In this document: positions 1-64,000 of the stretch, one piece after another
How the letters are laid out: each line of letters opens with the position of its first letter
Numbering within the stretch: the stretch's first letter is position 1
From: Hyphomicrobiales bacterium
Lineage (GTDB): Bacteria > Pseudomonadota > Alphaproteobacteria > Rhizobiales > Methylopilaceae
DNA length: 64,000 bases
Reading direction: 5' to 3'
Assembly: GCA_022842205.1 (NCBI GenBank)
Contig: JALHQA010000004.1
Span: forward strand, 114,501-178,500
Program-made: the position numbers and the translations under genes
The notes under the pieces: model-generated
The model's input: only the letters and a program-made list of their open reading frames with translations
What the model was told of the DNA's origin: nothing
Databases searched by the model: none

Positions 1-926
1 GCGAGCGCGTAATTGTCCGAGTTATTGTAACGCTTGATGACGCGGAAATTGTGCAGCGTCAGGAAGACCGGGCCGGAAGGCCCGCTCGGCATGAGCAGCC
101 GGCCGGTGTCGCCGGGCCGGGGGAAATTCTGCCCGTTGGCGCGGCGCACGCCGCGCTTCTGCCAGTCGGCGAGAGTCGCGGTTGCGCCCTTTTTCGCGGG
201 AAAGCCGCGGGGAAGGACGACCTCGTAGCCCCAGGTCTCGCCCGGCCGCCAGCCATGGACCTTGAGGTAATTGGCGGTGGAGGCCAGGGCGTCGGGAATC
301 GTGGTCCAGATGTCGCGCCGTCCGTCGCCGGTGACATCGACCGCGTAGGCCTTGAAGCTCGACGGCATGAACTGCGTGTGGCCCATGGCGCCGGCCCATG
401 AGCCGACCATGTTCTCCGGCGTGGTGTGGCCCTTCGCCAGAATGTCGAGCGCGTTCAGCAGCTCCTTGCGGAAATAGTCGGCGCGGTAGCCGTGATAGGC
501 GAGGGTCGCCAGCGCCTGCAGCACGTTGTGGCCGCCAAGATAGCCGCCGAAATTCGTCTCGTTGCCCCAGACCGACAGGACGATGTTGCGGTCGACGCCG
601 AAGCTGGCCTCGATATGGCCGAGCACGTGGTCCCACTCCCGCGCCTTGCCGATGCCCTTCTCGACGCGCAGCGCCGAAACGCGGCGCACGATGTACTGGG
701 CGGAGGTGGATTTGAACTCCGGCTGCTTGCGCGTGAGCTCCATGACTTTCGGGTCGGGCTTCATGCCGGTGAAGGCGGCGTCGAACACGGATTTCGGCAC
801 GCCGCGCGCCTGCGCCTGCGGCCACAATCCGCGCACAAATCCCTGAAAATCCGCGAGCGCCGGTAGCGGCCAGGCCAAAGCCACCGCCAGGACGGCGCAC
901 CTGAAAGGCGTCGTTCCGGTCATCAT
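1..926 (-). CDS. Lytic murein transglycosylase (MltB-like, SLT_2), C-terminus off the window
   Basis: This enzyme would cleave the MurNAc-GlcNAc bond of peptidoglycan in the periplasm. The protein starts with a hydrophobic signal peptide of about 25 residues ending in LPALA. It then shows the family's WGNETNFGG segment with the likely catalytic Glu near residue 123, and GSWAGAMGHTQFMPS near residue 170, which is typical of membrane-bound transglycosylase B relatives (TIGR02283-like). Two adjacent ATG codons (926 and 923) are possible starts. The C-terminal part runs past position 1, so a C-terminal peptidoglycan-binding domain cannot be judged. A TTAA-N7-CTAA sequence lies about 40 bp upstream. 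The family assignment is firm; the exact cell-wall role is not known. Confidence 0.9.
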   Translation of the reverse strand, partial: MMTGTTPFRCAVLAVALAWPLPALADFQGFVRGLWPQAQARGVPKSVFDAAFTGMKPDPKVMELTRKQPEFKSTSAQYIVRRVSALRVEKGIGKAREWDHVLGHIEASFGVDRNIVLSVWGNETNFGGYLGGHNVLQALATLAYHGYRADYFRKELLNALDILAKGHTTPENMVGSWAGAMGHTQFMPSSFKAYAVDVTGDGRRDIWTTIPDALASTANYLKVHGWRPGETWGYEVVLPRGFPAKKGATATLADWQKRGVRRANGQNFPRPGDTGRLLMPSGPSGPVFLTLHNFRVIKRYNNSDNYAL

Positions 927-966
927 CCAATCCGCTTTTACGCGGTCAGAGGGGACCCGTCATTGG

Positions 967-981
967 TTAATGAAAAGCTAA
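967..981. promoter_or_regulatory. Degenerate CtrA-like box (TTAA-N7-CTAA)
   Basis: TTAA at 967-970 and CTAA at 978-981 are separated by seven bases, one mismatch from the CtrA consensus TTAA-N7-TTAA. The site lies between galE (which ends at 1003) and the start of the lytic transglycosylase, in the latter's promoter region. One degenerate site can arise by chance, so this is only a candidate. Confidence 0.25.
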
Positions 982-1002
982 CGATGACAAATTCGTTCGA
1001 TG

Positions 1003-2004
1003 TCACGCCGCGTTGGTGTGGCGGGCGCGGGCGGCGAGGTGCTCTTCCCAGGCCAGGGCCTGACGCACGATCGTGTCGAGATCGTCATATTGCGGCAGCC
1101 AGCCCAGATTGTGCCGGATGCGGTCGGCCGCGGCGACGATCTTGGCCGGATCGCCGGCGCGGCGGGGCGCGAGCTCGACCGTGAAATCGACGCCCGAAAC
1201 GCGCTTCACGGCGTCGATGACCTCGAGGACCGAGTAGCCGTCGCCGTAGCCGCAATTGACGGTGAGGCTTTCGTTCGTCGCGCGCAGATGGCGCAGCGCC
1301 AGCATATGCGCGCTCGCAAGGTCGGAGACCTGGATGTAATCACGCACGCAGGTGCCGTCGCGCGTCTCGTAGTCCGTACCGAACACATCGAGTCTCGGCC
1401 GGCGGCCGAGCGCCGCCTGGCACGCGACCTTGATGAGATGGGTCGCCTGCGGCGAGGACTGGCCGGCGCGCCCGTTCGGATCGGCGCCCGCGACGTTGAA
1501 ATAGCGCAGCACCGCGTAACGCAGGCCATGCGCCTCGGCGGCATCGCGCAGCATCCACTCGCTCATGAGCTTGGAGCGGCCATAGGGCGAAACCGGATCG
1601 GGCGCGGCGTCTTCCGGCACCGGATTGATCGCCGGATTGCCGTACACGGCGGCCGTCGAGGAGAAGACGAAATGCGGCACCCCGGCGCGCACGGCGGCTT
1701 CGAGCAGGTTGCGTGTCTTGACGGTGTTGGCGAGGTAATAGCCGAGCGGATCGACAACCGAATCCGGCACCACGATCCTGGCGGCGAAATGGACGATGGC
1801 GCCGACCTTGTGCTCGCGCAGCACGCGCTCGACCAGCGGGCCGTCGCCGGCATCGCCCTCGATGAACGGCACCTCGGCCGGAACCGCCCAGCGGAAGCCC
1901 GCCGACAGGTCGTCGATGACGACCGGCTGCTCGCCATTGGCCAGCAGTTCGAGCACCATATGGCTGCCGATATATCCGGCGCCGCCGGTGACCAAAACGC
2001 TCAT
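1003..2004 (-). CDS. galE: UDP-glucose 4-epimerase
   Basis: This 333-residue cytoplasmic enzyme interconverts UDP-glucose and UDP-galactose with bound NAD, feeding exopolysaccharide and LPS synthesis. It is a full-length extended short-chain dehydrogenase. The nucleotide-binding GGAGYIGSH is at residues 7-15, the SST segment at 115-117 and the catalytic YxxxK (Tyr141, Lys145) in YGRSK. The downstream RYFNVAGADP motif is typical of GalE. It is divergent from galU, which makes UDP-glucose, so the two form a nucleotide-sugar pair sharing a promoter region of about 180 bp. The start follows from the dinucleotide-binding motif, which must sit at the very N-terminus. Confidence 0.95.
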   Translation of the reverse strand: MSVLVTGGAGYIGSHMVLELLANGEQPVVIDDLSAGFRWAVPAEVPFIEGDAGDGPLVERVLREHKVGAIVHFAARIVVPDSVVDPLGYYLANTVKTRNLLEAAVRAGVPHFVFSSTAAVYGNPAINPVPEDAAPDPVSPYGRSKLMSEWMLRDAAEAHGLRYAVLRYFNVAGADPNGRAGQSSPQATHLIKVACQAALGRRPRLDVFGTDYETRDGTCVRDYIQVSDLASAHMLALRHLRATNESLTVNCGYGDGYSVLEVIDAVKRVSGVDFTVELAPRRAGDPAKIVAAADRIRHNLGWLPQYDDLDTIVRQALAWEEHLAARARHTNAA

Positions 2005-2182
2005 TTCGAAACCTTTTTGGGTTAAACTGACTTTATGGCTCTAACCAAGACATACGACACTTACCGCGCGGTTTTTGCCGTTCTGGAAGCCGCCGCAATG
2101 CGTTGTCATAGTGAACGGGCGGTCAACACGCCCGCCCCCGCCAAGATCTTCCCTCCGCAACCCAAAGAGTTTCCAGGCTAAC

Positions 2183-3049
2183 ATGAAGCGCATCCGCAAG
2201 GCGATTTTCCCCGTAGCCGGCCTCGGCACCCGTTTCCTTCCCGCCACCAAGGCCATGCCGAAAGAAATGCTGACCGTGGTCGACCGGCCCGTCATCCAGC
2301 ACGTCGTCGACGAGGCGCGCGCCGCCGGGATCGAGCATTTCATCTTCGTCACCGGCCGCAACAAGGGCGTGATCGAGGATCATTTCGACAAGCAGTTCGA
2401 ACTGGAAGCGACGCTGGAGCGGCGCGGCAAGACGAAAGAGCTGAGCGAGCTGCAGCGCGACCTGCCGAGCGCGGGCCAGTCGAGCTTCACGCGCCAGCAG
2501 GAACCCCTCGGCCTCGGCCATGCTGTGTGGTGCGCGCGCGATATCGTCGGCAACGAACCGTTCGCGCTGCTTCTGCCCGACATGCTGCATCACGGCCCGT
2601 CCTGCCTGGCCGGCATGATGCAGGTCTATGAGAAGAGCGGCGGCAACGTGCTCGCCGTCAACGAAGTGCCGAAGGACCAGGTGCATCAGTACGGCATTGT
2701 CGGCGTCGGCGAGAAGCTCGGCGCGGGCTTCAAGATCACCAGCATGGTCGAAAAACCCAAGGCCGAGGAAGCGCCGTCGAACTATTCGATCTCGGGACGG
2801 TACATACTCCAGCCGGAAATATTCGCGCTTCTCGAAAAACAGCAGAAGGGCGCGGGCGGCGAGATCCAGCTCACCGACTCGATGCTGACGCTCGCCAACA
2901 GCCAGGACTTTTTCGGCTATCAGTTCGAAGGCCGGATTTTCGATTGCGGCTCGAAGATCGGGTTTCTCGCGGCGAACATCGCCTACGGGCTGGAGCGCGA
3001 GGACCTCGCGCCGGCGCTGCGGGCGGAGATCAAGTCGGTGTGCGAGTGA
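2183..3049 (+). CDS. galU: UTP--glucose-1-phosphate uridylyltransferase
   Basis: This 288-residue enzyme makes UDP-glucose from UTP and glucose-1-phosphate. The nucleotidyltransferase signature [18 protein letters not shown] begins at residue 11, followed by [13 protein letters not shown] and the FVTGRNK segment, all typical of bacterial GalU. The reading frame is open upstream to 2075, but the GalU N-terminus ([13 protein letters not shown]) begins at 2183, so that start is chosen. It is divergent from galE. An 83-bp inverted repeat separates its 3' end from the convergent outer-membrane protein gene. Confidence 0.95.
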
Positions 3050-3051
3050 TG

Positions 3052-3134
3052 GTCATCCCGGAAATCGCGCAGCGATTATCCGGGATCTGTCGCGGACAAA
3101 AATCCCGGATCGCGCGTCGCGCGTCCGGGATGAC
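3052..3134. repeat. Intergenic inverted repeat bounded by GTCATCCCGGA / TCCGGGATGAC
   Basis: The two ends are exact inverted copies (GTCATCCCGGA at the left, TCCGGGATGAC at the right), and further CCCGGAT repeats lie inside. It fills almost all of the gap between the convergent galU and outer-membrane protein genes. It is a REP-like intergenic palindrome; it may help end transcription of both genes, but there is no clear T-tract. Confidence 0.6.
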
Positions 3135-3137
3135 ATT

Positions 3138-4625
3138 TCACCGCTGCAGCTTCAGGCCGACCTCGACGATCGTTGCGTCGTAATTCTCGTCGCTGTCCGA
3201 ACTGTCGAGCCGCTCATAGGACACCCGGCCGAGCGCCGAGAGCATGCGGTTGAACTTGTATTCGAGCTGAAGCTCGGCATCCCAGTTCTTCACCGTGTAG
3301 TCCATTGTCTCGTAATGCGTTTCCTCATAGGTCAGACCGCCCGTGAGGATCAGCCAGCGGCGGAACTCGTGCGAGAACGAGGCGCCCGCGCTCCAGTCTT
3401 CGGCGATGGCGCAGCATTCGACCGTCGAGGCCTCGAAATCGCGCTCGGCGGTGAGGCGCACTTCCGTCAATACGCTTGGACGCCAGATCAGCGTGCCCTG
3501 CGCAACCGCGCCTCTGAGTTCCGGAATCCAGTCTTCCTCGGCGCGCTGTTCGCCATAGCCGATCTTGGCTTCGAGCGCCCAGATCGGGTTCGGTTCGAGG
3601 CGGAGGCCGGCATAGGTACGCCAGCCGTCGGAATCGTGCTCGACGCCGTTATCGTTGACCTCTTCGTCGTATGTGCGCTGGTTGAAGGAGGCTTCGACAA
3701 ATGGTTCGAGCATCGGGCTGAGTTCATAGCCGGTGCGCAACCGCACTTCGTATTCGCTGTAATCACGGTCGGCGAGATCGGGGTCGCCGAAATCGCGGCG
3801 GTCGAACTCGACCGTCGGCGATATGGACAGGCGGCTCGGCTTGTAGACGAAGCCGGCGCTGCCGCTGAAGCGGTCGTTCTCGCTCATGCTCGTCACGCCG
3901 ACGAGTTCGGGATCGCCGCGCGTGTCGCTGTCGCGCGTGGCGCGCAGCGCGAAGTCGAAGCGCAAATCCTCGCGCGCATCGAGCCGGAGCGCGGCGTCGG
4001 CGGCGTAATCCGGCGCGTCCTCTTCCGGGAAGTCGTCATAGGCGCGGTAGCCGGCCTCGATCCGTCCGCGAAAGGCGTGGCGTATCCAGTCCGACTCGAC
4101 GTCGATGGCGCCGCGCGTGCGCCAGAACAGCGAGTCTTCCGGCGGGTCGGCGCTGGTCGGATTGGAATCGTGGCCGCCGAAAATCTCGACGCTCGGCACG
4201 ATAATGAAAGCGCCGGCGCGGATTCCGACGGGGGCGAAAGGATCTTCCTCGTCGGCGAGTTTACGGCGGCGCCGCGCGGCGACGGGTTCGGCCAACGGCG
4301 GCGGGATTCCGACCTCGACCGCCGGCGGCTCGAATTCGGTGTCCGGCGCGGGTTCGAGGCGGGTATCGGGGTTCTCGGAAAGCCGCGTGTCCGGCGCGCG
4401 GCGGAATTCCGTGTCCGGCGATATGGGACTCATGGCGTCGGGCGAGAACAAAGTGGGGTCGGCGCCGGGCAGGGCATTGAACGAGCCGCGCAGTACCTGC
4501 GCCGAGGCTCCGGACATCGCGAGCAGGAAGCAGGCGGCGGGCAGGAGCGCGCGCAACAGGGTCCGCGCGGGCAGCAAAGACCGCACGCCGCGCACGGAGC
4601 AAACCCCTGTCGCCGGACCCATCAT
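3138..4625 (-). CDS. Outer-membrane beta-barrel protein
   Basis: This 495-residue protein has a long signal peptide ending near SGASAQ (residue 43). A linker rich in repeated PDTxxxxxPDT units follows (about residues 65-105), then an acidic, aromatic-rich region of alternating strands reaching the C-terminus. The strand pattern, with many Tyr/Trp/Arg residues at alternate positions and a final strand ending in VGLKLQR, fits an outer-membrane barrel of the BBP2/surface exopolysaccharide-associated kind seen in alphaproteobacteria. The lack of a terminal aromatic residue is unusual for BAM substrates. Its proximity to galE/galU and kdsD suggests an envelope polysaccharide role, but this is inference. 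The PDT linker is probably periplasmic. Confidence 0.75.
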   Translation of the reverse strand: MMGPATGVCSVRGVRSLLPARTLLRALLPAACFLLAMSGASAQVLRGSFNALPGADPTLFSPDAMSPISPDTEFRRAPDTRLSENPDTRLEPAPDTEFEPPAVEVGIPPPLAEPVAARRRRKLADEEDPFAPVGIRAGAFIIVPSVEIFGGHDSNPTSADPPEDSLFWRTRGAIDVESDWIRHAFRGRIEAGYRAYDDFPEEDAPDYAADAALRLDAREDLRFDFALRATRDSDTRGDPELVGVTSMSENDRFSGSAGFVYKPSRLSISPTVEFDRRDFGDPDLADRDYSEYEVRLRTGYELSPMLEPFVEASFNQRTYDEEVNDNGVEHDSDGWRTYAGLRLEPNPIWALEAKIGYGEQRAEEDWIPELRGAVAQGTLIWRPSVLTEVRLTAERDFEASTVECCAIAEDWSAGASFSHEFRRWLILTGGLTYEETHYETMDYTVKNWDAELQLEYKFNRMLSALGRVSYERLDSSDSDENYDATIVEVGLKLQR

Positions 4626-4743
4626 GGTTAACGAACATCGACCAGCCGTGGTTAATATGTGGTTCTTGGAACGGGGGAATTTCGGCCCGCTTGCCGCCCG
4701 GTGCGGGCGGGTCTAGACAAACGGAAGGGGAGTTTCCGCCATC

Positions 4744-5748
4744 ATGTCGACGCCCGTCCGCCGCGCAGAAGAGACCGCCGAGCCGCCGAAGGCGCTGGTC
4801 TCGGCCCGCTCGACGCTGAAATGCGAGAACGACGGCCTCGGCGTGCTCGCCAACGCGCTCGAGGGCGATCTCGGCCGCGCGTTCTGCGAGGCGGTCGAGC
4901 TTATCGGGCAGGCCGAGGGCCGGGTCATCGTGACCGGCATGGGCAAAAGCGGCCATATCGGCCGCAAGCTCGCCGCCACCCTTGCCTCGACCGGAACGCC
5001 CGCCAGCTTCGTCCATGCCGCCGAGGCCAGCCATGGCGATCTCGGCATGGTGACCAAGAAGGATGTCGTGGTGGCCCTGTCCTGGTCCGGCGAGACGCCG
5101 GAGCTTCGGGAAGTCGTCCATCACACCCAGCGCAACGCCGTTCCGCTGATCGCCATCACGTCCGAGCCGAAAAGCGCGCTTGGCCGCACCTCGACCGTGG
5201 TTCTGGCACTCCCGAAAGCGGTCGAGGCCTGTCCGCACGGCCTTGCGCCGACGACCTCGACCACGATGCAGCTTGTGCTCGGCGACGCGCTGGCGATCGC
5301 CCTGCTGGAAAGCCGGGGCTTCACGGCCTCGGACTTCCGGGTGTTCCACCCTGGCGGCCGCCTCGGGGCCGGGCTGACCCATGTCCGCGACCTGATGCAC
5401 AAGGACGACAAGGTGCCGCTGGTCTCAAACGGCACCGTGATGTCCGAAGCCATTCTGGCAATGAGCGAAAAGAGCTTCGGCTGTGTCGGCGTGGTGGATC
5501 AGTCGCGCAGGCTGATCGGCATCGTGACCGACGGCGACCTTCGCCGGCACATGAATCCGGACCTCCTGACGGCCCGCATCGAGGATGTGATGACGCGCCA
5601 GCCGCGCACCGTTGCGCCCGACACCATCGCCTCCGCCGCGCTGGAAATCATGAATTCCTCCAAGATCATGGCGGTGTTCGTGGTCGAGGACGGGCGGCCG
5701 GTCGGAATCCTGCACCTACACGACGCGCTGCGCGCCGGCGTCGCCTGA
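4744..5748 (+). CDS. kdsD: KpsF/GutQ-family D-arabinose 5-phosphate isomerase
   Basis: This 334-residue cytoplasmic enzyme converts ribulose-5-phosphate to arabinose-5-phosphate, the first step of KDO synthesis for LPS. The SIS domain occupies about residues 40-180, with GMGKSGHIGRKLAATLASTG near residue 65 and ALSWSGETPEL near residue 117. Two CBS domains follow (about 215-334, with VTDGDLRRHM and the second ending HLHDALRAGVA). The length and domain order match KdsD/KpsF. A purine-rich stretch (GGAAGGGG) about 12 bp upstream supports the ATG at 4744. It is divergent from the outer-membrane barrel gene. Confidence 0.92.
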   Translation: MSTPVRRAEETAEPPKALVSARSTLKCENDGLGVLANALEGDLGRAFCEAVELIGQAEGRVIVTGMGKSGHIGRKLAATLASTGTPASFVHAAEASHGDLGMVTKKDVVVALSWSGETPELREVVHHTQRNAVPLIAITSEPKSALGRTSTVVLALPKAVEACPHGLAPTTSTTMQLVLGDALAIALLESRGFTASDFRVFHPGGRLGAGLTHVRDLMHKDDKVPLVSNGTVMSEAILAMSEKSFGCVGVVDQSRRLIGIVTDGDLRRHMNPDLLTARIEDVMTRQPRTVAPDTIASAALEIMNSSKIMAVFVVEDGRPVGILHLHDALRAGVA

Positions 5749-5793
5749 ACCCCCAACAAGTCTAACCGCCGCGTCGCAAATTGCCTTCCGCGC

Positions 5794-5808
5794 TTAACGG
5801 GGGGTTAG
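5794..5808. promoter_or_regulatory. CtrA-like box (TTAA-N7-TTAG)
   Basis: TTAA at 5794-5797 and TTAG at 5805-5808 are spaced by seven bases, about 70 bp before the MotA-like start. CtrA commonly controls motility genes in alphaproteobacteria, so the location is sensible. It has one mismatch from consensus and there is no experimental support. Confidence 0.35.
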
Positions 5809-5876
5809 AGAAACCGTGCCTATTCTGCCAATCGAGTAAGGGGCTGTTACCCCCAAGTAGGGTTGGGTTCGGGTAC

Positions 5877-6653
5877 ATGGACATTTCGTCAATTATGGGC
5901 TTCGGCCTGGCTGCCGTCATCGTCGGGTGGCTTGCGGTTTCCGGAGGCGATCCCCGCGTTCTCATGGACTACCACGCCGCGGTGTGCGTGTTCGGCGGGG
6001 CCCTTGCGGCAACCATGATCCGGTTTCCGCTCCAGGCCACGCTGCACGGCTTCCCGGTCGGTCTGAAATACACCTTCACGATGCGCAAGGTTTCGACCCG
6101 CGCGCTGATCGACGAAATCGGCTCGCTGGCCGAGCTCGTTCGCAAGAAGGGACCTCTGGCGCTCGAAAACGCCGCGGTTTCCGATCCTTTTCTGGCAAAG
6201 GGCGTACGCTATATCGCCGACGGTTATGACGCCGACTTCATCCGCGACAGCCTCGAGCGCGAGCGCGACCTTTTGCTCGTCCGTCTGTCCGAAGGCGAAA
6301 AAATCTACCGCTCGATCGGCGATTGCGCGCCGGCCTTCGGCATGGTCGGTACCCTGATCGGCATGGTGCAGATGTTCGCCAACATGGCCGATCCGTCGAC
6401 GCTCGGCCCCTACATGGCGATCGCGCTCTGCGCCACGCTCTACGGCGCCATCATGCAGAACTTCATCGGCATTCCGATCGCCGACAAGCTGCACCTGAAA
6501 TTCGCCGAGGAAGACCTCAACCAGACGCTTATCATCGACGGCATTCTCCAGATCCGCGACGCCAAGAGCCCGGCGCTCGTGCGTGAGATGCTCCAGGCCT
6601 ATCTCCCCGAGAAGCACCGCGACCGCGAAAACGAGCTCGACGAGGCGGCGTAA
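5877..6653 (+). CDS. MotA/PomA-like stator channel protein
   Basis: This 258-residue inner-membrane protein belongs to the MotA/TolQ/ExbB proton-channel superfamily and is closest in size and layout to PomA/MotA. It has two N-terminal membrane helices, a cytoplasmic loop (about residues 60-150) and two C-terminal helices. The conserved APAFGMVGTLIGMVQMF stretch, with the proline of the channel, is near residue 155. ATG 5877 gives the family N-terminus; the frame is open further upstream without a good start. Its stop overlaps the start of the MotB-like gene (TAATG), so the two are translationally coupled. No other flagellar gene lies in the window, so it may drive something other than a flagellum. 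Confidence 0.85.
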   Translation: MDISSIMGFGLAAVIVGWLAVSGGDPRVLMDYHAAVCVFGGALAATMIRFPLQATLHGFPVGLKYTFTMRKVSTRALIDEIGSLAELVRKKGPLALENAAVSDPFLAKGVRYIADGYDADFIRDSLERERDLLLVRLSEGEKIYRSIGDCAPAFGMVGTLIGMVQMFANMADPSTLGPYMAIALCATLYGAIMQNFIGIPIADKLHLKFAEEDLNQTLIIDGILQIRDAKSPALVREMLQAYLPEKHRDRENELDEAA

Positions 6654-7483
6654 TGGGCAAGAGGAGAAAAGCCGAAGCGCACGGCGGCGGCCACGGCTGG
6701 TACGTCACTTTCGCGGACCTGATGGCCCTGATGATGGCGTTCTTCGTCATGATCGCCGCGTTCTCCACGATGAACGAGGAGAAGATGAAGCAGGCGCTGG
6801 GCTCGATCCGCGAGGCGTTCGGCGTACAGACGAAGAACGAGGTTCTCGGCGGCATCATGGAGATCCAGGGTCTTCCGGTGCGCAGCTATCCGAAGAACGT
6901 GTCGATGACCAATCCGGTCGATTCCACGCAACAGCCGGGCCCGATCATCGAAGAGTTCGACCGCGGTCCGCTGCGCGAAGGGCGCGATGACCGGTTCTCG
7001 ACGGCGGCGACGACGCTGCGCCAGGCGCTGCAGGACATGCCGGAAATCACCGAAATCTCGCAGAACATCGTGATCGAGGAGACGCCGGAGGGCCTTGCGA
7101 TCCAGATCGCCGACCAGGACGGCCGCTCGATGTTCCCCGAAGGATCGCGCGAGCCATACGAGCGCGTACGGGCCGCGCTGGCGCGCCTTGCGCCGGTGCT
7201 GCGCGAACTGCCGCAGCGCATCACCATTGCCGGGCATACGGCGGAAAGCCACGCCCAGGAAACGCCGACCTATGGCCCGTGGGAAATATCGGCCGACCGG
7301 GCCAATGCCGTGCGGCGCATTCTCGCCGAGAGCGGCGTGCCGCTGGATCGCTTCGCGGCGATTGTCGGCAAGGCCGACACCCAGCCGCTTTATCCGGACA
7401 ATCCCTATCTGCCGGCCAATCGCCGCGTGACGATCACGCTGATGGCCGAGCCGCCGCCGATCCCCAACGACGTCGCGCCGTAA
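6653..7483 (+). CDS. MotB-like stator protein with OmpA peptidoglycan-binding domain
   Basis: This 276-residue partner of the preceding MotA-like protein has a short basic N-terminus and one membrane helix, VTFADLMALMMAFFVMI. Asp22 sits where MotB has its proton-carrying Asp. A plug/linker region follows, then an OmpA-like domain from about residue 170 to 270, with EISADRANAVRRIL and the NRRVTI end motif that bind peptidoglycan. The normal MotA-MotB pairing and the 1-bp start/stop overlap mean they form one complex. Ion-driven torque or force generation is the expected activity. Whether it turns a flagellum cannot be told from this window. Confidence 0.87.
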   Translation: MGKRRKAEAHGGGHGWYVTFADLMALMMAFFVMIAAFSTMNEEKMKQALGSIREAFGVQTKNEVLGGIMEIQGLPVRSYPKNVSMTNPVDSTQQPGPIIEEFDRGPLREGRDDRFSTAATTLRQALQDMPEITEISQNIVIEETPEGLAIQIADQDGRSMFPEGSREPYERVRAALARLAPVLRELPQRITIAGHTAESHAQETPTYGPWEISADRANAVRRILAESGVPLDRFAAIVGKADTQPLYPDNPYLPANRRVTITLMAEPPPIPNDVAP

Positions 7484-7488
7484 TCCGT

Positions 7489-7625
7489 GTCCGGACAAGC
7501 GAGGCGAAGCCGAGCGCTGATCCGGGATCCAGGAGAAAGTGCGAAGCACAAGATCGAGCGGCTGCGCCGCGCTCAAATGCTGGACCCCGGAACACGCGAT
7601 GCGCGGCGCGCACGCGGTCCGGGGA
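7489..7625. repeat. Dispersed palindromic repeat, copy 1
   Basis: This copy begins with CCGGACAAGCGAGGC and AAGCCGAGCGCTGATCCGGG, and ends with GGTCCGGGG. A second copy with the same start, middle (ATCCAGGAGAAA, CTGGNCCCCGGA) and end lies at 13172-13293. It fills the gap between the convergent MotB-like and NfeD genes. It looks like a multi-copy intergenic mosaic element with outward CCGGA/TCCGG ends. Confidence 0.7.
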
Positions 7626-7631
7626 ACGAAA

Positions 7632-8075
7632 TCACGCCTCTTCCACCTGCAGCACCGCGCCGTCCGCCGCCGCGACGCGCACCTTTGCGCCGGCGGGAAG
7701 GTCGGAACCGGTGACGCGCCAGACCGTGTCCTCGATATGGATGCGGCCGCTGCCGCCGACGATCGGCTGATCGAGCGTATAGACGCGGCCGACATACATT
7801 TCCGAACGGCGGTGCAGAACGGGTTCGGGTCCGCGCGGACGGCGGCCGCCGAAATAGAACCACCAGCCCGCGACCGCCAGGACAGCCAGCAGCGAATAGG
7901 CGATCAGCTGCGTCTGCCAGGCCAGTTCGAACACGAACGCCAATACACCCGTGACGAGGGCGGCGATGCCGAGCCACAGAATGAAGCTGCCGGGCGCGAC
8001 GATTTCGACCGCAAGCAGGACCACGCCGAGAATGATCCAGCTCCAGGCGCCAAGGGCTGCGATGAGTCCGATCAT
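7632..8075 (-). CDS. NfeD-family membrane protein
   Basis: This 147-residue protein has two to three N-terminal membrane helices (about residues 4-75) and a C-terminal OB-fold domain (about 85-147, with GRVYTLDQPIVGGSGRIHI), the layout of short NfeD proteins such as YbbK. NfeD proteins act with SPFH/stomatin partners in membrane microdomains. Here the start overlaps the stop of the SPFH gene by 4 bp, so the two are coupled in one operon. It lacks the N-terminal ClpP-like protease domain of long NfeD proteins. Confidence 0.9.
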   Translation of the reverse strand: MIGLIAALGAWSWIILGVVLLAVEIVAPGSFILWLGIAALVTGVLAFVFELAWQTQLIAYSLLAVLAVAGWWFYFGGRRPRGPEPVLHRRSEMYVGRVYTLDQPIVGGSGRIHIEDTVWRVTGSDLPAGAKVRVAAADGAVLQVEEA

Positions 8076-9052
8076 GTCGGCGGCACCGTGCGCGGACGCG
8101 CGGGCGGGGCGGGCGGCGGCGTGTCCGGACGATGGCTCTCGATGGCGGATTTCGCGATCTCGGCAATGCCGGCGAGCGAGCCGATGATCGCCGTCGCCTC
8201 GATCGGCAGGATCAGGGTCTTCTGGTTGGGCGCGGCGGCGAGAGCCTGAAGCGCGCCGACATATTTGTCGGCGATGAAATAGTTGAGGGCGGCGAGATCG
8301 CCGCGCGCGACCGCTTCCGACACGACGGACGTGGCCTTCGCTTCCGCCTCGGCGCCGCGTTCGCGGCCTTCGGCGTCACGGAATGCCGCTTCGCGGCGGC
8401 CTTCGGCTTCGAGAATCTGCGCCTGCTTCTTGCCTTCGGCGCGGAGGATTTCCGACTGCCGCATGCCTTCCGACTCCAGAATGGCGGCGCGCTTTTCGCG
8501 CTCGGCCTTCATCTGGCGGGCCATCGCGTTGACGATGTCCTGCGGCGGGCGGATGTCCTTGATCTCGATACGGGTGACCTTGACGCCCCACGGCGCGGCG
8601 GCGGCATCGACCACTTTCAGCAGCCGTTCGTTGATCTCGTCGCGCTGCGACAGCATGTGGTCGAGATCCATCGAGCCCATCACCGAGCGGATATTCGTCA
8701 TGGTGAGGTTGAGGATCGCCGATTCGAGATTGGTGACCTCGTAGCTGGCGCGGGCCGCGTCGACCACCTGATAGAAATTGACGCCGTCGACCTGCACCGT
8801 GGCGTTGTCGCGGGTAATGACTTCCTGGCTCGGAATGTCGAGCACCTGCTCCATCATGTTCACCCGGCGGCCGACGCGGTCGATAAAGGGGATGATGAGG
8901 GCGAGGCCGGGCGACAGCGTGCGGGTGAATTTCTGGAAGCGTTCGACGGTGTAATTGTAGCCCTGCGGGACCGTCTTCACCCCGGCGAACAGCACAAGGA
9001 CGACGAAGCCGACCAGCAGCAGGGCAAAAATATCGAAACCGAACATCAGCAC
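8072..9052 (-). CDS. SPFH/Band 7 (paraslipin/QmcA-like) protein
   Basis: This 326-residue protein has one N-terminal membrane helix (about residues 3-24), then a Band 7/SPFH domain beginning PQGYNYTVERFQKFTRTL and running through VKVTRIEIKDIRPP (about 25-185). An Ala/Glu-rich helical segment with repeated EGRREAAFRDAEGRE units (about 190-240) would form a coiled coil, and the C-terminus is Pro-rich. It is the first gene of a two-gene operon with NfeD, the widespread qmcA-ybbK arrangement. Such proteins build ring-like membrane assemblies and affect membrane protein quality control; the role here is inferred from family. Confidence 0.92.
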   Translation of the reverse strand: MLMFGFDIFALLLVGFVVLVLFAGVKTVPQGYNYTVERFQKFTRTLSPGLALIIPFIDRVGRRVNMMEQVLDIPSQEVITRDNATVQVDGVNFYQVVDAARASYEVTNLESAILNLTMTNIRSVMGSMDLDHMLSQRDEINERLLKVVDAAAAPWGVKVTRIEIKDIRPPQDIVNAMARQMKAEREKRAAILESEGMRQSEILRAEGKKQAQILEAEGRREAAFRDAEGRERGAEAEAKATSVVSEAVARGDLAALNYFIADKYVGALQALAAAPNQKTLILPIEATAIIGSLAGIAEIAKSAIESHRPDTPPPAPPARPRTVPPT

Positions 9053-9159
9053 CTCCGCGCGTCCCGGGCGGGCACTCTGACGCTGCCGCCGAAAAGTCTC
9101 AAGCTCGCGGTAATCCCCGTGAACGATAATTCGGCGGTGCGCGGACCAGAGATCTCCGA

Positions 9160-9900
9160 ATGCGGTATGTGTTTGTTCTGATCGGCTTTTTTGTCGCGTT
9201 CGCCACGCCCGCGGCGCAGGCTCTGGAGATGCCGCGGCCGATCGCGGTGGTTTATCGCGGCGAAGCCGGCTGCGACGGCTGTTCGGAGGCCGTCGGCGAA
9301 ATGCTCGAGCGGTCGAAGTTCCGCTTCAAGGTGATCTATGCCGGCCCGCGCGAGGCGGTGCAGGTGAATGACGAGACCCTCGAGGGCGCCATCGTCTACG
9401 CGCAGCCCGGCGGCGGCGACGACACCGAACTTGCCTTGAGCAAGCTCGGTCCGGGCGCTGTCGCGGCGGTGCGTTCCTTCGTCGCCCGGGGAGGCCGCTA
9501 TCTCGGCATCTGCATGGGCGCCTATCTCGCGGGCAGCCCGGGCTTTTCCCTGATCGACGGCGTACCGCTGCAATATTGGCGACGGCCCGGCGCGCTGGTC
9601 GCGGACTACAAGGGCACCGTCACGCCCGTCGTCTGGGGCGGCAAGCAGCGCTTTGTCTATTACGAGAGCGGCAGCACGGTGGTTTTCCAGCCGACGGCCA
9701 GGAACGTCCAGGTCCTGGCGTCCTATCCGAACAAGGACATAGCGGTGTCCATTACCCCTTTCGGCAGGGGGAAGGTGGCTTTGTCCGGCCCCCATCCGGA
9801 GGCGGACAAGAGCTGGTATGAGAGCCAGGGGCTGGTCAACCCAGACGGCTACGGCAACGATCTGGCGGAAAACCTGATCGCGGCGATGATGACGCCCTGA
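9160..9900 (+). CDS. Secreted BPL-N domain protein (glutamine-amidotransferase-like fold)
   Basis: This 246-residue protein has a signal peptide ending near AAQALE (residue 23). The rest resembles the BPL_N domain, a class I glutamine-amidotransferase-like fold. [24 protein letters not shown] starts the domain, and [13 protein letters not shown] near residue 115 carries the nucleophile-elbow Cys. A later [10 protein letters not shown] segment contains a possible His-Glu pair. No biotin-ligase catalytic domain is attached. An exported protein of this fold has no clear substrate. It is divergent from the SPFH operon and transcribed toward rpmJ. Confidence 0.7.
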
Positions 9901-10025
9901 GGGGCGGTACGGGTTGCATTTTCGCCGCCAGTGGACTAATTACCCGCCCCAACAGCCGATCTTCGCATTTGGTGAAGAACCGCTTTTGGCGGCGGCAAAC
10001 CAATTTTTCGCAGGCAGACGAACCG

Positions 10026-10151
10026 ATGAAAATCCGCAATTCTCTCAAGTCGCTGCGCGGCCGCCATCGGGACAACCGCATCGTCCGCCGCAAGGGCCGC
10101 GTCTACATCATCAACAAGACGCAGAAGCGCTTCAAAGCCCGCCAGGGCTGA
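10026..10151 (+). CDS. rpmJ: 50S ribosomal protein L36
   Basis: This is a 41-residue, highly basic protein. It begins [18 protein letters not shown] and ends [12 protein letters not shown], which matches the alphaproteobacterial L36 of the YkgO-like type that lacks the zinc-binding cysteines. The gene stands alone rather than in the spc operon, as is usual in this class. Start and stop fit the family exactly. Confidence 0.95.
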
Positions 10152-10215
10152 GGCTTGCACGTCCTACGTCATTTGACGGTTTGACGGCGCGCCGCAGGCT
10201 CCCTAGCTTTGGAGC

Positions 10216-10827
10216 ATGGCCGCGCGTTTCCTCATCGCTGCTCTCGTTCTGACGCTTGGCGTCCACGCGCCGGCGTGGGCACAGGAAGACCTTCCGCTTG
10301 AGCCGGAGCCCGTGCCGCTGTCCACCGACGCCTCGGCGCAGACCCGCTCATCCCGCCTCGAACGGCTCTATGCGAGCCTTGCGTCCGCCAAGACACCGGA
10401 CGACGCCAAGCGCTTCGAGGCCTCGATCGACCAGATCTGGAACGAATCCGGCAGCCCGACCGCCGACCTTCTGGCCGAGCGGGCGGTCGAACTCGTTACC
10501 GGCGACGACCAGGCCGGGGCGCTGGAACTGCTGCACGAGGCGCTGGAGGTGAAGCCCGATTATGCCGAGGGGTGGAACAAGCGCGCGACGCTGTTTTTCC
10601 TGCGCGGCGACTATGTGAGCGCGATGTCCTCGCTGCGCGAGGCGCTGCGCCATGAGCCGCGTCATTACGGAGCCTGGGCCGGCCTCGGCAAGATCCTGCA
10701 GCAGACGGGCGACGAGAAACGCGCGCTCGATGCCTATCGCCGCGCGCTGGCGATCCATCCGCATCTCGAAGGATTGCGGGACGACGCCGACAAGCTTGCC
10801 GACAAGCTCCGGGGCGAAACGCTCTAG
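10216..10827 (+). CDS. Secreted tetratricopeptide-repeat protein
   Basis: This 203-residue protein has an N-terminal signal peptide (residues 1-22, ending APAWAQ). About three TPR units occupy the C-terminal half, with sequences such as YAEGWNKRATLFFLRGDY and HYGAWAGLGKILQQTGDEKRALDAYRRAL. It is probably periplasmic and probably a protein-interaction scaffold. No enzymatic motif is seen. Its stop lies 4 bp from the end of the convergent DUF1036 gene. Confidence 0.8.
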   Translation: MAARFLIAALVLTLGVHAPAWAQEDLPLEPEPVPLSTDASAQTRSSRLERLYASLASAKTPDDAKRFEASIDQIWNESGSPTADLLAERAVELVTGDDQAGALELLHEALEVKPDYAEGWNKRATLFFLRGDYVSAMSSLREALRHEPRHYGAWAGLGKILQQTGDEKRALDAYRRALAIHPHLEGLRDDADKLADKLRGETL

Positions 10828-10831
10828 ATTT

Positions 10832-11353
10832 TTAACGGGTGGCGGCGCTGCGGCCGGCGGCCGGATCGGGCTGCGTGGCGGCCGAATTGTTCGGCGGCTC
10901 CATGCCCTGCTCGGTGAGCTGGACCGTCCAGCTTCTCTGTTCGCCGGTGTCGATTTCGAAGAAGCCGGTGCGGCTGTAATTGCGGGCAAGGCAGTTATCG
11001 ATGCCGCGGATGGTGAATTCCTTTTCGCGGGTGCACATGAAGGCGTCGCCGCTCCATTCGCCGCCTTTGTCGTAGTCGAGCGCATAGACGTAATAATAGC
11101 GGGCGACGAGCGGGCCCTTGAGCAGCGTCTCGCAGCTCGCTCCGCCGACATTCCACCAGCCTTCGGTGACCCAGGTTTCGCCGTCCTTGTAGCCGACGGC
11201 GACGCCGACACGGCTCTTCGTCGCGTTGCATAGGCGAAAGTCCACCGCGAGGGCGGCGGGCGCATACAACGTACTCATTGCCAATGCGCACAACGCGAGG
11301 AAGGAAGGAACGCGCCCCCGCGTCCGGCATCTAAGAGCGAAGATCGACGTCAT
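10832..11353 (-). CDS. DUF1036 domain protein, secreted
   Basis: This 173-residue protein has a signal peptide (residues 1-36, with ALCALAMSTLYAPAALA). The DUF1036 domain follows: FRLCNATKSRVGVAVGYKDG at its start, EGWWNVGGASCETLL in the middle and conserved Cys pairs. The frame extends upstream to 11419, but the ATG at 11353 places the signal peptide sensibly. The family is abundant in alphaproteobacteria and its function is unknown. Paired cysteines suggest disulfide bonds in the periplasm. Confidence 0.85.
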   Translation of the reverse strand: MTSIFALRCRTRGRVPSFLALCALAMSTLYAPAALAVDFRLCNATKSRVGVAVGYKDGETWVTEGWWNVGGASCETLLKGPLVARYYYVYALDYDKGGEWSGDAFMCTREKEFTIRGIDNCLARNYSRTGFFEIDTGEQRSWTVQLTEQGMEPPNNSAATQPDPAAGRSAATR

Positions 11354-11527
11354 CCGTGACCGGCTCGTGTCAGCCAAACGATATTCAATTGTATCCCGTT
11401 TTTCGCGCGGCAGTGTCAACGTGAACGTCCCCGAAACCGCCGTCTAAATACGACTTGAGCACGCCGAAAAAGGCGTTATCGGGGCAAATGGCCCTGCCGG
11501 CCGATGACCGGCCGGCGGCGAGTCTTT

Positions 11528-12370
11528 ATGCTGACGCCGATGTTGAGCCCCAACGCCATCGAGCCCTATCGCGGCCCGTTCGAGACCCTGAACGGGGCAA
11601 GCCGCAAGCTGCTGCTGATCTGCGACCACGCCTCGAATGCCCTGCCGCCGGATTATGGCCGGCTCGGTCTGCCGGAGAGCGAATTCCGCCGCCACATCGC
11701 CTACGATATCGGCGCCGCGGGGGTGACGCGGCGGCTGGCCGAAAAGCTGGATGCCCCGGCCATTCTGTCGGGGTTTTCGCGGCTGCTGATCGATCCCAAT
11801 CGGGGTCCGGACGATCCGACTCTGGTGATGAAACTGTCGGACGGCGCGGTGATTCCGGACAATGCGCGAATCACCCAGGCCGGAATCGATCAGAGGCTGA
11901 GGGAATTTCACGCGCCCTACCACGGCGCGATTTCTTTCTTTCTCGACGCGGCGCTGGATACCGGCGAGGCGCCCGCCATCCTGTCGGTGCATTCCTATAC
12001 GCCGGCCTGGAAGGAAGTCGCGCGGCCCTGGCAGGTGGCACTGCTCTGGGACAAGGACGACCGGCTGGCCGGGCCGCTGATCGCGGCGCTCGACGCGGAG
12101 GGCTTCACCGTCGGCGACAACGAACCCTATGACGGCGCGCTCGAGAACGACACGCTCTATCGCCACGGCACGATGCGCGGCATCGCGCACGCCTTGATCG
12201 AGATAAGGCAGGACCTCATCTCTGATGCCGAGGGGCAGGAGGAGTGGGCGGACCGGCTGTCGCGCATCCTGCCGCCGATCCTGAAACAGCCGGGAATCCA
12301 TCGTATCGAACATTATGGATCGCGCGCGGGTCATGGCCGCCGCACAGAGGCAAAGGACGCAGACGCATGA
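11528..12370 (+). CDS. N-formylglutamate amidohydrolase family enzyme
   Basis: This protein of about 280 residues carries the zinc-dependent N-formylglutamate amidohydrolase fold. Visible motifs are LLICDHASNALP near the N-terminus, HIAYDIGAAG, a GFSRLLIDPNRGPDD segment, ILSVHSYTP and a late HALIEIRQDLI, which supply the metal ligands and the substrate arginine. Starts at 11504, 11528 and 11540 are all possible. No hut genes surround it, so the substrate may not be N-formylglutamate from histidine breakdown. Its TGA overlaps the ATG of the DUF1244 gene by 4 bp, a conserved coupling in related genomes. Confidence 0.87.
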   Translation: MLTPMLSPNAIEPYRGPFETLNGASRKLLLICDHASNALPPDYGRLGLPESEFRRHIAYDIGAAGVTRRLAEKLDAPAILSGFSRLLIDPNRGPDDPTLVMKLSDGAVIPDNARITQAGIDQRLREFHAPYHGAISFFLDAALDTGEAPAILSVHSYTPAWKEVARPWQVALLWDKDDRLAGPLIAALDAEGFTVGDNEPYDGALENDTLYRHGTMRGIAHALIEIRQDLISDAEGQEEWADRLSRILPPILKQPGIHRIEHYGSRAGHGRRTEAKDADA

Positions 12371-12669
12371 GCAAGATCGACGACAAGACCCTGACCGAAC
12401 TTCAGGCCGCCGCGTTCCGCCGTCTCGTCGCGCATCTGCGCGAGCGTACCGACGTGCAGAACATCGACATGATGAACCTCGCCGGCTTCTGCCGGAACTG
12501 CCTGTCGAACTGGATGAAGGACGCCGCCGACGCGCAGGGCGTGCCGATGACCAAGGACGAGAGCCGCGAGCTCGTCTACGGCATGAGCTATGACGAGTGG
12601 AAAGCAAAGCACCAGAAGGAAGTGACGCCCGATCAGCAGAAGGCGTTTTCCGAGCGCGGCGCGCATTGA
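12367..12669 (+). CDS. DUF1244 family protein
   Basis: This 100-residue protein is all helical in appearance. The conserved block DMMNLAGFCRNCLSNWM contains two cysteines in a CxxC arrangement, and the downstream YGMSYDEWKAKHQ is typical of DUF1244. No enzyme activity is established for the family. It overlaps the preceding amidohydrolase gene by 4 bp and so is made with it. The two cysteines could bind a metal; that is inference. Confidence 0.88.
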   Translation: MSKIDDKTLTELQAAAFRRLVAHLRERTDVQNIDMMNLAGFCRNCLSNWMKDAADAQGVPMTKDESRELVYGMSYDEWKAKHQKEVTPDQQKAFSERGAH

Positions 12670-12844
12670 TCTGACGGCTCAACCGGCGCGTCGCACGGCG
12701 CAAAAGCCCTGCACAAACCAGCCGGAAAATCGAGTTCCGCCCGCTTTCCACAAAGGCCCGTTCTGCCTTTTTTGATTTCTTGATTTCGCCTGCCCGAGAG
12801 GCCACCAAAGAGCCTCTTCCAATTTCCGTGCAGGATATTTCGCC

Positions 12845-13090
12845 ATGGACGCTTCCGTCGTCGCCAAGGACCAGCTTCTTTCCATCATCGAGCGCGTCGA
12901 GCGCCTCGAGGAAGAAAAGAAGGGCATCGCCGACGACATCAAGGAGGTCTATGCGGAAGCAAAGGCCAACGGCTTCGACACGAAGGTGTTGCGAAAAGTT
13001 GTTTCGATCCGCAAGCAGGATCAGGCCGAGCGCGAGGAACAGGACGCGATCCTCGACCTCTATCTGACCGCACTGGGAATGGTGAAGTAA
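12845..13090 (+). CDS. gapR: Nucleoid-associated protein GapR (DUF2312/UPF0335)
   Basis: This 81-residue protein matches GapR over its full length. An N-terminal helix and coiled coil ([20 protein letters not shown]) are followed by [16 protein letters not shown] and [18 protein letters not shown]. In Caulobacter GapR binds AT-rich, overtwisted DNA and supports replication and cell division. The start at 12845 is the only one that fits the family. A strong terminator follows 40 bp after the stop, so it is probably monocistronic. Confidence 0.94.
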
Positions 13091-13129
13091 CCGGCGGCAA
13101 CGCCGACTTAAATCACACAGCACGGAAAG

Positions 13130-13160
13130 CCCTCTCCCGCGACAGCGGGGGAGGGTTTTT
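13130..13160 (+). terminator. Rho-independent terminator after gapR
   Basis: An 11-bp stem (CCCTCTCCCGC paired with GCGGGGGAGGG), a 4-base loop and five T residues follow gapR on the same strand. Confidence 0.85.
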
Positions 13161-13171
13161 CATGTTCGTAT

Positions 13172-13293
13172 CCCGGATAAGCGAGGCAAAGCCGAGCGCC
13201 GATCCGGGGATCCAGGAGAAAAGCGCGGCTTTGCCGCTCCATGTTGTGCTGGGCCCCGGATCGCGCCGTGCTGTGCGCGGCTTGTCCGGGGAG
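13172..13293. repeat. Dispersed palindromic repeat, copy 2
   Basis: This copy shares its start (CCGGATAAGCGAGGCAAAGC), its middle (GATCCGGGGATCCAGGAGAAA, interrupted here) and its end (TTGTCCGGGG) with the element at 7489-7625. It lies between the gapR terminator and the end of the convergent DUF882 gene. The most variable part is the centre, as expected for a hairpin-forming intergenic repeat. Confidence 0.7.
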
Positions 13294-13297
13294 GGGA

Positions 13298-15013
13298 TCA
13301 GCCGCGCGGCGAAAGCTGCGCGGTGCGCTGCGGGCCGAAGCTGACGACGCGGAGCGAGGGCACGGCGGTGCCGGCGAAGATGTCGCTGCGCATGCCGGCG
13401 TTCGGATTGCCGCCGAAGGAGGCGGGCAGCACGCCGGACGGCGGGACGATCAGCCCGGAATCGCGGGCGTTCGGATGGCTCATCGCGAGATCGCGGTTGC
13501 GCGCCGAACGCTCCGGCACGAACGCCGCCGTCGGCGTCTCCTGGTATGCGGCCGTCTGTACGGCGACCTGCGGCGTGGCGGCAGGCGCGCGCTTCACAGC
13601 CGCCGGGATCGACGCTGTCTGCGCCGGGCCGAAGCTGTCGAACGCCGCGGCGACGCGGTTGCCATGGTGCGGCTGCGGCGCGGGGGCGGGTTCGGGATCG
13701 GCATCGGTCAGGCGGCCGAGGAGACGCAGCGCTTCGCGCTTCTGCTCCTCAAGGCTGGCGCTTGGCGCAAGCGAGGCGGTGACGGGCTGCATCGCGCCCG
13801 GCTGGATAAGGTTGTGCGCGGCAAGCGCCGACGGCGTCGTGTCGGACGGGCGCGGCTCCGGCATTGCGGTGGCATAGCCCGGCGTCGTCGGCGGCGCCTG
13901 ATAGGTCGTCGCGGCGCGGCCGGCGTCAGGCCCCGAGCGCCAGATCATGTTCGGCACGGGCGCGGGAACGTCCTGCGGCGCGTAGGCGCTCGCAAGCTGC
14001 GGCCCGCCCGCCGCGGCATCCGGACCGGCGACGCCCGACGGGCGCGGTTCCGGCATCGGGATGGATTGTTCGATCGCCGCGAGCGCGACAGGCGCTTCGG
14101 GCGCGGCGGCGGCCGGGGCCGCCTCAGGCGCCGACGGCGCATCGTCTTCCTCGTCGTCATTGCCGATGAATTTCGACAGGAAACCGCCGCCCTTGCCTGC
14201 TGCGCCGCTCTTCTGGGCGCGCTGGGCCATTGCGACCTGCGTTTCCGACATGCCGCGCGCGGTGCCGCCGTTCTTGGCGACATCGGCGAGCGCCAGCGCG
14301 TAATTCTTCAGAGGCTTGCCGTCAGCCGGCAGATGCACGGTGCGGCCATCGGGGAAAAGGCGCACGAGCTGATCGCGCGTCATGCGCGGCCAGTGGCGGA
14401 CATTGCCGACATCGAGATGGACGAACGGAATGCCGGAGCTCGGATAGAAACCGACGCCGCCGCGCTGCAGCCTGAGGCCGGCTTCGCGGATCTTGCTCAT
14501 CGGCACGTCGGGCACATGGATGTCCATCGCGCGGCCGAGCGTGTGCTGGCTGTTCTTGGCGACGCCCTTGGAACGCCTGCGGAGGCCTTCATTGGTCTCG
14601 GACGAGCGGTAGGACGAGATGATGTGGATCGGCGCTTTCGAGCCGGCGTCCTTCTGCACTTCCCAGAGCACGTCGAAGAGACGCGGCTCCATGTTCGTCT
14701 GCTTCTGGTTGCGCCAGTCGCGCAGATAGTAATTGAGCTTCTTCAGCGCGGCCGGATCGTAGCGCCCGTCCTTCTTGAAGGTGACGGTCAGCCGTTCCTT
14801 GGAATGTGTGTGATAGAAGCTGAGCGTGCGTGTGTCGCCGTTTGCGATCGCGGTCTGGGTGGTTTCGGCGAGGCCGACGACGAACAATCCGGCCAGCGCC
14901 GTGGACACGCAGATGCGTGTCGCCAGGCGGCGCGTGCGAGAAGTCGCGGCGGAACCCCGTGTCACCCTGTACCCAATTCCCCAAGTGCCGAAAGGCAATG
15001 GACCCCGTAACAT
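13298..15013 (-). CDS. DUF882 / peptidase M15-fold cell-wall protein
   Basis: This 571-residue protein has a basic N-terminus with a membrane or signal segment (about residues 33-55). A DUF882 (peptidase M15A, YcbK-like) domain covers about 60-240, with SSYRSSETN, HTLGRAMDIHVP and a final HLDVGNVRHWPR that provide the zinc-binding His/Asp/His set. The second half (about 270-571) is low-complexity Ala/Pro-rich sequence with repeated MPEPRPS units. It probably acts on peptidoglycan cross-links in the periplasm, with the tail as a flexible spacer. It is much longer than YcbK because of that tail. A CtrA-like box lies just before the start. Confidence 0.85.
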   Translation of the reverse strand: MLRGPLPFGTWGIGYRVTRGSAATSRTRRLATRICVSTALAGLFVVGLAETTQTAIANGDTRTLSFYHTHSKERLTVTFKKDGRYDPAALKKLNYYLRDWRNQKQTNMEPRLFDVLWEVQKDAGSKAPIHIISSYRSSETNEGLRRRSKGVAKNSQHTLGRAMDIHVPDVPMSKIREAGLRLQRGGVGFYPSSGIPFVHLDVGNVRHWPRMTRDQLVRLFPDGRTVHLPADGKPLKNYALALADVAKNGGTARGMSETQVAMAQRAQKSGAAGKGGGFLSKFIGNDDEEDDAPSAPEAAPAAAAPEAPVALAAIEQSIPMPEPRPSGVAGPDAAAGGPQLASAYAPQDVPAPVPNMIWRSGPDAGRAATTYQAPPTTPGYATAMPEPRPSDTTPSALAAHNLIQPGAMQPVTASLAPSASLEEQKREALRLLGRLTDADPEPAPAPQPHHGNRVAAAFDSFGPAQTASIPAAVKRAPAATPQVAVQTAAYQETPTAAFVPERSARNRDLAMSHPNARDSGLIVPPSGVLPASFGGNPNAGMRSDIFAGTAVPSLRVVSFGPQRTAQLSPRG

Positions 15014-15025
15014 TCCGGAGCCGGG

Positions 15026-15040
15026 TTAACGGGTCGTTAC
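15026..15040. promoter_or_regulatory. CtrA-like box (TTAA-N7-TTAC)
   Basis: TTAA at 15026-15029 and TTAC at 15037-15040 are spaced by seven bases, 13 bp upstream of the assigned DUF882 start. It has one mismatch from consensus. If the site is real, either it represses transcription by covering the promoter or the true start is further downstream. Confidence 0.35.
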
Positions 15041-15158
15041 CGCTAACCGTGTGCACCGGTCCACAGTCAAGCTGTGCCTTACAAAAATGGCGGAAAACGG
15101 TCCGGCGGGGAAGATAAAAGACGGGGAGTGACGGGAAAGTCCCGTTCTCCACAACCTG

Positions 15159-16964
15159 TCAGGGCGTCGCGGAAGCCGACACTTGGCCGCCAAGTCCTAG
15201 AGCTGCCTTCATTTTCTTGTCCGTGCCGTAGACATCGGGGCGCGTCAGAAGGCTGCCGTCGGGAAGCACCTCGGCGGTGAAATAGGCGATGTGGATCGGG
15301 ATCTTGTGCGCGAGATCGATTCGCCGTTCCCCGCCGCCGACCATCGCTTTCAGCTTCGCGCCGTCGAGGCTGGTGTCCTCGAGCAGCACATCGGCCAGTT
15401 TGAACGGGTCCTGGACCCGGATGCAGCCATGGCTGAGCGCCCGCGTGTCCTTGGCGAACAGGTGCCGGGTCGGCGTGTCGTGCAGATAGACGGCGTGCTT
15501 GTTCGGGAACATGAACTTGATGTGGCCAAGCGCATTCCGCTCGCCGGGCGGCTGGCGGATGCGGACGCGGTTCATATCCGCCGCGCTCATGTTGGCCCAG
15601 TCGATGCCGCCGTCGCGAACCTCGATCGTGCGGGTGCCGAAGAAGGTGTTCACCACCATTTTCCGCACCGGCTTGCGGCCGGCATAGGTCACCTCGAAGC
15701 CCTGACGCTCGAGGTAATACGGATCCTTCTGCAGCTGCGGCAGCATTTCCTTGATTGCGATCGAGGCCGGCACGTTCCACGACGGATTGACGATGATGTG
15801 GTCCATCTCGTCGGAGAAGATCGGCGAGGGATGCTGTTTGGAGCCTGTAATGACGCGCGTCTCGTGGATCACCGCGCCGCTGCGGACGATGCGGGCCATG
15901 AACTCCGGCACGTTGACGAAGATATGCGTCTGGCCGAGGCGCCGCGGCAGCCAGCGCCAGCGCTCCATGTTGGCGAGAACGAGCGGGATCGGATCCTCGA
16001 TCTTCGCCTCGTCGTTCATCATCGCGATGGTCTGGTTGCCGACGATGCCGTCGGCGTTGAGGCCGTTGCGTGTCTGGAACGATTCGACGGCGGCGACGAG
16101 CGCCTCGTCGTATTCGCGGCTTTCGACCTCGGCGGTCTCGCCGTCGGCGGTCGCGATCTCGGTCGTCGCCTTCGGCAGGCCGAGGCGGACGCGCAGCAGC
16201 GGCACCCGGGGATCGAACGCACCGGGCTTCAGGCTCGTGCCGCCCGGGATTTCCGGCGGCGGAGGCGGCGCCGGCTCGCTGGCGGCAGCGCGCAGCTCGG
16301 CGAGCTTCTTCTTCAGCGCGCGGAAGCCTTCATGCGGCGGATTGTAGGTGTCGAGCCAATCGGCCGCGTCGTCCTTCTCGGCCATCAGCTTCAGGACGTC
16401 CGGGCGCGAGGGGCGCTCGGGCTCCGGCGTGATCAGCGGGCCGAGGCTCGAGGGCACAAGGCGCCCGCCCCGGGCCTGGCGGGCGAAGGCGGCGACGGCG
16501 CGCGACAGCGAAATTTCCGCGGCGGCGAGAAGCTCGGGCGAATCCTTCGTCGCGTCCGGGTCGGGTAGCACGAAAGCGGTGGAATCGAGCCCGTCCTCGT
16601 CGGCGCGCTTGATGCGGGCGATGACGGCGAGCGCCTTGTCGTTCAGGCGACCGTCCGCGACCCACAGCGGGGCGTGGTTGTGCGCCTTGTAAAAGGACAG
16701 GAGATCGGCGTTCTCCTTCGCGCCGGACAGGCGCCCGGCGATCAGCCCTTCGACCGTTTCGGTCGGCGGCGCGGCGATGATTTCGGAATAGGTGTCGGGA
16801 TCGGATTTCGGCGCGGGCTTCAGCGGCTCGACGATCTGCGACTCCGGCGCGGCGAGCACCGGGCCTTCCTCAAGCGCCGGGAGAGGCTGGGCACCAAGGG
16901 GCGCGGACAGGAGGGCCGCCAAGGCGGAGCCAAGCAATAGTTCACGGTAACGCCGAACGCGCAT
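15159..16964 (-). CDS. Large L,D-transpeptidase (YcbB/LdtD type)
   Basis: This 601-residue periplasmic enzyme would form 3-3 peptidoglycan cross-links. It has a signal peptide (residues 1-26, ending SAPLGAQP) and an N-terminal scaffold domain. A PG_binding_1 module (FQTRNGLNADGIVGNQT) lies near residue 295. The YkuD catalytic domain contains HGCIRVQDP with the nucleophile Cys514. Length and domain order match YcbB-type enzymes. The gene follows the DUF882 gene on the same strand, with about 145 bp between them, a neighbourhood of cell-wall remodelling. Confidence 0.93.
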   Translation of the reverse strand: MRVRRYRELLLGSALAALLSAPLGAQPLPALEEGPVLAAPESQIVEPLKPAPKSDPDTYSEIIAAPPTETVEGLIAGRLSGAKENADLLSFYKAHNHAPLWVADGRLNDKALAVIARIKRADEDGLDSTAFVLPDPDATKDSPELLAAAEISLSRAVAAFARQARGGRLVPSSLGPLITPEPERPSRPDVLKLMAEKDDAADWLDTYNPPHEGFRALKKKLAELRAAASEPAPPPPPEIPGGTSLKPGAFDPRVPLLRVRLGLPKATTEIATADGETAEVESREYDEALVAAVESFQTRNGLNADGIVGNQTIAMMNDEAKIEDPIPLVLANMERWRWLPRRLGQTHIFVNVPEFMARIVRSGAVIHETRVITGSKQHPSPIFSDEMDHIIVNPSWNVPASIAIKEMLPQLQKDPYYLERQGFEVTYAGRKPVRKMVVNTFFGTRTIEVRDGGIDWANMSAADMNRVRIRQPPGERNALGHIKFMFPNKHAVYLHDTPTRHLFAKDTRALSHGCIRVQDPFKLADVLLEDTSLDGAKLKAMVGGGERRIDLAHKIPIHIAYFTAEVLPDGSLLTRPDVYGTDKKMKAALGLGGQVSASATP

Positions 16965-17131
16965 GTGCCGATCTCTCCCTAGCCCCCAACGCAGATATGC
17001 CTGTTGCGGTGCGATCTGTGAATCACAATCGCGCGGGCATGTGGCGGCTTCCGGAGCCTTCGTGTCCCTGAAGCCACAGGCGAATCGAGGTTAACGCCCG
17101 ATGATGAAGAACCTCTGAAGCGTCTGTCCGC

Positions 17132-18487
17132 CTATGGAACGGCCAGCGTGTCCTTGAAGATCCGGCCGTCCTTCATGATGACGCGAAAATTCTTCGCGGG
17201 GTCGGCGACGAGCTGGATGTTCGCGAGCGGATCGCCGTCGACGAGCAGCAGATCGGCCAGCGCGCCTTGTTCGACGACGCCGAGCCGGCCGGGATAGGGA
17301 TTGCGCTTGCCCGACAGCGCAAGAAGCTCCGCATTGGTCGAGGTCGCCATGATGAGGGTCTCGGCGGGCGTGTACCAGCGTGTCAGCGAGGCCAGGATGG
17401 CGCCCTGCTGCTTTGCCAGCGCGGCGGAGAACAGCACATCGGTGCCCCATGCGGTCTTGAGCTTGTATTTCTTTGCCAGTTCATAGGTCCGGGCGATGCC
17501 GGGCCAGACCTCGTCGGCCTTTTCGCGCTGGACCGAGCCCTCGGGGAATCCAAGCCTCAGCGCCTCGGGAAGCGGCTGCATGCTGAGCCAGATGCCTTTC
17601 TCGGCCATCAGCTTGGCAGTTTGCTCGTCCATCAGCATGCCGTGCTCGATGCATGTCACGCCGGCCTCGATCGCGCCCTGGATCGCAGCGGGCGTGAAGG
17701 CGTGGGCGGCAACGTATGTACCCCAGTTCCTGGCCGCCTCGACTGCCGCACGCAGTTCGGGCACCGTGAAGGTCGTGACGTCGATCGGGCTGAACGGCGA
17801 CGAGACGCCGCCGCCGGCCGTCAGTTTCACCTGGGACGCGCCCTGCATGAGCTGTTCCCGGGTGCGCAGACGCACCTCGTCGGGGCTGTCCGCAACCATG
17901 CTGCCGCCGATCTGCTCCATGCGGTGAAGCATGCCGCCGATGGTGCGCGGAAGATCGGAGAGCTGGCGGAAATCGCCGTGCCCGCTGGTGACCGTAATGA
18001 CGGCCCCGGACGGATAGATGCGGGGCCCGACGACCACGCCTTCGTCGATGGCGCGCTTGAGGCCGAACACCGGGCCGCCGACATCGCGCACGGTGGTGAA
18101 GCCGCGCATCAGGGTGTCGGTCGCCTCTGCGCCGGCAAGGAAATTGGTGTAGCCGACATCGCCGAAGGACTCCATCGGCGTCACGCGGATCAGCATCGCG
18201 TGCCAATGCGCGTCGATGAGGCCCGGCATCAGCGTGCGTCCGCCGCCGTCGATGATGCGGGTGTCCGCGCGGCGGTCCGTCGCAATTGGCGTGGTGGAAA
18301 TGGTCTCGATCAGATTGCCGCGGACAAGGACGTTCGTCGGCCCGGACAGCGAGGGATTGATGCCATCGAAGATGCGGACATCGTTGAACAGCGTGACGGC
18401 GGCATCGGGCGTCTGGGCGTGCGCCGCACCGGCCACAAGCAAAAATACATACGCGGCCGCGGAAATCTTCCGTATGTGCAAGAGCAT
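17132..18487 (-). CDS. Exported metal-dependent amidohydrolase
   Basis: This protein of about 451 residues is of the imidazolonepropionase/prolidase-like amidohydrolase group. A signal peptide precedes GAAHAQTPD. The HxH metal motif is in LMPGLIDAHWHAM. Further ligands come from VAAHAFTP, CIEHGMLMDE and the WGTDVLF aspartate. The start at 18487 is preferred over 18517 because a GGAGG ribosome-binding site lies 8 bp before it and the signal peptide then starts MLLHIRK. Related secreted enzymes hydrolyse dipeptides or lactam-like compounds; the substrate here is unknown. Confidence 0.88.
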   Translation of the reverse strand: MLLHIRKISAAAYVFLLVAGAAHAQTPDAAVTLFNDVRIFDGINPSLSGPTNVLVRGNLIETISTTPIATDRRADTRIIDGGGRTLMPGLIDAHWHAMLIRVTPMESFGDVGYTNFLAGAEATDTLMRGFTTVRDVGGPVFGLKRAIDEGVVVGPRIYPSGAVITVTSGHGDFRQLSDLPRTIGGMLHRMEQIGGSMVADSPDEVRLRTREQLMQGASQVKLTAGGGVSSPFSPIDVTTFTVPELRAAVEAARNWGTYVAAHAFTPAAIQGAIEAGVTCIEHGMLMDEQTAKLMAEKGIWLSMQPLPEALRLGFPEGSVQREKADEVWPGIARTYELAKKYKLKTAWGTDVLFSAALAKQQGAILASLTRWYTPAETLIMATSTNAELLALSGKRNPYPGRLGVVEQGALADLLLVDGDPLANIQLVADPAKNFRVIMKDGRIFKDTLAVP

Positions 18488-18563
18488 CGGCGCCTCCCTT
18501 ATGGGGGAGGCTAGCATGGCGCGGCGGACGGGGAAGTAAATCTTTCCGGTCGAACTGTCCGGA

Positions 18564-20060
18564 TCAGGATCCGGTCGCCTTCAGGCCGGGTTCCCCGGGG
18601 TTTTCGTTCAGGGGGGCCGGGGCCTGCTGTTCGAGGTCGAGATCCTTGAGCTTGCGATAAAGCGTCGAGCGCCCGAGGCCGAGCCGCCGCGCGACTTCGG
18701 TCATCTGGCCGTCGTAATGCCTGAGCGCATGGGCGATGGTTTCGCGCTCGATGTCCTCAAGCGGCCGCACATGACCCTGCGGCCCGGCGAGCGGGATCGT
18801 GCCGGGCCGGGGTGGCTGGGTAATCGGCGGCGGTGGAGGTTCGGCCGCGCGCGGCACGGGCCGTTCGGAAGGAAGATTTCGCGCGGCGGCGATCTGCGGA
18901 AATTCGGCGGTCGTCAGTTCGTCGCCCTCGCACAGGACGACGGCGCGGAAGATCGCGTTCTCCAGCTGGCGCACATTGCCCGGCCAGGAGTGTTCCTCGA
19001 GAACGGCGAGAGCGGCCGGCGAGATCGAACGGATGGCGCGGCGTTCCTCGGCGGCGAAGCGGGCGAGGAAGGCGCGTGCCAGCGCGCGGATGTCGGCACG
19101 GCGGCTGCGCAGCGGCGGCAGCGAGATCGGAAATACGCCGAGGCGATAGTACAGATCCTCGCGGAACGCCCCGGCCTTCACGAGATCGAGCAGCGGCGCG
19201 TTGGTCGCGGAGATGACGCGGATGTCGACACGGACGGGCTTCTTGCCGCCGACCGGATCGATCTCGCCTTCCTGCAGCGCGCGCAGCAATTTGACCTGCG
19301 CTTCGGGCGGCAGTTCGCCGACCTCGTCGAGAAAGAGCGTGCCGCCATCGGCTTCGAGGAATTTTCCGGCATGCTTTTCGGTGGCGCCGGTGAACGAGCC
19401 TTTCTCATGGCCGAACAGGACGCTCTCCACGAGATTCGCCGGGATGGCCCCGCAGTTCACCGCGATGAACGGCTTTCCGGCGCGCTCGCCCGACGCCGCG
19501 ATTGCGCGTGCGAACAGTTCCTTGCCGACACCGGTCTCTCCTTCGAGCAGGACCGGAATGGCGGACACCGCGGCGCGGCGGCCGAGATGCAGCGCGGCCT
19601 TCATCGCCTCGCTTCTGGATGCCATGTCGTCGAAGGTCAGAGTGCCAGACTGGCGGCGCGCGTTGCGGCGGACTTCGCCGAGCAGCGCATCGACCTTGAG
19701 CGCGTTCCTGATCGAGATATCGAAGCGTTCCGGCCCGACCGGTTTGACCATGAAGTCGATGGCGCCGGCGCGCATGGCCGAGATCACGGTGTCGATCGAG
19801 CCGTTGACCGTCTGTACGATGACGGGGAGGTCGATATGCGCCTTCTTCAGCCGCTCCATGACGGCAAACCCGTCGAGATCCGGCATCACCAGATCGAGCA
19901 CGAGCACATCGACGCCGCCGCGCCCGGGCTGCGACAGCAGGTCCACCGCCGCCTCGCCATTGTCGAGCACAACAGGCTCATGGCCGAAGCGGCGCGCCAT
20001 GGCTTCGAGTAGCCGGCGCTGCACCGGATCGTCGTCGACAATAAGAATCGTGCCGCTCAT
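18564..20060 (-). CDS. Sigma-54-dependent response regulator (NtrC family)
   Basis: This 498-residue protein has a receiver domain (about residues 1-120, ILIVDDDP with the phospho-acceptor Asp in VLVLDLVMPD). A central AAA+ domain (about 145-370) has Walker A GETGVGKE and the sigma-54 contact loop GSFTGA. A C-terminal Fis-type helix-turn-helix (YDGQMTEVARRLGLGRSTLYRKL) completes it. The contact loop has Ser in place of the more usual Ala, a change seen in working regulators. No partner histidine kinase is adjacent, so it is an orphan here. The start at 20060 places the receiver at the N-terminus; the longer frame would add 16 residues. Confidence 0.93.
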   Translation of the reverse strand: MSGTILIVDDDPVQRRLLEAMARRFGHEPVVLDNGEAAVDLLSQPGRGGVDVLVLDLVMPDLDGFAVMERLKKAHIDLPVIVQTVNGSIDTVISAMRAGAIDFMVKPVGPERFDISIRNALKVDALLGEVRRNARRQSGTLTFDDMASRSEAMKAALHLGRRAAVSAIPVLLEGETGVGKELFARAIAASGERAGKPFIAVNCGAIPANLVESVLFGHEKGSFTGATEKHAGKFLEADGGTLFLDEVGELPPEAQVKLLRALQEGEIDPVGGKKPVRVDIRVISATNAPLLDLVKAGAFREDLYYRLGVFPISLPPLRSRRADIRALARAFLARFAAEERRAIRSISPAALAVLEEHSWPGNVRQLENAIFRAVVLCEGDELTTAEFPQIAAARNLPSERPVPRAAEPPPPPITQPPRPGTIPLAGPQGHVRPLEDIERETIAHALRHYDGQMTEVARRLGLGRSTLYRKLKDLDLEQQAPAPLNENPGEPGLKATGS

Positions 20061-20241
20061 GCGGATGCGCACCGGAACCTTGGGAATCGATGCAGCATGG
20101 CCCGCCAACGTAAACAGAAGCTTACGTTTTTCGCTCGCGCTGTCCCATCATGGGAATTGCCCACCGGCGGAAAAGGTTGAACATCCCGCGGCCCGGGGCG
20201 ATATGCTGAACCGGAGATCAATTACCCCCTGAGGACCGCCC

Positions 20242-22074
20242 GTGAGCCTTACCCCCGTTTTCGATTCCGCCGAGACAACCGCCGCCGACGCCAAGCTGGG
20301 CGACCTGCCGGAGTGGAATCTGAACGACCTTTATCCGGCTATGGATTCGCCCGAGGTGCTGGCGGATCTCGCCAAGGCGGAAGCGGAGAGCCGGGCGTTC
20401 GAGGAAAAATACAAGGGACGGCTTTCGGAACTGGCGGCGGGCGACCACGCGGGTCTGCTGGGCGCGGTTCTGGCCTATGAGGCGATCGACGATCTGATGG
20501 GCAAGCTCGGCTCCTATGCCGGCCTTGTCTATGCCGGCGACACGACCGATCCCAAGCGCGCGAAATTCTATGGCGACGTGTCGGAGAAGCTGACCAACGC
20601 GTCCTCGCATCTTCTGTTCTTCCCGCTCGAAATCAACGCCATCGACGATGTCGTGCTTGATGCCGCATTGAATTTCGACGCGCTGGCGCGCTACCGCCCG
20701 TTCTTCGACGATGTCCGCAAGGAGCGCCCGCACCAGCTCGAACCGCGCGTCGAGCAGCTGTTCCATGAAAAATACACGACCGGCCGCGGCGCCTGGAACC
20801 GGCTGTTCGACGAAACCATCGCTTCGCTCCGTTTCGATGTCGAAGGCAAGGAACTGACGCTCGAGCCGACATTGAACCTGATGCAGGAGCCGGAGGAGGC
20901 GACGCGCAAGGCGGCGTCGGAAGCACTGGCGAAGACGTTCACGGAAAATCTCCGTGTCTTTACGCTCATCACCAACACACTGGCCAAGGACAAGGAAATC
21001 TCCGACCGCTGGCGCAGCTTCCAGGATGTCGCGGATTCACGCCATCTCGCCAACCGCGTCGAGCGCGAAGTTGTCGAAGCGCTGGTGTCGTCGGTACGCG
21101 CCGCCTATCCGCGCCTGTCGCATCGCTATTACAAGCTGAAAGCCAAATGGTTCGGCAAGGACCAGCTCGAACACTGGGACCGCAACGCGCCGCTGCCGAA
21201 GGTCGAGCAGCGCACGATCCCCTGGCTCGAGGCAAAGGACACGGTGCTGACCGCCTATGGCGAGTTCGCGCCGCAGATGGCCGATATCGCTCGCCAGTTT
21301 TTCGACAAGAACTGGATCGACGCGCCGGTGCGCGCCGGAAAATCGCCCGGCGCCTTCGCGCACCCGACGACGCCCTCGGTGCATCCTTATGTGCTGGTGA
21401 ACTATCTCGGCAAGCCGCGCGATGTCATGACGCTGGCGCACGAGCTCGGCCACGGTGTGCATCAGGTGCTGGCGGCGCCGAACGGGCCGCTGATGGCGCC
21501 GACCCCGCTGACGCTGGCGGAGACAGCTTCGGTGTTCGGCGAGATGCTGACCTTCCGCAAGATTCTGGATGCGACGAGCGACCCGGTGCAGAAGAAGGCG
21601 CTGCTCGCCTCCAAGGTCGAGGACATGATCAACACGGTGGTGCGCCAGATCGCGTTCTACACGTTCGAGCGCAAGGTCCATACGGCGCGGCGCGAGGGCG
21701 GCGAGCTGACGAGCGAGCAGCTCAACGAGATCTGGATGTCGGTGCAGGGCGAGAGCCTCGGCCCGGCGATCCGCTTCAATCCCGGCTATGAAGTGTTCTG
21801 GACCTATATCGGCCACTTCATCCATTCGCCGTTCTATGTGTACGCCTATGCGTTCGGCGACTGCCTCGTGAACTCGCTTTATGCGGTCTACGAGAATTCG
21901 CATGAGGGCTTCGCCGAGCGCTATTTCGAACTTCTGTCGGCGGGCGGCACCAAGCATCATTCCGAACTGCTGAAGCCGTTCGGGCTCGACGCGCGCGATC
22001 CGAATTTCTGGCAGAGCGGGCTTGGCCTGATCGACCGCATGATCACCGAGCTGGAGGCTCTGGAGACGGCGTGA
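20242..22074 (+). CDS. pepF: M3-family oligoendopeptidase (PepF type)
   Basis: This 610-residue cytoplasmic zinc peptidase degrades short peptides. The catalytic HExxH is at His400-Glu401-His404 in LAHELGHGVHQVL. The N-terminal helical domain begins WNLNDLYPAMDSPEV, typical of PepF. A GTG start at 20242 follows a GAGG motif. Its stop overlaps the GTG of the DUF3445 gene (GTGA), so a three-gene operon with DUF3445 and the ABC1 kinase is likely. Confidence 0.93.
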   Translation: MSLTPVFDSAETTAADAKLGDLPEWNLNDLYPAMDSPEVLADLAKAEAESRAFEEKYKGRLSELAAGDHAGLLGAVLAYEAIDDLMGKLGSYAGLVYAGDTTDPKRAKFYGDVSEKLTNASSHLLFFPLEINAIDDVVLDAALNFDALARYRPFFDDVRKERPHQLEPRVEQLFHEKYTTGRGAWNRLFDETIASLRFDVEGKELTLEPTLNLMQEPEEATRKAASEALAKTFTENLRVFTLITNTLAKDKEISDRWRSFQDVADSRHLANRVEREVVEALVSSVRAAYPRLSHRYYKLKAKWFGKDQLEHWDRNAPLPKVEQRTIPWLEAKDTVLTAYGEFAPQMADIARQFFDKNWIDAPVRAGKSPGAFAHPTTPSVHPYVLVNYLGKPRDVMTLAHELGHGVHQVLAAPNGPLMAPTPLTLAETASVFGEMLTFRKILDATSDPVQKKALLASKVEDMINTVVRQIAFYTFERKVHTARREGGELTSEQLNEIWMSVQGESLGPAIRFNPGYEVFWTYIGHFIHSPFYVYAYAFGDCLVNSLYAVYENSHEGFAERYFELLSAGGTKHHSELLKPFGLDARDPNFWQSGLGLIDRMITELEALETA

Positions 22075-22964
22075 CCGCTAAGCCGCCCGGCTTCGTCCAT
22101 ACGCCCTACGGCTCGTTGAAGCCGTTCACCATCGGCATGGGCCTGCTCGATCTCCAGGACTGGATCGAGGCGGACGAACATCTGTCGCGCTATCTCACCG
22201 AAAAAGAGCGCCTCATCATCGAGGACAAGGACCAGGTGTTCCGCGAAGAGCCGGGCACGCGCGAGGCGCAGGCGGAAGTGCTGACGCTGCTCGCCGGACA
22301 TCTCCTCGCCCGCTTTCCCGACATCTATCGCCGCGACGGCCCGGCGATGGAGATCGTGCCCCACCGGCGAAAGATCGGCCTCGACAGCCTCGACGCGCCG
22401 CTGCTGACCGCCGCGCGGCTGGTGCAGGAGGATCTCGTGCTGATGCGGCGCGGCGAGGACGGCTGGCGGTTCGCAGCCGGCGCGGTGGCGTTCCCGTCCT
22501 CATGGTCGCTCGACGACAAGTTCGGCAAGACGCTCGATGGCCTGCACATCCCCGTGCCGGGCTATGACGATTTCCTGGCCGGGCGTGTTGCGCGCATTTT
22601 CGACAATCTGAAAGCCGACCAGCCGGTGCAGCGCTTCGGCTGGTCGTTCCATGCCGACGACGATCTTGCCCATCCGGCGCCGCGTCCACGGCCCGAAGGC
22701 TGGCCGGGCGAGGGGCTCGGCGTATTTGTCCGGCTGGAACGGCAGACACTGCGCCGCCTGCCGGTTTCGGGCGATATTCTGTTCACGATACGGATCCATA
22801 TCGATCCGCTGGCCGTACTGAAGGAGCACCCGGAGGGTGCACGCCTTGCGGCCGCGATGCTCGGCGACCTCGAAGGGCTGAATGAGCCGCAATTGCGCTA
22901 CCGGTCGCTTCTGGACAGCCGGGACGCGATCGTGGCGGAGCTGCGGGCCATCGCCGGAAGGTAA
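22071..22964 (+). CDS. DUF3445 / heme-dependent oxidative N-demethylase family
   Basis: This 297-residue protein matches the DUF3445 family along its length: TIGMGLLDLQDWIEAD at the start, the GAVAFPSSWSLDDKFGK core and LRRLPVSGDILFTIRIHIDPL near the end. A characterised relative is a heme-dependent dimethylamine monooxygenase-type enzyme, which gives the family name. The substrate here is unknown. The GTG start overlaps the previous stop by 4 bp and the gene is followed after 4 bp by the kinase gene. Confidence 0.85.
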   Translation: MTAKPPGFVHTPYGSLKPFTIGMGLLDLQDWIEADEHLSRYLTEKERLIIEDKDQVFREEPGTREAQAEVLTLLAGHLLARFPDIYRRDGPAMEIVPHRRKIGLDSLDAPLLTAARLVQEDLVLMRRGEDGWRFAAGAVAFPSSWSLDDKFGKTLDGLHIPVPGYDDFLAGRVARIFDNLKADQPVQRFGWSFHADDDLAHPAPRPRPEGWPGEGLGVFVRLERQTLRRLPVSGDILFTIRIHIDPLAVLKEHPEGARLAAAMLGDLEGLNEPQLRYRSLLDSRDAIVAELRAIAGR

Positions 22965-22968
22965 CAAC

Positions 22969-24330
22969 GTGAGCCGGTTCAACGATCCCGAACGCAACCG
23001 TCTGTCGCGGCGGCTGTCGCGCTATGCGCGCGTCGGCGCGGGGGCGGGCGGCGTGGCCGCGCGCATGGGCGTGCGTGCGCTGGGGGCGCTGTCCGGCGGC
23101 GGCCCGGCCGATCTCGCGCGTGCGCTTGGCGGCCTGAAGGGGCCGCTGATGAAGGTCGCGCAGCTTGTCGCGACCATACCCGACGCCGTGCCGCCGGAAT
23201 ATGCGGCCGAACTCATGAAGCTGCAGAGCGAGGCGCCGCCGATGGGCGGAGCTTTCGTCATGCGCCGCATGGCAAGCGAACTTGGACCCGACTGGCGGCA
23301 GAAATTCAAAAGCTTCGATCTCGATCCGTCGAACGCCGCCTCGCTCGGGCAGGTGCATCGCGCGATCGCGCCGGACGGCACGAGGCTGGCCTGCAAGCTG
23401 CAATATCCAGAAATGAAATCGGCGGTGGAAGCCGATCTCGCCCAGCTCAAGATTCTGCTCGGCTTGCACCGGCGTATGGACGGCGCCATCGACACGACGG
23501 AGATTGCCAAGGAAATCGGCGACCGGGTTCGCGAGGAACTCGATTATGTGCGCGAGGCCAGGCACGCCGCGCTTTACGCGGACATGCTGTCCGATGTGCC
23601 GGAGGTGCGGGTGCCGAAGGTCTGGCCCGAACTTTCAACCGGACGGCTTCTGACCCAGACATGGCTCGAGGGCCGCAAGCTGCTCGATTTCAAGTCCGCC
23701 CCGCAGGCGACGCGCAACAGGATCGCCGCCGCGATGTTCCGCGCGTGGTGGCATCCGTTCGCGCATTACGGCGTCATCCATGGCGACCCGCATCTCGGAA
23801 ACTACACCGTATTTACGGACGAGGCCGGCGCGCCGGGCGGCATAAACCTGCTGGACTATGGCTGCGTCCGTATTTTCCCGCCGTCCTTCGTCGAGGGAGT
23901 GGTCGAGTTGTATCACGGGCTCCGAACCGAAGATCGCGCCCGCATCGTCGGAGCCTACGAACAATGGGGCTTCAAAGGACTTACCAATCAGCTGATAGAT
24001 ATTCTGAATGTATGGGCCCGCTTCATTTACGGGCCACTCCTCGCGGACAAGGTGCAGGCGATCGCCGGCGGCTCCATATCTCCGGCCGAGTATGGGCGCC
24101 GGCAGGCCTTCGAGGTCCATTCCGCGCTGAAACGGCTGGGTCCGGTGGTTGTCCCGCGGGAATTTGTGTTCATGGACCGGGCGGCCATCGGCCTTGGGGG
24201 CGTTTTTCTGCACCTCCGGGCCGAAATGAACTTCTACCGGCTGTTCAATGCCGAAATCGACGGGTTTTCCGAACAGGTGGTCCGCGAGCGGCAGGCCGCC
24301 GCGCTGGCGAGGGCGGGCCTCACGGGCTAA
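22969..24330 (+). CDS. ABC1/AarF/UbiB-family atypical kinase
   Basis: This 453-residue protein shows the UbiB-family hallmarks. A KxxQ segment lies in GPLMKVAQLVAT, the nucleotide-loop SLGQVHRA near residue 125, the ion-pair lysine in LACKLQYP, and the catalytic loop with the metal-binding DYG in IHGDPHLGNY and LLDYGCVRIF. Such proteins support ubiquinone synthesis or lipid handling by an ATPase activity. The GTG at 22969 gives the shorter protein that begins SRFNDPERNRL; the frame is open further upstream inside the DUF3445 gene. It is the third gene of the pepF operon. Confidence 0.9.
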   Translation: MSRFNDPERNRLSRRLSRYARVGAGAGGVAARMGVRALGALSGGGPADLARALGGLKGPLMKVAQLVATIPDAVPPEYAAELMKLQSEAPPMGGAFVMRRMASELGPDWRQKFKSFDLDPSNAASLGQVHRAIAPDGTRLACKLQYPEMKSAVEADLAQLKILLGLHRRMDGAIDTTEIAKEIGDRVREELDYVREARHAALYADMLSDVPEVRVPKVWPELSTGRLLTQTWLEGRKLLDFKSAPQATRNRIAAAMFRAWWHPFAHYGVIHGDPHLGNYTVFTDEAGAPGGINLLDYGCVRIFPPSFVEGVVELYHGLRTEDRARIVGAYEQWGFKGLTNQLIDILNVWARFIYGPLLADKVQAIAGGSISPAEYGRRQAFEVHSALKRLGPVVVPREFVFMDRAAIGLGGVFLHLRAEMNFYRLFNAEIDGFSEQVVRERQAAALARAGLTG

Positions 24331-24445
24331 GGCGCGGCGACGGGGCGCAGTTGGCGGATGGCGATTTTGTGGCGGGAACATTGCTCCCGATCACGCTTTC
24401 CGTTAAAGGCGGCACAGTCATTCATATGCAACCCCGGGGAGCGCC

Positions 24446-24736
24446 ATGGCCGAGCACGGCAAGGTCGAATACGCGACTGCGACCGGCAATGATTATGTCG
24501 AGCATGAAGCGACCTATCTGAATGTCATCAAGCTCACGAAAGTGGGCATCATGGCGACCCTGGCGCTCGTGGTGGCGCTTGGCATCCACGGCACGACCGG
24601 CCCGCTCTGGATCGTGGCTCTTGGTATCGTCGCCTCTCTCGTGGCGTTCGTGCGCGGTGTCGTGTCCGACTCGGTGGTTCCTGCCACCGTTGTTCTCGTC
24701 GCCCTCCTTATCATCTGGGCCTTCCTGGCCTCCTGA
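24446..24736 (+). CDS. aa3-type cytochrome c oxidase subunit IV domain protein
   Basis: This 96-residue protein has the short bacterial subunit IV motif (GNDYVEHEATYLNVIKLTK) near its start, then two to three membrane helices in the C-terminal two thirds. The canonical bacterial subunit IV is about 50 residues with one helix, so this is a longer version. It lies 17 bp before pntA and is probably co-transcribed with the transhydrogenase, not with oxidase genes. A direct role in either complex is not shown by the sequence. Confidence 0.82.
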   Translation: MAEHGKVEYATATGNDYVEHEATYLNVIKLTKVGIMATLALVVALGIHGTTGPLWIVALGIVASLVAFVRGVVSDSVVPATVVLVALLIIWAFLAS

Positions 24737-24753
24737 CCCTCGGGTTTATCTCT

Positions 24754-26073
24754 ATGCGTGTTGCCGTTCTCAGCGAGACCGAGGCCAATGAAGGCCGCGT
24801 CGCCGCGACCCCTGAAACCGTCAAGAAGCTGAAAGGCCTCGGCGCGGACGTGGCCGTCGAGGAAGGCGCGGGCGACAAGTCCGGCATTCCCGATTCCGAA
24901 TACAAGGCCGCCGGCGCGACCATCGTCGCCGACGCCGCCAAGGCCGTCGCCAAGGCCGATGTCGTTCTGTCGGTGCGCCGCCCGTCGGTCGCCCAGCTCA
25001 AGGGCATCAATGACGGCGCGGCGGTGATCTCGATCGCCGATCCCTACGGCAACGAGGCCGAGCTCAAGAAGATCGCGGCCACCGGCGGCGCCCTGTTCGC
25101 CATGGAGCTGATGCCGCGCATCACGCGTGCCCAGGTGATGGACGTTCTGTCGTCGCAGGCCAACCTTGCCGGCTATCGCGCGGTGATCGACGGTTCGGCC
25201 GAATATGGCCGCGCCTTCCCGATGATGATGACGGCGGCGGGCACGGTTCCGGCCGCGCGCGTCTTCATCATGGGCGTGGGCGTTGCGGGCCTTCAGGCCA
25301 TCGCGACCGCCCGCCGCCTCGGCGCCATCGTCACCGCGACGGACGTTCGCCCGGCGACGAAGGAGCAGGTCGAATCGCTCGGCGCGAAGTTCATCGCGGT
25401 CGAGGACGACGAGTTCAAGCAGGCCGAGACCTCCGGCGGCTACGCCAAGGAGATGTCGAAGGAGTATCAGGCCAAGCAGGCCGAGCTCGTCGCCGGCCAC
25501 ATCGCCAAGCAGGACGTCGTCATTACGACGGCGCTCATTCCGGGCCGTCCGGCGCCGAAGCTCGTCACCAAGAAGATGATCGAGTCGATGAAGCCGGGTT
25601 CGGTCATCGTCGATCTCGCGGTCGAGCGCGGCGGCAATGTCGAGGGTGTGCAGCCCGGCAAGGTCACGACGGTCAACGGCGTCAAGCTCGTCGGCCATCT
25701 CAATGTCGCGGGCCGTCTCGCGGCGTCCGCCTCGGCGCTCTACGCCCGCAATCTCTATGCTTTCCTCGAGACGCTGATCGACCAGGAAAAGAAAAGCATC
25801 AACATCAACTGGGACGACGAACTCGTTAAGGCCACGGCGCTGACGCGCGGCGGCGCCGTCGTCCATCCGAATTTCGGCGGCAGCAACTCTTCCAAGGCGG
25901 AGGCTCCGGCAGCGGACGCCAAACCCGCGGCGGAGAAGAAGCCGGCGGCTGCCAAAAAGCCCGCGGCGAAAAAGCCCGCGGCGCCGAAGGCCGCCCCGAA
26001 GGCCGCCAGGACAGCCGCTACGAAAACTGCGAAGCCCGCAGTGAAATCCAAATCCAAGTCCAAGGGAGCCTGA
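24754..26073 (+). CDS. pntA: NAD(P) transhydrogenase alpha subunit, soluble part
   Basis: This 439-residue protein is the NAD(H)-binding domain I of the proton-translocating transhydrogenase, in the split form found in alphaproteobacteria. It starts [20 protein letters not shown] and has the [22 protein letters not shown] dinucleotide fold near residue 170 (shown here only by its GVGVAG core). About 375 residues are family-like; the last 60 are an Ala/Lys/Pro tail with [11 protein letters not shown]-type repeats, which the family does not need. It is followed by pntAB (2-bp gap) and pntB. Confidence 0.93.
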
Positions 26074-26075
26074 AA

Positions 26076-26453
26076 ATGATTCAGCTCGCTCAGGCGACCG
26101 TTCCCAACGAGGCCGTCGTCGACGGCGTCGCCGGCGCCGTTCACGCCGCGACCGGCATCGACCCGTTCGTGTTCCGCTTCGCGATCTTCGTGCTCGCGAT
26201 CTTCGTCGGTTATTACGTCGTGTGGAGCGTCACTCCGGCGCTGCACACGCCGCTGATGGCCGTCACCAACGCCATCTCCTCCGTCATCGTCGTCGGCGCG
26301 CTGCTTGCGGTCGGCGTCGATCTGGCGGCGGGCGAGGGCGCCATCTGGTCGCGCGCGCTCGGTTTCGGCGCGCTCGTGCTGGCCTCCGTCAACATCTTCG
26401 GCGGCTTCCTCGTCACGCAGCGCATGCTCGCAATGTACAAGAAGAAGGGCTGA
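26076..26453 (+). CDS. pntAB: NAD(P) transhydrogenase alpha subunit, membrane part
   Basis: This 125-residue protein carries three to four membrane helices ([19 protein letters not shown], then [19 protein letters not shown] and a last helix ending [12 protein letters not shown]). It corresponds to the membrane portion of PntA, encoded separately as is common in this class. The conserved [10 protein letters not shown] segment identifies it. It lies 2 bp after pntA and 6 bp before pntB. Confidence 0.93.
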
Positions 26454-26459
26454 CGCGCC

Positions 26460-27863
26460 GTGATCGACATCAATATCGCCCAGTTCCTCTATCTCGCGGC
26501 TGGCATTCTCTTCATCCTCGCGCTGCGCGGCCTGTCGCATCCGACGACCTCGCGCCGGGGCAATTTCTTCGGCATGGCCGGCATGGGCATCGCGATCGTC
26601 ACGACGCTCGTGATCTCGCCGCCATCCGATGCGTTCGGCTGGCTGCTCGTTGTCGGCGGTCTCGCCATCGGCGGCGTCGTCGGCGCGGTGATCGCCAAGC
26701 GCATTGCCATGACCGACATGCCGCAGCTCGTCGCGGCCTTCCACTCGCTGGTCGGTCTCGCGGCCGTGCTCGTGGCGGCCGGCGCGCTGTACGCACCGGA
26801 AGCCTTCGGCATCGGCGCGGTCGGTGAGATCTCCGGCGCGAGCCTCGTCGAAATGTCGCTCGGCGTCGCCATCGGCGCCATGACCTTCACCGGTTCGATC
26901 ATCGCGTTCCTGAAGCTCGCGGCCATGATGTCGGGCGCCCCGATCATCCTGCCGGCGCGCCATCTTCTGAACATCGCGCTCGCCGGCGCGCTTGTCGTGC
27001 TGATCGGCGTGTTCGTCGCGACCGAGAGCCACGCGATCTTCTGGGTCATCACGGTTCTGGCGCTGGTGCTCGGCATCACGCTCATCATCCCGATCGGCGG
27101 CGCGGACATGCCCGTCGTCGTGTCGATGCTGAACTCCTATTCGGGCTGGGCCGCGGCCGGCATCGGCTTCACGCTCGGCAATCTAGCGCTCATCATCACC
27201 GGCGCGCTGGTCGGCTCGTCGGGTGCGATCCTCAGCTACATCATGTGCAAGGGCATGAACCGGAGCTTCTTCTCCGTCATCCTCGGCGGCTTCGGCGGCG
27301 AGGTCGCGGCGGCCGGCGGACATGTCGAGACGCGCCCTGTGAAGCAGGGCTCGGCGGACGACGCGGCCTTCATCATGAAGAACGCCGAGAAGGTCATCAT
27401 CGTGCCCGGCTACGGCATGGCGGTCGCGCAGGCGCAGCACGCCACGCGCGAAATGGCCGACCTTCTGAAGAAGAACGGCGTCGAGGTGAAATACGCCATT
27501 CATCCGGTGGCGGGCCGCATGCCCGGCCACATGAACGTGCTGCTCGCCGAGGCGAACGTTCCCTATGATGAAGTGTTCGAGCTTGAGGACATCAACGCCG
27601 AATTCTCGCAGGCCGACGTTGCCTTCGTCATCGGCGCCAACGACGTGACGAACCCGGTCGCCAAGACCGATCCGAAATCGTCGATCTACGGCATGCCGAT
27701 CCTCGACGTCGAAAAGGCGAAGACGGTTCTGTTCATCAAGCGCGGCATGGGCTCCGGCTATGCCGGCGTCGAGAACGAACTCTTCTTCCGCCCGAACACG
27801 ATGATGCTGTTCGGCGACGCCAAGAAGATGACGGATTCGATCGTCAAGGGCCTGGCTGACTGA
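26460..27863 (+). CDS. pntB: NAD(P) transhydrogenase beta subunit
   Basis: This 467-residue inner-membrane protein couples proton entry to hydride transfer from NADH to NADP+. About nine N-terminal membrane helices (residues 3-265) are followed by the NADP-binding domain III (about 285-467) with IVPGYGMAVAQAQHA and FVIGANDVTNPVA. The start codon is GTG at 26460. It closes the four-gene unit subunit IV-pntA-pntAB-pntB and is followed by a strong terminator. Confidence 0.95.
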   Translation: MIDINIAQFLYLAAGILFILALRGLSHPTTSRRGNFFGMAGMGIAIVTTLVISPPSDAFGWLLVVGGLAIGGVVGAVIAKRIAMTDMPQLVAAFHSLVGLAAVLVAAGALYAPEAFGIGAVGEISGASLVEMSLGVAIGAMTFTGSIIAFLKLAAMMSGAPIILPARHLLNIALAGALVVLIGVFVATESHAIFWVITVLALVLGITLIIPIGGADMPVVVSMLNSYSGWAAAGIGFTLGNLALIITGALVGSSGAILSYIMCKGMNRSFFSVILGGFGGEVAAAGGHVETRPVKQGSADDAAFIMKNAEKVIIVPGYGMAVAQAQHATREMADLLKKNGVEVKYAIHPVAGRMPGHMNVLLAEANVPYDEVFELEDINAEFSQADVAFVIGANDVTNPVAKTDPKSSIYGMPILDVEKAKTVLFIKRGMGSGYAGVENELFFRPNTMMLFGDAKKMTDSIVKGLAD

Positions 27864-27884
27864 CGATCGTCCTTACGGACAATG

Positions 27885-27916
27885 AAAAGGGGCGCCCGCG
27901 AGGCGCCCTTTTTTGC
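27885..27916 (+). terminator. Rho-independent terminator after pntB
   Basis: A GC-rich stem (GGGCGCC ... GGCGCCC) ends in six T residues, 20 bp after the pntB stop. Confidence 0.85.
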
Positions 27917-27979
27917 TTTTGCCGTCCTTGCCCGGCTACGGCCCGCGAGCTAGCCTATGGCGGCTGAGAGAAGCGATTG

Positions 27980-28687
27980 ATGCGGCTATTCAAGAAACGA
28001 TCACCCTCGAACCGCACGGCTGCGGTGGCTGCGGCTGTGCAGCAGGCCGCCGGCGACGCGCGATTCGTTGTTGCGGAGGAGTCCACGGTTCGCACCGCCC
28101 GCTACGAGCGCGATGGCCAACCGGATTTCGAAACATACAGACGCATTCAGAACGAAGGCAACCGGCTGAAAATCGGCTTCGTCTATGCCAAGAAGCGGAT
28201 GATTGCGACAATTGCCTCTCACGCTCGCAAGCATCTGGAAGTGAAAAGCATTCTATGCCACGGCACGCGCAACGGGGCGGAGCTCAGGTGGTTTGGCGAG
28301 GAGTTTCCCGAAGCCGAAATCCTGGGTACCGACATCGCGGAAAGCGCAACGCAGTTCCCCAACACGATCCAGTGGGATTTCCATGATTTCCGCGATGATT
28401 GGCGGGACCGCTGGAATGTCATCTATTCGAATTCATGGGATCACGCGATGGAACCGGAGCGTGCTTTCAAGGCATGGGCTGACAGCCTTGCTCCCGGCGG
28501 GATCCTTTATCTGGAACATGGCCGGGCTCACGATGTGGGCGGAACGGATGGTCTCGATCTGTTCGGAGCCACGCGGGAAGCGCTGGTGGAGATCGTAAGA
28601 AAATCGACAGGTCTTGTTCCGCTCGGGTCTATCGGCAAGCTTCACCGCACGCGCCGGACACTGCCGTTCCGGAAGAGCGCAGAATAG
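27980..28687 (+). CDS. Class I SAM-dependent methyltransferase-like protein
   Basis: This 235-residue protein has a Rossmann methyltransferase core. A poorly conserved motif I region is in VKSILCHGTRNGAEL, motif II is EILGTDIAESATQFP with the acidic residue at the strand end, and the LAPGGILYLEH segment is typical of motif V/VI. The glycine motif is degenerate (CHGTRNGAE), so the protein may bind another ligand. The ATG at 27980 is preferred over the in-frame TTG one codon upstream. The gene has its own terminator. The substrate is unknown. Confidence 0.72.
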   Translation: MRLFKKRSPSNRTAAVAAAVQQAAGDARFVVAEESTVRTARYERDGQPDFETYRRIQNEGNRLKIGFVYAKKRMIATIASHARKHLEVKSILCHGTRNGAELRWFGEEFPEAEILGTDIAESATQFPNTIQWDFHDFRDDWRDRWNVIYSNSWDHAMEPERAFKAWADSLAPGGILYLEHGRAHDVGGTDGLDLFGATREALVEIVRKSTGLVPLGSIGKLHRTRRTLPFRKSAE

Positions 28688-28709
28688 AGGCGCGTTTCGA
28701 GCAAGGATG

Positions 28710-28737
28710 AAAGGGCGTCGCGAGGCGCCCTTTTTTG
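28710..28737 (+). terminator. Rho-independent terminator after the methyltransferase
   Basis: A stem with GGGCG and CGCCC arms is followed by six T residues. Its core resembles the pntB terminator. The convergent LysR gene ends 6 bp beyond it. Confidence 0.75.
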
Positions 28738-28742
28738 TTTGC

Positions 28743-29636
28743 CTACGCGGCCTGCGCGAAGGATCGCACGAAACGGATGAGGCGCAGGGCGGCGGGGTTT
28801 GTGCAGGGCTCGCGCCAGACGAGATGCAGTTCGACGATCCGCGCCCGGTCGATCTCGATGTCGCGCAGCACGACGCCGTCCATACGCAGATTGGCCGTGG
28901 CCTGCGGCACGAGCGATACACCGAGCCCCGCGCGCACAAGGCCAAGAATCGAGTGCATCTGGCTCATATACTGGACGTAGTTCGGAACGACGCCCGCGAT
29001 CGCAAAGATCGACACCACGAGATCGTAAAAATAGCGCGACTCGTAGGGCGAATAGCCGACGAAGTTTTCGCGGTCGAGGTCGGCGAGTTCCACCTTGTCC
29101 GCTGTTGCCAGCCGGTGGCCCGAGGGCGCCGCCAGCAGCAAAGGCTCGCGAACGACGCAGACCGAGCCGAATTCGCGCCGGTTGAACGGCGACCGCAGCA
29201 GTCCGATGTCGATGCGGCCGGAAGAGAGGGCCTCGATCTGGTCCGCCGACACCATTTCCTTGAGCACCAGGTCGATCTCCGGCGCTTCCTCGCGAAAGCC
29301 GGTGATCAGGCGCGGCAGGAACTCGTAACCCGACGCCGCGGTGAAGCCGAGATTGATGGTGCCAGCCTCTCCGAGCGCGGACCGGCGGGCGGCCAGCGCC
29401 GCGCTTTCCGCGAGGCGGAGCAGGCTGCGTGCTTCAGGCAGAAAATTGGCGCCGGCCGGGGAGAGGCGAACGACACGGCTTGTGCGTTCCAGAAGCTGGA
29501 CGTCGAGGGCGTGTTCCAGCAGCTGGATCTGGCGGCTGAGCGGCGGCTGCGTGAGATTGAGACGCGCGGCGGCCCGTCCGAAATGCAATTCTTCGGCGAC
29601 GGCGACGAAACAGCGGAGCTGGCTAAGTTCGAACAT
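28743..29636 (-). CDS. LysR-family transcriptional regulator
   Basis: This 297-residue protein starts MFELSQLRCFVAVAEELHFG, a classic LysR winged helix-turn-helix (residues 1-60, with AARLNLTQPPLSRQIQLLE). The type-2 periplasmic-binding-like effector domain follows (about 90-290). The longer frame from 29660 would add eight residues before the usual N-terminus. It is divergent from the Bug/tripartite transporter operon with a 148-bp shared region. It is therefore the likely regulator of that operon, responding to the substrate or a catabolite. Confidence 0.92.
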   Translation of the reverse strand: MFELSQLRCFVAVAEELHFGRAAARLNLTQPPLSRQIQLLEHALDVQLLERTSRVVRLSPAGANFLPEARSLLRLAESAALAARRSALGEAGTINLGFTAASGYEFLPRLITGFREEAPEIDLVLKEMVSADQIEALSSGRIDIGLLRSPFNRREFGSVCVVREPLLLAAPSGHRLATADKVELADLDRENFVGYSPYESRYFYDLVVSIFAIAGVVPNYVQYMSQMHSILGLVRAGLGVSLVPQATANLRMDGVVLRDIEIDRARIVELHLVWREPCTNPAALRLIRFVRSFAQAA

Positions 29637-29784
29637 TGATCCAGAATTTGTATTAATCAATGCTCAAACTAATAAGTTGGCGCATAGAATGTCCAGTAGC
29701 TTGCATGGCAGACCTGTGCCCATGGCGGGTCGGGAGATGCTGCACGGCGAATGCTGGCGGCTTTGTTCGGGAGGAAAGACCCAG
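29637..29784. promoter_or_regulatory. Divergent promoter region of the LysR gene and the transporter operon
   Basis: This 148-bp gap starts with an AT-rich stretch (about 29645-29680) containing TTAATCAATGCTCAAACTAA, where LysR T-N11-A type sites would be expected. A GAGGAAAG ribosome-binding site lies just before the Bug start. I cannot place the regulator's operator precisely. Confidence 0.45.
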
Positions 29785-30765
29785 ATGACATCACGCCTTT
29801 TCAAGGCAGCCCTTGCTGCTGCCGCGCTGTCGGTCGTTGGCGCTCCGTTTGGCGCCGCCGCGCAGGAATTCACCAAGACCGTCCGCATCGTCGTGCCGTT
29901 CGCACCGGGCGGCACGTCCGACACGCTGGCCCGCCTGATCGGACCGAAGCTGTCGGAAGCCATCGGCCAGACGGTCGTTGTCGAAAACAAGCCCGGCGCC
30001 GCCGGCAATATCGGCGCCGACGCGGTCGCCAAGTCGGAAGGTGACGGCCACACGCTCCTGCTGATGGACGTCGGATCGCTGGCGACGGCGCCGAGCCTGT
30101 TCCCCGATCTCACCTTCGACGTACAGAAGGATCTCGCGCCGGTCGGCATGGTGATGTTCGGGCCCTATGTGCTGGCGGTAAATCCCAGCGTCCCGGCCAA
30201 GACGCCAAAGGAACTGGCGGATTACGCCAAGGCAAATCCCGGCAAGCTCGCGGTCGCGACCTCGGGCGTTGGCGCCATGAACCACATCACGTCGGTACAG
30301 GTCGCGAAAGGCCTCGGCATCGAATGGAAGACGGTGCCCTACAAGGGCGGTTCGGCCGCCAACAAGGCGGTGATCTCCGGCGAGAGCCAGGTCATCATCA
30401 ACGGCTCGACGGCAACGCTGCCCTTCGTGACCTCCGGACAGATGACCGGTATCGCGGTGACAGGCGACGAGCGCATCGCGGCCGCCAAGGACCTTCCGAC
30501 CTTCAAGGAATCGGGACTTGCCGCCGACAGCGCCGGCACCTGGCAGGGCATACTGGCTTCAGGCAAGACGTCTCCCGAAATGATCAAGCGCCTCAACGAA
30601 GAGCTGCAGAAGATCCTCGCGATGCCGGACGTGCAGGCGAAGATCGCCGAGCAGGGCGGCAGCGTGCGGCCGGGTTCCGCGGACGACTTCAAGACCTGGC
30701 TGTCGACCAATATCGACACCTACGGCAAGATCATCCAGGAAGCCGGCATCAAGGTCGGCGGCTAA
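29785..30765 (+). CDS. Bug-family tripartite tricarboxylate transporter substrate-binding protein
   Basis: This 326-residue periplasmic protein has a signal peptide (residues 1-26, ending FGAAAQE). The Bug family features follow: VRIVVPFAPGGTSDTLARL, the VVENKPGAAGNIGAD loop and VPYKGGSAANKAVISGE. Bug proteins capture organic acids such as citrate, tricarballylate or aromatic acids with a Venus-flytrap domain. The partner membrane genes tctB and tctA follow at once, so this is a complete transporter. Substrate identity cannot be read from the sequence. The frame is open upstream into the LysR gene, but the signal peptide fixes the start. Confidence 0.92.
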   Translation: MTSRLFKAALAAAALSVVGAPFGAAAQEFTKTVRIVVPFAPGGTSDTLARLIGPKLSEAIGQTVVVENKPGAAGNIGADAVAKSEGDGHTLLLMDVGSLATAPSLFPDLTFDVQKDLAPVGMVMFGPYVLAVNPSVPAKTPKELADYAKANPGKLAVATSGVGAMNHITSVQVAKGLGIEWKTVPYKGGSAANKAVISGESQVIINGSTATLPFVTSGQMTGIAVTGDERIAAAKDLPTFKESGLAADSAGTWQGILASGKTSPEMIKRLNEELQKILAMPDVQAKIAEQGGSVRPGSADDFKTWLSTNIDTYGKIIQEAGIKVGG

Positions 30766-30771
30766 CGCGAC

Positions 30772-31236
30772 ATGCCGAAGCTCAGGATCGATCTGCAGGA
30801 CACGCTGTTTGGCATTTTCCTGATTCTCGTGGCGGGCTTTGCCATGTTCGCCACGCGGAATCTGAATGTCGGTACGGCGTCCAATATGGGGCCGGGCTAC
30901 ATGCCGCTGGCCGTCTCGCTGATCATCCTGGGCTTCGGGCTCTTCCTGACCGGACGCGGACTTCTGGCCGGGCAGGAAGAAGGGATCGAAGGCGTACAGC
31001 TGCGGCCGATTCTTGCGATCCTTGCGGCCGTCAGCGTCTTCGCGCTGCTCGCGGAGCGGGCCGGCCTCGTGGCCGCCTCGCTGGCGACGATCATCATCGC
31101 CGGCCTTGGCGGACCTCAGAACAGGATCGTCGAAAGCATCATCTTCGCCAGCGTCATGACGGCGTGCGCGGTGCTGCTGTTCGTGCGCGTGCTCGCACTC
31201 CCGGTACCGATCTGGCCCCCGATCCTGGGGTGGTGA
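30772..31236 (+). CDS. tctB: TctB-family small membrane subunit
   Basis: This 154-residue protein has four predicted membrane helices and the GTASNMGPGYMPLAVSLIILGFG segment typical of TctB (core shown: GPGYMP). It is the small membrane subunit of the tripartite tricarboxylate transporter. It sits between the Bug gene and tctA with 6- and 4-bp gaps. Confidence 0.88.
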   Translation: MPKLRIDLQDTLFGIFLILVAGFAMFATRNLNVGTASNMGPGYMPLAVSLIILGFGLFLTGRGLLAGQEEGIEGVQLRPILAILAAVSVFALLAERAGLVAASLATIIIAGLGGPQNRIVESIIFASVMTACAVLLFVRVLALPVPIWPPILGW

Positions 31237-31240
31237 GGCA

Positions 31241-32746
31241 ATGGAACTTTTCGATCAGCTGATCCTTGGACTGTCCACGGCGGTCCAGCCCGACAACCTG
31301 ATGTTCTGCCTGATCGGCGTGCTGATCGGCACGGCGATCGGCGTGCTGCCGGGCATTGGGCCGATCCCGACCGTGGCGCTGCTGCTGCCGTTCACCTACG
31401 GGCTCGATCCGGCCTCCGCGATGATCATGCTCGCCGGCATCTTCTACGGCGCGCAATATGGCGGATCGACCACGGCCATTCTCGTCAACGTGCCGGGCGA
31501 GACCTCGTCCGTCGTTACATGTCTCGACGGCCACCAGATGGCAAAGCAGGGAAGGGCAGGGCCGGCGCTCGCGATCGCCGCGATCTCCTCCTTCTTTGCC
31601 GGAACCGTGGCAACCGTCGTTATCGTGCTGCTGGCGTTGCCGCTCGCCGCGCTTGCCCTGAGATTCACCGCGGTCGAATATTTCAGCCTTCTGGTGCTCG
31701 GCCTGATCGCGGCCGTGATCCTCGCGCACGGCTCGGTCGTCAAATCGCTGGCGATGGTGCTGCTCGGCCTGCTGATCGGCTTCATCGGTATCGACGTCAA
31801 TTCGGGCATATCCCGCATGACATTCGGCATTCCGGAGCTCGGCGACGGCCTCGATTTCGTGCCGGTGGCGATGGGTCTGTTCGGTCTGGCGGAAATCATC
31901 GCCAATCTCGAGCGTCCGCCGGCGCAGCGCGTCGTCAGCCAGAACATCCGCGACCTCATTCCGTCCAGAGCCGATCTCAAGGCGGCATTCCCGGCGATGG
32001 TGCGCGGCACCGCGATCGGCTCGTTCCTTGGCGTGCTGCCCGGTGGCGGCGCGGCGCTGCCGCCGTTCACCGCCTATGCGCTGGAAAAGAAGGTGGCGAA
32101 AGATCCCAGCCGCTTCGGCAAAGGCGCCATCGAAGGCCTGGCGGGTCCCGAGGCGGCGAACAATGCCGGCGCGCAGACGAGTTTCATTCCGCTGCTGACG
32201 CTCGGCATTCCGGCCAACGCGCTGATGGCCCTGATGATCGGCGCGCTGATGATGCAGGGCATCCAGCCCGGTCCGCAGGTGATGACCGAGCAGCCGGTTC
32301 TCGTCTGGGGCCTCATCGCGTCGATGTGGGTCGGCAACCTGATGCTGCTCGTCATCAACCTGCCGCTGGTCGGCATCTGGGTGTCGATGCTGAAGATTCC
32401 CTACCGGCTTCTGTTTCCGGCAATCGTCCTGTTCTGCTGCATCGGTACATACGGCATCGCCAACAGCATCTTCAATGTCTGGGTGATGCTGATCTGCGCC
32501 GTCATCGGCTACTTCTTCATCAAGGTGAAGGCCGAGCCCGCGCCGCTTCTGCTCGGCCTCGTGCTCGGCCCGCAGCTCGAGGAAAACTTCCGCCGCGCGA
32601 TGCTGCTGTCCGACGGCGATCTCTCCGTTTTCGTGACGCATCCGATCAGCGCGGTGCTGCTCGGCATCGTCACCATCCTTCTCCTTGCAATGTTGTCGCC
32701 GGCGCTTCTCAAGAAGCGCAAGGAAGCGCTGGCCGACGAAAACTGA
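31241..32746 (+). CDS. tctA: TctA-family large membrane subunit
   Basis: This 501-residue protein has about twelve membrane helices. The family motifs GVLPGIGPIPTVALLLP near residue 35 and GVLPGGGAALPPFTAYALE near residue 265 are both present. TctA is the sodium- or proton-coupled channel subunit that imports the substrate delivered by the Bug protein. It ends 13 bp before the aldolase gene. Confidence 0.93.
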   Translation: MELFDQLILGLSTAVQPDNLMFCLIGVLIGTAIGVLPGIGPIPTVALLLPFTYGLDPASAMIMLAGIFYGAQYGGSTTAILVNVPGETSSVVTCLDGHQMAKQGRAGPALAIAAISSFFAGTVATVVIVLLALPLAALALRFTAVEYFSLLVLGLIAAVILAHGSVVKSLAMVLLGLLIGFIGIDVNSGISRMTFGIPELGDGLDFVPVAMGLFGLAEIIANLERPPAQRVVSQNIRDLIPSRADLKAAFPAMVRGTAIGSFLGVLPGGGAALPPFTAYALEKKVAKDPSRFGKGAIEGLAGPEAANNAGAQTSFIPLLTLGIPANALMALMIGALMMQGIQPGPQVMTEQPVLVWGLIASMWVGNLMLLVINLPLVGIWVSMLKIPYRLLFPAIVLFCCIGTYGIANSIFNVWVMLICAVIGYFFIKVKAEPAPLLLGLVLGPQLEENFRRAMLLSDGDLSVFVTHPISAVLLGIVTILLLAMLSPALLKKRKEALADEN

Positions 32747-32759
32747 AAGGACTTGTGCC

Positions 32760-33533
32760 GTGGACCTTCCCGTCAATCACTTCAAGCAGGCTATCTATGA
32801 CGGCCGCCAGCAGCTCGGCCTGTGGAGCAGCCTGGCCAGCAACATCACGACGGAAGTGCTCGCCGGCGCCGGTTTCGACTGGCTGCTGCTCGACGCCGAG
32901 CACGCGCCGAACGATGTCCGCGCCGTGATCGGCCAGTTGCAGGCGGTGATGGAATATCCCTACACGCAACCGATCGTCCGTATTCCGTTCAACGACAAGA
33001 TCGAGATCAAGCGCTATCTCGATATCGGCGTGCAGAGCTTCCTTGTGCCGATGGTCGAGACGGCGGAGGAGGCGGCCGCGGCGGTGGCCGCGACGCGTTT
33101 TCCGCCCGACGGCATTCGCGGCTTTGCCGGCGTGTCGCGCTCCTCGCGCTTCGGCCGCATTCCCGGCTATCACAAGAAGGCGCACGAGCAGATCTGCATT
33201 CTCGTGCAGGTCGAGAGCATGCGCGGCATCGAGAATATCGAGAAGATCGCGAAAGTGCCCGGTATTGACGGCGTGTTCATCGGCCCCGGCGATTTGTCGG
33301 CGGATATGGGCCATCTCGGCGATCAGGGACAGAAGGACGTCGTCGACCTGATTCTGGCGTCGATGAAGCGCATCATCGCCGCCGGCAACCGCCCGGGAAT
33401 TCTCACCGGCGACGAGACGCTGGCGCGGCGCTATATGGCGGCCGGATGCGTCTTTACGGCGGTGGGGCTCGATACGGCGGTTCTGGCGCGCGGCGCAGAG
33501 GCGCTGGCGAAGAAATACCGCGAGCCGGCGTGA
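32760..33533 (+). CDS. HpcH/HpaI-type 2-oxo-3-hydroxy acid aldolase
   Basis: This 257-residue protein belongs to the class II pyruvate aldolases (HpaI/GarL). Visible motifs are WLLLDAEHAPND with the metal-activating residues, QPIVRIPFND with the catalytic-site Arg, LVPMVETAEEA and GVFIGPGDLSADMG. Such enzymes split 4-hydroxy-2-oxo acids to pyruvate and an aldehyde. The GTG at 32760 is chosen because it yields the standard N-terminus and follows an AAAGGA stretch. Being last in the transporter operon, it probably degrades the imported acid. Confidence 0.9.
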   Translation: MDLPVNHFKQAIYDGRQQLGLWSSLASNITTEVLAGAGFDWLLLDAEHAPNDVRAVIGQLQAVMEYPYTQPIVRIPFNDKIEIKRYLDIGVQSFLVPMVETAEEAAAAVAATRFPPDGIRGFAGVSRSSRFGRIPGYHKKAHEQICILVQVESMRGIENIEKIAKVPGIDGVFIGPGDLSADMGHLGDQGQKDVVDLILASMKRIIAAGNRPGILTGDETLARRYMAAGCVFTAVGLDTAVLARGAEALAKKYREPA

Positions 33534-33539
33534 GTTTTC

Positions 33540-33563
33540 CCTCTCCCGCTTGCGGGAGAGGGG
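33540..33563. repeat. Short palindrome of the CCTCTCCCG family
   Basis: CCCTCTCCCGC and GCGGGAGAGG form a near-perfect palindrome between two convergent genes. The same arms bound the 141-bp element at 38606-38746. The T-run lies before the hairpin on the plus strand, so it is not a standard plus-strand terminator. Confidence 0.6.
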
Positions 33564-33569
33564 ACGAAC

Positions 33570-34433
33570 TCAGTTCGTCAGGCTGTAGTGCTGGCCCATC
33601 TTGCCGCCGGTGCGGTTGAAGGCCTGGCGGGCGGCATCGTTCTTCGGCGCGACCTGGACGGCGCGGGCATAGGACGCCTTGGCGCGCTCGGTGTCGTTCA
33701 TGGCCTCATAGGCCTGGCCGCGGCCCATCCAGCCTTCGACCGAGTTCGGCGCGCTGGCGAGCGCGGTGTTGAAGTCGTCGAGCGCGGATTTCGGATCGTT
33801 GAGGGCGATGTAGCTGATGCCGCGTGCGATGCGCGGCGGCGTGGCATTGGCGTCGGCGGTGATGGCGCGGTTGAAGTCCTGCACGGCTGCCGCGTGCTGG
33901 CCCTGCGCCTGATGGACAAGGCCGCGATTGTGATAGGCCTCGGCATTGTGACGGTCGATCTCGACGGCGCGATTGTAGTCGTTCAGCGCGAAATCATACT
34001 GGCGCGCCTGACGGTAGAGATTGCCGCGGCCGACATAGGCCGGGACGTAGTTCGGATTGGTGTTGATGGCCCGCTCGTAGTCGGCGAGCGCCGGCTGCGG
34101 CTGGCCCATATTGGCGAGCGCGAGCGCGCGATTGGCATAGGCTTTCGACATATTGGGATCGAGCCGGATGGCGGTGTCGAAATCGACGATGGCTTCCTTG
34201 TACTGGCCGGCGCGGGCCAGCGCGGAGCCGCGGGTGTTGTAGGCTTCGGCATCGTTCGGGTTGCGCGCGACCACCTCGGACAGCGAGGCGACGTTCACTT
34301 CGGCGGAGGCAACGGCCTGCGGATCGAGCTTCGGCCCGGACGTCGTCACGCTTTCGCATCCGGCGAGCGCAAGCGCGCAACTCGCGGCGAGCAGGCTTCT
34401 CTTGAGGCTAAGAGAGGTGATCGCGAAAGACAT
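33570..34433 (-). CDS. Tetratricopeptide-repeat lipoprotein
   Basis: This 287-residue protein has a lipoprotein signal: a hydrophobic stretch ending LALAGC, with Cys as the likely lipidated residue near position 26. Some seven TPR units follow, each with the A..NRA/GRG..Y pattern, covering residues 45-270. It resembles the NlpI-like TPR lipoproteins of Rhizobiales and probably scaffolds envelope proteins. The start at 34433 is preferred; the frame continues to 34502 but would bury the lipobox. Confidence 0.85.
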   Translation of the reverse strand: MSFAITSLSLKRSLLAASCALALAGCESVTTSGPKLDPQAVASAEVNVASLSEVVARNPNDAEAYNTRGSALARAGQYKEAIVDFDTAIRLDPNMSKAYANRALALANMGQPQPALADYERAINTNPNYVPAYVGRGNLYRQARQYDFALNDYNRAVEIDRHNAEAYHNRGLVHQAQGQHAAAVQDFNRAITADANATPPRIARGISYIALNDPKSALDDFNTALASAPNSVEGWMGRGQAYEAMNDTERAKASYARAVQVAPKNDAARQAFNRTGGKMGQHYSLTN

Positions 34434-34494
34434 GGGCCAGAAATCCCCCGGACGTTTCATCTGCGGCCTGAATGCGGCGACAGTGGGACCCCTA

Positions 34495-34536
34495 AAATAC
34501 AAAAGCGCCCCCGGAGTCTAATCCGCGGGCGCTTAC
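34495..34536 (-). terminator. Rho-independent terminator after rpsU
   Basis: On the minus strand AAGCGCCC and GGGCGCTT arms pair around a 16-base loop and are followed by TTTTGTATTTT, 30 bp after the rpsU stop. Confidence 0.75.
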
Positions 34537-34564
34537 CAGAAGCTTGCGCGAGGACGCCGCGCGG

Positions 34565-34795
34565 TCAGCGCGCAGCGGGCTTCTTCATCGGGATCAGGCC
34601 TTCGCGCTGGGCGCGCTTGCGCGCCAGCTTGCGGGCGCGGCGAACCGCTTCCGCCTTCTCGCGGGCCTTCTTCTCCGACGGCTTCTCGTAATGACCCCGA
34701 AGCTTCATCTCGCGGAAGATGCCTTCACGCTGCATCTTCTTCTTGAGGGCCTTCAGAGCCTGATCGACATTGTTGTCGCGAACGAGAACCTGCAC
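34565..34795 (-). CDS. rpsU: 30S ribosomal protein S21
   Basis: This 76-residue, strongly basic protein begins (M)[19 protein letters not shown] and continues [18 protein letters not shown], matching alphaproteobacterial S21. The start is the GTG at 34795. The frame is open to 34861, but the extra residues are not part of S21. It has its own terminator. Confidence 0.94.
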
Positions 34796-34921
34796 GGGCA
34801 GCACATCCTTAAGTGTTGAATTGCGGACAGGCAGCCGTTCGGGACCCTGGGACCCACGCAAACGCTGCTCATTGGGGGCTGGCTATACCGGACGAGTCGC
34901 GATTTGTCTACCGCGAAGAGG

Positions 34922-36013
34922 CTATTCCGGTTTTATCCGGTTCACATGGCCCATCTTGCGGCCGGGACGGGCCTGGCCCTTGCCGTAGAGGTGGATCCTG
35001 GTGCCGGGTTCGGCGGCAAGTTCCTGCCATTTCAGGACTTCTTCGCCCAGAAGATTGGTCATCTCGGCCAGGCCGAGGCGTCTCGGGCTGCCGAGCGGCC
35101 AGCCGGCAATGGCCCGGATATGCTGCTCGAACTGGCTGGTTTCGGCGCCGTCCTGGGTCCAGTGGCCGGAATTATGGACCCGGGGGGCAAGCTCGTTGAC
35201 GAGGATGCGTTCGCGGCCGCCCTCGCGGACCACGAACATCTCGACCCCGATGACCCCGACATAATCGAGCGCGGCGACGATTTTCTCCGCCGTCGCAAGG
35301 GCCTCCTTCGATGCCTCGGCGGACAGGTCCGCGGGAACGGTGGAGGTGCGAAGGATATGGTTCTCGTGGCGGTTCTCGGTGACATCGAACGCCGCGATCT
35401 CGCCCTTGCGCCCGCGCGCGGCCACCACCGAAACCTCGCGCTCGAACGGCACAAAGGCTTCCAGCACCGCCGGCTGCGAGCCGATGGCGGCGAAGGCGGT
35501 GTCGGTCGAAACATCCTCGCGCAGCATGATCTGGCCCTTGCCGTCATAACCGAAACGGCGCGTCTTCAGCACGGAGGGGCGGCCGAGCGTACGCACGGCG
35601 GCTTCGAGATCGACGACGCTGTTGACTTCGGCGAAGCCCGCGATCGGCACGCCGAGATCTTGAAGGAACGTCTTTTCGGCAAGCCGGTCCTGCGTCGTCG
35701 CGAGTGCGCGCGAATCCGGAAACAGCGGGCGGTGCTTCTCGATCACTTCCGCGGTGCGGGCGGGCACGTTCTCGAATTCGTAGGTGACGAGATCGACCTT
35801 TTGCGCGAAAGCCGCGAGGGCGTCCTCGTCCTCATAGGCCGCCTGCGTGTGCGCGGCCGAGACGTCGAAGGCCGGGCCGGTGTCCGGACAATAGATGTGG
35901 ATCTTGAAGCCGAGCCGCGCGGCATCGAGCGCGAGCATGCGGCCGAGCTGGCCGCCGCCGAGAATGCCGATGGTCGCGCCCGGCGCGAGCGCGGTGAGTT
36001 TGTCTTTCGCCAT
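34922..36013 (-). CDS. purK: N5-carboxyaminoimidazole ribonucleotide synthase
   Basis: This 363-residue ATP-grasp enzyme carboxylates AIR to N5-CAIR in purine synthesis. It opens with TIGILGGGQLGRMLALDAA, has VLKTRRFGYDGKGQ at the ATP-binding loop and LAPRVHNSGHWTQDG near residue 270, all typical of PurK. It follows purE by 3 bp, the usual purEK operon order on the minus strand. Confidence 0.95.
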   Translation of the reverse strand: MAKDKLTALAPGATIGILGGGQLGRMLALDAARLGFKIHIYCPDTGPAFDVSAAHTQAAYEDEDALAAFAQKVDLVTYEFENVPARTAEVIEKHRPLFPDSRALATTQDRLAEKTFLQDLGVPIAGFAEVNSVVDLEAAVRTLGRPSVLKTRRFGYDGKGQIMLREDVSTDTAFAAIGSQPAVLEAFVPFEREVSVVAARGRKGEIAAFDVTENRHENHILRTSTVPADLSAEASKEALATAEKIVAALDYVGVIGVEMFVVREGGRERILVNELAPRVHNSGHWTQDGAETSQFEQHIRAIAGWPLGSPRRLGLAEMTNLLGEEVLKWQELAAEPGTRIHLYGKGQARPGRKMGHVNRIKPE

Positions 36014-36016
36014 TGG

Positions 36017-36517
36017 TTAGGCGTTTCCGGTGATGGGCGTTTCGGCGATCTTCGCCGTCTGCGTGGCGCGCCAGTCGTCGAGCCGGGCGGCGAGGGCCTC
36101 GTCGTGCAGCGCCAGAACGGCGGCGGCGAGCAGCCCCGCATTGGTCGCGCCGGCGCGCCCGATGGCCAGCGTGCCGACCGGAATGCCGGCCGGCATCTGC
36201 GCGATGGAGAGCAGCGAGTCCATGCCGGCAAGCGTCTTGGTCTCGACCGGAACGCCGAACACGGGCAGGGGCGTCATCGACGCCGTCATGCCGGGAAGAT
36301 GCGCGGCGCCGCCGGCACCCGCGATGATGACCTGAAAGCCTTCGGCTTTCGCGCCCTTGGCGAAATCGACGAGACGATCGGGCGTGCGATGAGCGGAGAC
36401 GATGCGCGTGTCATAGGCAACGCCGAGCGCATCCAGCACCTCTGCCGCATGCTGCATGGTTTCCCAGTCCGATTGGCTGCCCATGATAATGGCGACAGGC
36501 TTTGCCTGTGCGGCCAT
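36017..36517 (-). CDS. purE: N5-carboxyaminoimidazole ribonucleotide mutase
   Basis: This 166-residue class I PurE converts N5-CAIR to CAIR. The family motifs are [12 protein letters not shown] at residue 9, [10 protein letters not shown] near 44 and [12 protein letters not shown] near 72. The start at 36517 gives the standard N-terminus; the longer frame extends into the purE leader and towards the divergent MotA-like gene. It is coupled to purK. Confidence 0.95.
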
Positions 36518-36662
36518 GACGCGCTCCTTCCCCCGAAAAAGAAGCGCCGGACTATAGGGAGCGGTCTCTTGGGAGGCAAGGTATGTCCCCAGCCCACGAA
36601 ACCGTCGTTTGCATGACAGGCGAGCTTGGTTAAGCTCCCCGCCGCAAAGGAGTTCCCGCCTT

Positions 36663-37595
36663 ATGGCCACCGCTCACGAATTCGATCCTTACAAACTGTC
36701 TTCGCCGCGCGTCTTTTTGCTGCGCATGGTCGTGTTCTGTGTGCTGGCGGCTTTCCTCGTTCTCATTCTGCATGAGCAGATTCGCCGGGCGTTTCTCGCC
36801 AATCCGGGGCTGAACGGGCTGATTTTCGGTGTCCTGTTCATCGGCGTCGTGCTGGCGTTCCGGCAGGTGGTCCGGCTGTTTCGCGAAGTGCGCTGGGTGA
36901 ACGATTTCCGGGTTTCGGACCCCGGGCTCGCGCTGCGCGATCCGCCTGTGCTGCTGGCGCCGATGGCGTCCCTGCTCGGCAACCGGCTCGGCCGCACCTC
37001 GATCTCGACGATGACGCTGCGCTCGATCCTGGATTCGGTCGGCACGCGGCTCGACGAGGCGCGCGATATCGGCCGCTACCTGACCGGCCTTCTGGTTTTT
37101 CTCGGCCTGCTCGGCACGTTCTGGGGTCTTCTCGAAACCGTGTCGTCGGTCGGCGGCGTGATCTCCGGCCTGTCCGTACAGGGCGATGGCGGCGCGGTGT
37201 TCGACGACCTGAAGCGCGGCCTCGCCGAACCGCTGTCGGGCATGGGCATTGCCTTTTCGTCATCGCTGTTCGGCCTTGCCGGATCGCTGGTGCTCGGATT
37301 CCTCGACCTTCAGGCGGGGCAGGCGCAGAACCGTTTCTACAACGAACTCGAGGACTGGCTTTCGGGCACCGTTGCCGATGCGCGGATCGAGGGCGATCCG
37401 GCCGACATCGCGGCCGGCGGCGGCAATTCCGAAACGCTTGTGCGCCTCACCGAAGGCATGGGCACGCTTATCGCGCATCTTCGGGCCGAGCAGGGCCTGA
37501 TACGCGACTGGATGCAGAAGCAGTCGCACGACACCGAGGAAATTCGCCGCATGCTTGGCCGGCCGTCCTCGTCGTCCAAGCGCGAGAAGGATTGA
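36663..37595 (+). CDS. MotA/TolQ/ZorA-like proton-channel protein
   Basis: This 310-residue inner-membrane protein has two N-terminal helices (about residues 18-37 and 47-65). A soluble region follows, then a helix pair with the family motif [20 protein letters not shown] near residue 145 and [19 protein letters not shown] near 205. The cytoplasmic C-terminus ends in a charged tail. It is in an operon with an OmpA-type partner (3-bp gap). The protein is closer to the ExbB/TolQ/ZorA style channel than to the flagellar MotA of the first pair. Its load is unknown. The frame is open to 36609, but ATG 36663 has a GGAG site upstream. Confidence 0.8.
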
Positions 37596-37598
37596 TCC

Positions 37599-38603
37599 AT
37601 GGCGCGCGCACGCCGCCAGCAGCGGCACGTCGATTACTGGCCGGGCTTTGTCGATGCTCTCGCGACATTGCTCATGGCGATCATCTTCTTGCTCTCGGTG
37701 TTCGTCGTCGCGCAGTTCATTCTGGCGCAGGAGGCCTCGAACAAGGACACCGCGCTGCAGAGGCTGAACCTGCAGATCGCCGAGCTGACGGAATCGCTCG
37801 CGATGGAGCGGACGTCGAAACGCAGCATGGCGGACGAACTCGCCGCGTTGCAGGCCTCGCTTGCGGGCGCGGAGGCGGAACGCGACCGCCTGCGCGGCGA
37901 ACAGGCGGGAGCGGGGGTGGGCACGGCCCCCGTACCGACAGCCGAGCTCGATCAGCAGCGCGATATCTCGGCGCGCGCTCTGGCGCAGGTCGAACTGCTC
38001 AACCAGCAGATCGCCGCGCTGCGCCGCCAGATCGCGGCTCTTGAAGATGCGCTCGAAGCCTCGGAAGCGCGCGGCCGCGAAAGCAATGCCAAGATCGCCG
38101 ATCTCGGTTCGCGCCTGAACGTCGCGCTGGCGCAGCGCGTGCAGGAACTCGCGCGTTACCGGTCGGATTTCTTCGGGAAGCTGCGCGAGATTCTCGCCAA
38201 CCGTCCAGACATCCGCATCGAGGGCGACCGTTTCGTTTTCCCCTCGGAAGTGTTCTTCGATGTCGGCTCGGCGGCAATCTCGCCGTCCGGCCGCCAGCAG
38301 CTCGACAAGCTGGCCGACGCGCTGAAGCAGCTCGAGACGCAGATTCCGGATGAGATCGCCTGGGTGCTGCGTGTCGACGGCCATACGGACAAGCGGCCGG
38401 TGAACTCGTTTCAGTTCCCGTCGAACTGGGAACTGTCCGCCGCGCGCGCCATCGAGGTCGTGAAATATCTCGTTTCGAGAGGCATCTCGCCGCAGCATCT
38501 CGTGGCGGCGGGCTTCGGCGAGTTCCAGCCGATCGACACGGCCGATACCGAAGAGGCGTTCGCGAAGAACCGCAGGCTGGAGCTGAAGCTGACGGAGCGG
38601 TAA
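37599..38603 (+). CDS. MotB/ZorB-like OmpA-domain protein with long coiled coil
   Basis: This 334-residue protein has one N-terminal helix, DYWPGFVDALATLLMAIIFL, with Asp19 at the position of the MotB proton-carrying Asp. A long coiled coil follows (about residues 45-185). The C-terminal OmpA-like peptidoglycan-binding domain (about 205-334) has VDGHTDKRPV, NWELSAARAIEVVKYL and NRRLELKL. Together with the preceding protein it should form an ion-driven stator-like complex that reaches the cell wall. ZorB of the Zorya defence system shares this plan, but no ZorC/ZorD/ZorE gene is near. Confidence 0.82.
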   Translation: MARARRQQRHVDYWPGFVDALATLLMAIIFLLSVFVVAQFILAQEASNKDTALQRLNLQIAELTESLAMERTSKRSMADELAALQASLAGAEAERDRLRGEQAGAGVGTAPVPTAELDQQRDISARALAQVELLNQQIAALRRQIAALEDALEASEARGRESNAKIADLGSRLNVALAQRVQELARYRSDFFGKLREILANRPDIRIEGDRFVFPSEVFFDVGSAAISPSGRQQLDKLADALKQLETQIPDEIAWVLRVDGHTDKRPVNSFQFPSNWELSAARAIEVVKYLVSRGISPQHLVAAGFGEFQPIDTADTEEAFAKNRRLELKLTER

Positions 38604-38605
38604 TT

Positions 38606-38746
38606 CCCTCTCCCGTTTACGGGAGAGGTCGGCACGCGCGAAGCGCGGCCGGGTGAGGGGAGTGCAAACGCCGAATCAAGACTTCCCCCTCACCCCGCTC
38701 GACGCCTCCCGGCGTCGAGTCGCCCTCTCCCGTAAACGGGAGAGGG
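38606..38746. repeat. Compound inverted repeat with CCCTCTCCCGTTTACGGGAG ends
   Basis: The left end (CCCTCTCCCGTTTACGGGAG) and the right end (CTCTCCCGTAAACGGGAGAG) are each palindromic and are inverted copies of each other. The middle contains a second pair, GGGTGAGGGGA and CCCCTCACCC, and a GACGCC/GGCGTC hairpin. The whole 141-bp element lies between two convergent genes. It is a REP/BIME-like intergenic mosaic element. Confidence 0.75.
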
Positions 38747-38747
38747 A

Positions 38748-40511
38748 TCAAGCGAACTGCAATTGCGCCAAGCGTGCGTACAGGCCCTTCATCTTGACGA
38801 GCTCGTAATGCTCGCCTTCCTCGACGATGCGTCCGTCCTTCATGACAAGGATGCGGTCGGCCTTCTGTACCGTCGCAAGCCGATGCGCGACGACGAGCGT
38901 GGTGCGGCCCTTCATCAGGCGGGCAAGCGCCTGCTGCACGAGGGCCTCGCTTTCGGCGTCGAGAGCGGACGTCGCTTCGTCAAGAAGCAGGATCGGCGCG
39001 TCGCGCAAAATGGCGCGGGCGATCGCGAGCCGCTGGCGCTGACCTCCCGAGAGCGTGACGCCGCGCTCGCCGACCTCGGTGCCGTAGCCTTCGGGCAGCG
39101 CGCGCAGGAATTCGTCGGCGGCGGCATCCTTCGCCGCGGCCTCGACCTCCTCGTCCGTCGCGTCCGGCCGTCCGAAACGGATGTTTTCGCGGGCGGTCGT
39201 CGCGAAGATGATCGGCTCCTGCGGCACCAGCGCGATGCGCTTGCGCAGCTCGATCGGATCGACCTGCGTGATGTCAATACCGTCGATCAGAACGCGGCCG
39301 CGTTGCGGGTCGTAGAAGCGCAGCAGAAGGTGGAAGATCGTCGACTTGCCGGCGCCGGACGGGCCGACGATGGCGAGCGTTTCGCCTGCCTTCACGTCGA
39401 AGCTGATGTCGTTGAGAACCGATGAGTCCGGCCGCGCCGGATAGGCAAAGCGCACGAAGTCGAAGCTCAGCGCGCCCTTCGTCGTCACCGGCAGCTTGAT
39501 CGGCTTGCGGCGCGTCCTGAGGCTCGGCTTCATGCGGAGAATTTCGTCGAGCCGTTCCGCGGCTCCGGCCGCCTGCGAAATGTCGGCCCACACCTCCGAT
39601 ATCTGCGCGAGGGAACTCGCCGCGAACACCGCATAAAGGACGAACTGGCCGAGAAGGCCTGCCGTCATGCGGCCTTCGAGCACGTCGGTCGCGCCCCACC
39701 ACAGGATGGCGACAACGCTGGCGAAGACGAGGAAGATGACGATCGCCGTCAATACGGCGCGGGTGCGCGTCGCGCTGACCGCGCCGCGATAGGCGCGTTC
39801 GACGGCCGAGCTGAAGCGGGTGTTGATCTGGCCTTCGGCGTTGAAGGCCTGGATCGTGCGCATGGCGCCGATGGCTTCGCCCGCGAGCGCGGACGCATCG
39901 GCCAGCGTGTCCTGCGCGGTGCGCGAGCGGCGCTGCACCGCGCGGCCGAACGCGATCAGCGGAAACACGATCAGCGGAATGGCGAGGAGAACGAGGCCCG
40001 ACAGGCGCGGGCTCGTCACGACCATCATGATGGCCGCGCCGAAGAACAGGAAGAAGTTGCGCAGCGCGACCGAGGCCGACGCACCGAAGGTCGATTTGAT
40101 AAGCGTGGTGTCGGCGGCAAGGCGCGAGACGAGTTCGCCCGAGCGTGCATCGTCATAGAAGCCGGGCGACAGGATCGTGAGATGCTGCAGGACCGCGGAG
40201 CGCAGATCGGCCACGACGCGCTCGCCGAGCGTCATCACGAGGTAGTAGCGGGAGGCGGATGCGAGGGCGAGAATGCCGGCGACCGCGAGCATGGTGGTGA
40301 AATAGAGGTCGACCAGCTGCGCGGCTTCCGACGAAAAGCCGAAATCGATGATGCGACGCAGGGCGACCGGCACGACGAGGGTCGCCGCCGACGCCACGAC
40401 GAGCGCCAGAAAAGCCAGCCCCATCCGCCACTTGTAGCGCAGGGCGAAGGGCGCCAGGGCCTTCAGGGGCGCAAGACGGTGCGAGCGGGACGAGGAGGGG
40501 CGTGTGCTCAT
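38748..40511 (-). CDS. ABC exporter, fused permease-ATPase (MsbA-like)
   Basis: This 587-residue half-transporter has six membrane helices (about residues 30-310) and a C-terminal ATPase domain (about 345-587). Walker [10 protein letters not shown], signature [16 protein letters not shown] and Walker [13 protein letters not shown] are intact. Homodimers of this type flip lipids or export hydrophobic compounds. The substrate cannot be predicted; an envelope lipid is plausible. Confidence 0.92.
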
Positions 40512-40675
40512 GATGTCAGGGCGGGACCATGCCCATCCGGCCCGGCCCGGCGCAAGATGGAACCTAAAGCCAAGATGACGCGGAAGGGTTGCCCCTTTCC
40601 AGCGGTTCCGGTATTAGCTGCGCCTTCCAGATTTCCCGAGATATCCGAGGGCGCCGCGCGCCCGCGAGGCAGGCC

Positions 40676-40906
40676 ATGAAAAGCGACATCCATCCCGAGT
40701 ACCACTTCATCAAGGTGGTGATGACCGACGGCACCGAGTATCTGACGCGTTCGACCTACGGCAAGGACGGCGACACGCTGCAGCTCGACATCGACCCGAA
40801 GACCCATCCGGCCTGGACCGGCGGCGAACAGCGCCTGCTCGACCGCGCCGGCCGCGTGTCGAAGTTCTCGGCCAAGTTCGGCTCCATCGGCGCCGCCAAG
40901 CGCTGA
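40676..40906 (+). CDS. rpmE: 50S ribosomal protein L31
   Basis: This 76-residue protein begins [20 protein letters not shown] and contains the [13 protein letters not shown] segment typical of alphaproteobacterial L31. It has no cysteines, so it is a zinc-independent form. The frame is open to 40589, but 40676 gives the family start. A strong terminator follows. Confidence 0.95.
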
Positions 40907-40922
40907 GGTCACTGAATTCAAT

Positions 40923-40955
40923 AAAAAAGCCCCGCTTTGGCGGGGCTTTTTATTT
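40923..40955 (+). terminator. Rho-independent terminator after rpmE
   Basis: AGCCCCGC and GCGGGGCT arms pair around a 4-base loop and are followed by TTTTTATTTG. An A-run on the other side makes it potentially bidirectional. Confidence 0.9.
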
Positions 40956-40958
40956 GTC

Positions 40959-41066
40959 CTCATCCTGAGCCGGACTCGCGAAGCGAGCCGCGTCGAAGGA
41001 TGGTCACGAATTAGGTGCTTGCCGCCATCCTTCGACACGGGCCTTCGGCCCGGCTCAGGATGAGGG
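40959..41066. repeat. CATCCTGAG-family inverted repeat
   Basis: CCTCATCCTGAGCCGG at the left end is matched by CCGGCTCAGGATGAGG at the right, and the inner arms (GTCGAAGGATGG and CCATCCTTCGAC) also pair. The element lies between convergent rpmE and rcdA. Relatives are at 59176-59285 and 63481-63622. Confidence 0.8.
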
Positions 41067-41070
41067 TGCT

Positions 41071-41595
41071 TTACGCCTCGACGGCGAAGGCGGTGCGCAG
41101 CAGCGCGAGCTGGCTCTCGATCGGGTTGGAACGGGCTTCCTCGGCCTTGCCGTTCATCTGGTTTTCCAGCATCAGCACCCGGATCTGCAGGCGCTCGGTG
41201 CGGTCGACGAGATCGCGCAGGCGCTCGGGAAGACCGTTGAAGGCGTCGGCGGACACGGTCGAACGGCCGGTCGTCAGCTTCACCTTCTGTTTTTCGGCGC
41301 GGGCCTGATCCTGGTTCATCTCGCCTTCATTGGCGGCGCGCTGGATCAGCAGCCATGACGCGATCTGCATCAGGCGCGTCGTCAGCCGCATGCTCTCGGT
41401 CGCATAGGCGAGGGCGTGGGCGCGGGCGAGCTTGCGGCTTTCCTCACGGCCATCCCCGTCGAGATAGGCGGCGGTCTCTTCGACCAGCGCCATGCCTTCC
41501 CGGAACAGGGTGCGGAAGCTTTCCGACGAAACGAGCTTCTCGCCAAAGGATACGAAAGGCTGTTCGACAGCGAAAGTTTCAGACGTTTCACTCAT
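41071..41595 (-). CDS. rcdA: DUF1465 protein, RcdA-like ClpXP adaptor
   Basis: This 174-residue helical protein matches the DUF1465 family, whose Caulobacter member RcdA is the adaptor that helps ClpXP degrade the cell-cycle regulator CtrA. Visible blocks are FREGMALVEETAAYLDGDGR, the ATESMRLTTRLMQIASWLL helix and LPERLRDLVDRTERLQ. The start at 41595 (MSETSETFAVEQP) is preferred over 41616. Two CtrA-type boxes lie in the 334-bp region upstream. Confidence 0.87.
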   Translation of the reverse strand: MSETSETFAVEQPFVSFGEKLVSSESFRTLFREGMALVEETAAYLDGDGREESRKLARAHALAYATESMRLTTRLMQIASWLLIQRAANEGEMNQDQARAEKQKVKLTTGRSTVSADAFNGLPERLRDLVDRTERLQIRVLMLENQMNGKAEEARSNPIESQLALLRTAFAVEA

Positions 41596-41701
41596 GACGC
41601 GGTCCATGGGAGGCATACCTACGAGATACGAGAAGGCAGGTGCCCCCGGCCCGCCACAATCCCTAGAGTGCCGTGGACTTGTCTCAAACGGAAGCTAAAT
41701 T

Positions 41702-41716
41702 TTAACGATTGGTTAC
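41702..41716. promoter_or_regulatory. CtrA-like box (TTAA-N7-TTAC) before rcdA
   Basis: TTAA at 41702-41705 and TTAC at 41713-41716 lie about 107 bp upstream of the rcdA start, with one mismatch from consensus. It is the nearer of two such boxes in the 41596-41929 region, which otherwise contains only a terminator for DUF1192. Confidence 0.5.
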
Positions 41717-41756
41717 CGGCCCTTGGCGACTAAAGCCGGACCGAGGCCGCCGGGCA

Positions 41757-41785
41757 ATAAAAAAGAGCCGCCAAAGGCGGCTCTG
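41757..41785 (-). terminator. Rho-independent terminator after DUF1192
   Basis: On the minus strand AGAGCCGCC and GGCGGCTCT arms pair around a 3-base loop and are followed by a T-run. It would stop transcription from the DUF1192 gene before it reaches rcdA. Confidence 0.85.
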
Positions 41786-41877
41786 AAGTCTGATGACAGG
41801 GAGGCGTCAAACTGGGCGGCAGGGTCGCCGCCCGAATCCAGAAAGCCTGGACGTTTTATGTAAATAACCTGGAAAGC

Positions 41878-41892
41878 TTAACGCCAGGTTAA
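41878..41892. promoter_or_regulatory. Perfect CtrA box (TTAA-N7-TTAA)
   Basis: TTAA at 41878-41881 and TTAA at 41889-41892 are separated by CGCCAGG, an exact match to the CtrA consensus. It lies 38 bp downstream of the DUF1192 stop and about 285 bp upstream of rcdA, on the far side of the DUF1192 terminator as seen from rcdA. Confidence 0.55.
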
Positions 41893-41929
41893 GGCTCAAC
41901 CGTCCACTGCAAATCGGCGCCCGGCGTCT

Positions 41930-42136
41930 CTAACGTGTGGCCGGTGTGCCGAAAATGCTATCGGCGGCAGCACGTTGGGTTGCCTTTTTGCCCCGCGCTT
42001 CCTCGAGGCGGGCGATCTCGGCCTTCAGCAGTGCGATGCGCTCGTCGAAATCTTCAATGGAGAGAGTGTACAGGTCCTGGCCGATCTCGTGAGCCACTTT
42101 GCGGAGGGGGGCGTCCTCCTCGCCAAATGTCGCCAT
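41930..42136 (-). CDS. DUF1192 family protein
   Basis: This 68-residue protein has the DUF1192 core, YTLSIEDFDERIALLKAEIARLEE, ending in a coiled-coil heptad pattern. It starts MATFGEEDAP. The family is small, alphaproteobacterial and of unknown function. It is divergent from trcR, with a 173-bp gap. Confidence 0.85.
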   Translation of the reverse strand: MATFGEEDAPLRKVAHEIGQDLYTLSIEDFDERIALLKAEIARLEEARGKKATQRAAADSIFGTPATR

Positions 42137-42309
42137 GGCGCATTTCCTCTCTATTTTCTTCCCGAGAAGTTTAGCGCAGCCGGAGCGGAAAAGCGCGCGC
42201 GGCGTTTGCCTCGGGTCGCTGGCGCGCGTATATAGCTGCCATTCCGGCCCTTTGTATCAGGTCCATATGCTTCGCTCCCGGGCGGGCGAAGCGCAGAGGA
42301 GATATTGCC

Positions 42310-43029
42310 ATGGCCAATGCCCCGCTTATGCCGAAGGCAACCGCCGTCTGGCTCGTCGACAACACTTCGCTGTCGTTCGCGCAGATCGCGGATTTTTGCC
42401 ATTTGCACGAGCTTGAGGTGAAGGCCATCGCCGACGGCGACGCGGCCCAGGGCATTCGCGGCATCGACCCGGTGTCCGGCGGGCAGTTGACGCGCGAGGA
42501 AGTCGAGAAGGGCGAGAAGGATTCCAGCTACCGCCTGAAGCTTCAGGAGTCCAAGGTGCGCCTGCCGGAAGTGAAGAAGCGCAAGGGGCCGCGCTACACG
42601 CCGGTGTCCCGCCGCCATGACCGGCCGAGCGCCATCCTCTGGCTGATCCGCAACCACCCGGAGTTGAAGGACAGCCAGATCATGCGTCTCGTCGGCACCA
42701 CGAAATCGACGATCCAGTCAATCCGCGACCGTACGCACTGGAACATCGCGACGTTGCAGCCGATCGATCCGGTCGCGCTTGGGTTGTGCTCGCAGCTCGA
42801 TCTCGACTTCGAGGTCAACAAGGCATCCAAGAATGCCCCGCCGCGTCCCGAGGGCGAGGAAGTGGGCGGCCAGACCTTGCTCCCGGCGGATGTCACCACA
42901 GCCCCGTCGCAGCCTTTCGCAGACTTCGAACCGTCCGAACGCAACCGCGAGGAAGACGACCGCATCGACGCGGATTCGGTGTTCGCGAAGCTCAAGAATC
43001 TGCGCCGCGACGACCCGGAAGAAGATTGA
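42310..43029 (+). CDS. trcR: DUF1013 protein, TrcR-type cell-cycle regulator
   Basis: This 239-residue protein contains the DUF1013 blocks LPEVKKRKGPRYTPVSRRHDRP and AILWLIRNHPELKDSQIMRL, followed by GTTKSTIQSIRDRTHWN, a helix-turn-helix-like region. The family includes TrcR, described as a cell-cycle transcriptional regulator in alphaproteobacteria. The C-terminus is acidic and disordered. A GAGGAG ribosome-binding site lies 8 bp before the start. The DNA-binding role is inferred from family. Confidence 0.87.
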   Translation: MANAPLMPKATAVWLVDNTSLSFAQIADFCHLHELEVKAIADGDAAQGIRGIDPVSGGQLTREEVEKGEKDSSYRLKLQESKVRLPEVKKRKGPRYTPVSRRHDRPSAILWLIRNHPELKDSQIMRLVGTTKSTIQSIRDRTHWNIATLQPIDPVALGLCSQLDLDFEVNKASKNAPPRPEGEEVGGQTLLPADVTTAPSQPFADFEPSERNREEDDRIDADSVFAKLKNLRRDDPEED

Positions 43030-43096
43030 CCGCAATCACTGCCGCATCCCGGTTGCACGGGATGGCGGCGTGGTCATGCGGCCTGGATCAGGCCTA

Positions 43097-43285
43097 TCAG
43101 TGCAGGGTTTTGCTGGCCGGGCTGGTTCTTAGCCGGTTGATCTGGTCTTTCAATTTCAGCTTTTGCCGCTTCAGTTCTGCGACGCGGACATCGTCCGCGG
43201 CAGGGTGGGAGAGCTCATCCTGGATTTCACGCTCCAGCGCCTGATGTTTTTGTTCAAGCGCCGAAAGATGCGAAGCCATCGACAT
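43097..43285 (-). CDS. DUF465 (YdcH-like) protein, first copy
   Basis: This protein of about 62 residues has the DUF465 pattern: HLSALEQKHQALEREI followed by VAELKRQKLKLKDQINRL, a two-helix coiled coil. The start at 43285 (or ATG 43279) follows an AGGAGG motif. The frame runs upstream to 43351 without a ribosome-binding site. The function of the family is unknown. A second copy is encoded divergently 170 bp away. Confidence 0.85.
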   Translation of the reverse strand: MSMASHLSALEQKHQALEREIQDELSHPAADDVRVAELKRQKLKLKDQINRLRTSPASKTLH

Positions 43286-43458
43286 GCGATCACCTCCTAT
43301 GCTTGACTGAGACGCAAGGATGACACGCGTCCCTGACGCTGTCGATTCCACATCAGGACTTGGGCACAGTCGCGGCAGAGGCCTTGATGGCTGCCTCGGG
43401 CCCGCGATATTTTTGCAGGTGCAAGGCTCCGCGAGAGAGCCGAGGCGGGCTGCCCGAT

Positions 43459-43671
43459 ATGTCTGATCAAGAGGACGACGAAGAGACGCTGCGGGCAGAG
43501 CTCTCCCGCCTCGAGCAGGAGCACCGGGATCTCGACGGCGCGATTGCCGCGCTCGAAAGGCTCGGCACCGGAGATCGTCTTCAGGTTCAGAGACTGAAAA
43601 AGCGCAAGCTGTCCCTGCGCGATCGCATCTCGTTCCTCGAAGATGCGCTGACCCCGGACATTATTGCGTAA
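43459..43671 (+). CDS. DUF465 (YdcH-like) protein, second copy
   Basis: This 70-residue protein has ELSRLEQEHRDLDGAIAALE followed by VQRLKKRKLSLRDRISFLED, the same helical hairpin as its divergent neighbour, plus an acidic N-terminus (SDQEDDEE). The start at 43459 is the first ATG in the family position. The two proteins may form hetero-oligomers, which is inference. Confidence 0.82.
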   Translation: MSDQEDDEETLRAELSRLEQEHRDLDGAIAALERLGTGDRLQVQRLKKRKLSLRDRISFLEDALTPDIIA

Positions 43672-43700
43672 TTACCCTTCCTCGCCGGGGCGAGGGTGCC

Positions 43701-44489
43701 TTACGCTTTCTTCAACCTCTCCAGCAGTGCCTTGTGGATCGTCTCGTTGCCCGCAACGAGATGGCCGTGCTTGAACATGTCGTCCCGGCCGTTGAGGTCG
43801 GAAACATAACCGCCCGCTTCGCGGATCAAGAGAATGCCCGCCGCGATGTCCCAGGGCTTCAGGTCTCGCTCCCAGAAACCGTCGAGCCGTCCCGCGGCGA
43901 TGTAAGCAAGATCGAGCGACGCCGCGCCCATGCGGCGGATGCCGGCGACTTCGGTCTGTACGGCACGAAGTTCCCGGCCGAACTGCTCGTGGTCGCCCTT
44001 GCCGCGATGCGTGACACCGGTGCCGACAACGCAATCGTTGAGCTTCTGGCGGACGGCGACGCGGATGCGGCGGTCGTTCAGGAACGCGCCCTGGCCGCGT
44101 TCGGCGGTGAACAATTCGTCGTTGATCGGATTGTAGACGACGCCGGCGACAACAGCGCCGTTGCGTTCAAGCGCGAGCGAGACCGCGAATTGCGGGATGC
44201 CGTGAAGGAAGTTGGTGGTGCCGTCCAGGGGGTCGATGATGAAGCGCTGCGAGGCATCGGAACCTTCGACCGTGCCGCCTTCTTCCATCAGAAAGCCGAT
44301 TTCGGGTCGCGCCTTCTGCAGCTCCTTCATCAGCGTTTCTTCCGCCTTGCGGTCGGCGGCAGAGACGAAATCCGAGGGGCCCTTGACCGAGACCTGAAGC
44401 TGCTCGACCTCGCCGAAATCGCGGCGCATGCCGCGGCCGGCTTTCGTGGCAGCCTGAACCATGACGTTCATCAACGGTGAGCGGGGCAT
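43701..44489 (-). CDS. suhB: Inositol monophosphatase family protein
   Basis: This 262-residue protein has the two metal-binding motifs of the family: the DPLDGTTNFLHG loop near residue 85 and the WDIAAGILLIREAGG motif near residue 210. Bacterial SuhB proteins hydrolyse inositol phosphates and also bind NusA/RNA polymerase. The first metal Glu region reads GFLMEEGG. The gene is convergent with the second DUF465 gene. Confidence 0.92.
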   Translation of the reverse strand: MPRSPLMNVMVQAATKAGRGMRRDFGEVEQLQVSVKGPSDFVSAADRKAEETLMKELQKARPEIGFLMEEGGTVEGSDASQRFIIDPLDGTTNFLHGIPQFAVSLALERNGAVVAGVVYNPINDELFTAERGQGAFLNDRRIRVAVRQKLNDCVVGTGVTHRGKGDHEQFGRELRAVQTEVAGIRRMGAASLDLAYIAAGRLDGFWERDLKPWDIAAGILLIREAGGYVSDLNGRDDMFKHGHLVAGNETIHKALLERLKKA

Positions 44490-44527
44490 CGTGTCCTGAC
44501 GGATTTAAAAGGGGCGGGATTGCGCGG

Positions 44528-45520
44528 TTACTGCGCCTTGGTGGCGGGGGCGTCAAGTGCGGCGCTGGTCTGCGGCAACAGCACAAGAGCGCGCTTCTCG
44601 GCGTTCGCGCGCTCTTCCTTGTCGAGGCCGTTGAGAAGGTCGTCCAGCATCGGGTCCATTGAGCCGCGCTTGCGCGCGATGAGGTGCCATGCCGCCGCGT
44701 CGATCTTGTTTTCCTCGACGCCGCGGCCGGCGGAAAGAAGGCGCGCCAGGCGGTTCATGGCGATAACCCCGCCGCGTGCGGCGGCCTTGGCGAAGAGCCG
44801 GTAGGCCGCTTCCTCGTTCTTTTCGATCCCGTCGCCGTTGAAGACGGCAATGGCATATTCGGTCATGGCGTCAACGTGGTTTTGCGCGGCGGCGCGCGCG
44901 AGGAATTCCGCGCCGAGCGCGCGGTCGGCCTCGACGCCGTTGCCCTCGCGCAGCATCGTGGCCCAGGCGTATTGACCGTCCGCCAGACCGGCCTCGGCGG
45001 CGATCTTGAAATGCTGGGCCGCCGCGGCCGGATCGTGCGGACGCACATCGCCCTGCACGAGAAGAAGGCCGACATTGTAGTTCGCGACCGGATCGCCTTT
45101 TGCGGCCGCCTTGACGAACAGATCGGCCGCGCCCTTGCGGTCCTTCGCGGTGCCGTTGCCTTCGAGCTTCAGCAGCGCAAGCGCCACCATCGCATTGGCG
45201 TCACCTTCTTTCGCGCCGAGTTCATACCACTCGGCGGCTTTCTTGTAGTCCTTGCGGAAGCCGAGGCCGTTTTCATGCAGAAAGCCGATCAGCGTCATTG
45301 CGGGCCCGGCGTCGTCCTTGGCATCGACGCGCTTCAACGCCTCTTCCATCGCCTTCAGATATTCGCCGCGCTGGAATGCGCCGAACGCCAGATCGCCATT
45401 CGGCTGCGTCGCGGCATCCGGGAGTTCGAAGGCCGGCGGCGCATCGAGCTTCGGCAGATCGGGCGCGGCGAGCGCGGGCGATATGGAAAACGCCAGGAGA
45501 GCGAGCGCGCGCCGGATCAT
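44528..45520 (-). CDS. Secreted Sel1/TPR-repeat protein
   Basis: This 330-residue protein has a signal peptide (residues 1-18, ending SPALAAP). About seven Sel1-type repeats of 36 residues follow, each with an A..WY..AA..G....N.G pattern such as AAEWYELGAKEGDANAMVALALL. Sel1 proteins scaffold envelope or signalling complexes. Its start overlaps the stop of the ThiE-like gene by 4 bp, so the two are co-transcribed. Confidence 0.85.
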   Translation of the reverse strand: MIRRALALLAFSISPALAAPDLPKLDAPPAFELPDAATQPNGDLAFGAFQRGEYLKAMEEALKRVDAKDDAGPAMTLIGFLHENGLGFRKDYKKAAEWYELGAKEGDANAMVALALLKLEGNGTAKDRKGAADLFVKAAAKGDPVANYNVGLLLVQGDVRPHDPAAAAQHFKIAAEAGLADGQYAWATMLREGNGVEADRALGAEFLARAAAQNHVDAMTEYAIAVFNGDGIEKNEEAAYRLFAKAAARGGVIAMNRLARLLSAGRGVEENKIDAAAWHLIARKRGSMDPMLDDLLNGLDKEERANAEKRALVLLPQTSAALDAPATKAQ

Positions 45521-46140
45521 GCCGCCTCGGCTGGCACGAGGTCCGCGGCGCGGCGCACCGCGTCCGCGGGGGAGCTGCCCGTCCATACGAAGGCGCCGAA
45601 GGCGACGAATTCGGCGCCCGTCCGGGCTATGGGCCCGACGGCTTCCAGCGTTTCGGCCTGCCCGACGCAGGGCGTGCTGAAAATCTCGACCCACCAGGAC
45701 AAGCGCTCCAGCGTGGATTCGATCGGAGGCGCGTCGCCGCCCTTGCCGGGATCGCCGAACAGAACGTAGTCGGCGCCGAGTTCACCCGCGCTCATCGCGG
45801 CGTCCCGCGTTCTGAGACCGCCCGCACCGACAATCTTTTCGGGCTTGAAGCGGACAGCCGCGTCGCGCGCCTGTTTCTCGCCGAGCGCGTGCAGGCCGTC
45901 GGCGCCGGACTTTCCGACAAGATCCGGCATGCCCTGGATCAGGACGGCGGCGCCTTTGTCCTGCGCCGTAGCGACAAGGGGTTTCAGCATTTTCAGAAGA
46001 GCGCGTTCGTCCGTTTCCGGATCAACGCGCAGGATCACCGCGGCGAATTCTGCGGCACCGACGGCATCGGCGAAGGAGGCGGCGATATCGCTCGTGGCGC
46101 CGAGAACCGGCGAGACGAGCATGAGGCGGGGCGCGGTCAT
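45517..46140 (-). CDS. Thiamine-phosphate synthase-like (ThiE/TenI fold) protein
   Basis: This 207-residue protein has a TIM-barrel layout like ThiE. GLHALGEKQARDAA and the KIVGAGGLRTRDAAMSAGELGADYVLFG region (core VGAGG and GADYVLFGD) correspond to the family's substrate loops. Several ThiE catalytic residues are not obvious and no other thi gene or TPP riboswitch is near. It may be a divergent member with another role. It overlaps the Sel1 gene by 4 bp. Confidence 0.72.
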   Translation of the reverse strand: MTAPRLMLVSPVLGATSDIAASFADAVGAAEFAAVILRVDPETDERALLKMLKPLVATAQDKGAAVLIQGMPDLVGKSGADGLHALGEKQARDAAVRFKPEKIVGAGGLRTRDAAMSAGELGADYVLFGDPGKGGDAPPIESTLERLSWWVEIFSTPCVGQAETLEAVGPIARTGAEFVAFGAFVWTGSSPADAVRRAADLVPAEAA

Positions 46141-46185
46141 TGTGGCCGTGCTTCTAGCAGGAGGCTTTGGCGAAAAGTAGATCGC

Positions 46186-46464
46186 TCAGATATCGATGAT
46201 GACGGCGTGGCTGAGGTCCGGCGTTACCGTGCCGTCCGGGGCGACGAGCGGCTGCCGCGAAACCGTTTCGCGCCGCTTGGGCTCGATCGCCATTCTGAGG
46301 GTCGCCATCATGGCGGCGGCATCGCTGTAGCCGCTCTTCTCGAACAGCTCGGCGCGTTCTCTCAGGGTGTCGCGTGTCTGCTTGTAATCCAGAAGCTCAC
46401 TGGAGATGAGCTGGTTCAGCAGGATCTTGACGGTCTCGTAGAGGGCGATCTCGCGCTGGGTCAT
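46186..46464 (-). CDS. Conserved small protein of unknown function
   Basis: This 92-residue protein begins MTQREIALYETVKILLNQLI and is mostly helical (residues 1-65), with a less ordered C-terminus. No known domain is recognised. The start at 46464 is preferred because the helical domain starts there; the frame extends to 46626. It is on the same strand as the ThiE-like gene, 45 bp upstream of it. Confidence 0.65.
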   Translation of the reverse strand: MTQREIALYETVKILLNQLISSELLDYKQTRDTLRERAELFEKSGYSDAAAMMATLRMAIEPKRRETVSRQPLVAPDGTVTPDLSHAVIIDI

Positions 46465-46571
46465 CGGCTGCCTCGCAGGACAAGCACCCGGCATTCTGCC
46501 CGTTAAGCCTTCAGCAATCGTAAATAGTCGAAGGGCGGGTGGCGGTTGTATTCCGCTACCCGCCCTCGAAT

Positions 46572-46910
46572 TCAGTCGGCGATGCAAACCGTGACGATCT
46601 CGCCCTGATGCTTTTCCTTCCAGCATTCCTGGCCGTCGTCCTGCGCGGAGGCGGCGATGGCGGCGGCGGTCAGAAAGCCGATGCCCATCATGGCGCCGAA
46701 GGCGGCGTCGTGATTGTGGTTGTGGCCGCCCTTCGGTCCCTGGCCCTTCGGCGGGGCCTTGAAGCCGCCCGGACCCTTCGGTCCCGGGAATTTTGGGGTC
46801 GGTTTGTTCTGGAAATCCTTCGGGCCGTTCGGGAACGCCATGGCAGGCGCGGTGGCCGACATGACGACCGAGACGGCGACAAGGGCGAGGGTGATCTTCT
46901 TCAGCGACAT
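46572..46910 (-). CDS. Small secreted protein ending in a CWKEK-IVTVC motif, copy 1
   Basis: This 112-residue protein has a signal peptide (residues 1-25, ending APAMAFP). A Pro/Gly/Lys-rich linker (about 28-65) contains a HNHNHD cluster, a hydrophobic Gly/Ala segment follows (FGAMMGIGFLTAAAIAAS), and the C-terminus is ECWKEKHQGEIVTVCIAD with two cysteines. The next gene on the same strand encodes a paralogue with the same C-terminus. The function is unknown. Confidence 0.72.
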   Translation of the reverse strand: MSLKKITLALVAVSVVMSATAPAMAFPNGPKDFQNKPTPKFPGPKGPGGFKAPPKGQGPKGGHNHNHDAAFGAMMGIGFLTAAAIAASAQDDGQECWKEKHQGEIVTVCIAD

Positions 46911-47051
46911 CTTCGTTTCCTCTTCAAACCTTTTGGAACGGCCTCTGCGGAATGCCGGCTCATCGTTCCGATAGGCATTGGTCGGAAGGGCAGGCCGGAA
47001 GGTTCACGAGGTTCGATCGCGGCCGCACGATTTCGCGCCGGCACACGGGAA

Positions 47052-47087
47052 ACGGGCGCCGGGAATGATCCCCGACGCCCGTTTTTG
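47052..47087. terminator. Stem-loop with T-run between the two secreted paralogues
   Basis: ACGGGCG-CCGGG pairs with CCC-GACGCCCGT around a short loop, and a TTTTTGTTT run follows on the plus strand. The neighbouring genes are on the minus strand, where the T-run comes before the hairpin, so it is not a canonical terminator for them. Confidence 0.35.
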
Positions 47088-47105
47088 TTTGCAAAAAACA
47101 GTGGC

Positions 47106-47492
<387 letters not shown>

Positions 47493-47718
47493 CAGACGCT
47501 TCCTTCTGTTCCCCGAGGAGGTCCGCTCTGGCGACATGCCGGCGTCCCGTCACCCGTTGAACATTGGTCGGTTGCGCCGCGCCTTCGGTTCAACTGAGTA
47601 TAAAATCAAGCAATATCAATTCCTTGGGTCGCTTCTTTGCCGTCCGGTTCACCAAACAAAGGAATTGATTCGGGAAATGACTGGTTTTGTGCGTACAAGC
47701 TCCTATATAACCTCGGCC

Positions 47719-48483
47719 ATGCAGAACACACACACCTATCCCCTCGGAGGCCGGATCGATCTGGCCGCCGCACCGGCCAACGGCCCGCGCGGACCCTATG
47801 AGATCACCGCCCTCCTTCCGGAGGCGCCGGACGGCGAGCCGCAATACGCGATCCGCAGCGAGGCCGGCGTCGAACGCGTGGTCACGGAAGCGGAAATCCT
47901 GGTGCTGCGCAGCGCTCCCGCGGCGTCCGAGACGGCGCTGGAACCCGCGGAAGAGCCTGTTTCGAAAGCGAGAACTCCGGCCCAGGCCGAGCGCGAGGCG
48001 GAAGCCCGCAGCGCCTGGAAGGACTATATCGACGAGCGCGACTCGATCATCCGGCGCACGGCGGAACTGCGCGCCCTGCGGCTGAAGGCCGAGGCCGACG
48101 CCGCCGAAAAGATCATGCGGCTGGCCAAATCGGTTGCCGCCAAGTCGGGCAAGGCCGCCGGAAAAGCCGCGGCCAAGCCGGGCAAGGCGGCGGTGCCGGC
48201 GGCCAAGGTCGCCGCAAAGCCTACCGCCAAGGGTAAGGCCGAGACGAAACCGGCCGCTGTGAAGCCCGCATCCAAGCCGGTCGCCACGCCCAAGCCCGCC
48301 GCCAAGGCTCCGGCAAAGGGCAAGCCCGCTGCGAAGGCGAAAGCGCCGGCCAAGGTACCCGTCAAGGCGAAAGCGCCGGTCAAGGCCGCCGCCAAGGCAG
48401 TGAAGAAGACGCCGGTCAAGACAGCCGCAAAACCGAAGGCCAAAACGGCCAAGGCGAAACCCGCGAAGGCCAAGGCCCGCTAG
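47719..48483 (+). CDS. GPY/QYRI-family small domain fused to a histone-H1-like tail
   Basis: This 254-residue protein has three parts. Residues 1-70 carry a beta-rich domain (GPYEITALLPE, GEPQYAIRSE, ERVVTEAEIL) shared with three other proteins in the window. Residues 90-135 form a helical segment (ARSAWKDYIDERDSIIRRTAE, core WKDYIDERD) that matches the separate protein at 49729-49917. Residues 140-254 are a Lys/Ala/Pro tail of AAKP/KAPAK repeats like histone H1, which suggests nucleic-acid binding. The start at 47719 is the one aligned with the family; TATATAAC ends 8 bp before it. Confidence 0.75.
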   Translation: MQNTHTYPLGGRIDLAAAPANGPRGPYEITALLPEAPDGEPQYAIRSEAGVERVVTEAEILVLRSAPAASETALEPAEEPVSKARTPAQAEREAEARSAWKDYIDERDSIIRRTAELRALRLKAEADAAEKIMRLAKSVAAKSGKAAGKAAAKPGKAAVPAAKVAAKPTAKGKAETKPAAVKPASKPVATPKPAAKAPAKGKPAAKAKAPAKVPVKAKAPVKAAAKAVKKTPVKTAAKPKAKTAKAKPAKAKAR

Positions 48484-48519
48484 AGCATTGAAACCTGGCC
48501 GCGGCGGATGCCGTCGCAG

Positions 48520-48723
48520 TCAGCCTGTCCGCGTTCGCGCCGGGAATAACAGGTGTTCGCGCGCGATGCGCTCCGGCCCCTCCGGCAGCTTCCTCAGCCT
48601 GTATTGCGGCTCGCCGTCGGCCGTTTCCGGCAGAAGACGGGTGATCTCGTACTGACCGGAAGTGTGGTGGGAACCGGATTCCCCACTGTAATCGACCGTC
48701 TGGCCGGCTTCATATTTATGCAT
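48520..48723 (-). CDS. GPY/QYRI-family small protein
   Basis: This 67-residue single-domain protein has the lines GQYEITRLLPE, GEPQYRLRKL and ERIAREHLLF, which align with the domain at the N-terminus of the 47719 gene. It is likely to be a small beta-barrel (SH3-like) module. An extended -10 element (TG-C-TATAGA) ends 7 bp before the ATG on the minus strand, so the mRNA may be leaderless. The function is unknown. Confidence 0.7.
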   Translation of the reverse strand: MHKYEAGQTVDYSGESGSHHTSGQYEITRLLPETADGEPQYRLRKLPEGPERIAREHLLFPARTRTG

Positions 48724-48975
48724 TCGTTATCTATAGCACGCTGCGGCCGCCCGGCGGGGAATTTGCTTTCCGGCGTCCGATGGCGCATAGTGCGGCTGTC
48801 CGCCACCGGAACCTCGTTCCGTATTGCTTTGCCCAGTGCAACATTATCGCGAGGGCCGGCGGACCGAATTTTGGCTTGCCTTGTCCGTACGTCCTGAAGG
48901 GTGTGCTCCAAGTCACTCCCGATTTCGATCGTTCAGGATCGCGCCCGAAAACGGGCGCATAATACGGAGGCCACC

Positions 48976-49185
48976 ATGGCTACCAAGGGAACAGTGAAGT
49001 TTTACAACGGTCAGAAGGGCTTCGGCTTCATTCAGCCGGACAACGGCGGACCGGATGTGTTCGTGCATGCGACGGCGCTTGAAGCGGCCGGCATCCACGG
49101 CCTCAACGAAGGCCAGAAGGTATCCTTCGAAGTGATTTCGGAGCGCGGCAAGACAAAGGCTGCGAGCCTCGAACTCGTCGATTGA
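48976..49185 (+). CDS. Cold-shock protein (CspA family)
   Basis: This 69-residue single-stranded nucleic-acid-binding protein has RNP-1 (KGFGFIQ) and RNP-2 (VFVHATAL) motifs. It starts [18 protein letters not shown], matching alphaproteobacterial cold-shock proteins. A GGAGG site lies 5 bp before the ATG. A hairpin (CGCCCGAAAACGGGCG) just upstream could be part of a structured leader. A terminator follows. Confidence 0.95.
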
Positions 49186-49192
49186 GACTGAC

Positions 49193-49223
49193 AGGCCCGG
49201 CCATGCGCCGGGCCTTGTTTTTT
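49193..49223 (+). terminator. Rho-independent terminator after the cold-shock gene
   Basis: AGGCCCGGC and GCCGGGCCT arms pair around a short loop and are followed by TGTTTTTT. Confidence 0.85.
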
Positions 49224-49258
49224 CGGAGGGTGCCCTGGATCTGAACACGCCTGCCGAA

Positions 49259-49468
49259 ATGTTTACTGGCCGCCAGTCGGCCGAGGGACGGGCGCGTCCC
49301 TACAGGCGCTTTTCCAGCCTGCGCGAAGCGGTGCTGTTCGCGGTCGAGGGCCAGCCCGCCGCGCTGATCTGTACCACCATCGAAACCGAGGACGCGCGGC
49401 TGCAGAACAACGAAATCCGCGCCCTCTACGACAGCGCCGAATTCCGCGCCGCCATGACGGGGACGTAA
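49259..49468 (+). CDS. Small protein of unknown function
   Basis: This 69-residue protein contains RRFSSLREAVLFAVEGQP and ends with a helical ARLQNNEIRALYDSAEFR segment. No domain is recognised. There is no good ribosome-binding site before ATG 49259; a GGAGG at 49226-49230 suggests translation might begin earlier, but no standard start codon is found there in this frame. It is probably real because it lies in a row of similar small genes on the same strand. Confidence 0.55.
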   Translation: MFTGRQSAEGRARPYRRFSSLREAVLFAVEGQPAALICTTIETEDARLQNNEIRALYDSAEFRAAMTGT

Positions 49469-49514
49469 ATACAAAAACAGTCCCGGCAATTTTGCCGGCC
49501 ATGACGGAGGCCAG

Positions 49515-49724
49515 ATGGCACATGCATTCCGCCTCGGCGACAGGGTCGAGCTTATTCGCGCGCCGCTCAACGCGCAGCGCGGCCCCTACAAGATTTCGGC
49601 GCTGATGCCCGAGACCGGAGCCGGCGAGCCGCAATACCGCATCCGCAGCGAAGGGCCGGGGCCCGAGCGCGTCGTCGGCGAGGGCGAGTTGTCGCCACGC
49701 CGCTCCAATGTCTTCGACGCCTGA
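49515..49724 (+). CDS. GPY/QYRI-family small protein
   Basis: This 69-residue protein has GPYKISALMPE, GEPQYRIRSE and ERVVGEGEL, the same domain as the N-terminus of the 47719 protein. A GGAGG site lies 6 bp before the ATG. The next gene, 4 bp after the stop, encodes the helical segment that is fused in the 47719 protein. So 49515 and 49729 together correspond to its first two parts. Confidence 0.75.
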   Translation: MAHAFRLGDRVELIRAPLNAQRGPYKISALMPETGAGEPQYRIRSEGPGPERVVGEGELSPRRSNVFDA

Positions 49725-49728
49725 TCCG

Positions 49729-49917
49729 ATGACCAAACGACCCGATCCGAGCGCCCGGCAGGCGGCGCAGGACGAACGTCGTGCCTCGGCCCGCGTGGCC
49801 TGGGACGACTATCAGAACGAACGCGAAATCGTCGCCCGGCGCACGGAAAAGCTCCGTGCCCAGCGCCTCGCGGCAGAGGCCGCGAACGATGCCAAGCCGG
49901 CAAAGAAGGACGGCTAG
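49729..49917 (+). CDS. Small helical protein, partner of the GPY/QYRI protein
   Basis: This 62-residue charged, helical protein (VAWDDYQNEREIVARRTEKLRA core: WDDYQNERE, RRTEKLRAQRL) matches residues 90-135 of the fused 47719 protein. An in-frame ATG at 49708 would overlap the previous gene by 17 bp, and either start is possible. It ends in a short Lys/Ala tail (AKPAKKDG), a reduced version of the long tail in the fusion. It is probably translated by coupling with the gene before it. Confidence 0.68.
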   Translation: MTKRPDPSARQAAQDERRASARVAWDDYQNEREIVARRTEKLRAQRLAAEAANDAKPAKKDG

Positions 49918-50034
49918 GCAGCAGGTCTCGGCGGCGCGGCCCCGCCGGGGTTCCGCCCTATTTATACGGCACGCATATCCGGTAATATCGATCCGCCGGC
50001 TGGCCCTGGGCCCCGCAATGACCTGGGTCCTGGA

Positions 50035-51111
50035 ATGCTGTCCTCGTCACCTTTCGATTTTCTGAGATTTCACGGCAACCACGGGATGGCGGAGAAAATC
50101 CGCCGTTTCGACTGGGCCGCGACGCCGGTCGGTTCGCCCGAAACCTGGCCGACGGCGCTGAAGACGGTGCTCGCCGTTGCGCTTTCTTCCAAGTTTCCGA
50201 AGGCGATCGTCTGGGGGCCGGAGCTCACCACCTTTTACAATGATGGCTTCGCGCCCATCCTCGGCGAAAAGCCCGAGGCGCTCGGCCGCCCGTTCAGCGA
50301 GGTATGGGCGGAAGCATGGGACGAGATCAGCCCCATCGTCGCGCGCGCCTTCGCTGGACAATCCACCTTCATCGAGGATTTTCCGCTGACTGTGAACCGG
50401 CACGGCTATCCCGAGCGCGCTTATTTCACCTTCTGCTACAGCCCTGTCAGCGACGAGAACGGCCGGGTGCTTGGCATGCTCGACACCGTGATGGAGACCA
50501 CCGGCAAGGTCGAGGCCGACCGTCAGGCGCGCATCCTGAACAGCGAACTGCAGCACCGCATCAAGAATACGCTGACCGTCATTTCCTCGATCGCCGGACA
50601 TTCGATCCGCAACGCGCCCAATCTGAAGGCCGCCGAAAGCGCCCTGATGTTCCGGCTCAACGCGCTTGCGGAAGGCCATCAGGTGCTCGCCAGTGACCGC
50701 AGCGCCGAAGCCGACATGACGACGCTGATCCGCGCCGCCCTGATCGCCCATACCGACGGCGACCGGGTGTCGCTGGAAGGACATACATACAGCCTGCCGG
50801 AAAGGCAGGCGCTGACGCTGTCGCTGGTCGTCAACGAACTCGTGACGAACGCGCTCAAATACGGCGCCCTGTCGGTGCCGGAAGGGCGCGTGATCATCGG
50901 CTGGGAGATCGCGGCGGAAGCGGGCAGCGACGCGGTGCGGTTTTGGTGGCGCGAGCAGGGTGGCCCGGCCGTTACCGCGCCCAACCGCAAGGGTTTCGGT
51001 TCGCGGCTGGTGGAGCGCGTCGCGGGCGCCGACTTCAACGGAACGGCAGTGCTGCGCTATGAGCCCGCGGGCCTGATCTACACGCTCGAGGGCCGTGTTC
51101 CGCGCGAATGA
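50035..51111 (+). CDS. HWE-family sensor histidine kinase with PAS domain
   Basis: This 358-residue protein is cytoplasmic, with no membrane helix. A PAS-like sensor occupies about residues 30-160. The HWE kinase core follows, with the phospho-acceptor His174 in ELQHRIKN, an N-box NELVTNALKYG, and the family's WWREQGGP (Trp-x-Glu) and GFGSRLVERV motifs. HWE kinases in alphaproteobacteria often feed the PhyR/EcfG general stress response. No response regulator is next to it. It converges with the cNMP-binding gene with a 6-bp gap. Confidence 0.92.
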   Translation: MLSSSPFDFLRFHGNHGMAEKIRRFDWAATPVGSPETWPTALKTVLAVALSSKFPKAIVWGPELTTFYNDGFAPILGEKPEALGRPFSEVWAEAWDEISPIVARAFAGQSTFIEDFPLTVNRHGYPERAYFTFCYSPVSDENGRVLGMLDTVMETTGKVEADRQARILNSELQHRIKNTLTVISSIAGHSIRNAPNLKAAESALMFRLNALAEGHQVLASDRSAEADMTTLIRAALIAHTDGDRVSLEGHTYSLPERQALTLSLVVNELVTNALKYGALSVPEGRVIIGWEIAAEAGSDAVRFWWREQGGPAVTAPNRKGFGSRLVERVAGADFNGTAVLRYEPAGLIYTLEGRVPRE

Positions 51112-51117
51112 CGGACG

Positions 51118-51744
51118 CTATTTCGCGGGTGTGTTCGCTCGCGCCTTCTCGGCATTTTCGAGAAGCCGCTGCGCGATCAGCTTGATCAGATACCAGCCGA
51201 ACTGCGGATTCTGGTAGTAGAGCTGCTCCAGCCGGTCCTCGGTGATGGAGAGCAAGGTCGAGTCCATGGTGCAGACGGCGGTCGCGGTGCGCGTTCGCTC
51301 CTTGGTGAAGAACGCGAGCTCGCCGAACAGCTGGCCGGGGCCGATCTCGACATTGATCTCGACGAAGCTGATGCGCCCGTCGAGCAGCATGTACATGCGG
51401 TCTCCCTTATCGCCCTTGCGAAAGACGATCTCGCCCTGGCGGCAGGAGCGCTGATCGGCGAACGGGGACAGCCATTCGGTTTCGAAATCGCCCGCCTGCG
51501 CTTCGCGTATGCTTTTGATCATCCGCCGCATCTGCCGGAGCCGGACAAGATTGAGCGGCAGAAGGATGGCGTATTCGACAAGGCCGGGCAGGGAGCCCAC
51601 CCCGGCGGCGTAGGAGAATTTTGCGATGTTGCTGAACACCGACATCGTGCGCAGCGGGATCATCGTACGCACGAAGGCGGCAATGACCGAAAGCCCGGCG
51701 GCCATCCAGCCGAGCACAATAAGATGATCCAGAATAAACCCCAT
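51118..51744 (-). CDS. Membrane protein with cyclic-nucleotide-binding domain
   Basis: This 208-residue protein has two to three N-terminal helices (MGFILDHLIVLGWMAAGLSV; about residues 1-60) and a C-terminal cNMP-binding domain (about 85-200). Typical strands are IVFRKGDKGDRMYMLLDGRI (core RKGDKGDRMY) and GPGQLFGELAFFTKERTRTA, but the phosphate-binding motif reads FGELAFFTKERTRTA, close to the consensus FGE-RTA. It is probably a cAMP-responsive membrane regulator. The start at 51744 is preferred because the helix begins there; the frame extends far upstream as a shadow of the next gene. Confidence 0.82.
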   Translation of the reverse strand: MGFILDHLIVLGWMAAGLSVIAAFVRTMIPLRTMSVFSNIAKFSYAAGVGSLPGLVEYAILLPLNLVRLRQMRRMIKSIREAQAGDFETEWLSPFADQRSCRQGEIVFRKGDKGDRMYMLLDGRISFVEINVEIGPGQLFGELAFFTKERTRTATAVCTMDSTLLSITEDRLEQLYYQNPQFGWYLIKLIAQRLLENAEKARANTPAK

Positions 51745-51850
51745 GAGCCCCCGCCCAGCGCGCGTGTATGAGGGATCTATGACGGTTTGATAACAGGTTG
51801 ATGACGGTCCACAGGAGGCAGGAGATGCCAGCAGGATGCGTTGTACGCGG

Positions 51851-52174
51851 CTACTCGCGGTCGCGCGCCTTTCGTGCGCGCTCGACGTCTTCCGGCTCTT
51901 CCTCATCGAGGTGGGCGAGTTCGTTGTCGGCGTCGCGATGGATGCGCAGGAGCTCGTCCATCTTGGCGTGCAGCGCCTGGGTGTCGCGATGTTCGGACCT
52001 CTGTATGACAAGTGTCATCAGCCAGGTCGCGACAGTCGCCGCGCCGTGCCAGTCCAGCGTGTCGGGCTGAATGAAGCCCCACAAAGCGGTATAGGCGAAG
52101 ACCACGAGAAAGGCTTCGGGCCGCGCGGTGAGCGCTCCGAGCTGCGTAAGGGCCTTTGCGACGGGATTGGCCAT
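51851..52174 (-). CDS. Low-affinity iron permease-like membrane protein
   Basis: This 107-residue protein resembles the PF04120 (low-affinity iron permease-like) family: two helices (AFLVVFAYTALWGFIQPDTL and GAATVATWLMTLVIQRSEHRD) followed by DTQALHAKMDELLRIHRDADNELAHLDE. In bacteria the family's iron-transport role is doubtful. An EcfG-type promoter lies immediately upstream, with its -10 element 8 bp from the ATG. The start at 52174 gives the family N-terminus. Confidence 0.78.
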   Translation of the reverse strand: MANPVAKALTQLGALTARPEAFLVVFAYTALWGFIQPDTLDWHGAATVATWLMTLVIQRSEHRDTQALHAKMDELLRIHRDADNELAHLDEEEPEDVERARKARDRE

Positions 52175-52181
52175 GCGCGTC

Positions 52182-52206
52182 AACGGCAGGAAAGGAAGAA
52201 GGTTCC
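52182..52206 (-). promoter_or_regulatory. EcfG-type promoter (GGAAC-N16-CGTT)
   Basis: On the minus strand GGAAC (52206-52202) and CGTT (52185-52182) are separated by exactly 16 bases, a perfect match to the alphaproteobacterial general-stress sigma factor EcfG consensus. The -10 element ends 8 bp before the start of the permease-like gene. Confidence 0.6.
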
Positions 52207-52247
52207 TCCGCGCGTTCACCCGAGGCGCAACTACATGAACCGCGTCC

Positions 52248-52532
52248 TCATATTGTCTCGCAGGACGTCGCACGAATGAGGATTTCGTCCTGCTCAAAAC
52301 GGGCTTCGAGGTCGGCCCGCAGCTTCCGCCACCACTCGCGATCGAGTTCCCGCGTCATGACCTCGATGATGCCTATGGGCTCTTTTTCCAGCGCCTGGCC
52401 GTGCCACAGCCCGTCCGCCGGCGTGCGTACATGGGCCGTCGCGCCGCCAAACTCAAGCGCCAGCCTTTCGATCAGGGCCTCGATGTCGGTGCCCTGCGCG
52501 CTCATCGGAACGAACAGTTCGACGAGGAACAC
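52248..52532 (-). CDS. Small protein of unknown function
   Basis: This 94-residue protein begins MFLVELFVPMSAQGTDIEAL and contains ALIERLALEFGGATAHVRTP, then an amphipathic helix (DREWWRKLRADLEARFEQDEIL). It looks like a compact alpha/beta protein. No domain is recognised. It lies 8 bp after the 55-residue membrane protein gene on the same strand, in the same small-gene operon. Confidence 0.65.
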   Translation of the reverse strand: MFLVELFVPMSAQGTDIEALIERLALEFGGATAHVRTPADGLWHGQALEKEPIGIIEVMTRELDREWWRKLRADLEARFEQDEILIRATSCETI

Positions 52533-52540
52533 AATCGCGC

Positions 52541-52708
52541 CTATTTCTTCCCCGGGGGCACGCCTCGCGTGCCGTCCTCGGTCGGCACGCCGTAGTACGT
52601 CGACGGCGTGTTTCCAAAATCAACGTCCGCGGAATCCCTGAAAAACCATGAGCCGACAACGATGAAAAGCCCGATGGCGGCAACGGCGATGATGGCGTAG
52701 CGGCTCAC
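52541..52708 (-). CDS. Single-TM microprotein, 55 residues
   Basis: The reading frame starts with GTG at 52708 (GGGAGA lies 7 bp upstream) and ends with TAG at 52541. It encodes (M)SRYAIIAVAAIGLFIVVGSW, one membrane helix, followed by a polar tail ending GVPPGKK. The start overlaps the stop of the 57-residue gene by 4 bp, which supports translation. The function is unknown. Confidence 0.6.
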   Translation of the reverse strand: MSRYAIIAVAAIGLFIVVGSWFFRDSADVDFGNTPSTYYGVPTEDGTRGVPPGKK

Positions 52709-52878
52709 TTACGATCTCCCCGATCGCCTTGGCCCGGCCTTACCCTGGTGTCGGCGTCGCGCCTGCGGTCCTGGGACAGCGAACGACCGACATCGTCGGA
52801 CTCCTTGAAGCGTCCCTCGCTGTCGCGGCGGACGTACCTCTTGTCGCTGCCAGTATCGATCAATTCGCGTTTTGTCAT
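52705..52878 (-). CDS. Small charged protein, 57 residues
   Basis: This protein begins MTKRELIDTGSDKRYVRRDS and is followed by SEGRFKESDDVGRSLSQDRR. It is very polar and probably disordered. Closely similar small proteins are common in Rhizobiales; their function is unknown. A GGAGG ribosome-binding site precedes the ATG. It is the first gene of a run of at least three small genes on the minus strand. Confidence 0.7.
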   Translation of the reverse strand: MTKRELIDTGSDKRYVRRDSEGRFKESDDVGRSLSQDRRRDADTRVRPGQGDRGDRK

Positions 52879-52928
52879 GTATGTGCCTCCTGACCGGATC
52901 GCGCAGGCGCGCAGCCTGACGAGTTGAA

Positions 52929-53450
52929 TCATACTTTCGCGGCCTTGCCCGCCTGAGTAAGTTCAAGGAAGCGGAGAGTGACCTTCTCTACATTGTCTTC
53001 GATCCAGCTTGCCATTGCGATTTCTTCGCCGAGCGTCTGCTCCAGCAGTTTTGTGTGCGTGCTGCCGAAGCCGCTGGCGTCGGACAGAGTGATGAGAGAT
53101 TTGTAGGATGCGATTTCGAAATTCTCGAAGGCGTAGTTGGCGAACGTGTTCTTGAGAATTTCGTCGCCGGCGACGCTATGGCCCAGCGCGGCGAGATTAC
53201 CCATAAGCGATCCGCCCAGATCCTTCATCTTCGAGGGGCCTTCGTCGAAATCGCCCAGAATCTCGTGAAGACGCTCAAGCTGAACCTCGGTTTCCTTCCG
53301 GTGCGCCTTGAGCCGCGTGAGCACGTCCGGATAACTCTCGAGCCGGTCGATCTGGCGCTGCATGATCGAAAGGGCCTCGTTCTCCAGCGCATGCGCATTG
53401 CGAAGCCCGGTGAGATAAAGTTCTACAGCCTGGGTTGTTTCGTGCGCCAT
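52929..53450 (-). CDS. DUF892 / YciF-like ferritin-fold protein
   Basis: This 173-residue protein has the DUF892 (YciE/YciF) ferritin-like layout: ELYLTGLRNAHALENEALS, RLKAHRKETEVQLERLHEIL, and NYAFENFEIASYKSLITL, with Glu and His residues that could form a di-iron site. Such proteins are typically induced by stress. An EcfG-type promoter lies about 34 bp upstream. The start at 53450 has a GGAGG site. Confidence 0.88.
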   Translation of the reverse strand: MAHETTQAVELYLTGLRNAHALENEALSIMQRQIDRLESYPDVLTRLKAHRKETEVQLERLHEILGDFDEGPSKMKDLGGSLMGNLAALGHSVAGDEILKNTFANYAFENFEIASYKSLITLSDASGFGSTHTKLLEQTLGEEIAMASWIEDNVEKVTLRFLELTQAGKAAKV

Positions 53451-53483
53451 GGCGTCCTCCAATTCGCGTGGGTTTCACCATTC

Positions 53484-53508
53484 AACCGCAGCGCTGCGAA
53501 TGGGTTCC
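53484..53508 (-). promoter_or_regulatory. EcfG-type promoter (GGAAC-N16-GGTT)
   Basis: On the minus strand GGAAC (53508-53504) and GGTT (ending at 53484) are separated by 16 bases, one mismatch from the EcfG consensus CGTT. The expected transcription start leaves a short leader with a Shine-Dalgarno site for the DUF892 gene. Confidence 0.55.
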
Positions 53509-53637
53509 CGCTTTCGGGCGAGCCGTTGTTTCTGTTGCCTTCCGAAGTGAGCTTCCGAGCGTTCCTTTATGCAGGAAGTGCTCTAAACTCGGTTCTGCTT
53601 CGCCAGCACCGGCAATGGGAAACTCTGGAGACCGCAC

Positions 53638-54090
53638 ATGGCCGCAACCGCTTTTTTCGCCGCGCTGCATCATCTGCTGTTCTTCATCATCGCGGCGGTG
53701 CTGGCCGCGGAGCTGGTGCTGGTGGCCGAGCCTGTGACCGTCAAATCGGCGAAGCGGCTCGCGCTGCTCGATGCGCATTACGGCGCGGCCGCCATCGGCA
53801 TTCTCGCGGTCGGCTTCATCCGCGCGGTCTATTTCGAGAAGGGTTGGGATTTCTATGCCCACAACCCATTTTTCCACGCCAAGATCGGCGCCTTCCTCCT
53901 CGTCGCCCTGTTGTCGATCTATCCGACCATACAATTCACCAGATGGCGGCGGAGCGCCGTAGCGCATGAGAAACCGCCAGACGCGCCGACCCGCGACAAG
54001 GTGCGCCGCTTCGTTCTGGTCGAGCTGATCGGTCTCGGCGTCGTGTTTGTATGTGCGGCGCTGATGGCGCGGGGAATAGGCGGGTACTAG
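53638..54090 (+). CDS. DUF2214 family membrane protein
   Basis: This 150-residue protein has four predicted helices: HHLLFFIIAAVLAAELVLV, AIGILAVGFIRAVYF, AFLLVALLSIYPTIQF and FVLVELIGLGVVFVCAALMA. LDAHYGAAAIG and FHAKIGAFLLVAL are the family's His-containing segments, which might ligate metal or heme. The start has a CTGGAG site. The function is unknown. Confidence 0.82.
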   Translation: MAATAFFAALHHLLFFIIAAVLAAELVLVAEPVTVKSAKRLALLDAHYGAAAIGILAVGFIRAVYFEKGWDFYAHNPFFHAKIGAFLLVALLSIYPTIQFTRWRRSAVAHEKPPDAPTRDKVRRFVLVELIGLGVVFVCAALMARGIGGY

Positions 54091-54113
54091 AAGAGGGCCG
54101 CCGGGCATCGGCA

Positions 54114-54458
54114 TCAAGCCCCGGGCTGGTACAATCCGCGTGCGAGCACGTTGTCCCATGCCGGCGTCGGGCGGAGCGGCGCGGCGACCTCGACCACTTC
54201 GTCAGGACCGTAATTGCCGGGCATATTGGCTTCGGTGACCTCATAGAGCGCCGGGTCGGCCAGAGCGCTCTGGTAATCCATCTCCGCGACGGCGCCGACT
54301 TCGCCGCCCGGCTGCATCATCCGGCTTTCCCAGCGCGCGGCGAGGAAGCGCGCCGATCCGGCATTCGGGGCACGTACGGTGAGCCGGCTCCAGATGGGCC
54401 CGTTGAGCCAGCGCGGCTCGTCGGGCGCGGCAACCGGTTTAAAAATCCACAGCGTCAT
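54114..54458 (-). CDS. Hypothetical protein, 114 residues
   Basis: The sequence begins MTLWIFKPVAAPDEPRWLNG and contains SRLTVRAPNAGSARFLAARW. It is a compact, probably alpha/beta protein with no signal peptide. I do not recognise a family. It is convergent with DUF2214 and transcribed alone. Confidence 0.6.
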   Translation of the reverse strand: MTLWIFKPVAAPDEPRWLNGPIWSRLTVRAPNAGSARFLAARWESRMMQPGGEVGAVAEMDYQSALADPALYEVTEANMPGNYGPDEVVEVAAPLRPTPAWDNVLARGLYQPGA

Positions 54459-54592
54459 CGAAGCCTTCCCGCGCCTGGAGAAAAGACGGCATCACACGTC
54501 AGATAGAGCGCGGGGCGGGTTCGGCCAGCAAAAGGGAGCCCCTTGTGCGGCGCGCCAATCAGGCGTCTGCTGTGACAAGCAGGGAAGGAAAA

Positions 54593-54736
54593 ATGATGGC
54601 CAAGGGACAGCAGCGCAGCGGCCGGGAGGCCAAGAAGCCGAAGAAGGAAAAGCCGAAAACGATCGCGGCCGCGCCGTCGACCAAGAATTCGGTCGTAAGC
54701 GACTCGATCGCCCGGCCGGGCATTAAGAAGAAATGA
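54593..54736 (+). CDS. Small basic protein, 47 residues
   Basis: This Lys-rich protein (MAKGQQRSGREAKKPKKEK, then TKNSVVSDSIARPGIKKK) follows a GGAAGGAAAAA ribosome-binding site. Similar small basic proteins are widespread in Rhizobiales and of unknown function. It ends 1 bp from the end of the convergent 57-residue gene. Confidence 0.65.
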   Translation: MMAKGQQRSGREAKKPKKEKPKTIAAAPSTKNSVVSDSIARPGIKKK

Positions 54737-54737
54737 G

Positions 54738-54911
54738 TCAGACGCGTTTTGCGGACGGATCGAGATGGCGGCGGTATTCCGCCTGCTCGGCATCGCGCTT
54801 CATGATCATCTCCTCATAGGCCTTCTTGGCCTCGTCGGAGAGGATGACGCGCCGGGCCGTTGCCGGCTTGCGTTTCGGTGCCTTGACGAAGGTACTGGGT
54901 GTCCGGGACAT
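54738..54911 (-). CDS. Small basic helical protein, 57 residues
   Basis: The protein has a basic N-terminus (APKRKPATARRVILSDEAKK) and a helix (AKKAYEEMIMKRDAEQAEYR). The start at 54911 is preferred because no ribosome-binding site fits the longer frame to 54941. No family is recognised. Confidence 0.55.
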   Translation of the reverse strand: MSRTPSTFVKAPKRKPATARRVILSDEAKKAYEEMIMKRDAEQAEYRRHLDPSAKRV

Positions 54912-54999
54912 GGGGGCCGCCTCCGTTTCTGACCGCCACATGCGGCATTTGCGGGGTGCGGGTCAAGCTACCCAAGGGGCGGCGACGGGGCGGCGCGGG

Positions 55000-55098
55000 C
55001 TAGAAGCCCATGAAGCTGCCGGTCAGCCAGAGGAAAACAACCCAGGCGACGGACGAACCGATCGCCAGGAAGATGAGCCAGCGAAAACCTTCGATCAT
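55000..55098 (-). CDS. Single-TM microprotein, 32 residues
   Basis: The protein is (M)IEGFRWLIFLAIGSSVAWVV followed by FLWLTGSFMGF: one membrane helix with a short N-terminus. A GGAGG site lies 8 bp before the ATG, and the start overlaps the stop of the 75-residue gene by 4 bp. It resembles the 27-residue microprotein at 55341-55424 (FRWLIFLA against IRWLVILA, and both end G-x-F-x-G). Confidence 0.55.
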   Translation of the reverse strand: MIEGFRWLIFLAIGSSVAWVVFLWLTGSFMGF

Positions 55099-55322
55099 CG
55101 TCGTGCCTCCGCCTGCACCATGGTGCGGCCGGCCGGCGTGAGGCGCACTTCGGCGGTGGCGATGCTGCCGTTCGGCACGCGCTCGATCAGGCCGGATGTC
55201 ATGGCGTCTTCCCAGACGGTGAGGCGCGGGCAGGAGGTGCGCCATGCCTCGATGGTTTCGGCATAGGAGCGCGGCTCCTCACCGATCCATTGCAGAAACT
55301 GGACTGTAAGCGTCTCGTTCAT
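55095..55322 (-). CDS. Small winged-helix-like protein, 75 residues
   Basis: The protein (MNETLTVQFLQWIGEEPRSY at the start, ending RLTPAGRTMVQAEARR) has the helix-turn-helix then wing pattern of a compact winged-helix fold; WEDAMTSGLIERVPNG and LTPAGR are typical of such small domains. DNA binding is possible but not shown. It lies between two microprotein genes on the same strand. Confidence 0.6.
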   Translation of the reverse strand: MNETLTVQFLQWIGEEPRSYAETIEAWRTSCPRLTVWEDAMTSGLIERVPNGSIATAEVRLTPAGRTMVQAEARR

Positions 55323-55340
55323 GCCGTATCCCGCCGGCCG

Positions 55341-55424
55341 TCAGCCGATGAACATGCCGCCGATCACCCAGAACGCCGCGCCGGCGGCGGCCAGTATGAC
55401 AAGCCAGCGGATGATCTCGGCCAT
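55341..55424 (-). CDS. Single-TM microprotein, 27 residues
   Basis: The protein is (M)AEIIRWLVILAAAGAAFWVI followed by GGMFIG: one membrane helix. A weak CAGGTC site lies upstream. Its resemblance in size, helix and ending to the 32-residue microprotein at 55000-55098 suggests a duplication or a shared role with the winged-helix-like protein between them. Confidence 0.5.
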   Translation of the reverse strand: MAEIIRWLVILAAAGAAFWVIGGMFIG

Positions 55425-55520
55425 GCTGATCGGACCTGCGTAGGTACGAAAGGCATACTGCGCCTGTTCGGGCGGGTCCGCAAGGCCGGGCGGCAACACA
55501 CCGCCCGGTCCTGGAAACCG

Positions 55521-56204
55521 TCAGGCGCTGACGGCGGTCGGCAGCACGACGACGCGGGTGCGCAGCGGCACGCGCGAGTAAAGGTCGATGATGTCCTGGT
55601 TCACCAGGCGCACGCAGCCGGACGAGACATTGCTGCCGATGGAGCGCGCCTCGTTGGTGCCGTGCAGGCGGTAGAGCGTGTCACGGCCGCCCTGGAACAG
55701 ATAGAGCGCGCGGGCACCGAGCGGGTTCTGCAGGCCGGGCTCCATGCCGTTGCGGTAGGGCTCGAGTTCCGGCTGGCGCAGGATCATCTCGGCCGGCGGC
55801 GTCCAGCGCGGCCATTCGCGCTTCATCTGGATGGTCGCCGCGCCGTTCCAGCCGAACCCCTCGCGGCCGACGCCGACGCCGTAACGCATGGCCTTGCCGC
55901 CCTCCTGCACGAGATAGAGATATTTCGCGCCGGGATCGACGACGATGGTGCCGATCGGCTCGGCGGTCGCGTAATCGACCTGCTGGCGTACATACCGCGC
56001 CGGGATCACGCCCGCCGGCACGCCCGGAACGGGGAACCGCTCGTTCGGCAGCGGCGGATAGAGGTCGGCGTAACGCGGCAGCGCGGCCTCCGGCTTTGCG
56101 GTTCCGGAAACGGTCTGCTGGCAGGCGGCGAGAGAAGTTGCGAGGCCTGCGAGGAAAAGGCGGCGGGAAATGGTGCTGGCCGCCGGCACGATCGTGCTGG
56201 TCAT
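55521..56204 (-). CDS. L,D-transpeptidase with twin-arginine/lipoprotein signal
   Basis: This 227-residue protein carries a YkuD catalytic domain (about residues 80-225) with LHGTNE and the SSGCVRLVNQDIID motif; the nucleophile is Cys197. The N-terminus (SRRLFLAGLATSLAAC) combines a twin-arginine-type RR motif with a lipobox, so it may be a Tat-exported lipoprotein. It is the second L,D-transpeptidase in the window and differs in size and export from the first. The start at 56204 is preferred over the longer frame. Confidence 0.9.
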   Translation of the reverse strand: MTSTIVPAASTISRRLFLAGLATSLAACQQTVSGTAKPEAALPRYADLYPPLPNERFPVPGVPAGVIPARYVRQQVDYATAEPIGTIVVDPGAKYLYLVQEGGKAMRYGVGVGREGFGWNGAATIQMKREWPRWTPPAEMILRQPELEPYRNGMEPGLQNPLGARALYLFQGGRDTLYRLHGTNEARSIGSNVSSGCVRLVNQDIIDLYSRVPLRTRVVVLPTAVSA

Positions 56205-56244
56205 GTAATGGCACTCCTGAAGGGATGGAACTGACGTGAAGGCG

Positions 56245-56592
56245 TCAGGCCGTCCGTGGAGGCCGGAAGGGCGTGCCGTCGGTGCGGGAGAAGGGAACGG
56301 CCTCGTCGGCGAGCGCATAGCTCACCGCATCCGTCTCGGCGCCGGGATGCACGAGGATCGCCTGCCGCGCGATCTCGCCGGCGAACAGCACGGCATAGGG
56401 GCAGATGGAGGCAGGCGCCTGCGCCGTGGCCGGCTGGACGAAAATGAGGATGGGAGCGGAGCGCGACGGCTGCGTGCCTTTGGCGCCGCGCGCCTGGCTG
56501 AGGCCGACACAGCCGAGCGTCAGCGCGAGAGCGCACACGAGCGCGACAAGCGTCCGCCCCGCGATGGCCCATGAATGTCTGCTGCGCCGCAT
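56245..56592 (-). CDS. Secreted protein of unknown function, 115 residues
   Basis: The protein starts MRRSRHSWAIAGRTLVALVC with a signal or anchor helix (about residues 10-35). The mature part has two Cys (one in SICPYAVLFAG). No family is recognised. It lies 40 bp upstream of the L,D-transpeptidase gene on the same strand and may share its transcript. Confidence 0.55.
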   Translation of the reverse strand: MRRSRHSWAIAGRTLVALVCALALTLGCVGLSQARGAKGTQPSRSAPILIFVQPATAQAPASICPYAVLFAGEIARQAILVHPGAETDAVSYALADEAVPFSRTDGTPFRPPRTA

Positions 56593-56794
56593 GATTCCTA
56601 CCCTAAGCCCTTCTACAGCAACGCGGTGCGGGCTATTTTGTGGCAACGGCGGTTCTCGCGGGGAGTTGAACGGTCTGTGTTGTCCGATGGCAACAATGCC
56701 GCCACCGGCAGCCATCCGGGGAATACGCCGCATGCGGCGGCATGCGGGCGCCGGCGCCGTTCCGTGCTACACCCGCTTTTTTGAGCGAGGATCC

Positions 56795-57604
56795 ATGCGT
56801 CTGCTGGTCGGCTGTGAAATGACGTATGAGGTGCCGAACCCCACGCCGATGATCGCGATGCTGACCGTGCATTCCTCGCGCGTTGCCGATCTTGAGCGGC
56901 CCGATCATGTGACGATCTCGCCCTCGGTGCCGGTCGAGGGCTATCGCGACAGCTTCGGCAACTGGTGCACGCGCTTCACCGCGCCCGCGGGCCGCTTCAC
57001 GGTGACGACCAACACCGTGATCCGCGACAGCGGCATGCCCGACGGGCAGGGCGGCGACGCGCCGGAAATTCCCGTCACGCGGCTTCCGGCCGAAACGCTG
57101 CTCTTTCTTCTCGGCAGCCGCTATTGCGAGACCGACCGGATGGGCGACGAGGCCTGGCGCCTGTTCGGCCATCTGCCGCCCGGCTTCGCGCGCGTGCAGG
57201 CGATCTGCGATTTCGTGCACGAGCACATCACCTTCGGCTACGCGGATTCGCGGCCGACGCGCACCGCGCTCGAGGCCTATCACGAGAAGATCGGCGTCTG
57301 CCGCGATTTCGCCCATCTGGCGCTCACCTTCTGCCGCTGCCTCAATATCCCGGCGCGCTATTGCACCGGCTATGTCTCCGACATCGGCCTGCCGCTGCCG
57401 CATGCGCCGGGCGATTTCGCGGCCTGGATCGAGGTCTTTCTCGGCGGCTCATGGCACATGTTCGATCCGCGCAACAACGATCCGCGCGTCGGCCGCATCC
57501 TCATCGCGTATGGACGCGACGCCGCCGACGTGCCGCTGATGCTCACCTTCGGCCCGCATGTCCTCACCTCGTTCAAGGTCATCACCGAGGAAGCGCCGGC
57601 CTGA
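56795..57604 (+). CDS. Transglutaminase-like protein lacking the usual catalytic His
   Basis: This 269-residue protein has a transglutaminase-like core (about residues 130-235). The nucleophile motif KIGVCRDFAHLALTFC carries Cys169, and SWHMFDPRNN carries Asp224. Where the family usually reads DFHAW, with the catalytic His, this protein reads DFAAW (Ala209). The residues before and after are conserved, so this is not a frameshift. The N-terminal domain (1-110) is the beta-sandwich common in this subfamily. The start at 56795 is supported by a GCGAGG site. Confidence 0.85.
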   Translation: MRLLVGCEMTYEVPNPTPMIAMLTVHSSRVADLERPDHVTISPSVPVEGYRDSFGNWCTRFTAPAGRFTVTTNTVIRDSGMPDGQGGDAPEIPVTRLPAETLLFLLGSRYCETDRMGDEAWRLFGHLPPGFARVQAICDFVHEHITFGYADSRPTRTALEAYHEKIGVCRDFAHLALTFCRCLNIPARYCTGYVSDIGLPLPHAPGDFAAWIEVFLGGSWHMFDPRNNDPRVGRILIAYGRDAADVPLMLTFGPHVLTSFKVITEEAPA

Positions 57605-57668
57605 GGGCGGGCGAAGTTTATTTCGGCGCGGGCCTTGTAATCCCAAATAGGATAATTATCTTACATGG

Positions 57669-57893
57669 ATGCAGAAAATCCATGAATTCCCGCTCGGCGG
57701 GTCCGTGCAGCTCACAAGCCCGCAGCACAAGGTCAAGCCCGGCCCCTACACGGTCACGCGGCTCATGCCCGAGGGCCGGGACGGCGAGCTGCAATACCGC
57801 ATCAAGAACGACGAGGAAGCGACCGAACGGGTCGTGACCGAGACGCAGATCATGGCCGCCCGCGTGGCGCATGCCGGCGTTTTCAGCGCCTGA
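57669..57893 (+). CDS. GPY/QYRI-family small protein
   Basis: This 74-residue protein has GPYTVTRLMPE, GELQYRIKND and ERVVTETQI, the same domain as the members at 47719, 48520 and 49515. A -10-like GATAAT lies about 12 bp before the ATG. It lies downstream of the transglutaminase-like gene but probably has its own promoter. Confidence 0.72.
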   Translation: MQKIHEFPLGGSVQLTSPQHKVKPGPYTVTRLMPEGRDGELQYRIKNDEEATERVVTETQIMAARVAHAGVFSA

Positions 57894-57927
57894 AGCCTTT
57901 GCCTGTTCCGAGTGAAAGGAAAACGCC

Positions 57928-58224
57928 ATGCACGCGCAGCAGACCGCCTTTGCCGACGCCGATCAGGAATGTAACGACAACACCGTCCAGCCGCCGGTGC
58001 GCGAAAGCGCGATGGGCGAGGGCGGCTATTCGCAGGATTTCCGCATCGACCCGCCGGGCCTGCGCGGGCTCAACCGCCTCGCGGTCCGCCTCAACGTCCT
58101 GAAGCTGAACGGCACGATCTCCGGCTGGCATCTCGGCCACTGGAAAAACCGCGCCCGGACGCTGCACAGCATCCTGTTCCCGACCGCGCTGGAGCTCCAC
58201 GCCGCCCGCACCGGCGAGGCCTGA
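57928..58224 (+). CDS. Hypothetical protein, 98 residues
   Basis: The sequence begins MHAQQTAFADADQECNDNTV and ends in a helical ARTLHSILFPTALELHAART. A GAAAGGA ribosome-binding site is present. No family is recognised. It lies 34 bp after the small GPY/QYRI gene and may be in its operon. Confidence 0.55.
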   Translation: MHAQQTAFADADQECNDNTVQPPVRESAMGEGGYSQDFRIDPPGLRGLNRLAVRLNVLKLNGTISGWHLGHWKNRARTLHSILFPTALELHAARTGEA

Positions 58225-58295
58225 ACGTCCTCGGTTGATGCAGTAAATACACGGCGGCGTCGCAAACGCCTGCCGAAACCCGTGGGGGGACTGAC

Positions 58296-58526
58296 ATGCG
58301 CTATGCAAATCTTTTTCAGGCCCGGTCCGACAAGTTCGCGGCGGCGGCGCTGCGCCTTGGTCCGGGTGGCGGCCTGTCCGGCTTCGCGCGCTTTTACGCC
58401 GTTCTGGCGGAGCAGGAACGCGCCATCGAAGTTGACGAGGACCGCATGAAGGCCCATCGCGACACCGCGCAGGAAGCGGCCTGGGTCAATGAAGGCGGCC
58501 GCGACAGCGCGAGCGCTCTCGTCTGA
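58296..58526 (+). CDS. Hypothetical protein, 76 residues
   Basis: The sequence begins MRYANLFQARSDKFAAAALR and contains GGLSGFARFYAVLAEQERAI. It is helical and charged in its second half. No family is recognised; no signal peptide is visible. Confidence 0.5.
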   Translation: MRYANLFQARSDKFAAAALRLGPGGGLSGFARFYAVLAEQERAIEVDEDRMKAHRDTAQEAAWVNEGGRDSASALV

Positions 58527-58542
58527 ACTAGGAAAATAGTCC

Positions 58543-58571
58543 TTGACAGCGCACTGCCGCGAATCTAGCAT
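58543..58571 (+). promoter_or_regulatory. Sigma-70-type promoter, TTGACA-N17-TAGCAT
   Basis: TTGACA at 58543-58548 and TAGCAT at 58566-58571 are separated by 17 bases. The expected transcription start, about 7 bp after the -10 element, coincides with the ATG at 58578, so the mRNA of the next gene would be leaderless. Confidence 0.6.
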
Positions 58572-58577
58572 TCGCGC

Positions 58578-59186
58578 ATGGCTCCTCCGCGCATCACCAT
58601 CGCTCCCGAAATTCTCGCCCGCGCCCGCGCGCTTTACGAGAACGGCACCAGTCTCGATGTCATCGGGCGTCTGCTCGGCGTCAGCGGCCAGACGGTGCGC
58701 AACCGCGCCGTCGAGCTTGGCTGGTCGCGTTCGCGGCCGTCGCGCCCCGTGGCCGAGCACTGGCCGGACGCGCCGCCGCCGATGCGCGAGCCGACGGAAG
58801 ACGACGCCGCGCCCGGCGCCATCGCCGCCCGTCTCGGCCGCCTCATCGCCCGCGAAATGCTGCGCACCGAAACCTACGATCATTCGCCGGAAGTCGCGGC
58901 GCGCACGCTCGTCATGCTGTCGCGCAGCACCAGCATTCTGCACGCCATCAACGAACGCGGCGGGCGCGGCGTCGAGATACAGGAAGAAGCTCCGCGGCCG
59001 GTGGACCACAATGCGGTCCCCAAACTCGTCGCCTGGGTCGTGTCGCGCTTCGAACAGATCCACGACGAAGAGGGCGAGGCCGCGCTGCTCGACAATGTGC
59101 GCTTTCTGCCCGATCTCGAAAATCTCATCCATCTCGTGGTCCGCGACCGCAGGCGCGCGGAGGCGGAAGCGGAATCCTCATCCTGA
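58578..59186 (+). CDS. Helix-turn-helix protein of unknown function
   Basis: This 202-residue protein has an N-terminal HTH (ARALYENGTSLDVIGRLLGV and SGQTVRNRAVELGWSRS), a Pro-rich linker and a helical C-terminal domain. The architecture is reminiscent of phage terminase small subunits and resolvase-type HTH proteins, but no phage gene is near. The last residues and the TGA stop come from the CATCCTGAG repeat at 59176. Its promoter appears leaderless. Confidence 0.68.
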   Translation: MAPPRITIAPEILARARALYENGTSLDVIGRLLGVSGQTVRNRAVELGWSRSRPSRPVAEHWPDAPPPMREPTEDDAAPGAIAARLGRLIAREMLRTETYDHSPEVAARTLVMLSRSTSILHAINERGGRGVEIQEEAPRPVDHNAVPKLVAWVVSRFEQIHDEEGEAALLDNVRFLPDLENLIHLVVRDRRRAEAEAESSS

Positions 59187-59285
59187 GCCGGACTCGCCGC
59201 AAGGCGGCGAGCCGCGTCAAAGGATGTGCGGCAATCTCGATCCTCATCCTGAGGAGCCTGCGCGGCAGGCGTCTCGAAGGATGAT
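59176..59285. repeat. CATCCTGAG-family repeat overlapping a gene end
   Basis: CCTCATCCTGAGCCGG starts the element, followed by CGCCGCAAGGCGGCG and a second CCTCATCCTGAGGAGC unit reaching TCTCGAAGGATGA. It overlaps the last codons of the HTH gene. It is related to the elements at 40959-41066 and 63481-63622. Confidence 0.75.
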
Positions 59286-59405
59286 TGGGGCGCTCCTCTC
59301 CCCTAGTGGACGCGGGGTGAGGGGTTCGTGGAGGAACGCCGTTCCGCATCCCGCATTTGCCGCATAGGATCGCCGCCACCAACGCCGGAAAGCGGAGTAT
59401 CGCGC

Positions 59406-59879
59406 ATGCCCGACATCAAGCCCTTCCTGTGGTATTCGGAAAAGGCGGAGGAGGCGGCGCGCTTCTATTGCTCCGTCATCCCCAATTCGTCGTTCACCAG
59501 CGCGACCGACATGCCGGCCGAAAGCCCCGGCGGCCCGTCCGGCTCGGTGAAGATCGTCGAGTTCGTGCTGGCCGGCGTGCCCTTCATGGCGATGGGCACG
59601 AAGCAGATGGACCCGTTCAATCACGCCATCTCGCTGATGGTCGAAGTCGACACGCAGGAAGAGCTGGATCGCATCTGGAACGCCCTGCTCGACGGCGGCG
59701 CGCCGGAAGCCTGCGGCTGGCTGAAGGACCGCTACGGCGTGTCCTGGCAGATCACGCCGCGCCGCCTCAACGAGATGATGCGCGATCCCGACCGCGCGGC
59801 GGCAAAGCGCGCGGCGGAAGCGATGATGACGATGGTGAAGCTGGATATCGCGGAATTGGAGAAGGCGTTTGGGGGGTGA
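59406..59879 (+). CDS. VOC-superfamily protein (PhnB/3-demethylubiquinone-methyltransferase-like)
   Basis: This 157-residue protein begins MPDIKPFLWYSEKAEEAARF and has GVPFMAMGTKQMDPFNHAIS and the DGGAPEACGWLKDRYGVSWQ region, typical of the PhnB-like VOC family. The start at 59406 is preferred over the longer frame. These proteins bind small molecules or metals; the substrate is unknown. It is the last ordinary high-GC gene before the AT-richer islet. Confidence 0.88.
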   Translation: MPDIKPFLWYSEKAEEAARFYCSVIPNSSFTSATDMPAESPGGPSGSVKIVEFVLAGVPFMAMGTKQMDPFNHAISLMVEVDTQEELDRIWNALLDGGAPEACGWLKDRYGVSWQITPRRLNEMMRDPDRAAAKRAAEAMMTMVKLDIAELEKAFGG

Positions 59880-60000
59880 GCGATGACCGCTGTGTTGCCG
59901 GAATTGTTGCTGACCCAATTTCTCCCTAACACACCGTATCGCAATTCCGGGTTGACGCTAAATGATCGTCGTAGCCTCCTTACTTTTAGGGGGGCACATT

Positions 60001-61140
60001 ATGCAAAATACGTTCGCCGACTGGGCATCAACCAATATCGTCGGGAATCAGTTGGAGGTTCCCGGTCCTGACCCAAAAGATCGGGCATCCGAATTAGCAG
60101 GGGTTCAACGGCAACGATGGCAAGCAATCGTGCAAAAACTACAGCATGTGATGGATAATGATACTCGCCGCAATTTTGAGGCGGCAATTCAAGGGATAAA
60201 CCCGAGTATCGGCCGTAATCAGACTACGGCAACGCTAGGGTCTCAACTACCGATTATTATAAAAGAAGTTCCAAGTGAGGTCATCGGTGCCGACGAGCTA
60301 TATCTATCTTTGATAGCTGTAGCTACGAAGCTGTTCCCAAGAAACATGGATATTGTCAGCCACCAACTGCGAATGGCTATCGCTGTTGAAAGATATGGAG
60401 AGTTGCGTCGCCAGAGCGAATTGAAGGAAATGTTCGACGCAATTAGATCGGGCATAGATACGTCAGCCCGTGATCACATCGAAAAACTAATAAATAGAAG
60501 TGAAAATGTAGTTGCAGAACTAAATAAGGAACTGCAGCACGCGCGCAACTTTGCATCACAGGCATCATCTGCGACGGCAGCCACCCTTCAAAAAGCCGCA
60601 GAAGAAAATCAGCAGATCCTTCAGAAGCACACAAACGAAACTCTAGAGAAGATCGCCGCTCTTCGAGAGGCGCAAGAAGAGCTCGTGGAGATTAAGCCTA
60701 TCGTCAAACTCTGGTCTGACAAGGCTCAACAGCACCAGGTTTACTTCTACGCTGGTGCAGCGGTATTCTGCGTCGTACTTGCTGTATCCGTAAAAGTAAC
60801 GTATGTACACGGGGCAACATACGCTAAGTCCATATCAGAAGCTGTGTCCGGGCAAGAAATATTGGGAACGGCTTTAATCGCTGCTCCAGTGCTAGCGATA
60901 GCATGGGTACTTCGGTTGGTTAGCCGATTCACGCTCACCAACCTCTCCCTTTGGGATGATGCTCAACAGCGAAAGGCAACTGCCGAAACTTACATAGGGC
61001 TGATAGGTGAGAAAAAAGGTTTGATCACTAAAGGAGAGCGTGGGCTCGCACTCAATGCTTTGTTCCGAGCGGGACCAAATGCCCGTCAAGATGACGTGGA
61101 GCCGCCAAACTTTCTCGAGCTCATAAAGGGCAAGGAGTAA
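60001..61140 (+). CDS. DUF6161-type membrane protein with coiled coil
   Basis: This 379-residue protein is encoded by DNA with visibly lower GC than its neighbours. A soluble helical N-terminal half (about residues 1-150) is followed by a long coiled coil (about 150-245, ENVVAELNKELQHARNFASQ). Two membrane helices (about 250-275 and 290-310) follow, and the C-terminal block LVSRFTLTNLSLWDDAQQRK with ETYIGLIGEK and ALNALFRAG resembles DUF6161. The family appears in variable genome regions and has no known function. AGGGGGG before the ATG at 60001 fixes the start. Confidence 0.72.
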   Translation: MQNTFADWASTNIVGNQLEVPGPDPKDRASELAGVQRQRWQAIVQKLQHVMDNDTRRNFEAAIQGINPSIGRNQTTATLGSQLPIIIKEVPSEVIGADELYLSLIAVATKLFPRNMDIVSHQLRMAIAVERYGELRRQSELKEMFDAIRSGIDTSARDHIEKLINRSENVVAELNKELQHARNFASQASSATAATLQKAAEENQQILQKHTNETLEKIAALREAQEELVEIKPIVKLWSDKAQQHQVYFYAGAAVFCVVLAVSVKVTYVHGATYAKSISEAVSGQEILGTALIAAPVLAIAWVLRLVSRFTLTNLSLWDDAQQRKATAETYIGLIGEKKGLITKGERGLALNALFRAGPNARQDDVEPPNFLELIKGKE

Positions 61141-61148
61141 GTTCGTCG

Positions 61149-61199
61149 CTTACTTTGCCGCCTTGGCGCGGCCTCTCGATCTTCAGATTGGTTCGCCCC
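61149..61199 (-). pseudogene. Relic of the 3' end of fba
   Basis: About 50 bp match the 3' end of the intact aldolase gene at 63632-63680 (minus strand) at roughly 83% by eye. The central GCCGCCTTGGCGCGGCC is exact. One inserted base breaks the frame, so it would encode the terminal GRAKAA-stop only after a shift. It lies 8 bp after the DUF6161 stop and just before the end of the DUF429-like gene. Confidence 0.6.
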
Positions 61200-61218
61200 A
61201 GCGTGGCGCAGGACCCAG

Positions 61219-62130
61219 TCATCGACCAAGTATCCAGCCTTCCCATAGTGACTCTCGATAATCCTCTGTGGTCGCCGGTCGCCGCCCATCGGCAACATCG
61301 ATCATCTTGAAGAGGCCGGTCAGAGCATCGAACGCGTCTTCGCCATTCTTGTGAGGTCCGAAGCCGCCGTGGATCGAACGGGAAGTCGCTTCGCCGAGCC
61401 TGACTTTGTTTCGATCAGCCCATGCAAAAATCTTCGTGGCCTTGGCGCTACGATCCGCTTGCCTGCGTTTGCTCTCTCTTACGTGAAACGGAATTCCGAT
61501 CAGCCGAGCCGCGAGAGCAGGGTAAGTCTCTGCAATAGTCACCCCGCCTTTACTACCCAAACTCTCAAGTGTGCCATCGAACGGCCAGACCATACCGCCG
61601 CGCTCCATCGCGGGGCGGACCACCTCCTGCCATCCCGCGAGCGCCCCACGTCCAACCTGATTGCCGCCTAACGTCCAAAATAACGAGCAGGCGTCCTGTC
61701 CGCCGGTGTTTTTCTCGCAGACGCGCAAAAGATTACCGAAGGTCGCGGATTGGAGCCCCACGACCAGATGATCTCGTTTGGAGCCCTTGCGGCTGCTTCT
61801 CGGATAAAATGGCCGATAGACCGAGATTTCGTCCGGGGTCGATGCGATCTCAAAGAAATGTCGCCAGTCTTCGTGGTGACCAAACGCGTGCAACGCCTCT
61901 GGAAACGAGCGGAATCCGGATTTACGTCCGTAATGATCCGGAAGCCCAATTGGAAAATCGAAACCAAGAAGTACGGACGGCAATGAAAACGCTCTGTTGA
62001 GCAAAGCATCGGACGGCCCCGCCAAGTCGGGTCCGGTGACGAGCCATTCTTCTTTGGAACGCACGGCGGTCGCAATGTAGCGCTTGTCCGCTTTCACACC
62101 CCAGTCCGCGTGAATGAGCGTTTCAAACAA
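61219..62130 (-). CDS. DUF429-like (RNase-H-fold) protein
   Basis: This 303-residue protein resembles DUF429: an N-terminal Asp in LIHADWGVKADKRYIATAVR (core HADWGVK), LLGFDFPIGLPDHYG near residue 55, AETYPALAARLIG near 205, and GEDAFDALTGLFKMID near the C-terminus. The spaced acidic residues could form an RNase-H-like metal site. Its DNA is less GC-rich than the surrounding genes. It is convergent with the DUF6161 gene. The function is unknown; nuclease or regulatory roles are inference. Confidence 0.68.
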   Translation of the reverse strand: MFETLIHADWGVKADKRYIATAVRSKEEWLVTGPDLAGPSDALLNRAFSLPSVLLGFDFPIGLPDHYGRKSGFRSFPEALHAFGHHEDWRHFFEIASTPDEISVYRPFYPRSSRKGSKRDHLVVGLQSATFGNLLRVCEKNTGGQDACSLFWTLGGNQVGRGALAGWQEVVRPAMERGGMVWPFDGTLESLGSKGGVTIAETYPALAARLIGIPFHVRESKRRQADRSAKATKIFAWADRNKVRLGEATSRSIHGGFGPHKNGEDAFDALTGLFKMIDVADGRRPATTEDYRESLWEGWILGR

Positions 62131-62406
62131 CTGGGGGCTCCGTGGCTTGGCGCGCTTGAGCGAACTTGCCTATTTGCAGCACCCCTCATTTAAACTGCAA
62201 CACCTCGTTAACCACCTCGGCGCATCATCGGCATAAGCAGGGGTCGAAGCGGCGTACTGCAGCTCTGCCCATATCCGCCACGGATTTGCGTGGTGCTTCA
62301 CTCCCCTGCGGCCATGGCAACGCATTGCCCCGAGCATTCGCGCGCGGCGGCGCACCGCCATTGGCTTGGCGCGGCCATCGCGCCGGCGAGTTTCCTGCGA
62401 CCTCCC

Positions 62407-63336
62407 TCAGAACGACACGTTGAGCCGGGCCGTCGCCGTGTGCCAGTCGAACACCGTGTCCGCGCCCGCCGGCGAGAAGCTGCGTTCGCCGAGCCGCGTA
62501 TATTCATATTCCGCGCCGATGGAGAGATTGCGCGTCAGCGCGTATTCGAAGCCGAAGCCGGCGATGAGCCCGATCTGTATGGACGATGTCTCTTCGAGCG
62601 CGCCGTGGATCACGAGCGTCGAGCCGTCGCCCGTGCCGCCGGGGCCGATGGCGGTGATGGTCTCCAAGGTGAGCGACTCGTAGCTTTCGTCCAGCTTTGC
62701 CGCCGTCACGCCCGCCGTGGCGTAGACGAAGGCCGAGTCGGTCGCGAGGCCGGCGCGGCCCTTGGCGGCGGCGCTCCACGGCACTTCGGCCGTCCCCACG
62801 CCCACCGCGCGGTATTCGTAGAAATCGTCATTGGCGGTGAACGTGTAGTCGCTGATGGCGCGCGCCTCGCTCGTCACGTCCTCGTTGCGGGCCTGAAGTT
62901 CGACGCCGACGACGAAGGGGCCGGATTGCCATGTCTGGCCGATCTGCGCGCCGAAGCTTTCGCCCCTCAGCTCGCCGGAAAACGTATCGCCGCCGAATTC
63001 GTCTCCGAGGAAGGGATATTCCGGCTCGCCGCGCGTGATGCCGCCCTGCAGGCCGATATAGGTCCGGCTCCAGCGGGGCGCGGTCTCGGCGGCAAGGCTC
63101 GCGGTGTAGAGCGTCTCGTCCGCCTCATGTGCCGGGGAGGCGATGCCCGCCGCCGGCGCGGGCGCGGCCGTGGCGGCGACGGCCCGGCCTTCGAGCGCGG
63201 CAACCCGGCGCTTCAGCGCCGCGTTCTCCTGCTCCAGCTTTTCGAGGCGGGCGAGCACCGCGTCGAGGCTGGCCTGCGCCGGCGCTAGCGGCAGCACGAA
63301 AAACAGAACCGTGACTATCAGACCGAATATGCGCAT
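62407..63336 (-). CDS. Outer-membrane beta-barrel protein with N-terminal coiled coil
   Basis: This 309-residue protein has a signal peptide (residues 1-22), a short heptad coiled coil (LARLEKLEQENAALKRRVAA), a Pro/Ala linker and an eight-stranded barrel of the Omp25/RopB kind (about residues 85-309). The last strand (TATARLNVSF) ends in the aromatic residue required for BAM insertion. The coiled coil suggests trimerisation or cell-wall contact. About 276 bp without a recognisable gene lie between it and the DUF429-like gene. Confidence 0.85.
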   Translation of the reverse strand: MRIFGLIVTVLFFVLPLAPAQASLDAVLARLEKLEQENAALKRRVAALEGRAVAATAAPAPAAGIASPAHEADETLYTASLAAETAPRWSRTYIGLQGGITRGEPEYPFLGDEFGGDTFSGELRGESFGAQIGQTWQSGPFVVGVELQARNEDVTSEARAISDYTFTANDDFYEYRAVGVGTAEVPWSAAAKGRAGLATDSAFVYATAGVTAAKLDESYESLTLETITAIGPGGTGDGSTLVIHGALEETSSIQIGLIAGFGFEYALTRNLSIGAEYEYTRLGERSFSPAGADTVFDWHTATARLNVSF

Positions 63337-63480
63337 CGCCCACCCCCCGTTTGTTTTTGGCTAGCGGGAGAATCCGTGCGGCGCAACCAAAAGGGTTGGC
63401 TGCGCGCCAGCATGCGTGGTGCATGGGCCTGTCGGAAATTTTGAGTTGCCCCGCTCCGCGGCTTTGACGCGCGTTCAGAC

Positions 63481-63622
63481 GTCATCCTGAGGAGCCCGCG
63501 CAGCGGGCGTCTCGAAGGCTTGCCCTCGGGCTTGACCCGAGGGATGGGCGGCAGGCGCCGGAGTAGTGGCTATCCTTCGACACGGCTCGCGGCTCCGCCG
63601 CGAGTCCGGCTCAGGATGAGGG
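63481..63622. repeat. CATCCTGAG-family repeat with nested hairpin
   Basis: GTCATCCTGAGGAGC at the left and GGCTCAGGATGAGG at the right are inverted. The middle contains CCTCGGGCTTGACCCGAGGG, itself a hairpin. The element lies just after the fba stop, between fba and the outer-membrane protein gene. Confidence 0.75.
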
Positions 63623-63632
63623 CAGAGTGTCC

Positions 63633-64000
63633 TTACTCCGCCGCCTTGGCGCGGCCCTCGATCTTCGGATCGAGCTCGCCCTTGGCGTAGCGTTGCGCCA
63701 TCACGCTCATCGGGATCACCTTGATCTTCGAGGCGTTGCCGGCCGTGCCGAACTGTTCGAGGCGCTGCATGCAGAGCTTCTGCATCGCCTCGGTCGCGGG
63801 CTTCAGATATTTGCGCGGGTCGAACTCCGACGGGTTTTCCGCGAACACCTTGCGGATGGCGCCGGTGATGGCCATGCGGTTGTCGGTGTCGATGTTGACC
63901 TTGCGCACGCCGTGCTTGATGCCGCGCTGGATTTCCTCGACCGGCACGCCCCATGTCGGCTTCATCTGGCCGCCGTATTTGTTGATGATCTCCTGCAGGT
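63633..64000 (-). CDS. fba: Class II fructose-1,6-bisphosphate aldolase, C-terminal part
   Basis: The window holds the last 121 residues. KVNIDTDNRMAITGAIRKVF is the typical phosphate/substrate segment (core NIDTDNRMA), followed by FDPRKYLKPATEAM and FGTAGNASKIKVIPM, the Calvin-cycle-type (CbbA-like) class II aldolase C-terminus. It ends with TAA at 63633. The N-terminal zinc-binding part lies beyond the right edge. A decayed copy of its 3' end is at 61149-61199. Confidence 0.93.
   Translation of the reverse strand, partial: LQEIINKYGGQMKPTWGVPVEEIQRGIKHGVRKVNIDTDNRMAITGAIRKVFAENPSEFDPRKYLKPATEAMQKLCMQRLEQFGTAGNASKIKVIPMSVMAQRYAKGELDPKIEGRAKAAE

What the first reader, a model, noticed from the sequence alone, without database searches (positions are those of the whole stretch)
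59880..62200. AT-richer islet with a DUF6161-type membrane protein and a DUF429-like RNase-H-fold protein
Between the VOC gene and the outer-membrane protein gene the base composition and codon use change. The islet holds only a coiled-coil membrane protein of the DUF6161 type and a convergent protein with DUF429-like spaced acids. Neither has a metabolic context. A membrane-anchored coiled-coil protein next to a nuclease-fold protein is the sort of pair seen in defence loci, though I cannot show that here.
Basis: partly seen in the sequence, partly recalled or inferred. Interest (0 to 1): 0.65.

Follow-up and report, generated by a model that had tools for sequence, protein, structure and literature searches.

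The report
Distant relative of phage-defence protein AbiZ
A lone, probably horizontally acquired membrane-protein gene of a family catalogued as 'unknown function' turns out to belong to the same family as AbiZ, a dairy-bacterium protein that makes virus-infected cells burst too early; its neighbour, a nuclease-like gene, is probably unrelated to it.

Summary
GC falls from 0.645 (window mean) to 0.486 in the DUF6161 gene and 0.569 in the DUF429-like gene; codon bias is 0.71 and 0.47, against at most 0.47 in 37 other genes. It is not one islet: a congener has the DUF429-like gene beside the same convergent neighbour, but no DUF6161 gene. In 397 genomes of the order the two occur in 15 and 6 genomes and meet only in this one. 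The DUF429-like model resembles RuvC-type resolvases.

The DUF6161 protein is a distant AbiZ relative. A Lactococcus plasmid protein near AbiA and a restriction system is annotated DUF6161 and matches PADLOC's AbiZ model at E 1.5e-167. Profile comparison of the two groups gives E 6.9e-19, and 6.9e-13 on C-terminal tails alone (best of 30 shuffles 0.011). All 24 members examined keep two hydrophobic segments and a 68-84-residue tail. One phage contig carries the gene antisense between portal and head-protease genes. Most likely role: premature-lysis phage defence. No phage activity was tested.

The parts
60001..61140 (+). DUF6161/AbiZ-family membrane protein (first ATG of the open frame is 59962; the ATG at 60001 has a Shine-Dalgarno-like GGGGGG at 59989-59994)
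   Evidence: Pfam PF19658 E 8.5e-9; PADLOC AbiZ E 1.1e-7; profile-profile of its group with the AbiZ group E 6.9e-19
60439..60714 (+). coiled-coil-like region ending at the invariant Trp (residue 251 of the 392-aa frame)
   Evidence: long helix 166-295 in the model; W251 in 24 of 24 sequences
60751..60807 (+). first hydrophobic segment (residues 264-282)
   Evidence: Kyte-Doolittle scan
60856..60912 (+). second hydrophobic segment (residues 299-317)
   Evidence: Kyte-Doolittle scan
60913..61137 (+). conserved C-terminal tail (pattern DA..R.....TY..L, then R...L.ALFR)
   Evidence: mean pairwise identity 0.31 against 0.15 for the N-terminal part, 24 sequences; tail-only profile match to the AbiZ group E 6.9e-13
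61219..62130 (-). DUF429-like RNase-H/RuvC-fold protein; separate, older gene, convergent with the DUF6161 gene
   Evidence: copy in the same neighbourhood of a congener, L040
59406..59879 (+). VOC-type gene just upstream, native composition (GC 0.648); by composition not part of the acquired DNA

Best explanation
The islet is a single, probably horizontally acquired gene, DUF6161, lying next to an older, unrelated DUF429-like gene. Its product is a distant member of the AbiZ family: a divergent N-terminal part and coiled coil, two closely spaced membrane helices and a conserved C-terminal tail. Most likely it works as AbiZ is reported to work. It sits quietly in the inner membrane, responds to a late product of an infecting phage, and together with the phage's holin it permeabilises the membrane ahead of time, so the cell lyses before virions are finished. 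Shown here: composition, family membership, architecture by hydropathy, patchy distribution, carriage of relatives on phage and plasmid DNA. Inferred: acquisition by transfer, topology, trigger, membrane effect, defence phenotype.
For: The AbiZ model hits the window protein at E 1.1e-7 and 12 of 14 aligned DUF6161 proteins at E up to 0.01, best 1e-16. The match does not rest on the coil: the membrane-plus-tail half alone gives E 1e-3, the N-terminal half no AbiZ hit; the same half of two phage-borne relatives gives 7.6e-9 and 1.1e-8. The Lactococcus plasmid protein annotated DUF6161, near an AbiA protein, an LlaJI-family endonuclease and an integrase, scores 551 bits over nearly the whole AbiZ model. 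hhalign of the two groups: E 6.9e-19; tails only 6.9e-13, best of 30 column shuffles 0.011. Two hydrophobic segments plus a 68-84-residue tail in 24 of 24 members. Patchy: found in 15 of 397 genomes of the order, 1 of 4 in the genus. The gene is AT-richer than its locus in 20 of 21 other loci, the last being equal to two decimals, and in 3 of 3 Firmicutes plasmid loci. Phage contig L085: DUF6161 antisense between portal and head-protease genes. Published AbiZ phenotype: earlier lysis, cooperation with holin (PMC6356687 and PMC7182436, passages).
Against: The window protein is a weak member: 29.6 bits to the AbiZ model, over positions 173-372 of 398 only, and 20% identity over 183 columns to the Lactococcus protein. 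With only the window protein and its nearest relative as query, profile comparison falls to probability 89.7, E 1.9e-6. That nearest relative, on contig L080, matches neither DUF6161 nor AbiZ on its own. No mobile-element or defence gene was recognised right beside the gene in the window. The families shown for neighbours of 13 relatives (25 of 127) are mostly ordinary. AbiZ is known to me only from Gram-positive cells; an envelope with an outer membrane may behave differently. No close homologue exists to test for selection.
Confidence: 0.55

Rival explanations
1. Defence by another route: the protein is a membrane-anchored sensor-effector of the same family, but it kills or arrests the cell by itself (membrane depolarisation without holin), or blocks DNA entry as a superinfection-exclusion protein when carried by a prophage.
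For: Same architecture and phage carriage. The N-terminal part is hardly conserved (mean pairwise identity 0.15 in 24 sequences), as expected if triggers differ between members.
Against: The characterised family member, AbiZ, is reported to act late, through lysis timing.
Confidence: 0.25
2. The DUF6161 and DUF429 genes form a two-component defence pair (membrane protein plus nuclease).
For: They are adjacent and both AT-richer than the rest.
Against: They meet in 1 of 397 genomes, which is this one. A congener has DUF429 beside the same convergent neighbour gene without DUF6161. Convergent orientation excludes an operon. Composition differs (0.486 and 0.569).
Confidence: 0.03
3. The gene has nothing to do with phages: an accessory membrane protein (for example for envelope stress or gene transfer) with a shared membrane-tail module.
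For: Around 13 cellular copies the Pfam families shown (25 of 127) are mostly ordinary. Similarity to AbiZ is confined to the C-terminal half.
Against: Patchy distribution, AT-richness and carriage inside a phage head operon are typical of phage-encoded cargo; the family's characterised member is an Abi protein.
Confidence: 0.17

Closest known systems
AbiZ of Lactococcus (PADLOC PDLC02354; here WP_032398699.1 on plasmid pUCCL629C)
   Same: Homologous C-terminal module (two hydrophobic segments and tail), similar length and helix spacing.
   Different: Only 20% identity over the aligned part, N-terminal part not matched, an alphaproteobacterial chromosome-type contig instead of a plasmid, solitary, no phenotype known.
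Pfam DUF6161 (PF19658)
   Same: Window protein scores above the curated cut-off.
   Different: Pfam gives no function; no paper in the held library contains the name.
DUF429 (PF04250) and the RuvC-like clade of the RNase-H superfamily
   Same: Fold by model comparison; acids D9, D58, E201, D265 and D268 identical in five of five aligned sequences.
   Different: Score below Pfam's cut-off; no activity known.

Membership tests
DUF6161 (PF19658) | whole-protein score above curated cut-off | tested here: met
   35.6 against 27 bits
AbiZ family | match to the PADLOC AbiZ profile | tested here: inconclusive
   E 1.1e-7, 29.6 bits, but only positions 173-372 of 398; PADLOC's own score and coverage rules for calling AbiZ were not available
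AbiZ family | homology by profile comparison with a group holding a full-length AbiZ match | tested here: met
   hhalign of its 14-member group E 6.9e-19; tails only 6.9e-13 against best shuffle 0.011; weaker, 1.9e-6, with only the window protein and L080
AbiZ family | two C-terminal transmembrane helices (recalled as reported for AbiZ) | tested here: met
   hydropathy of the window protein and of the Lactococcus protein
AbiZ family | same N-terminal region | tested here: not met
   N-terminal half gives no AbiZ match at E up to 0.1; the BLASTP match to the Lactococcus protein starts at residue 214. It varies in the DUF6161 members as well, so I do not take it as defining the wider family
AbiZ family | premature lysis of infected cells, cooperation with holin | not testable with these tools
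   needs phage and holin assays
DUF429 (PF04250) | whole-protein score above curated cut-off | tested here: not met
   19.6 against 23 bits; hence called DUF429-like
RNase-H-like superfamily, RuvC-like clade | fold and conserved acidic residues | tested here: met
   VIA Z 9.5 Ydc2, 8.8 chloroplast resolvase, 8.7 RuvC, on a moderate-confidence model; acids identical in five sequences; Foldseek E-values alone not significant
Two-gene defence system | recurrent co-occurrence of the two families | tested here: not met
   1 of 397 genomes, the window's own (single-protein searches, so remote members may be missed)

The most novel reading that the evidence does not exclude
DUF6161 as a whole is a broad, unrecognised AbiZ-type family in which a fast-changing N-terminal part senses the head proteins of competing phages, and a conserved membrane-plus-tail module triggers early lysis. 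Two facts suggest the trigger: published AbiZ-escape phages carry missense changes in the major capsid protein (PMC10984412, passage), and a phage-borne DUF6161 gene sits inside a head operon close to the capsid genes.
Probability: 0.2. Interest if true: 0.7.

Novelty: new member of a known kind. Interest (0 to 1): 0.45.

Why it matters
A Pfam family without a function can be tied to a defence protein with a published phenotype, by homology of its membrane-tail module. That makes a family found here in Alphaproteobacteria, on Firmicutes and proteobacterial plasmids and on phage contigs directly testable for early-lysis defence in Gram-negative cells, and names the residues to mutate. For this window it turns a vague 'defence pair' into one candidate gene and removes the neighbour from the hypothesis.

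Tried and rejected
DUF6161-DUF429 pair: rejected on co-occurrence and synteny. Coiled-coil artefact behind the AbiZ match: rejected as the sole cause, because the N-terminal and coil half gives no AbiZ hit and the tails alone match; the coil does add to the full-length score (29.6 bits whole, 16.5 bits for the membrane-tail half). The weak LeoBC, ZorA and LmuB matches lie mostly in the coil and were set aside. Fold search with the DUF6161 model gave nothing useful: best Foldseek E 0.32, a long-helix model of mean pLDDT 65. Foldseek for the DUF429 model had no match at E 0.001 or better; the VIA second look over Foldseek's own candidates gave the RuvC-type rows. Small ORF 59883-60071 upstream of DUF6161: no Pfam match and no convincing relative in the loci then held (best E 0.07 outside the window's own genome). 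Flanking repeats that would mark an insertion: only short or weak ones. tRNA in the window: none. Promoter and terminator scan: nothing beyond chance. Defence-island enrichment: 104 neighbours scanned, no clear signal, no baseline run; 25 of 58 matching families are shown by the tool. DUF6161 relatives in named phage records: none by tblastn with three queries. A named-genome scan for DUF6161 gave 82 pattern matches and no relative. Of 80 named transglutaminase neighbourhoods, 1 holds the DUF429-like gene (the congener's own record, L103) and none DUF6161; many of those loci are short or distant, so the absence says little.

Rows dropped: the DUF6161 hit in the 64%-complete genome G389 (L038) was not aligned, so 13 of the 14 hits outside the window's genome went into A1. 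L082, a near copy of L081, was left out, of alignment A10 and of neighbour set A6, and so was one 100-aa ORF of L081 from A6. Viral locus L098 and the Acinetobacter plasmid locus L102 were not analysed. L093-L097 repeat earlier contigs. Gene calls around loci are mechanical and the greedy caller missed the HTH ORF beside the congener's DUF429 gene (it is).

Full report
What is there. Between the VOC-type gene ending at 59879 and the outer-membrane-type ORF starting at 62407 lie two convergent genes. The left one, 59962-61140 (+), has GC 0.486; the right one, 61219-62130 (-), has 0.569; the window mean is 0.645, and the 20 lowest of the 1-kb windows (step 100) all start at 59400-61300. Against 62 other mechanically called genes the GC z-scores are -6.0 and -2.9. 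Codon bias against those genes is 0.709 for the left gene and 0.468 for the right, where 37 other genes of at least 200 aa have mean 0.281 and maximum 0.474. The AT-rich stretch starts right behind the VOC stop codon. No tRNA, no long flanking repeat and no recognised mobile-element gene marks its ends.

The two genes are not one islet. In the congener G002 (contig C15, which by length and place is LNEV01000015.1, 'Rhizobiales bacterium Ga0077545') a DUF429-like gene lies in the same neighbourhood, with relatives of the window's L,D-transpeptidase-like, HTH, transglutaminase-like and aldolase-like genes around it. There it faces the same small HTH-protein gene convergently, with 27 bases between the two listed ORFs and neither VOC nor DUF6161 in between. 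The order of the transglutaminase-like gene differs between the two genomes, so the region has also been rearranged. The congener's copy has GC 0.664. The two copies are 54% identical and group together in a seven-sequence tree with 90/96 support; against simple vertical descent, the congener's copy is slightly closer in plain identity (56%) to a Microvirga plasmid copy. In G001 the transglutaminase-like and aldolase-like genes lie near each other with one small ORF between, and neither DUF6161 nor DUF429 is found in that genome. DUF6161 is absent from G001-G003. In the order, searched with the window proteins, DUF6161 occurs in 15 of 397 genomes and the DUF429-like protein in 6 of 397; only the window's genome has both. 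A pair that works together should recur; this one does not. Single-protein searches may miss remote members.

The DUF429-like protein. It scores just under Pfam's cut-off. The AlphaFold model (mean pLDDT 69.8, pTM 0.76, five sequences) aligns with Holliday-junction resolvases: Ydc2 Z 9.5 (rmsd 4.0, 153 residues), chloroplast resolvase 8.8, poxvirus resolvase and RuvC 8.7, then phage and herpesvirus terminase nucleases. The tool's own note says best Z values of 7 to 8 are typical of models without a clear match, and Foldseek alone had no match at E 0.001, so this is moderate support; it agrees with the published placement of DUF429 in the clade of RuvC-like resolvases (PMC3985635, abstract and passages). 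Residues D9, D58, E201, D265 and D268 are identical in five of five sequences. By my mechanical ORF calls and reading, relatives in G301 and G267 lie near integrase-like ORFs, and the distant one in G032 lies among phage-tail-like ORFs; PADLOC was silent on the four of these ORFs tested. The Microvirga plasmid relative lies downstream of ORFs that match PADLOC PDC-S02 and REase_II models. It may be a nuclease in its own right; nothing here links it to DUF6161.

The DUF6161 protein is an AbiZ relative. PADLOC's AbiZ model matches it at E 1.1e-7 and matches 12 of 14 aligned DUF6161 proteins at E up to 0.01, best 1e-16. Of seven phage-contig relatives scanned, five match AbiZ and six match Pfam DUF6161; L080, the nearest relative (41% in its best segment), matches neither, and L087 matches DUF6161 only. 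Because coiled coils give false matches, I split the protein: the membrane-plus-tail half alone matches AbiZ (E 1e-3), the rest does not; the same halves of two phage-borne relatives match at 7.6e-9 and 1.1e-8. To reach AbiZ itself I walked from phage-contig protein L085 to a Sutcliffiella plasmid protein and from it to a Lactococcus plasmid protein. The latter, WP_032398699.1 on pUCCL629C, is annotated DUF6161 and sits near an integrase, an AbiA-family protein, an LlaJI-family endonuclease with an AAA ATPase, and an IS6-type transposase. That layout fits what I recall of pTR2030, where AbiZ was found; that paper is not held. The protein scores 551 bits, E 1.5e-167, over positions 1-397 of 398 of the AbiZ model. 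In the same search 6 of 7 records matched (L080's contig did not), the window's gene was the only match in its genome (E 3.9e-7), and 1 of 14 control genomes rang (Methanocaldococcus jannaschii). Profile-profile comparison of the 14 DUF6161 proteins (the window's and 13 of its order) with the three Firmicutes ones gives probability 99.1 and E 6.9e-19 over 207 columns. With only the tails behind the second helix it is 97.8 and 6.9e-13, while the best of 30 column-shuffled controls reached 3.9 and 0.011. With only the window protein and L080 as query it is weaker: 89.7, 1.9e-6. Direct BLASTP gives 35 bits and 20% identity over 183 columns. These E-values are for single comparisons.

Anatomy. Every one of 24 family members examined, the window's included, has two hydrophobic segments near the C-terminus and a tail of 68-84 residues (21, 3); two have extra N-terminal segments (L050, L055), and in two the second segment was listed as two overlapping windows (L081, L086). 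In a 24-sequence alignment the mean pairwise identity is 0.15 in the N-terminal part, 0.13 in the coil, 0.18 in the hairpin and 0.31 in the tail; W251 and F368 are in 24 of 24, D333, A334 and R337 in 22 of 24. A variable front and a constant membrane-tail end suggest a sensor part that changes and an effector part that does not; this is inference. The structural model has low confidence outside the long helices, and its fold search is uninformative.

Carriage. In 20 of 21 other loci the DUF6161 gene is AT-richer than its surroundings, and in the last it is equal (L081 and L082 are near copies); the same holds in 3 of 3 Firmicutes plasmid loci. On phage contig L085 it lies antisense between the portal and the head-maturation-protease genes, with head-decoration, major-head and terminase genes next in line. 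The Pfam tally over 50 neighbours of seven phage-contig loci shows two each of portal type 3, DUF2213 and head decoration, which fits the related contig L084 (64% identical protein) holding the same module; L084 was not annotated gene by gene. On L080 a neighbour is a DNA polymerase beta-clamp gene (by reading and Pfam). On plasmid pC6.5c the gene directly follows a tyrosine recombinase, itself behind a VapBC pair. Around 13 cellular copies, 104 neighbours gave few PADLOC matches, among them at least one methyltransferase and one MzaA-like protein, and the Pfam families shown are mostly ordinary (25 of 127). There is thus good evidence that the family rides on mobile DNA, but no evidence of enrichment in defence islands.

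How it most likely works. [quoted passage not shown] By homology of the effector-like module I infer the same for the window protein: idle in the inner membrane, triggered late in infection, then early permeabilisation. The membrane topology, trigger and effect are inferred. Family membership by homology of this module I hold at about 0.95; an anti-phage role at about 0.8 over all routes; the AbiZ-type early-lysis route at 0.55.

Novelty. No paper in the held library contains 'DUF6161'. Searches combining AbiZ with other terms were seen as listings, with passages of five of the papers; none of what I saw describes Gram-negative AbiZ relatives, and papers outside that library were not searched. 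PADLOC's profile would lead others to the same link, so I rate it as a new, distant member of a known kind.

Noticed in passing
window 61219-62130 and L040 11723-12628: The DUF429-like gene has GC 0.569 in the window but 0.664 in its congener copy in the same neighbourhood, and is only 54% identical where flanking genes are about 64-91%; fast evolution or replacement by a foreign copy, not resolved.
   Followed up: partly
L085 3596-4789 (IMGVR_UViG_3300011515_000002): DUF6161 gene antisense inside a phage head operon, between portal and head-maturation protease genes: looks like a cargo gene.
   Followed up: yes
window 59883-60071 (+): 62-aa ORF starting three bases behind the VOC stop codon and overlapping the start of DUF6161; no convincing relative found in the loci then held.
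   Followed up: partly
L088 4390-8924 (Microvirga plasmid pMVF16-5): DUF429 relative downstream of a DUF3578 protein and an AAA-like ORF that match PADLOC PDC-S02 and REase_II models: by my reading an McrBC-like neighbourhood.
   Followed up: partly
neighbours of the phage-contig DUF6161 loci (alignment A6): One neighbour matches the anti-CBASS protein Acb1 (E 1.2e-41) and one the NPP1 family (E 1.6e-58); which locus holds them was not looked up.
   Followed up: no
window 62407-63336 (-): Outer-membrane-type protein with nine matching places in this genome; the closest congener copy (58%) lies on another contig of G002.
   Followed up: no
window 52500-53250 and 27400-28100: Two further, weaker GC dips (about 0.58 and 0.59) in the window.
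   Followed up: no
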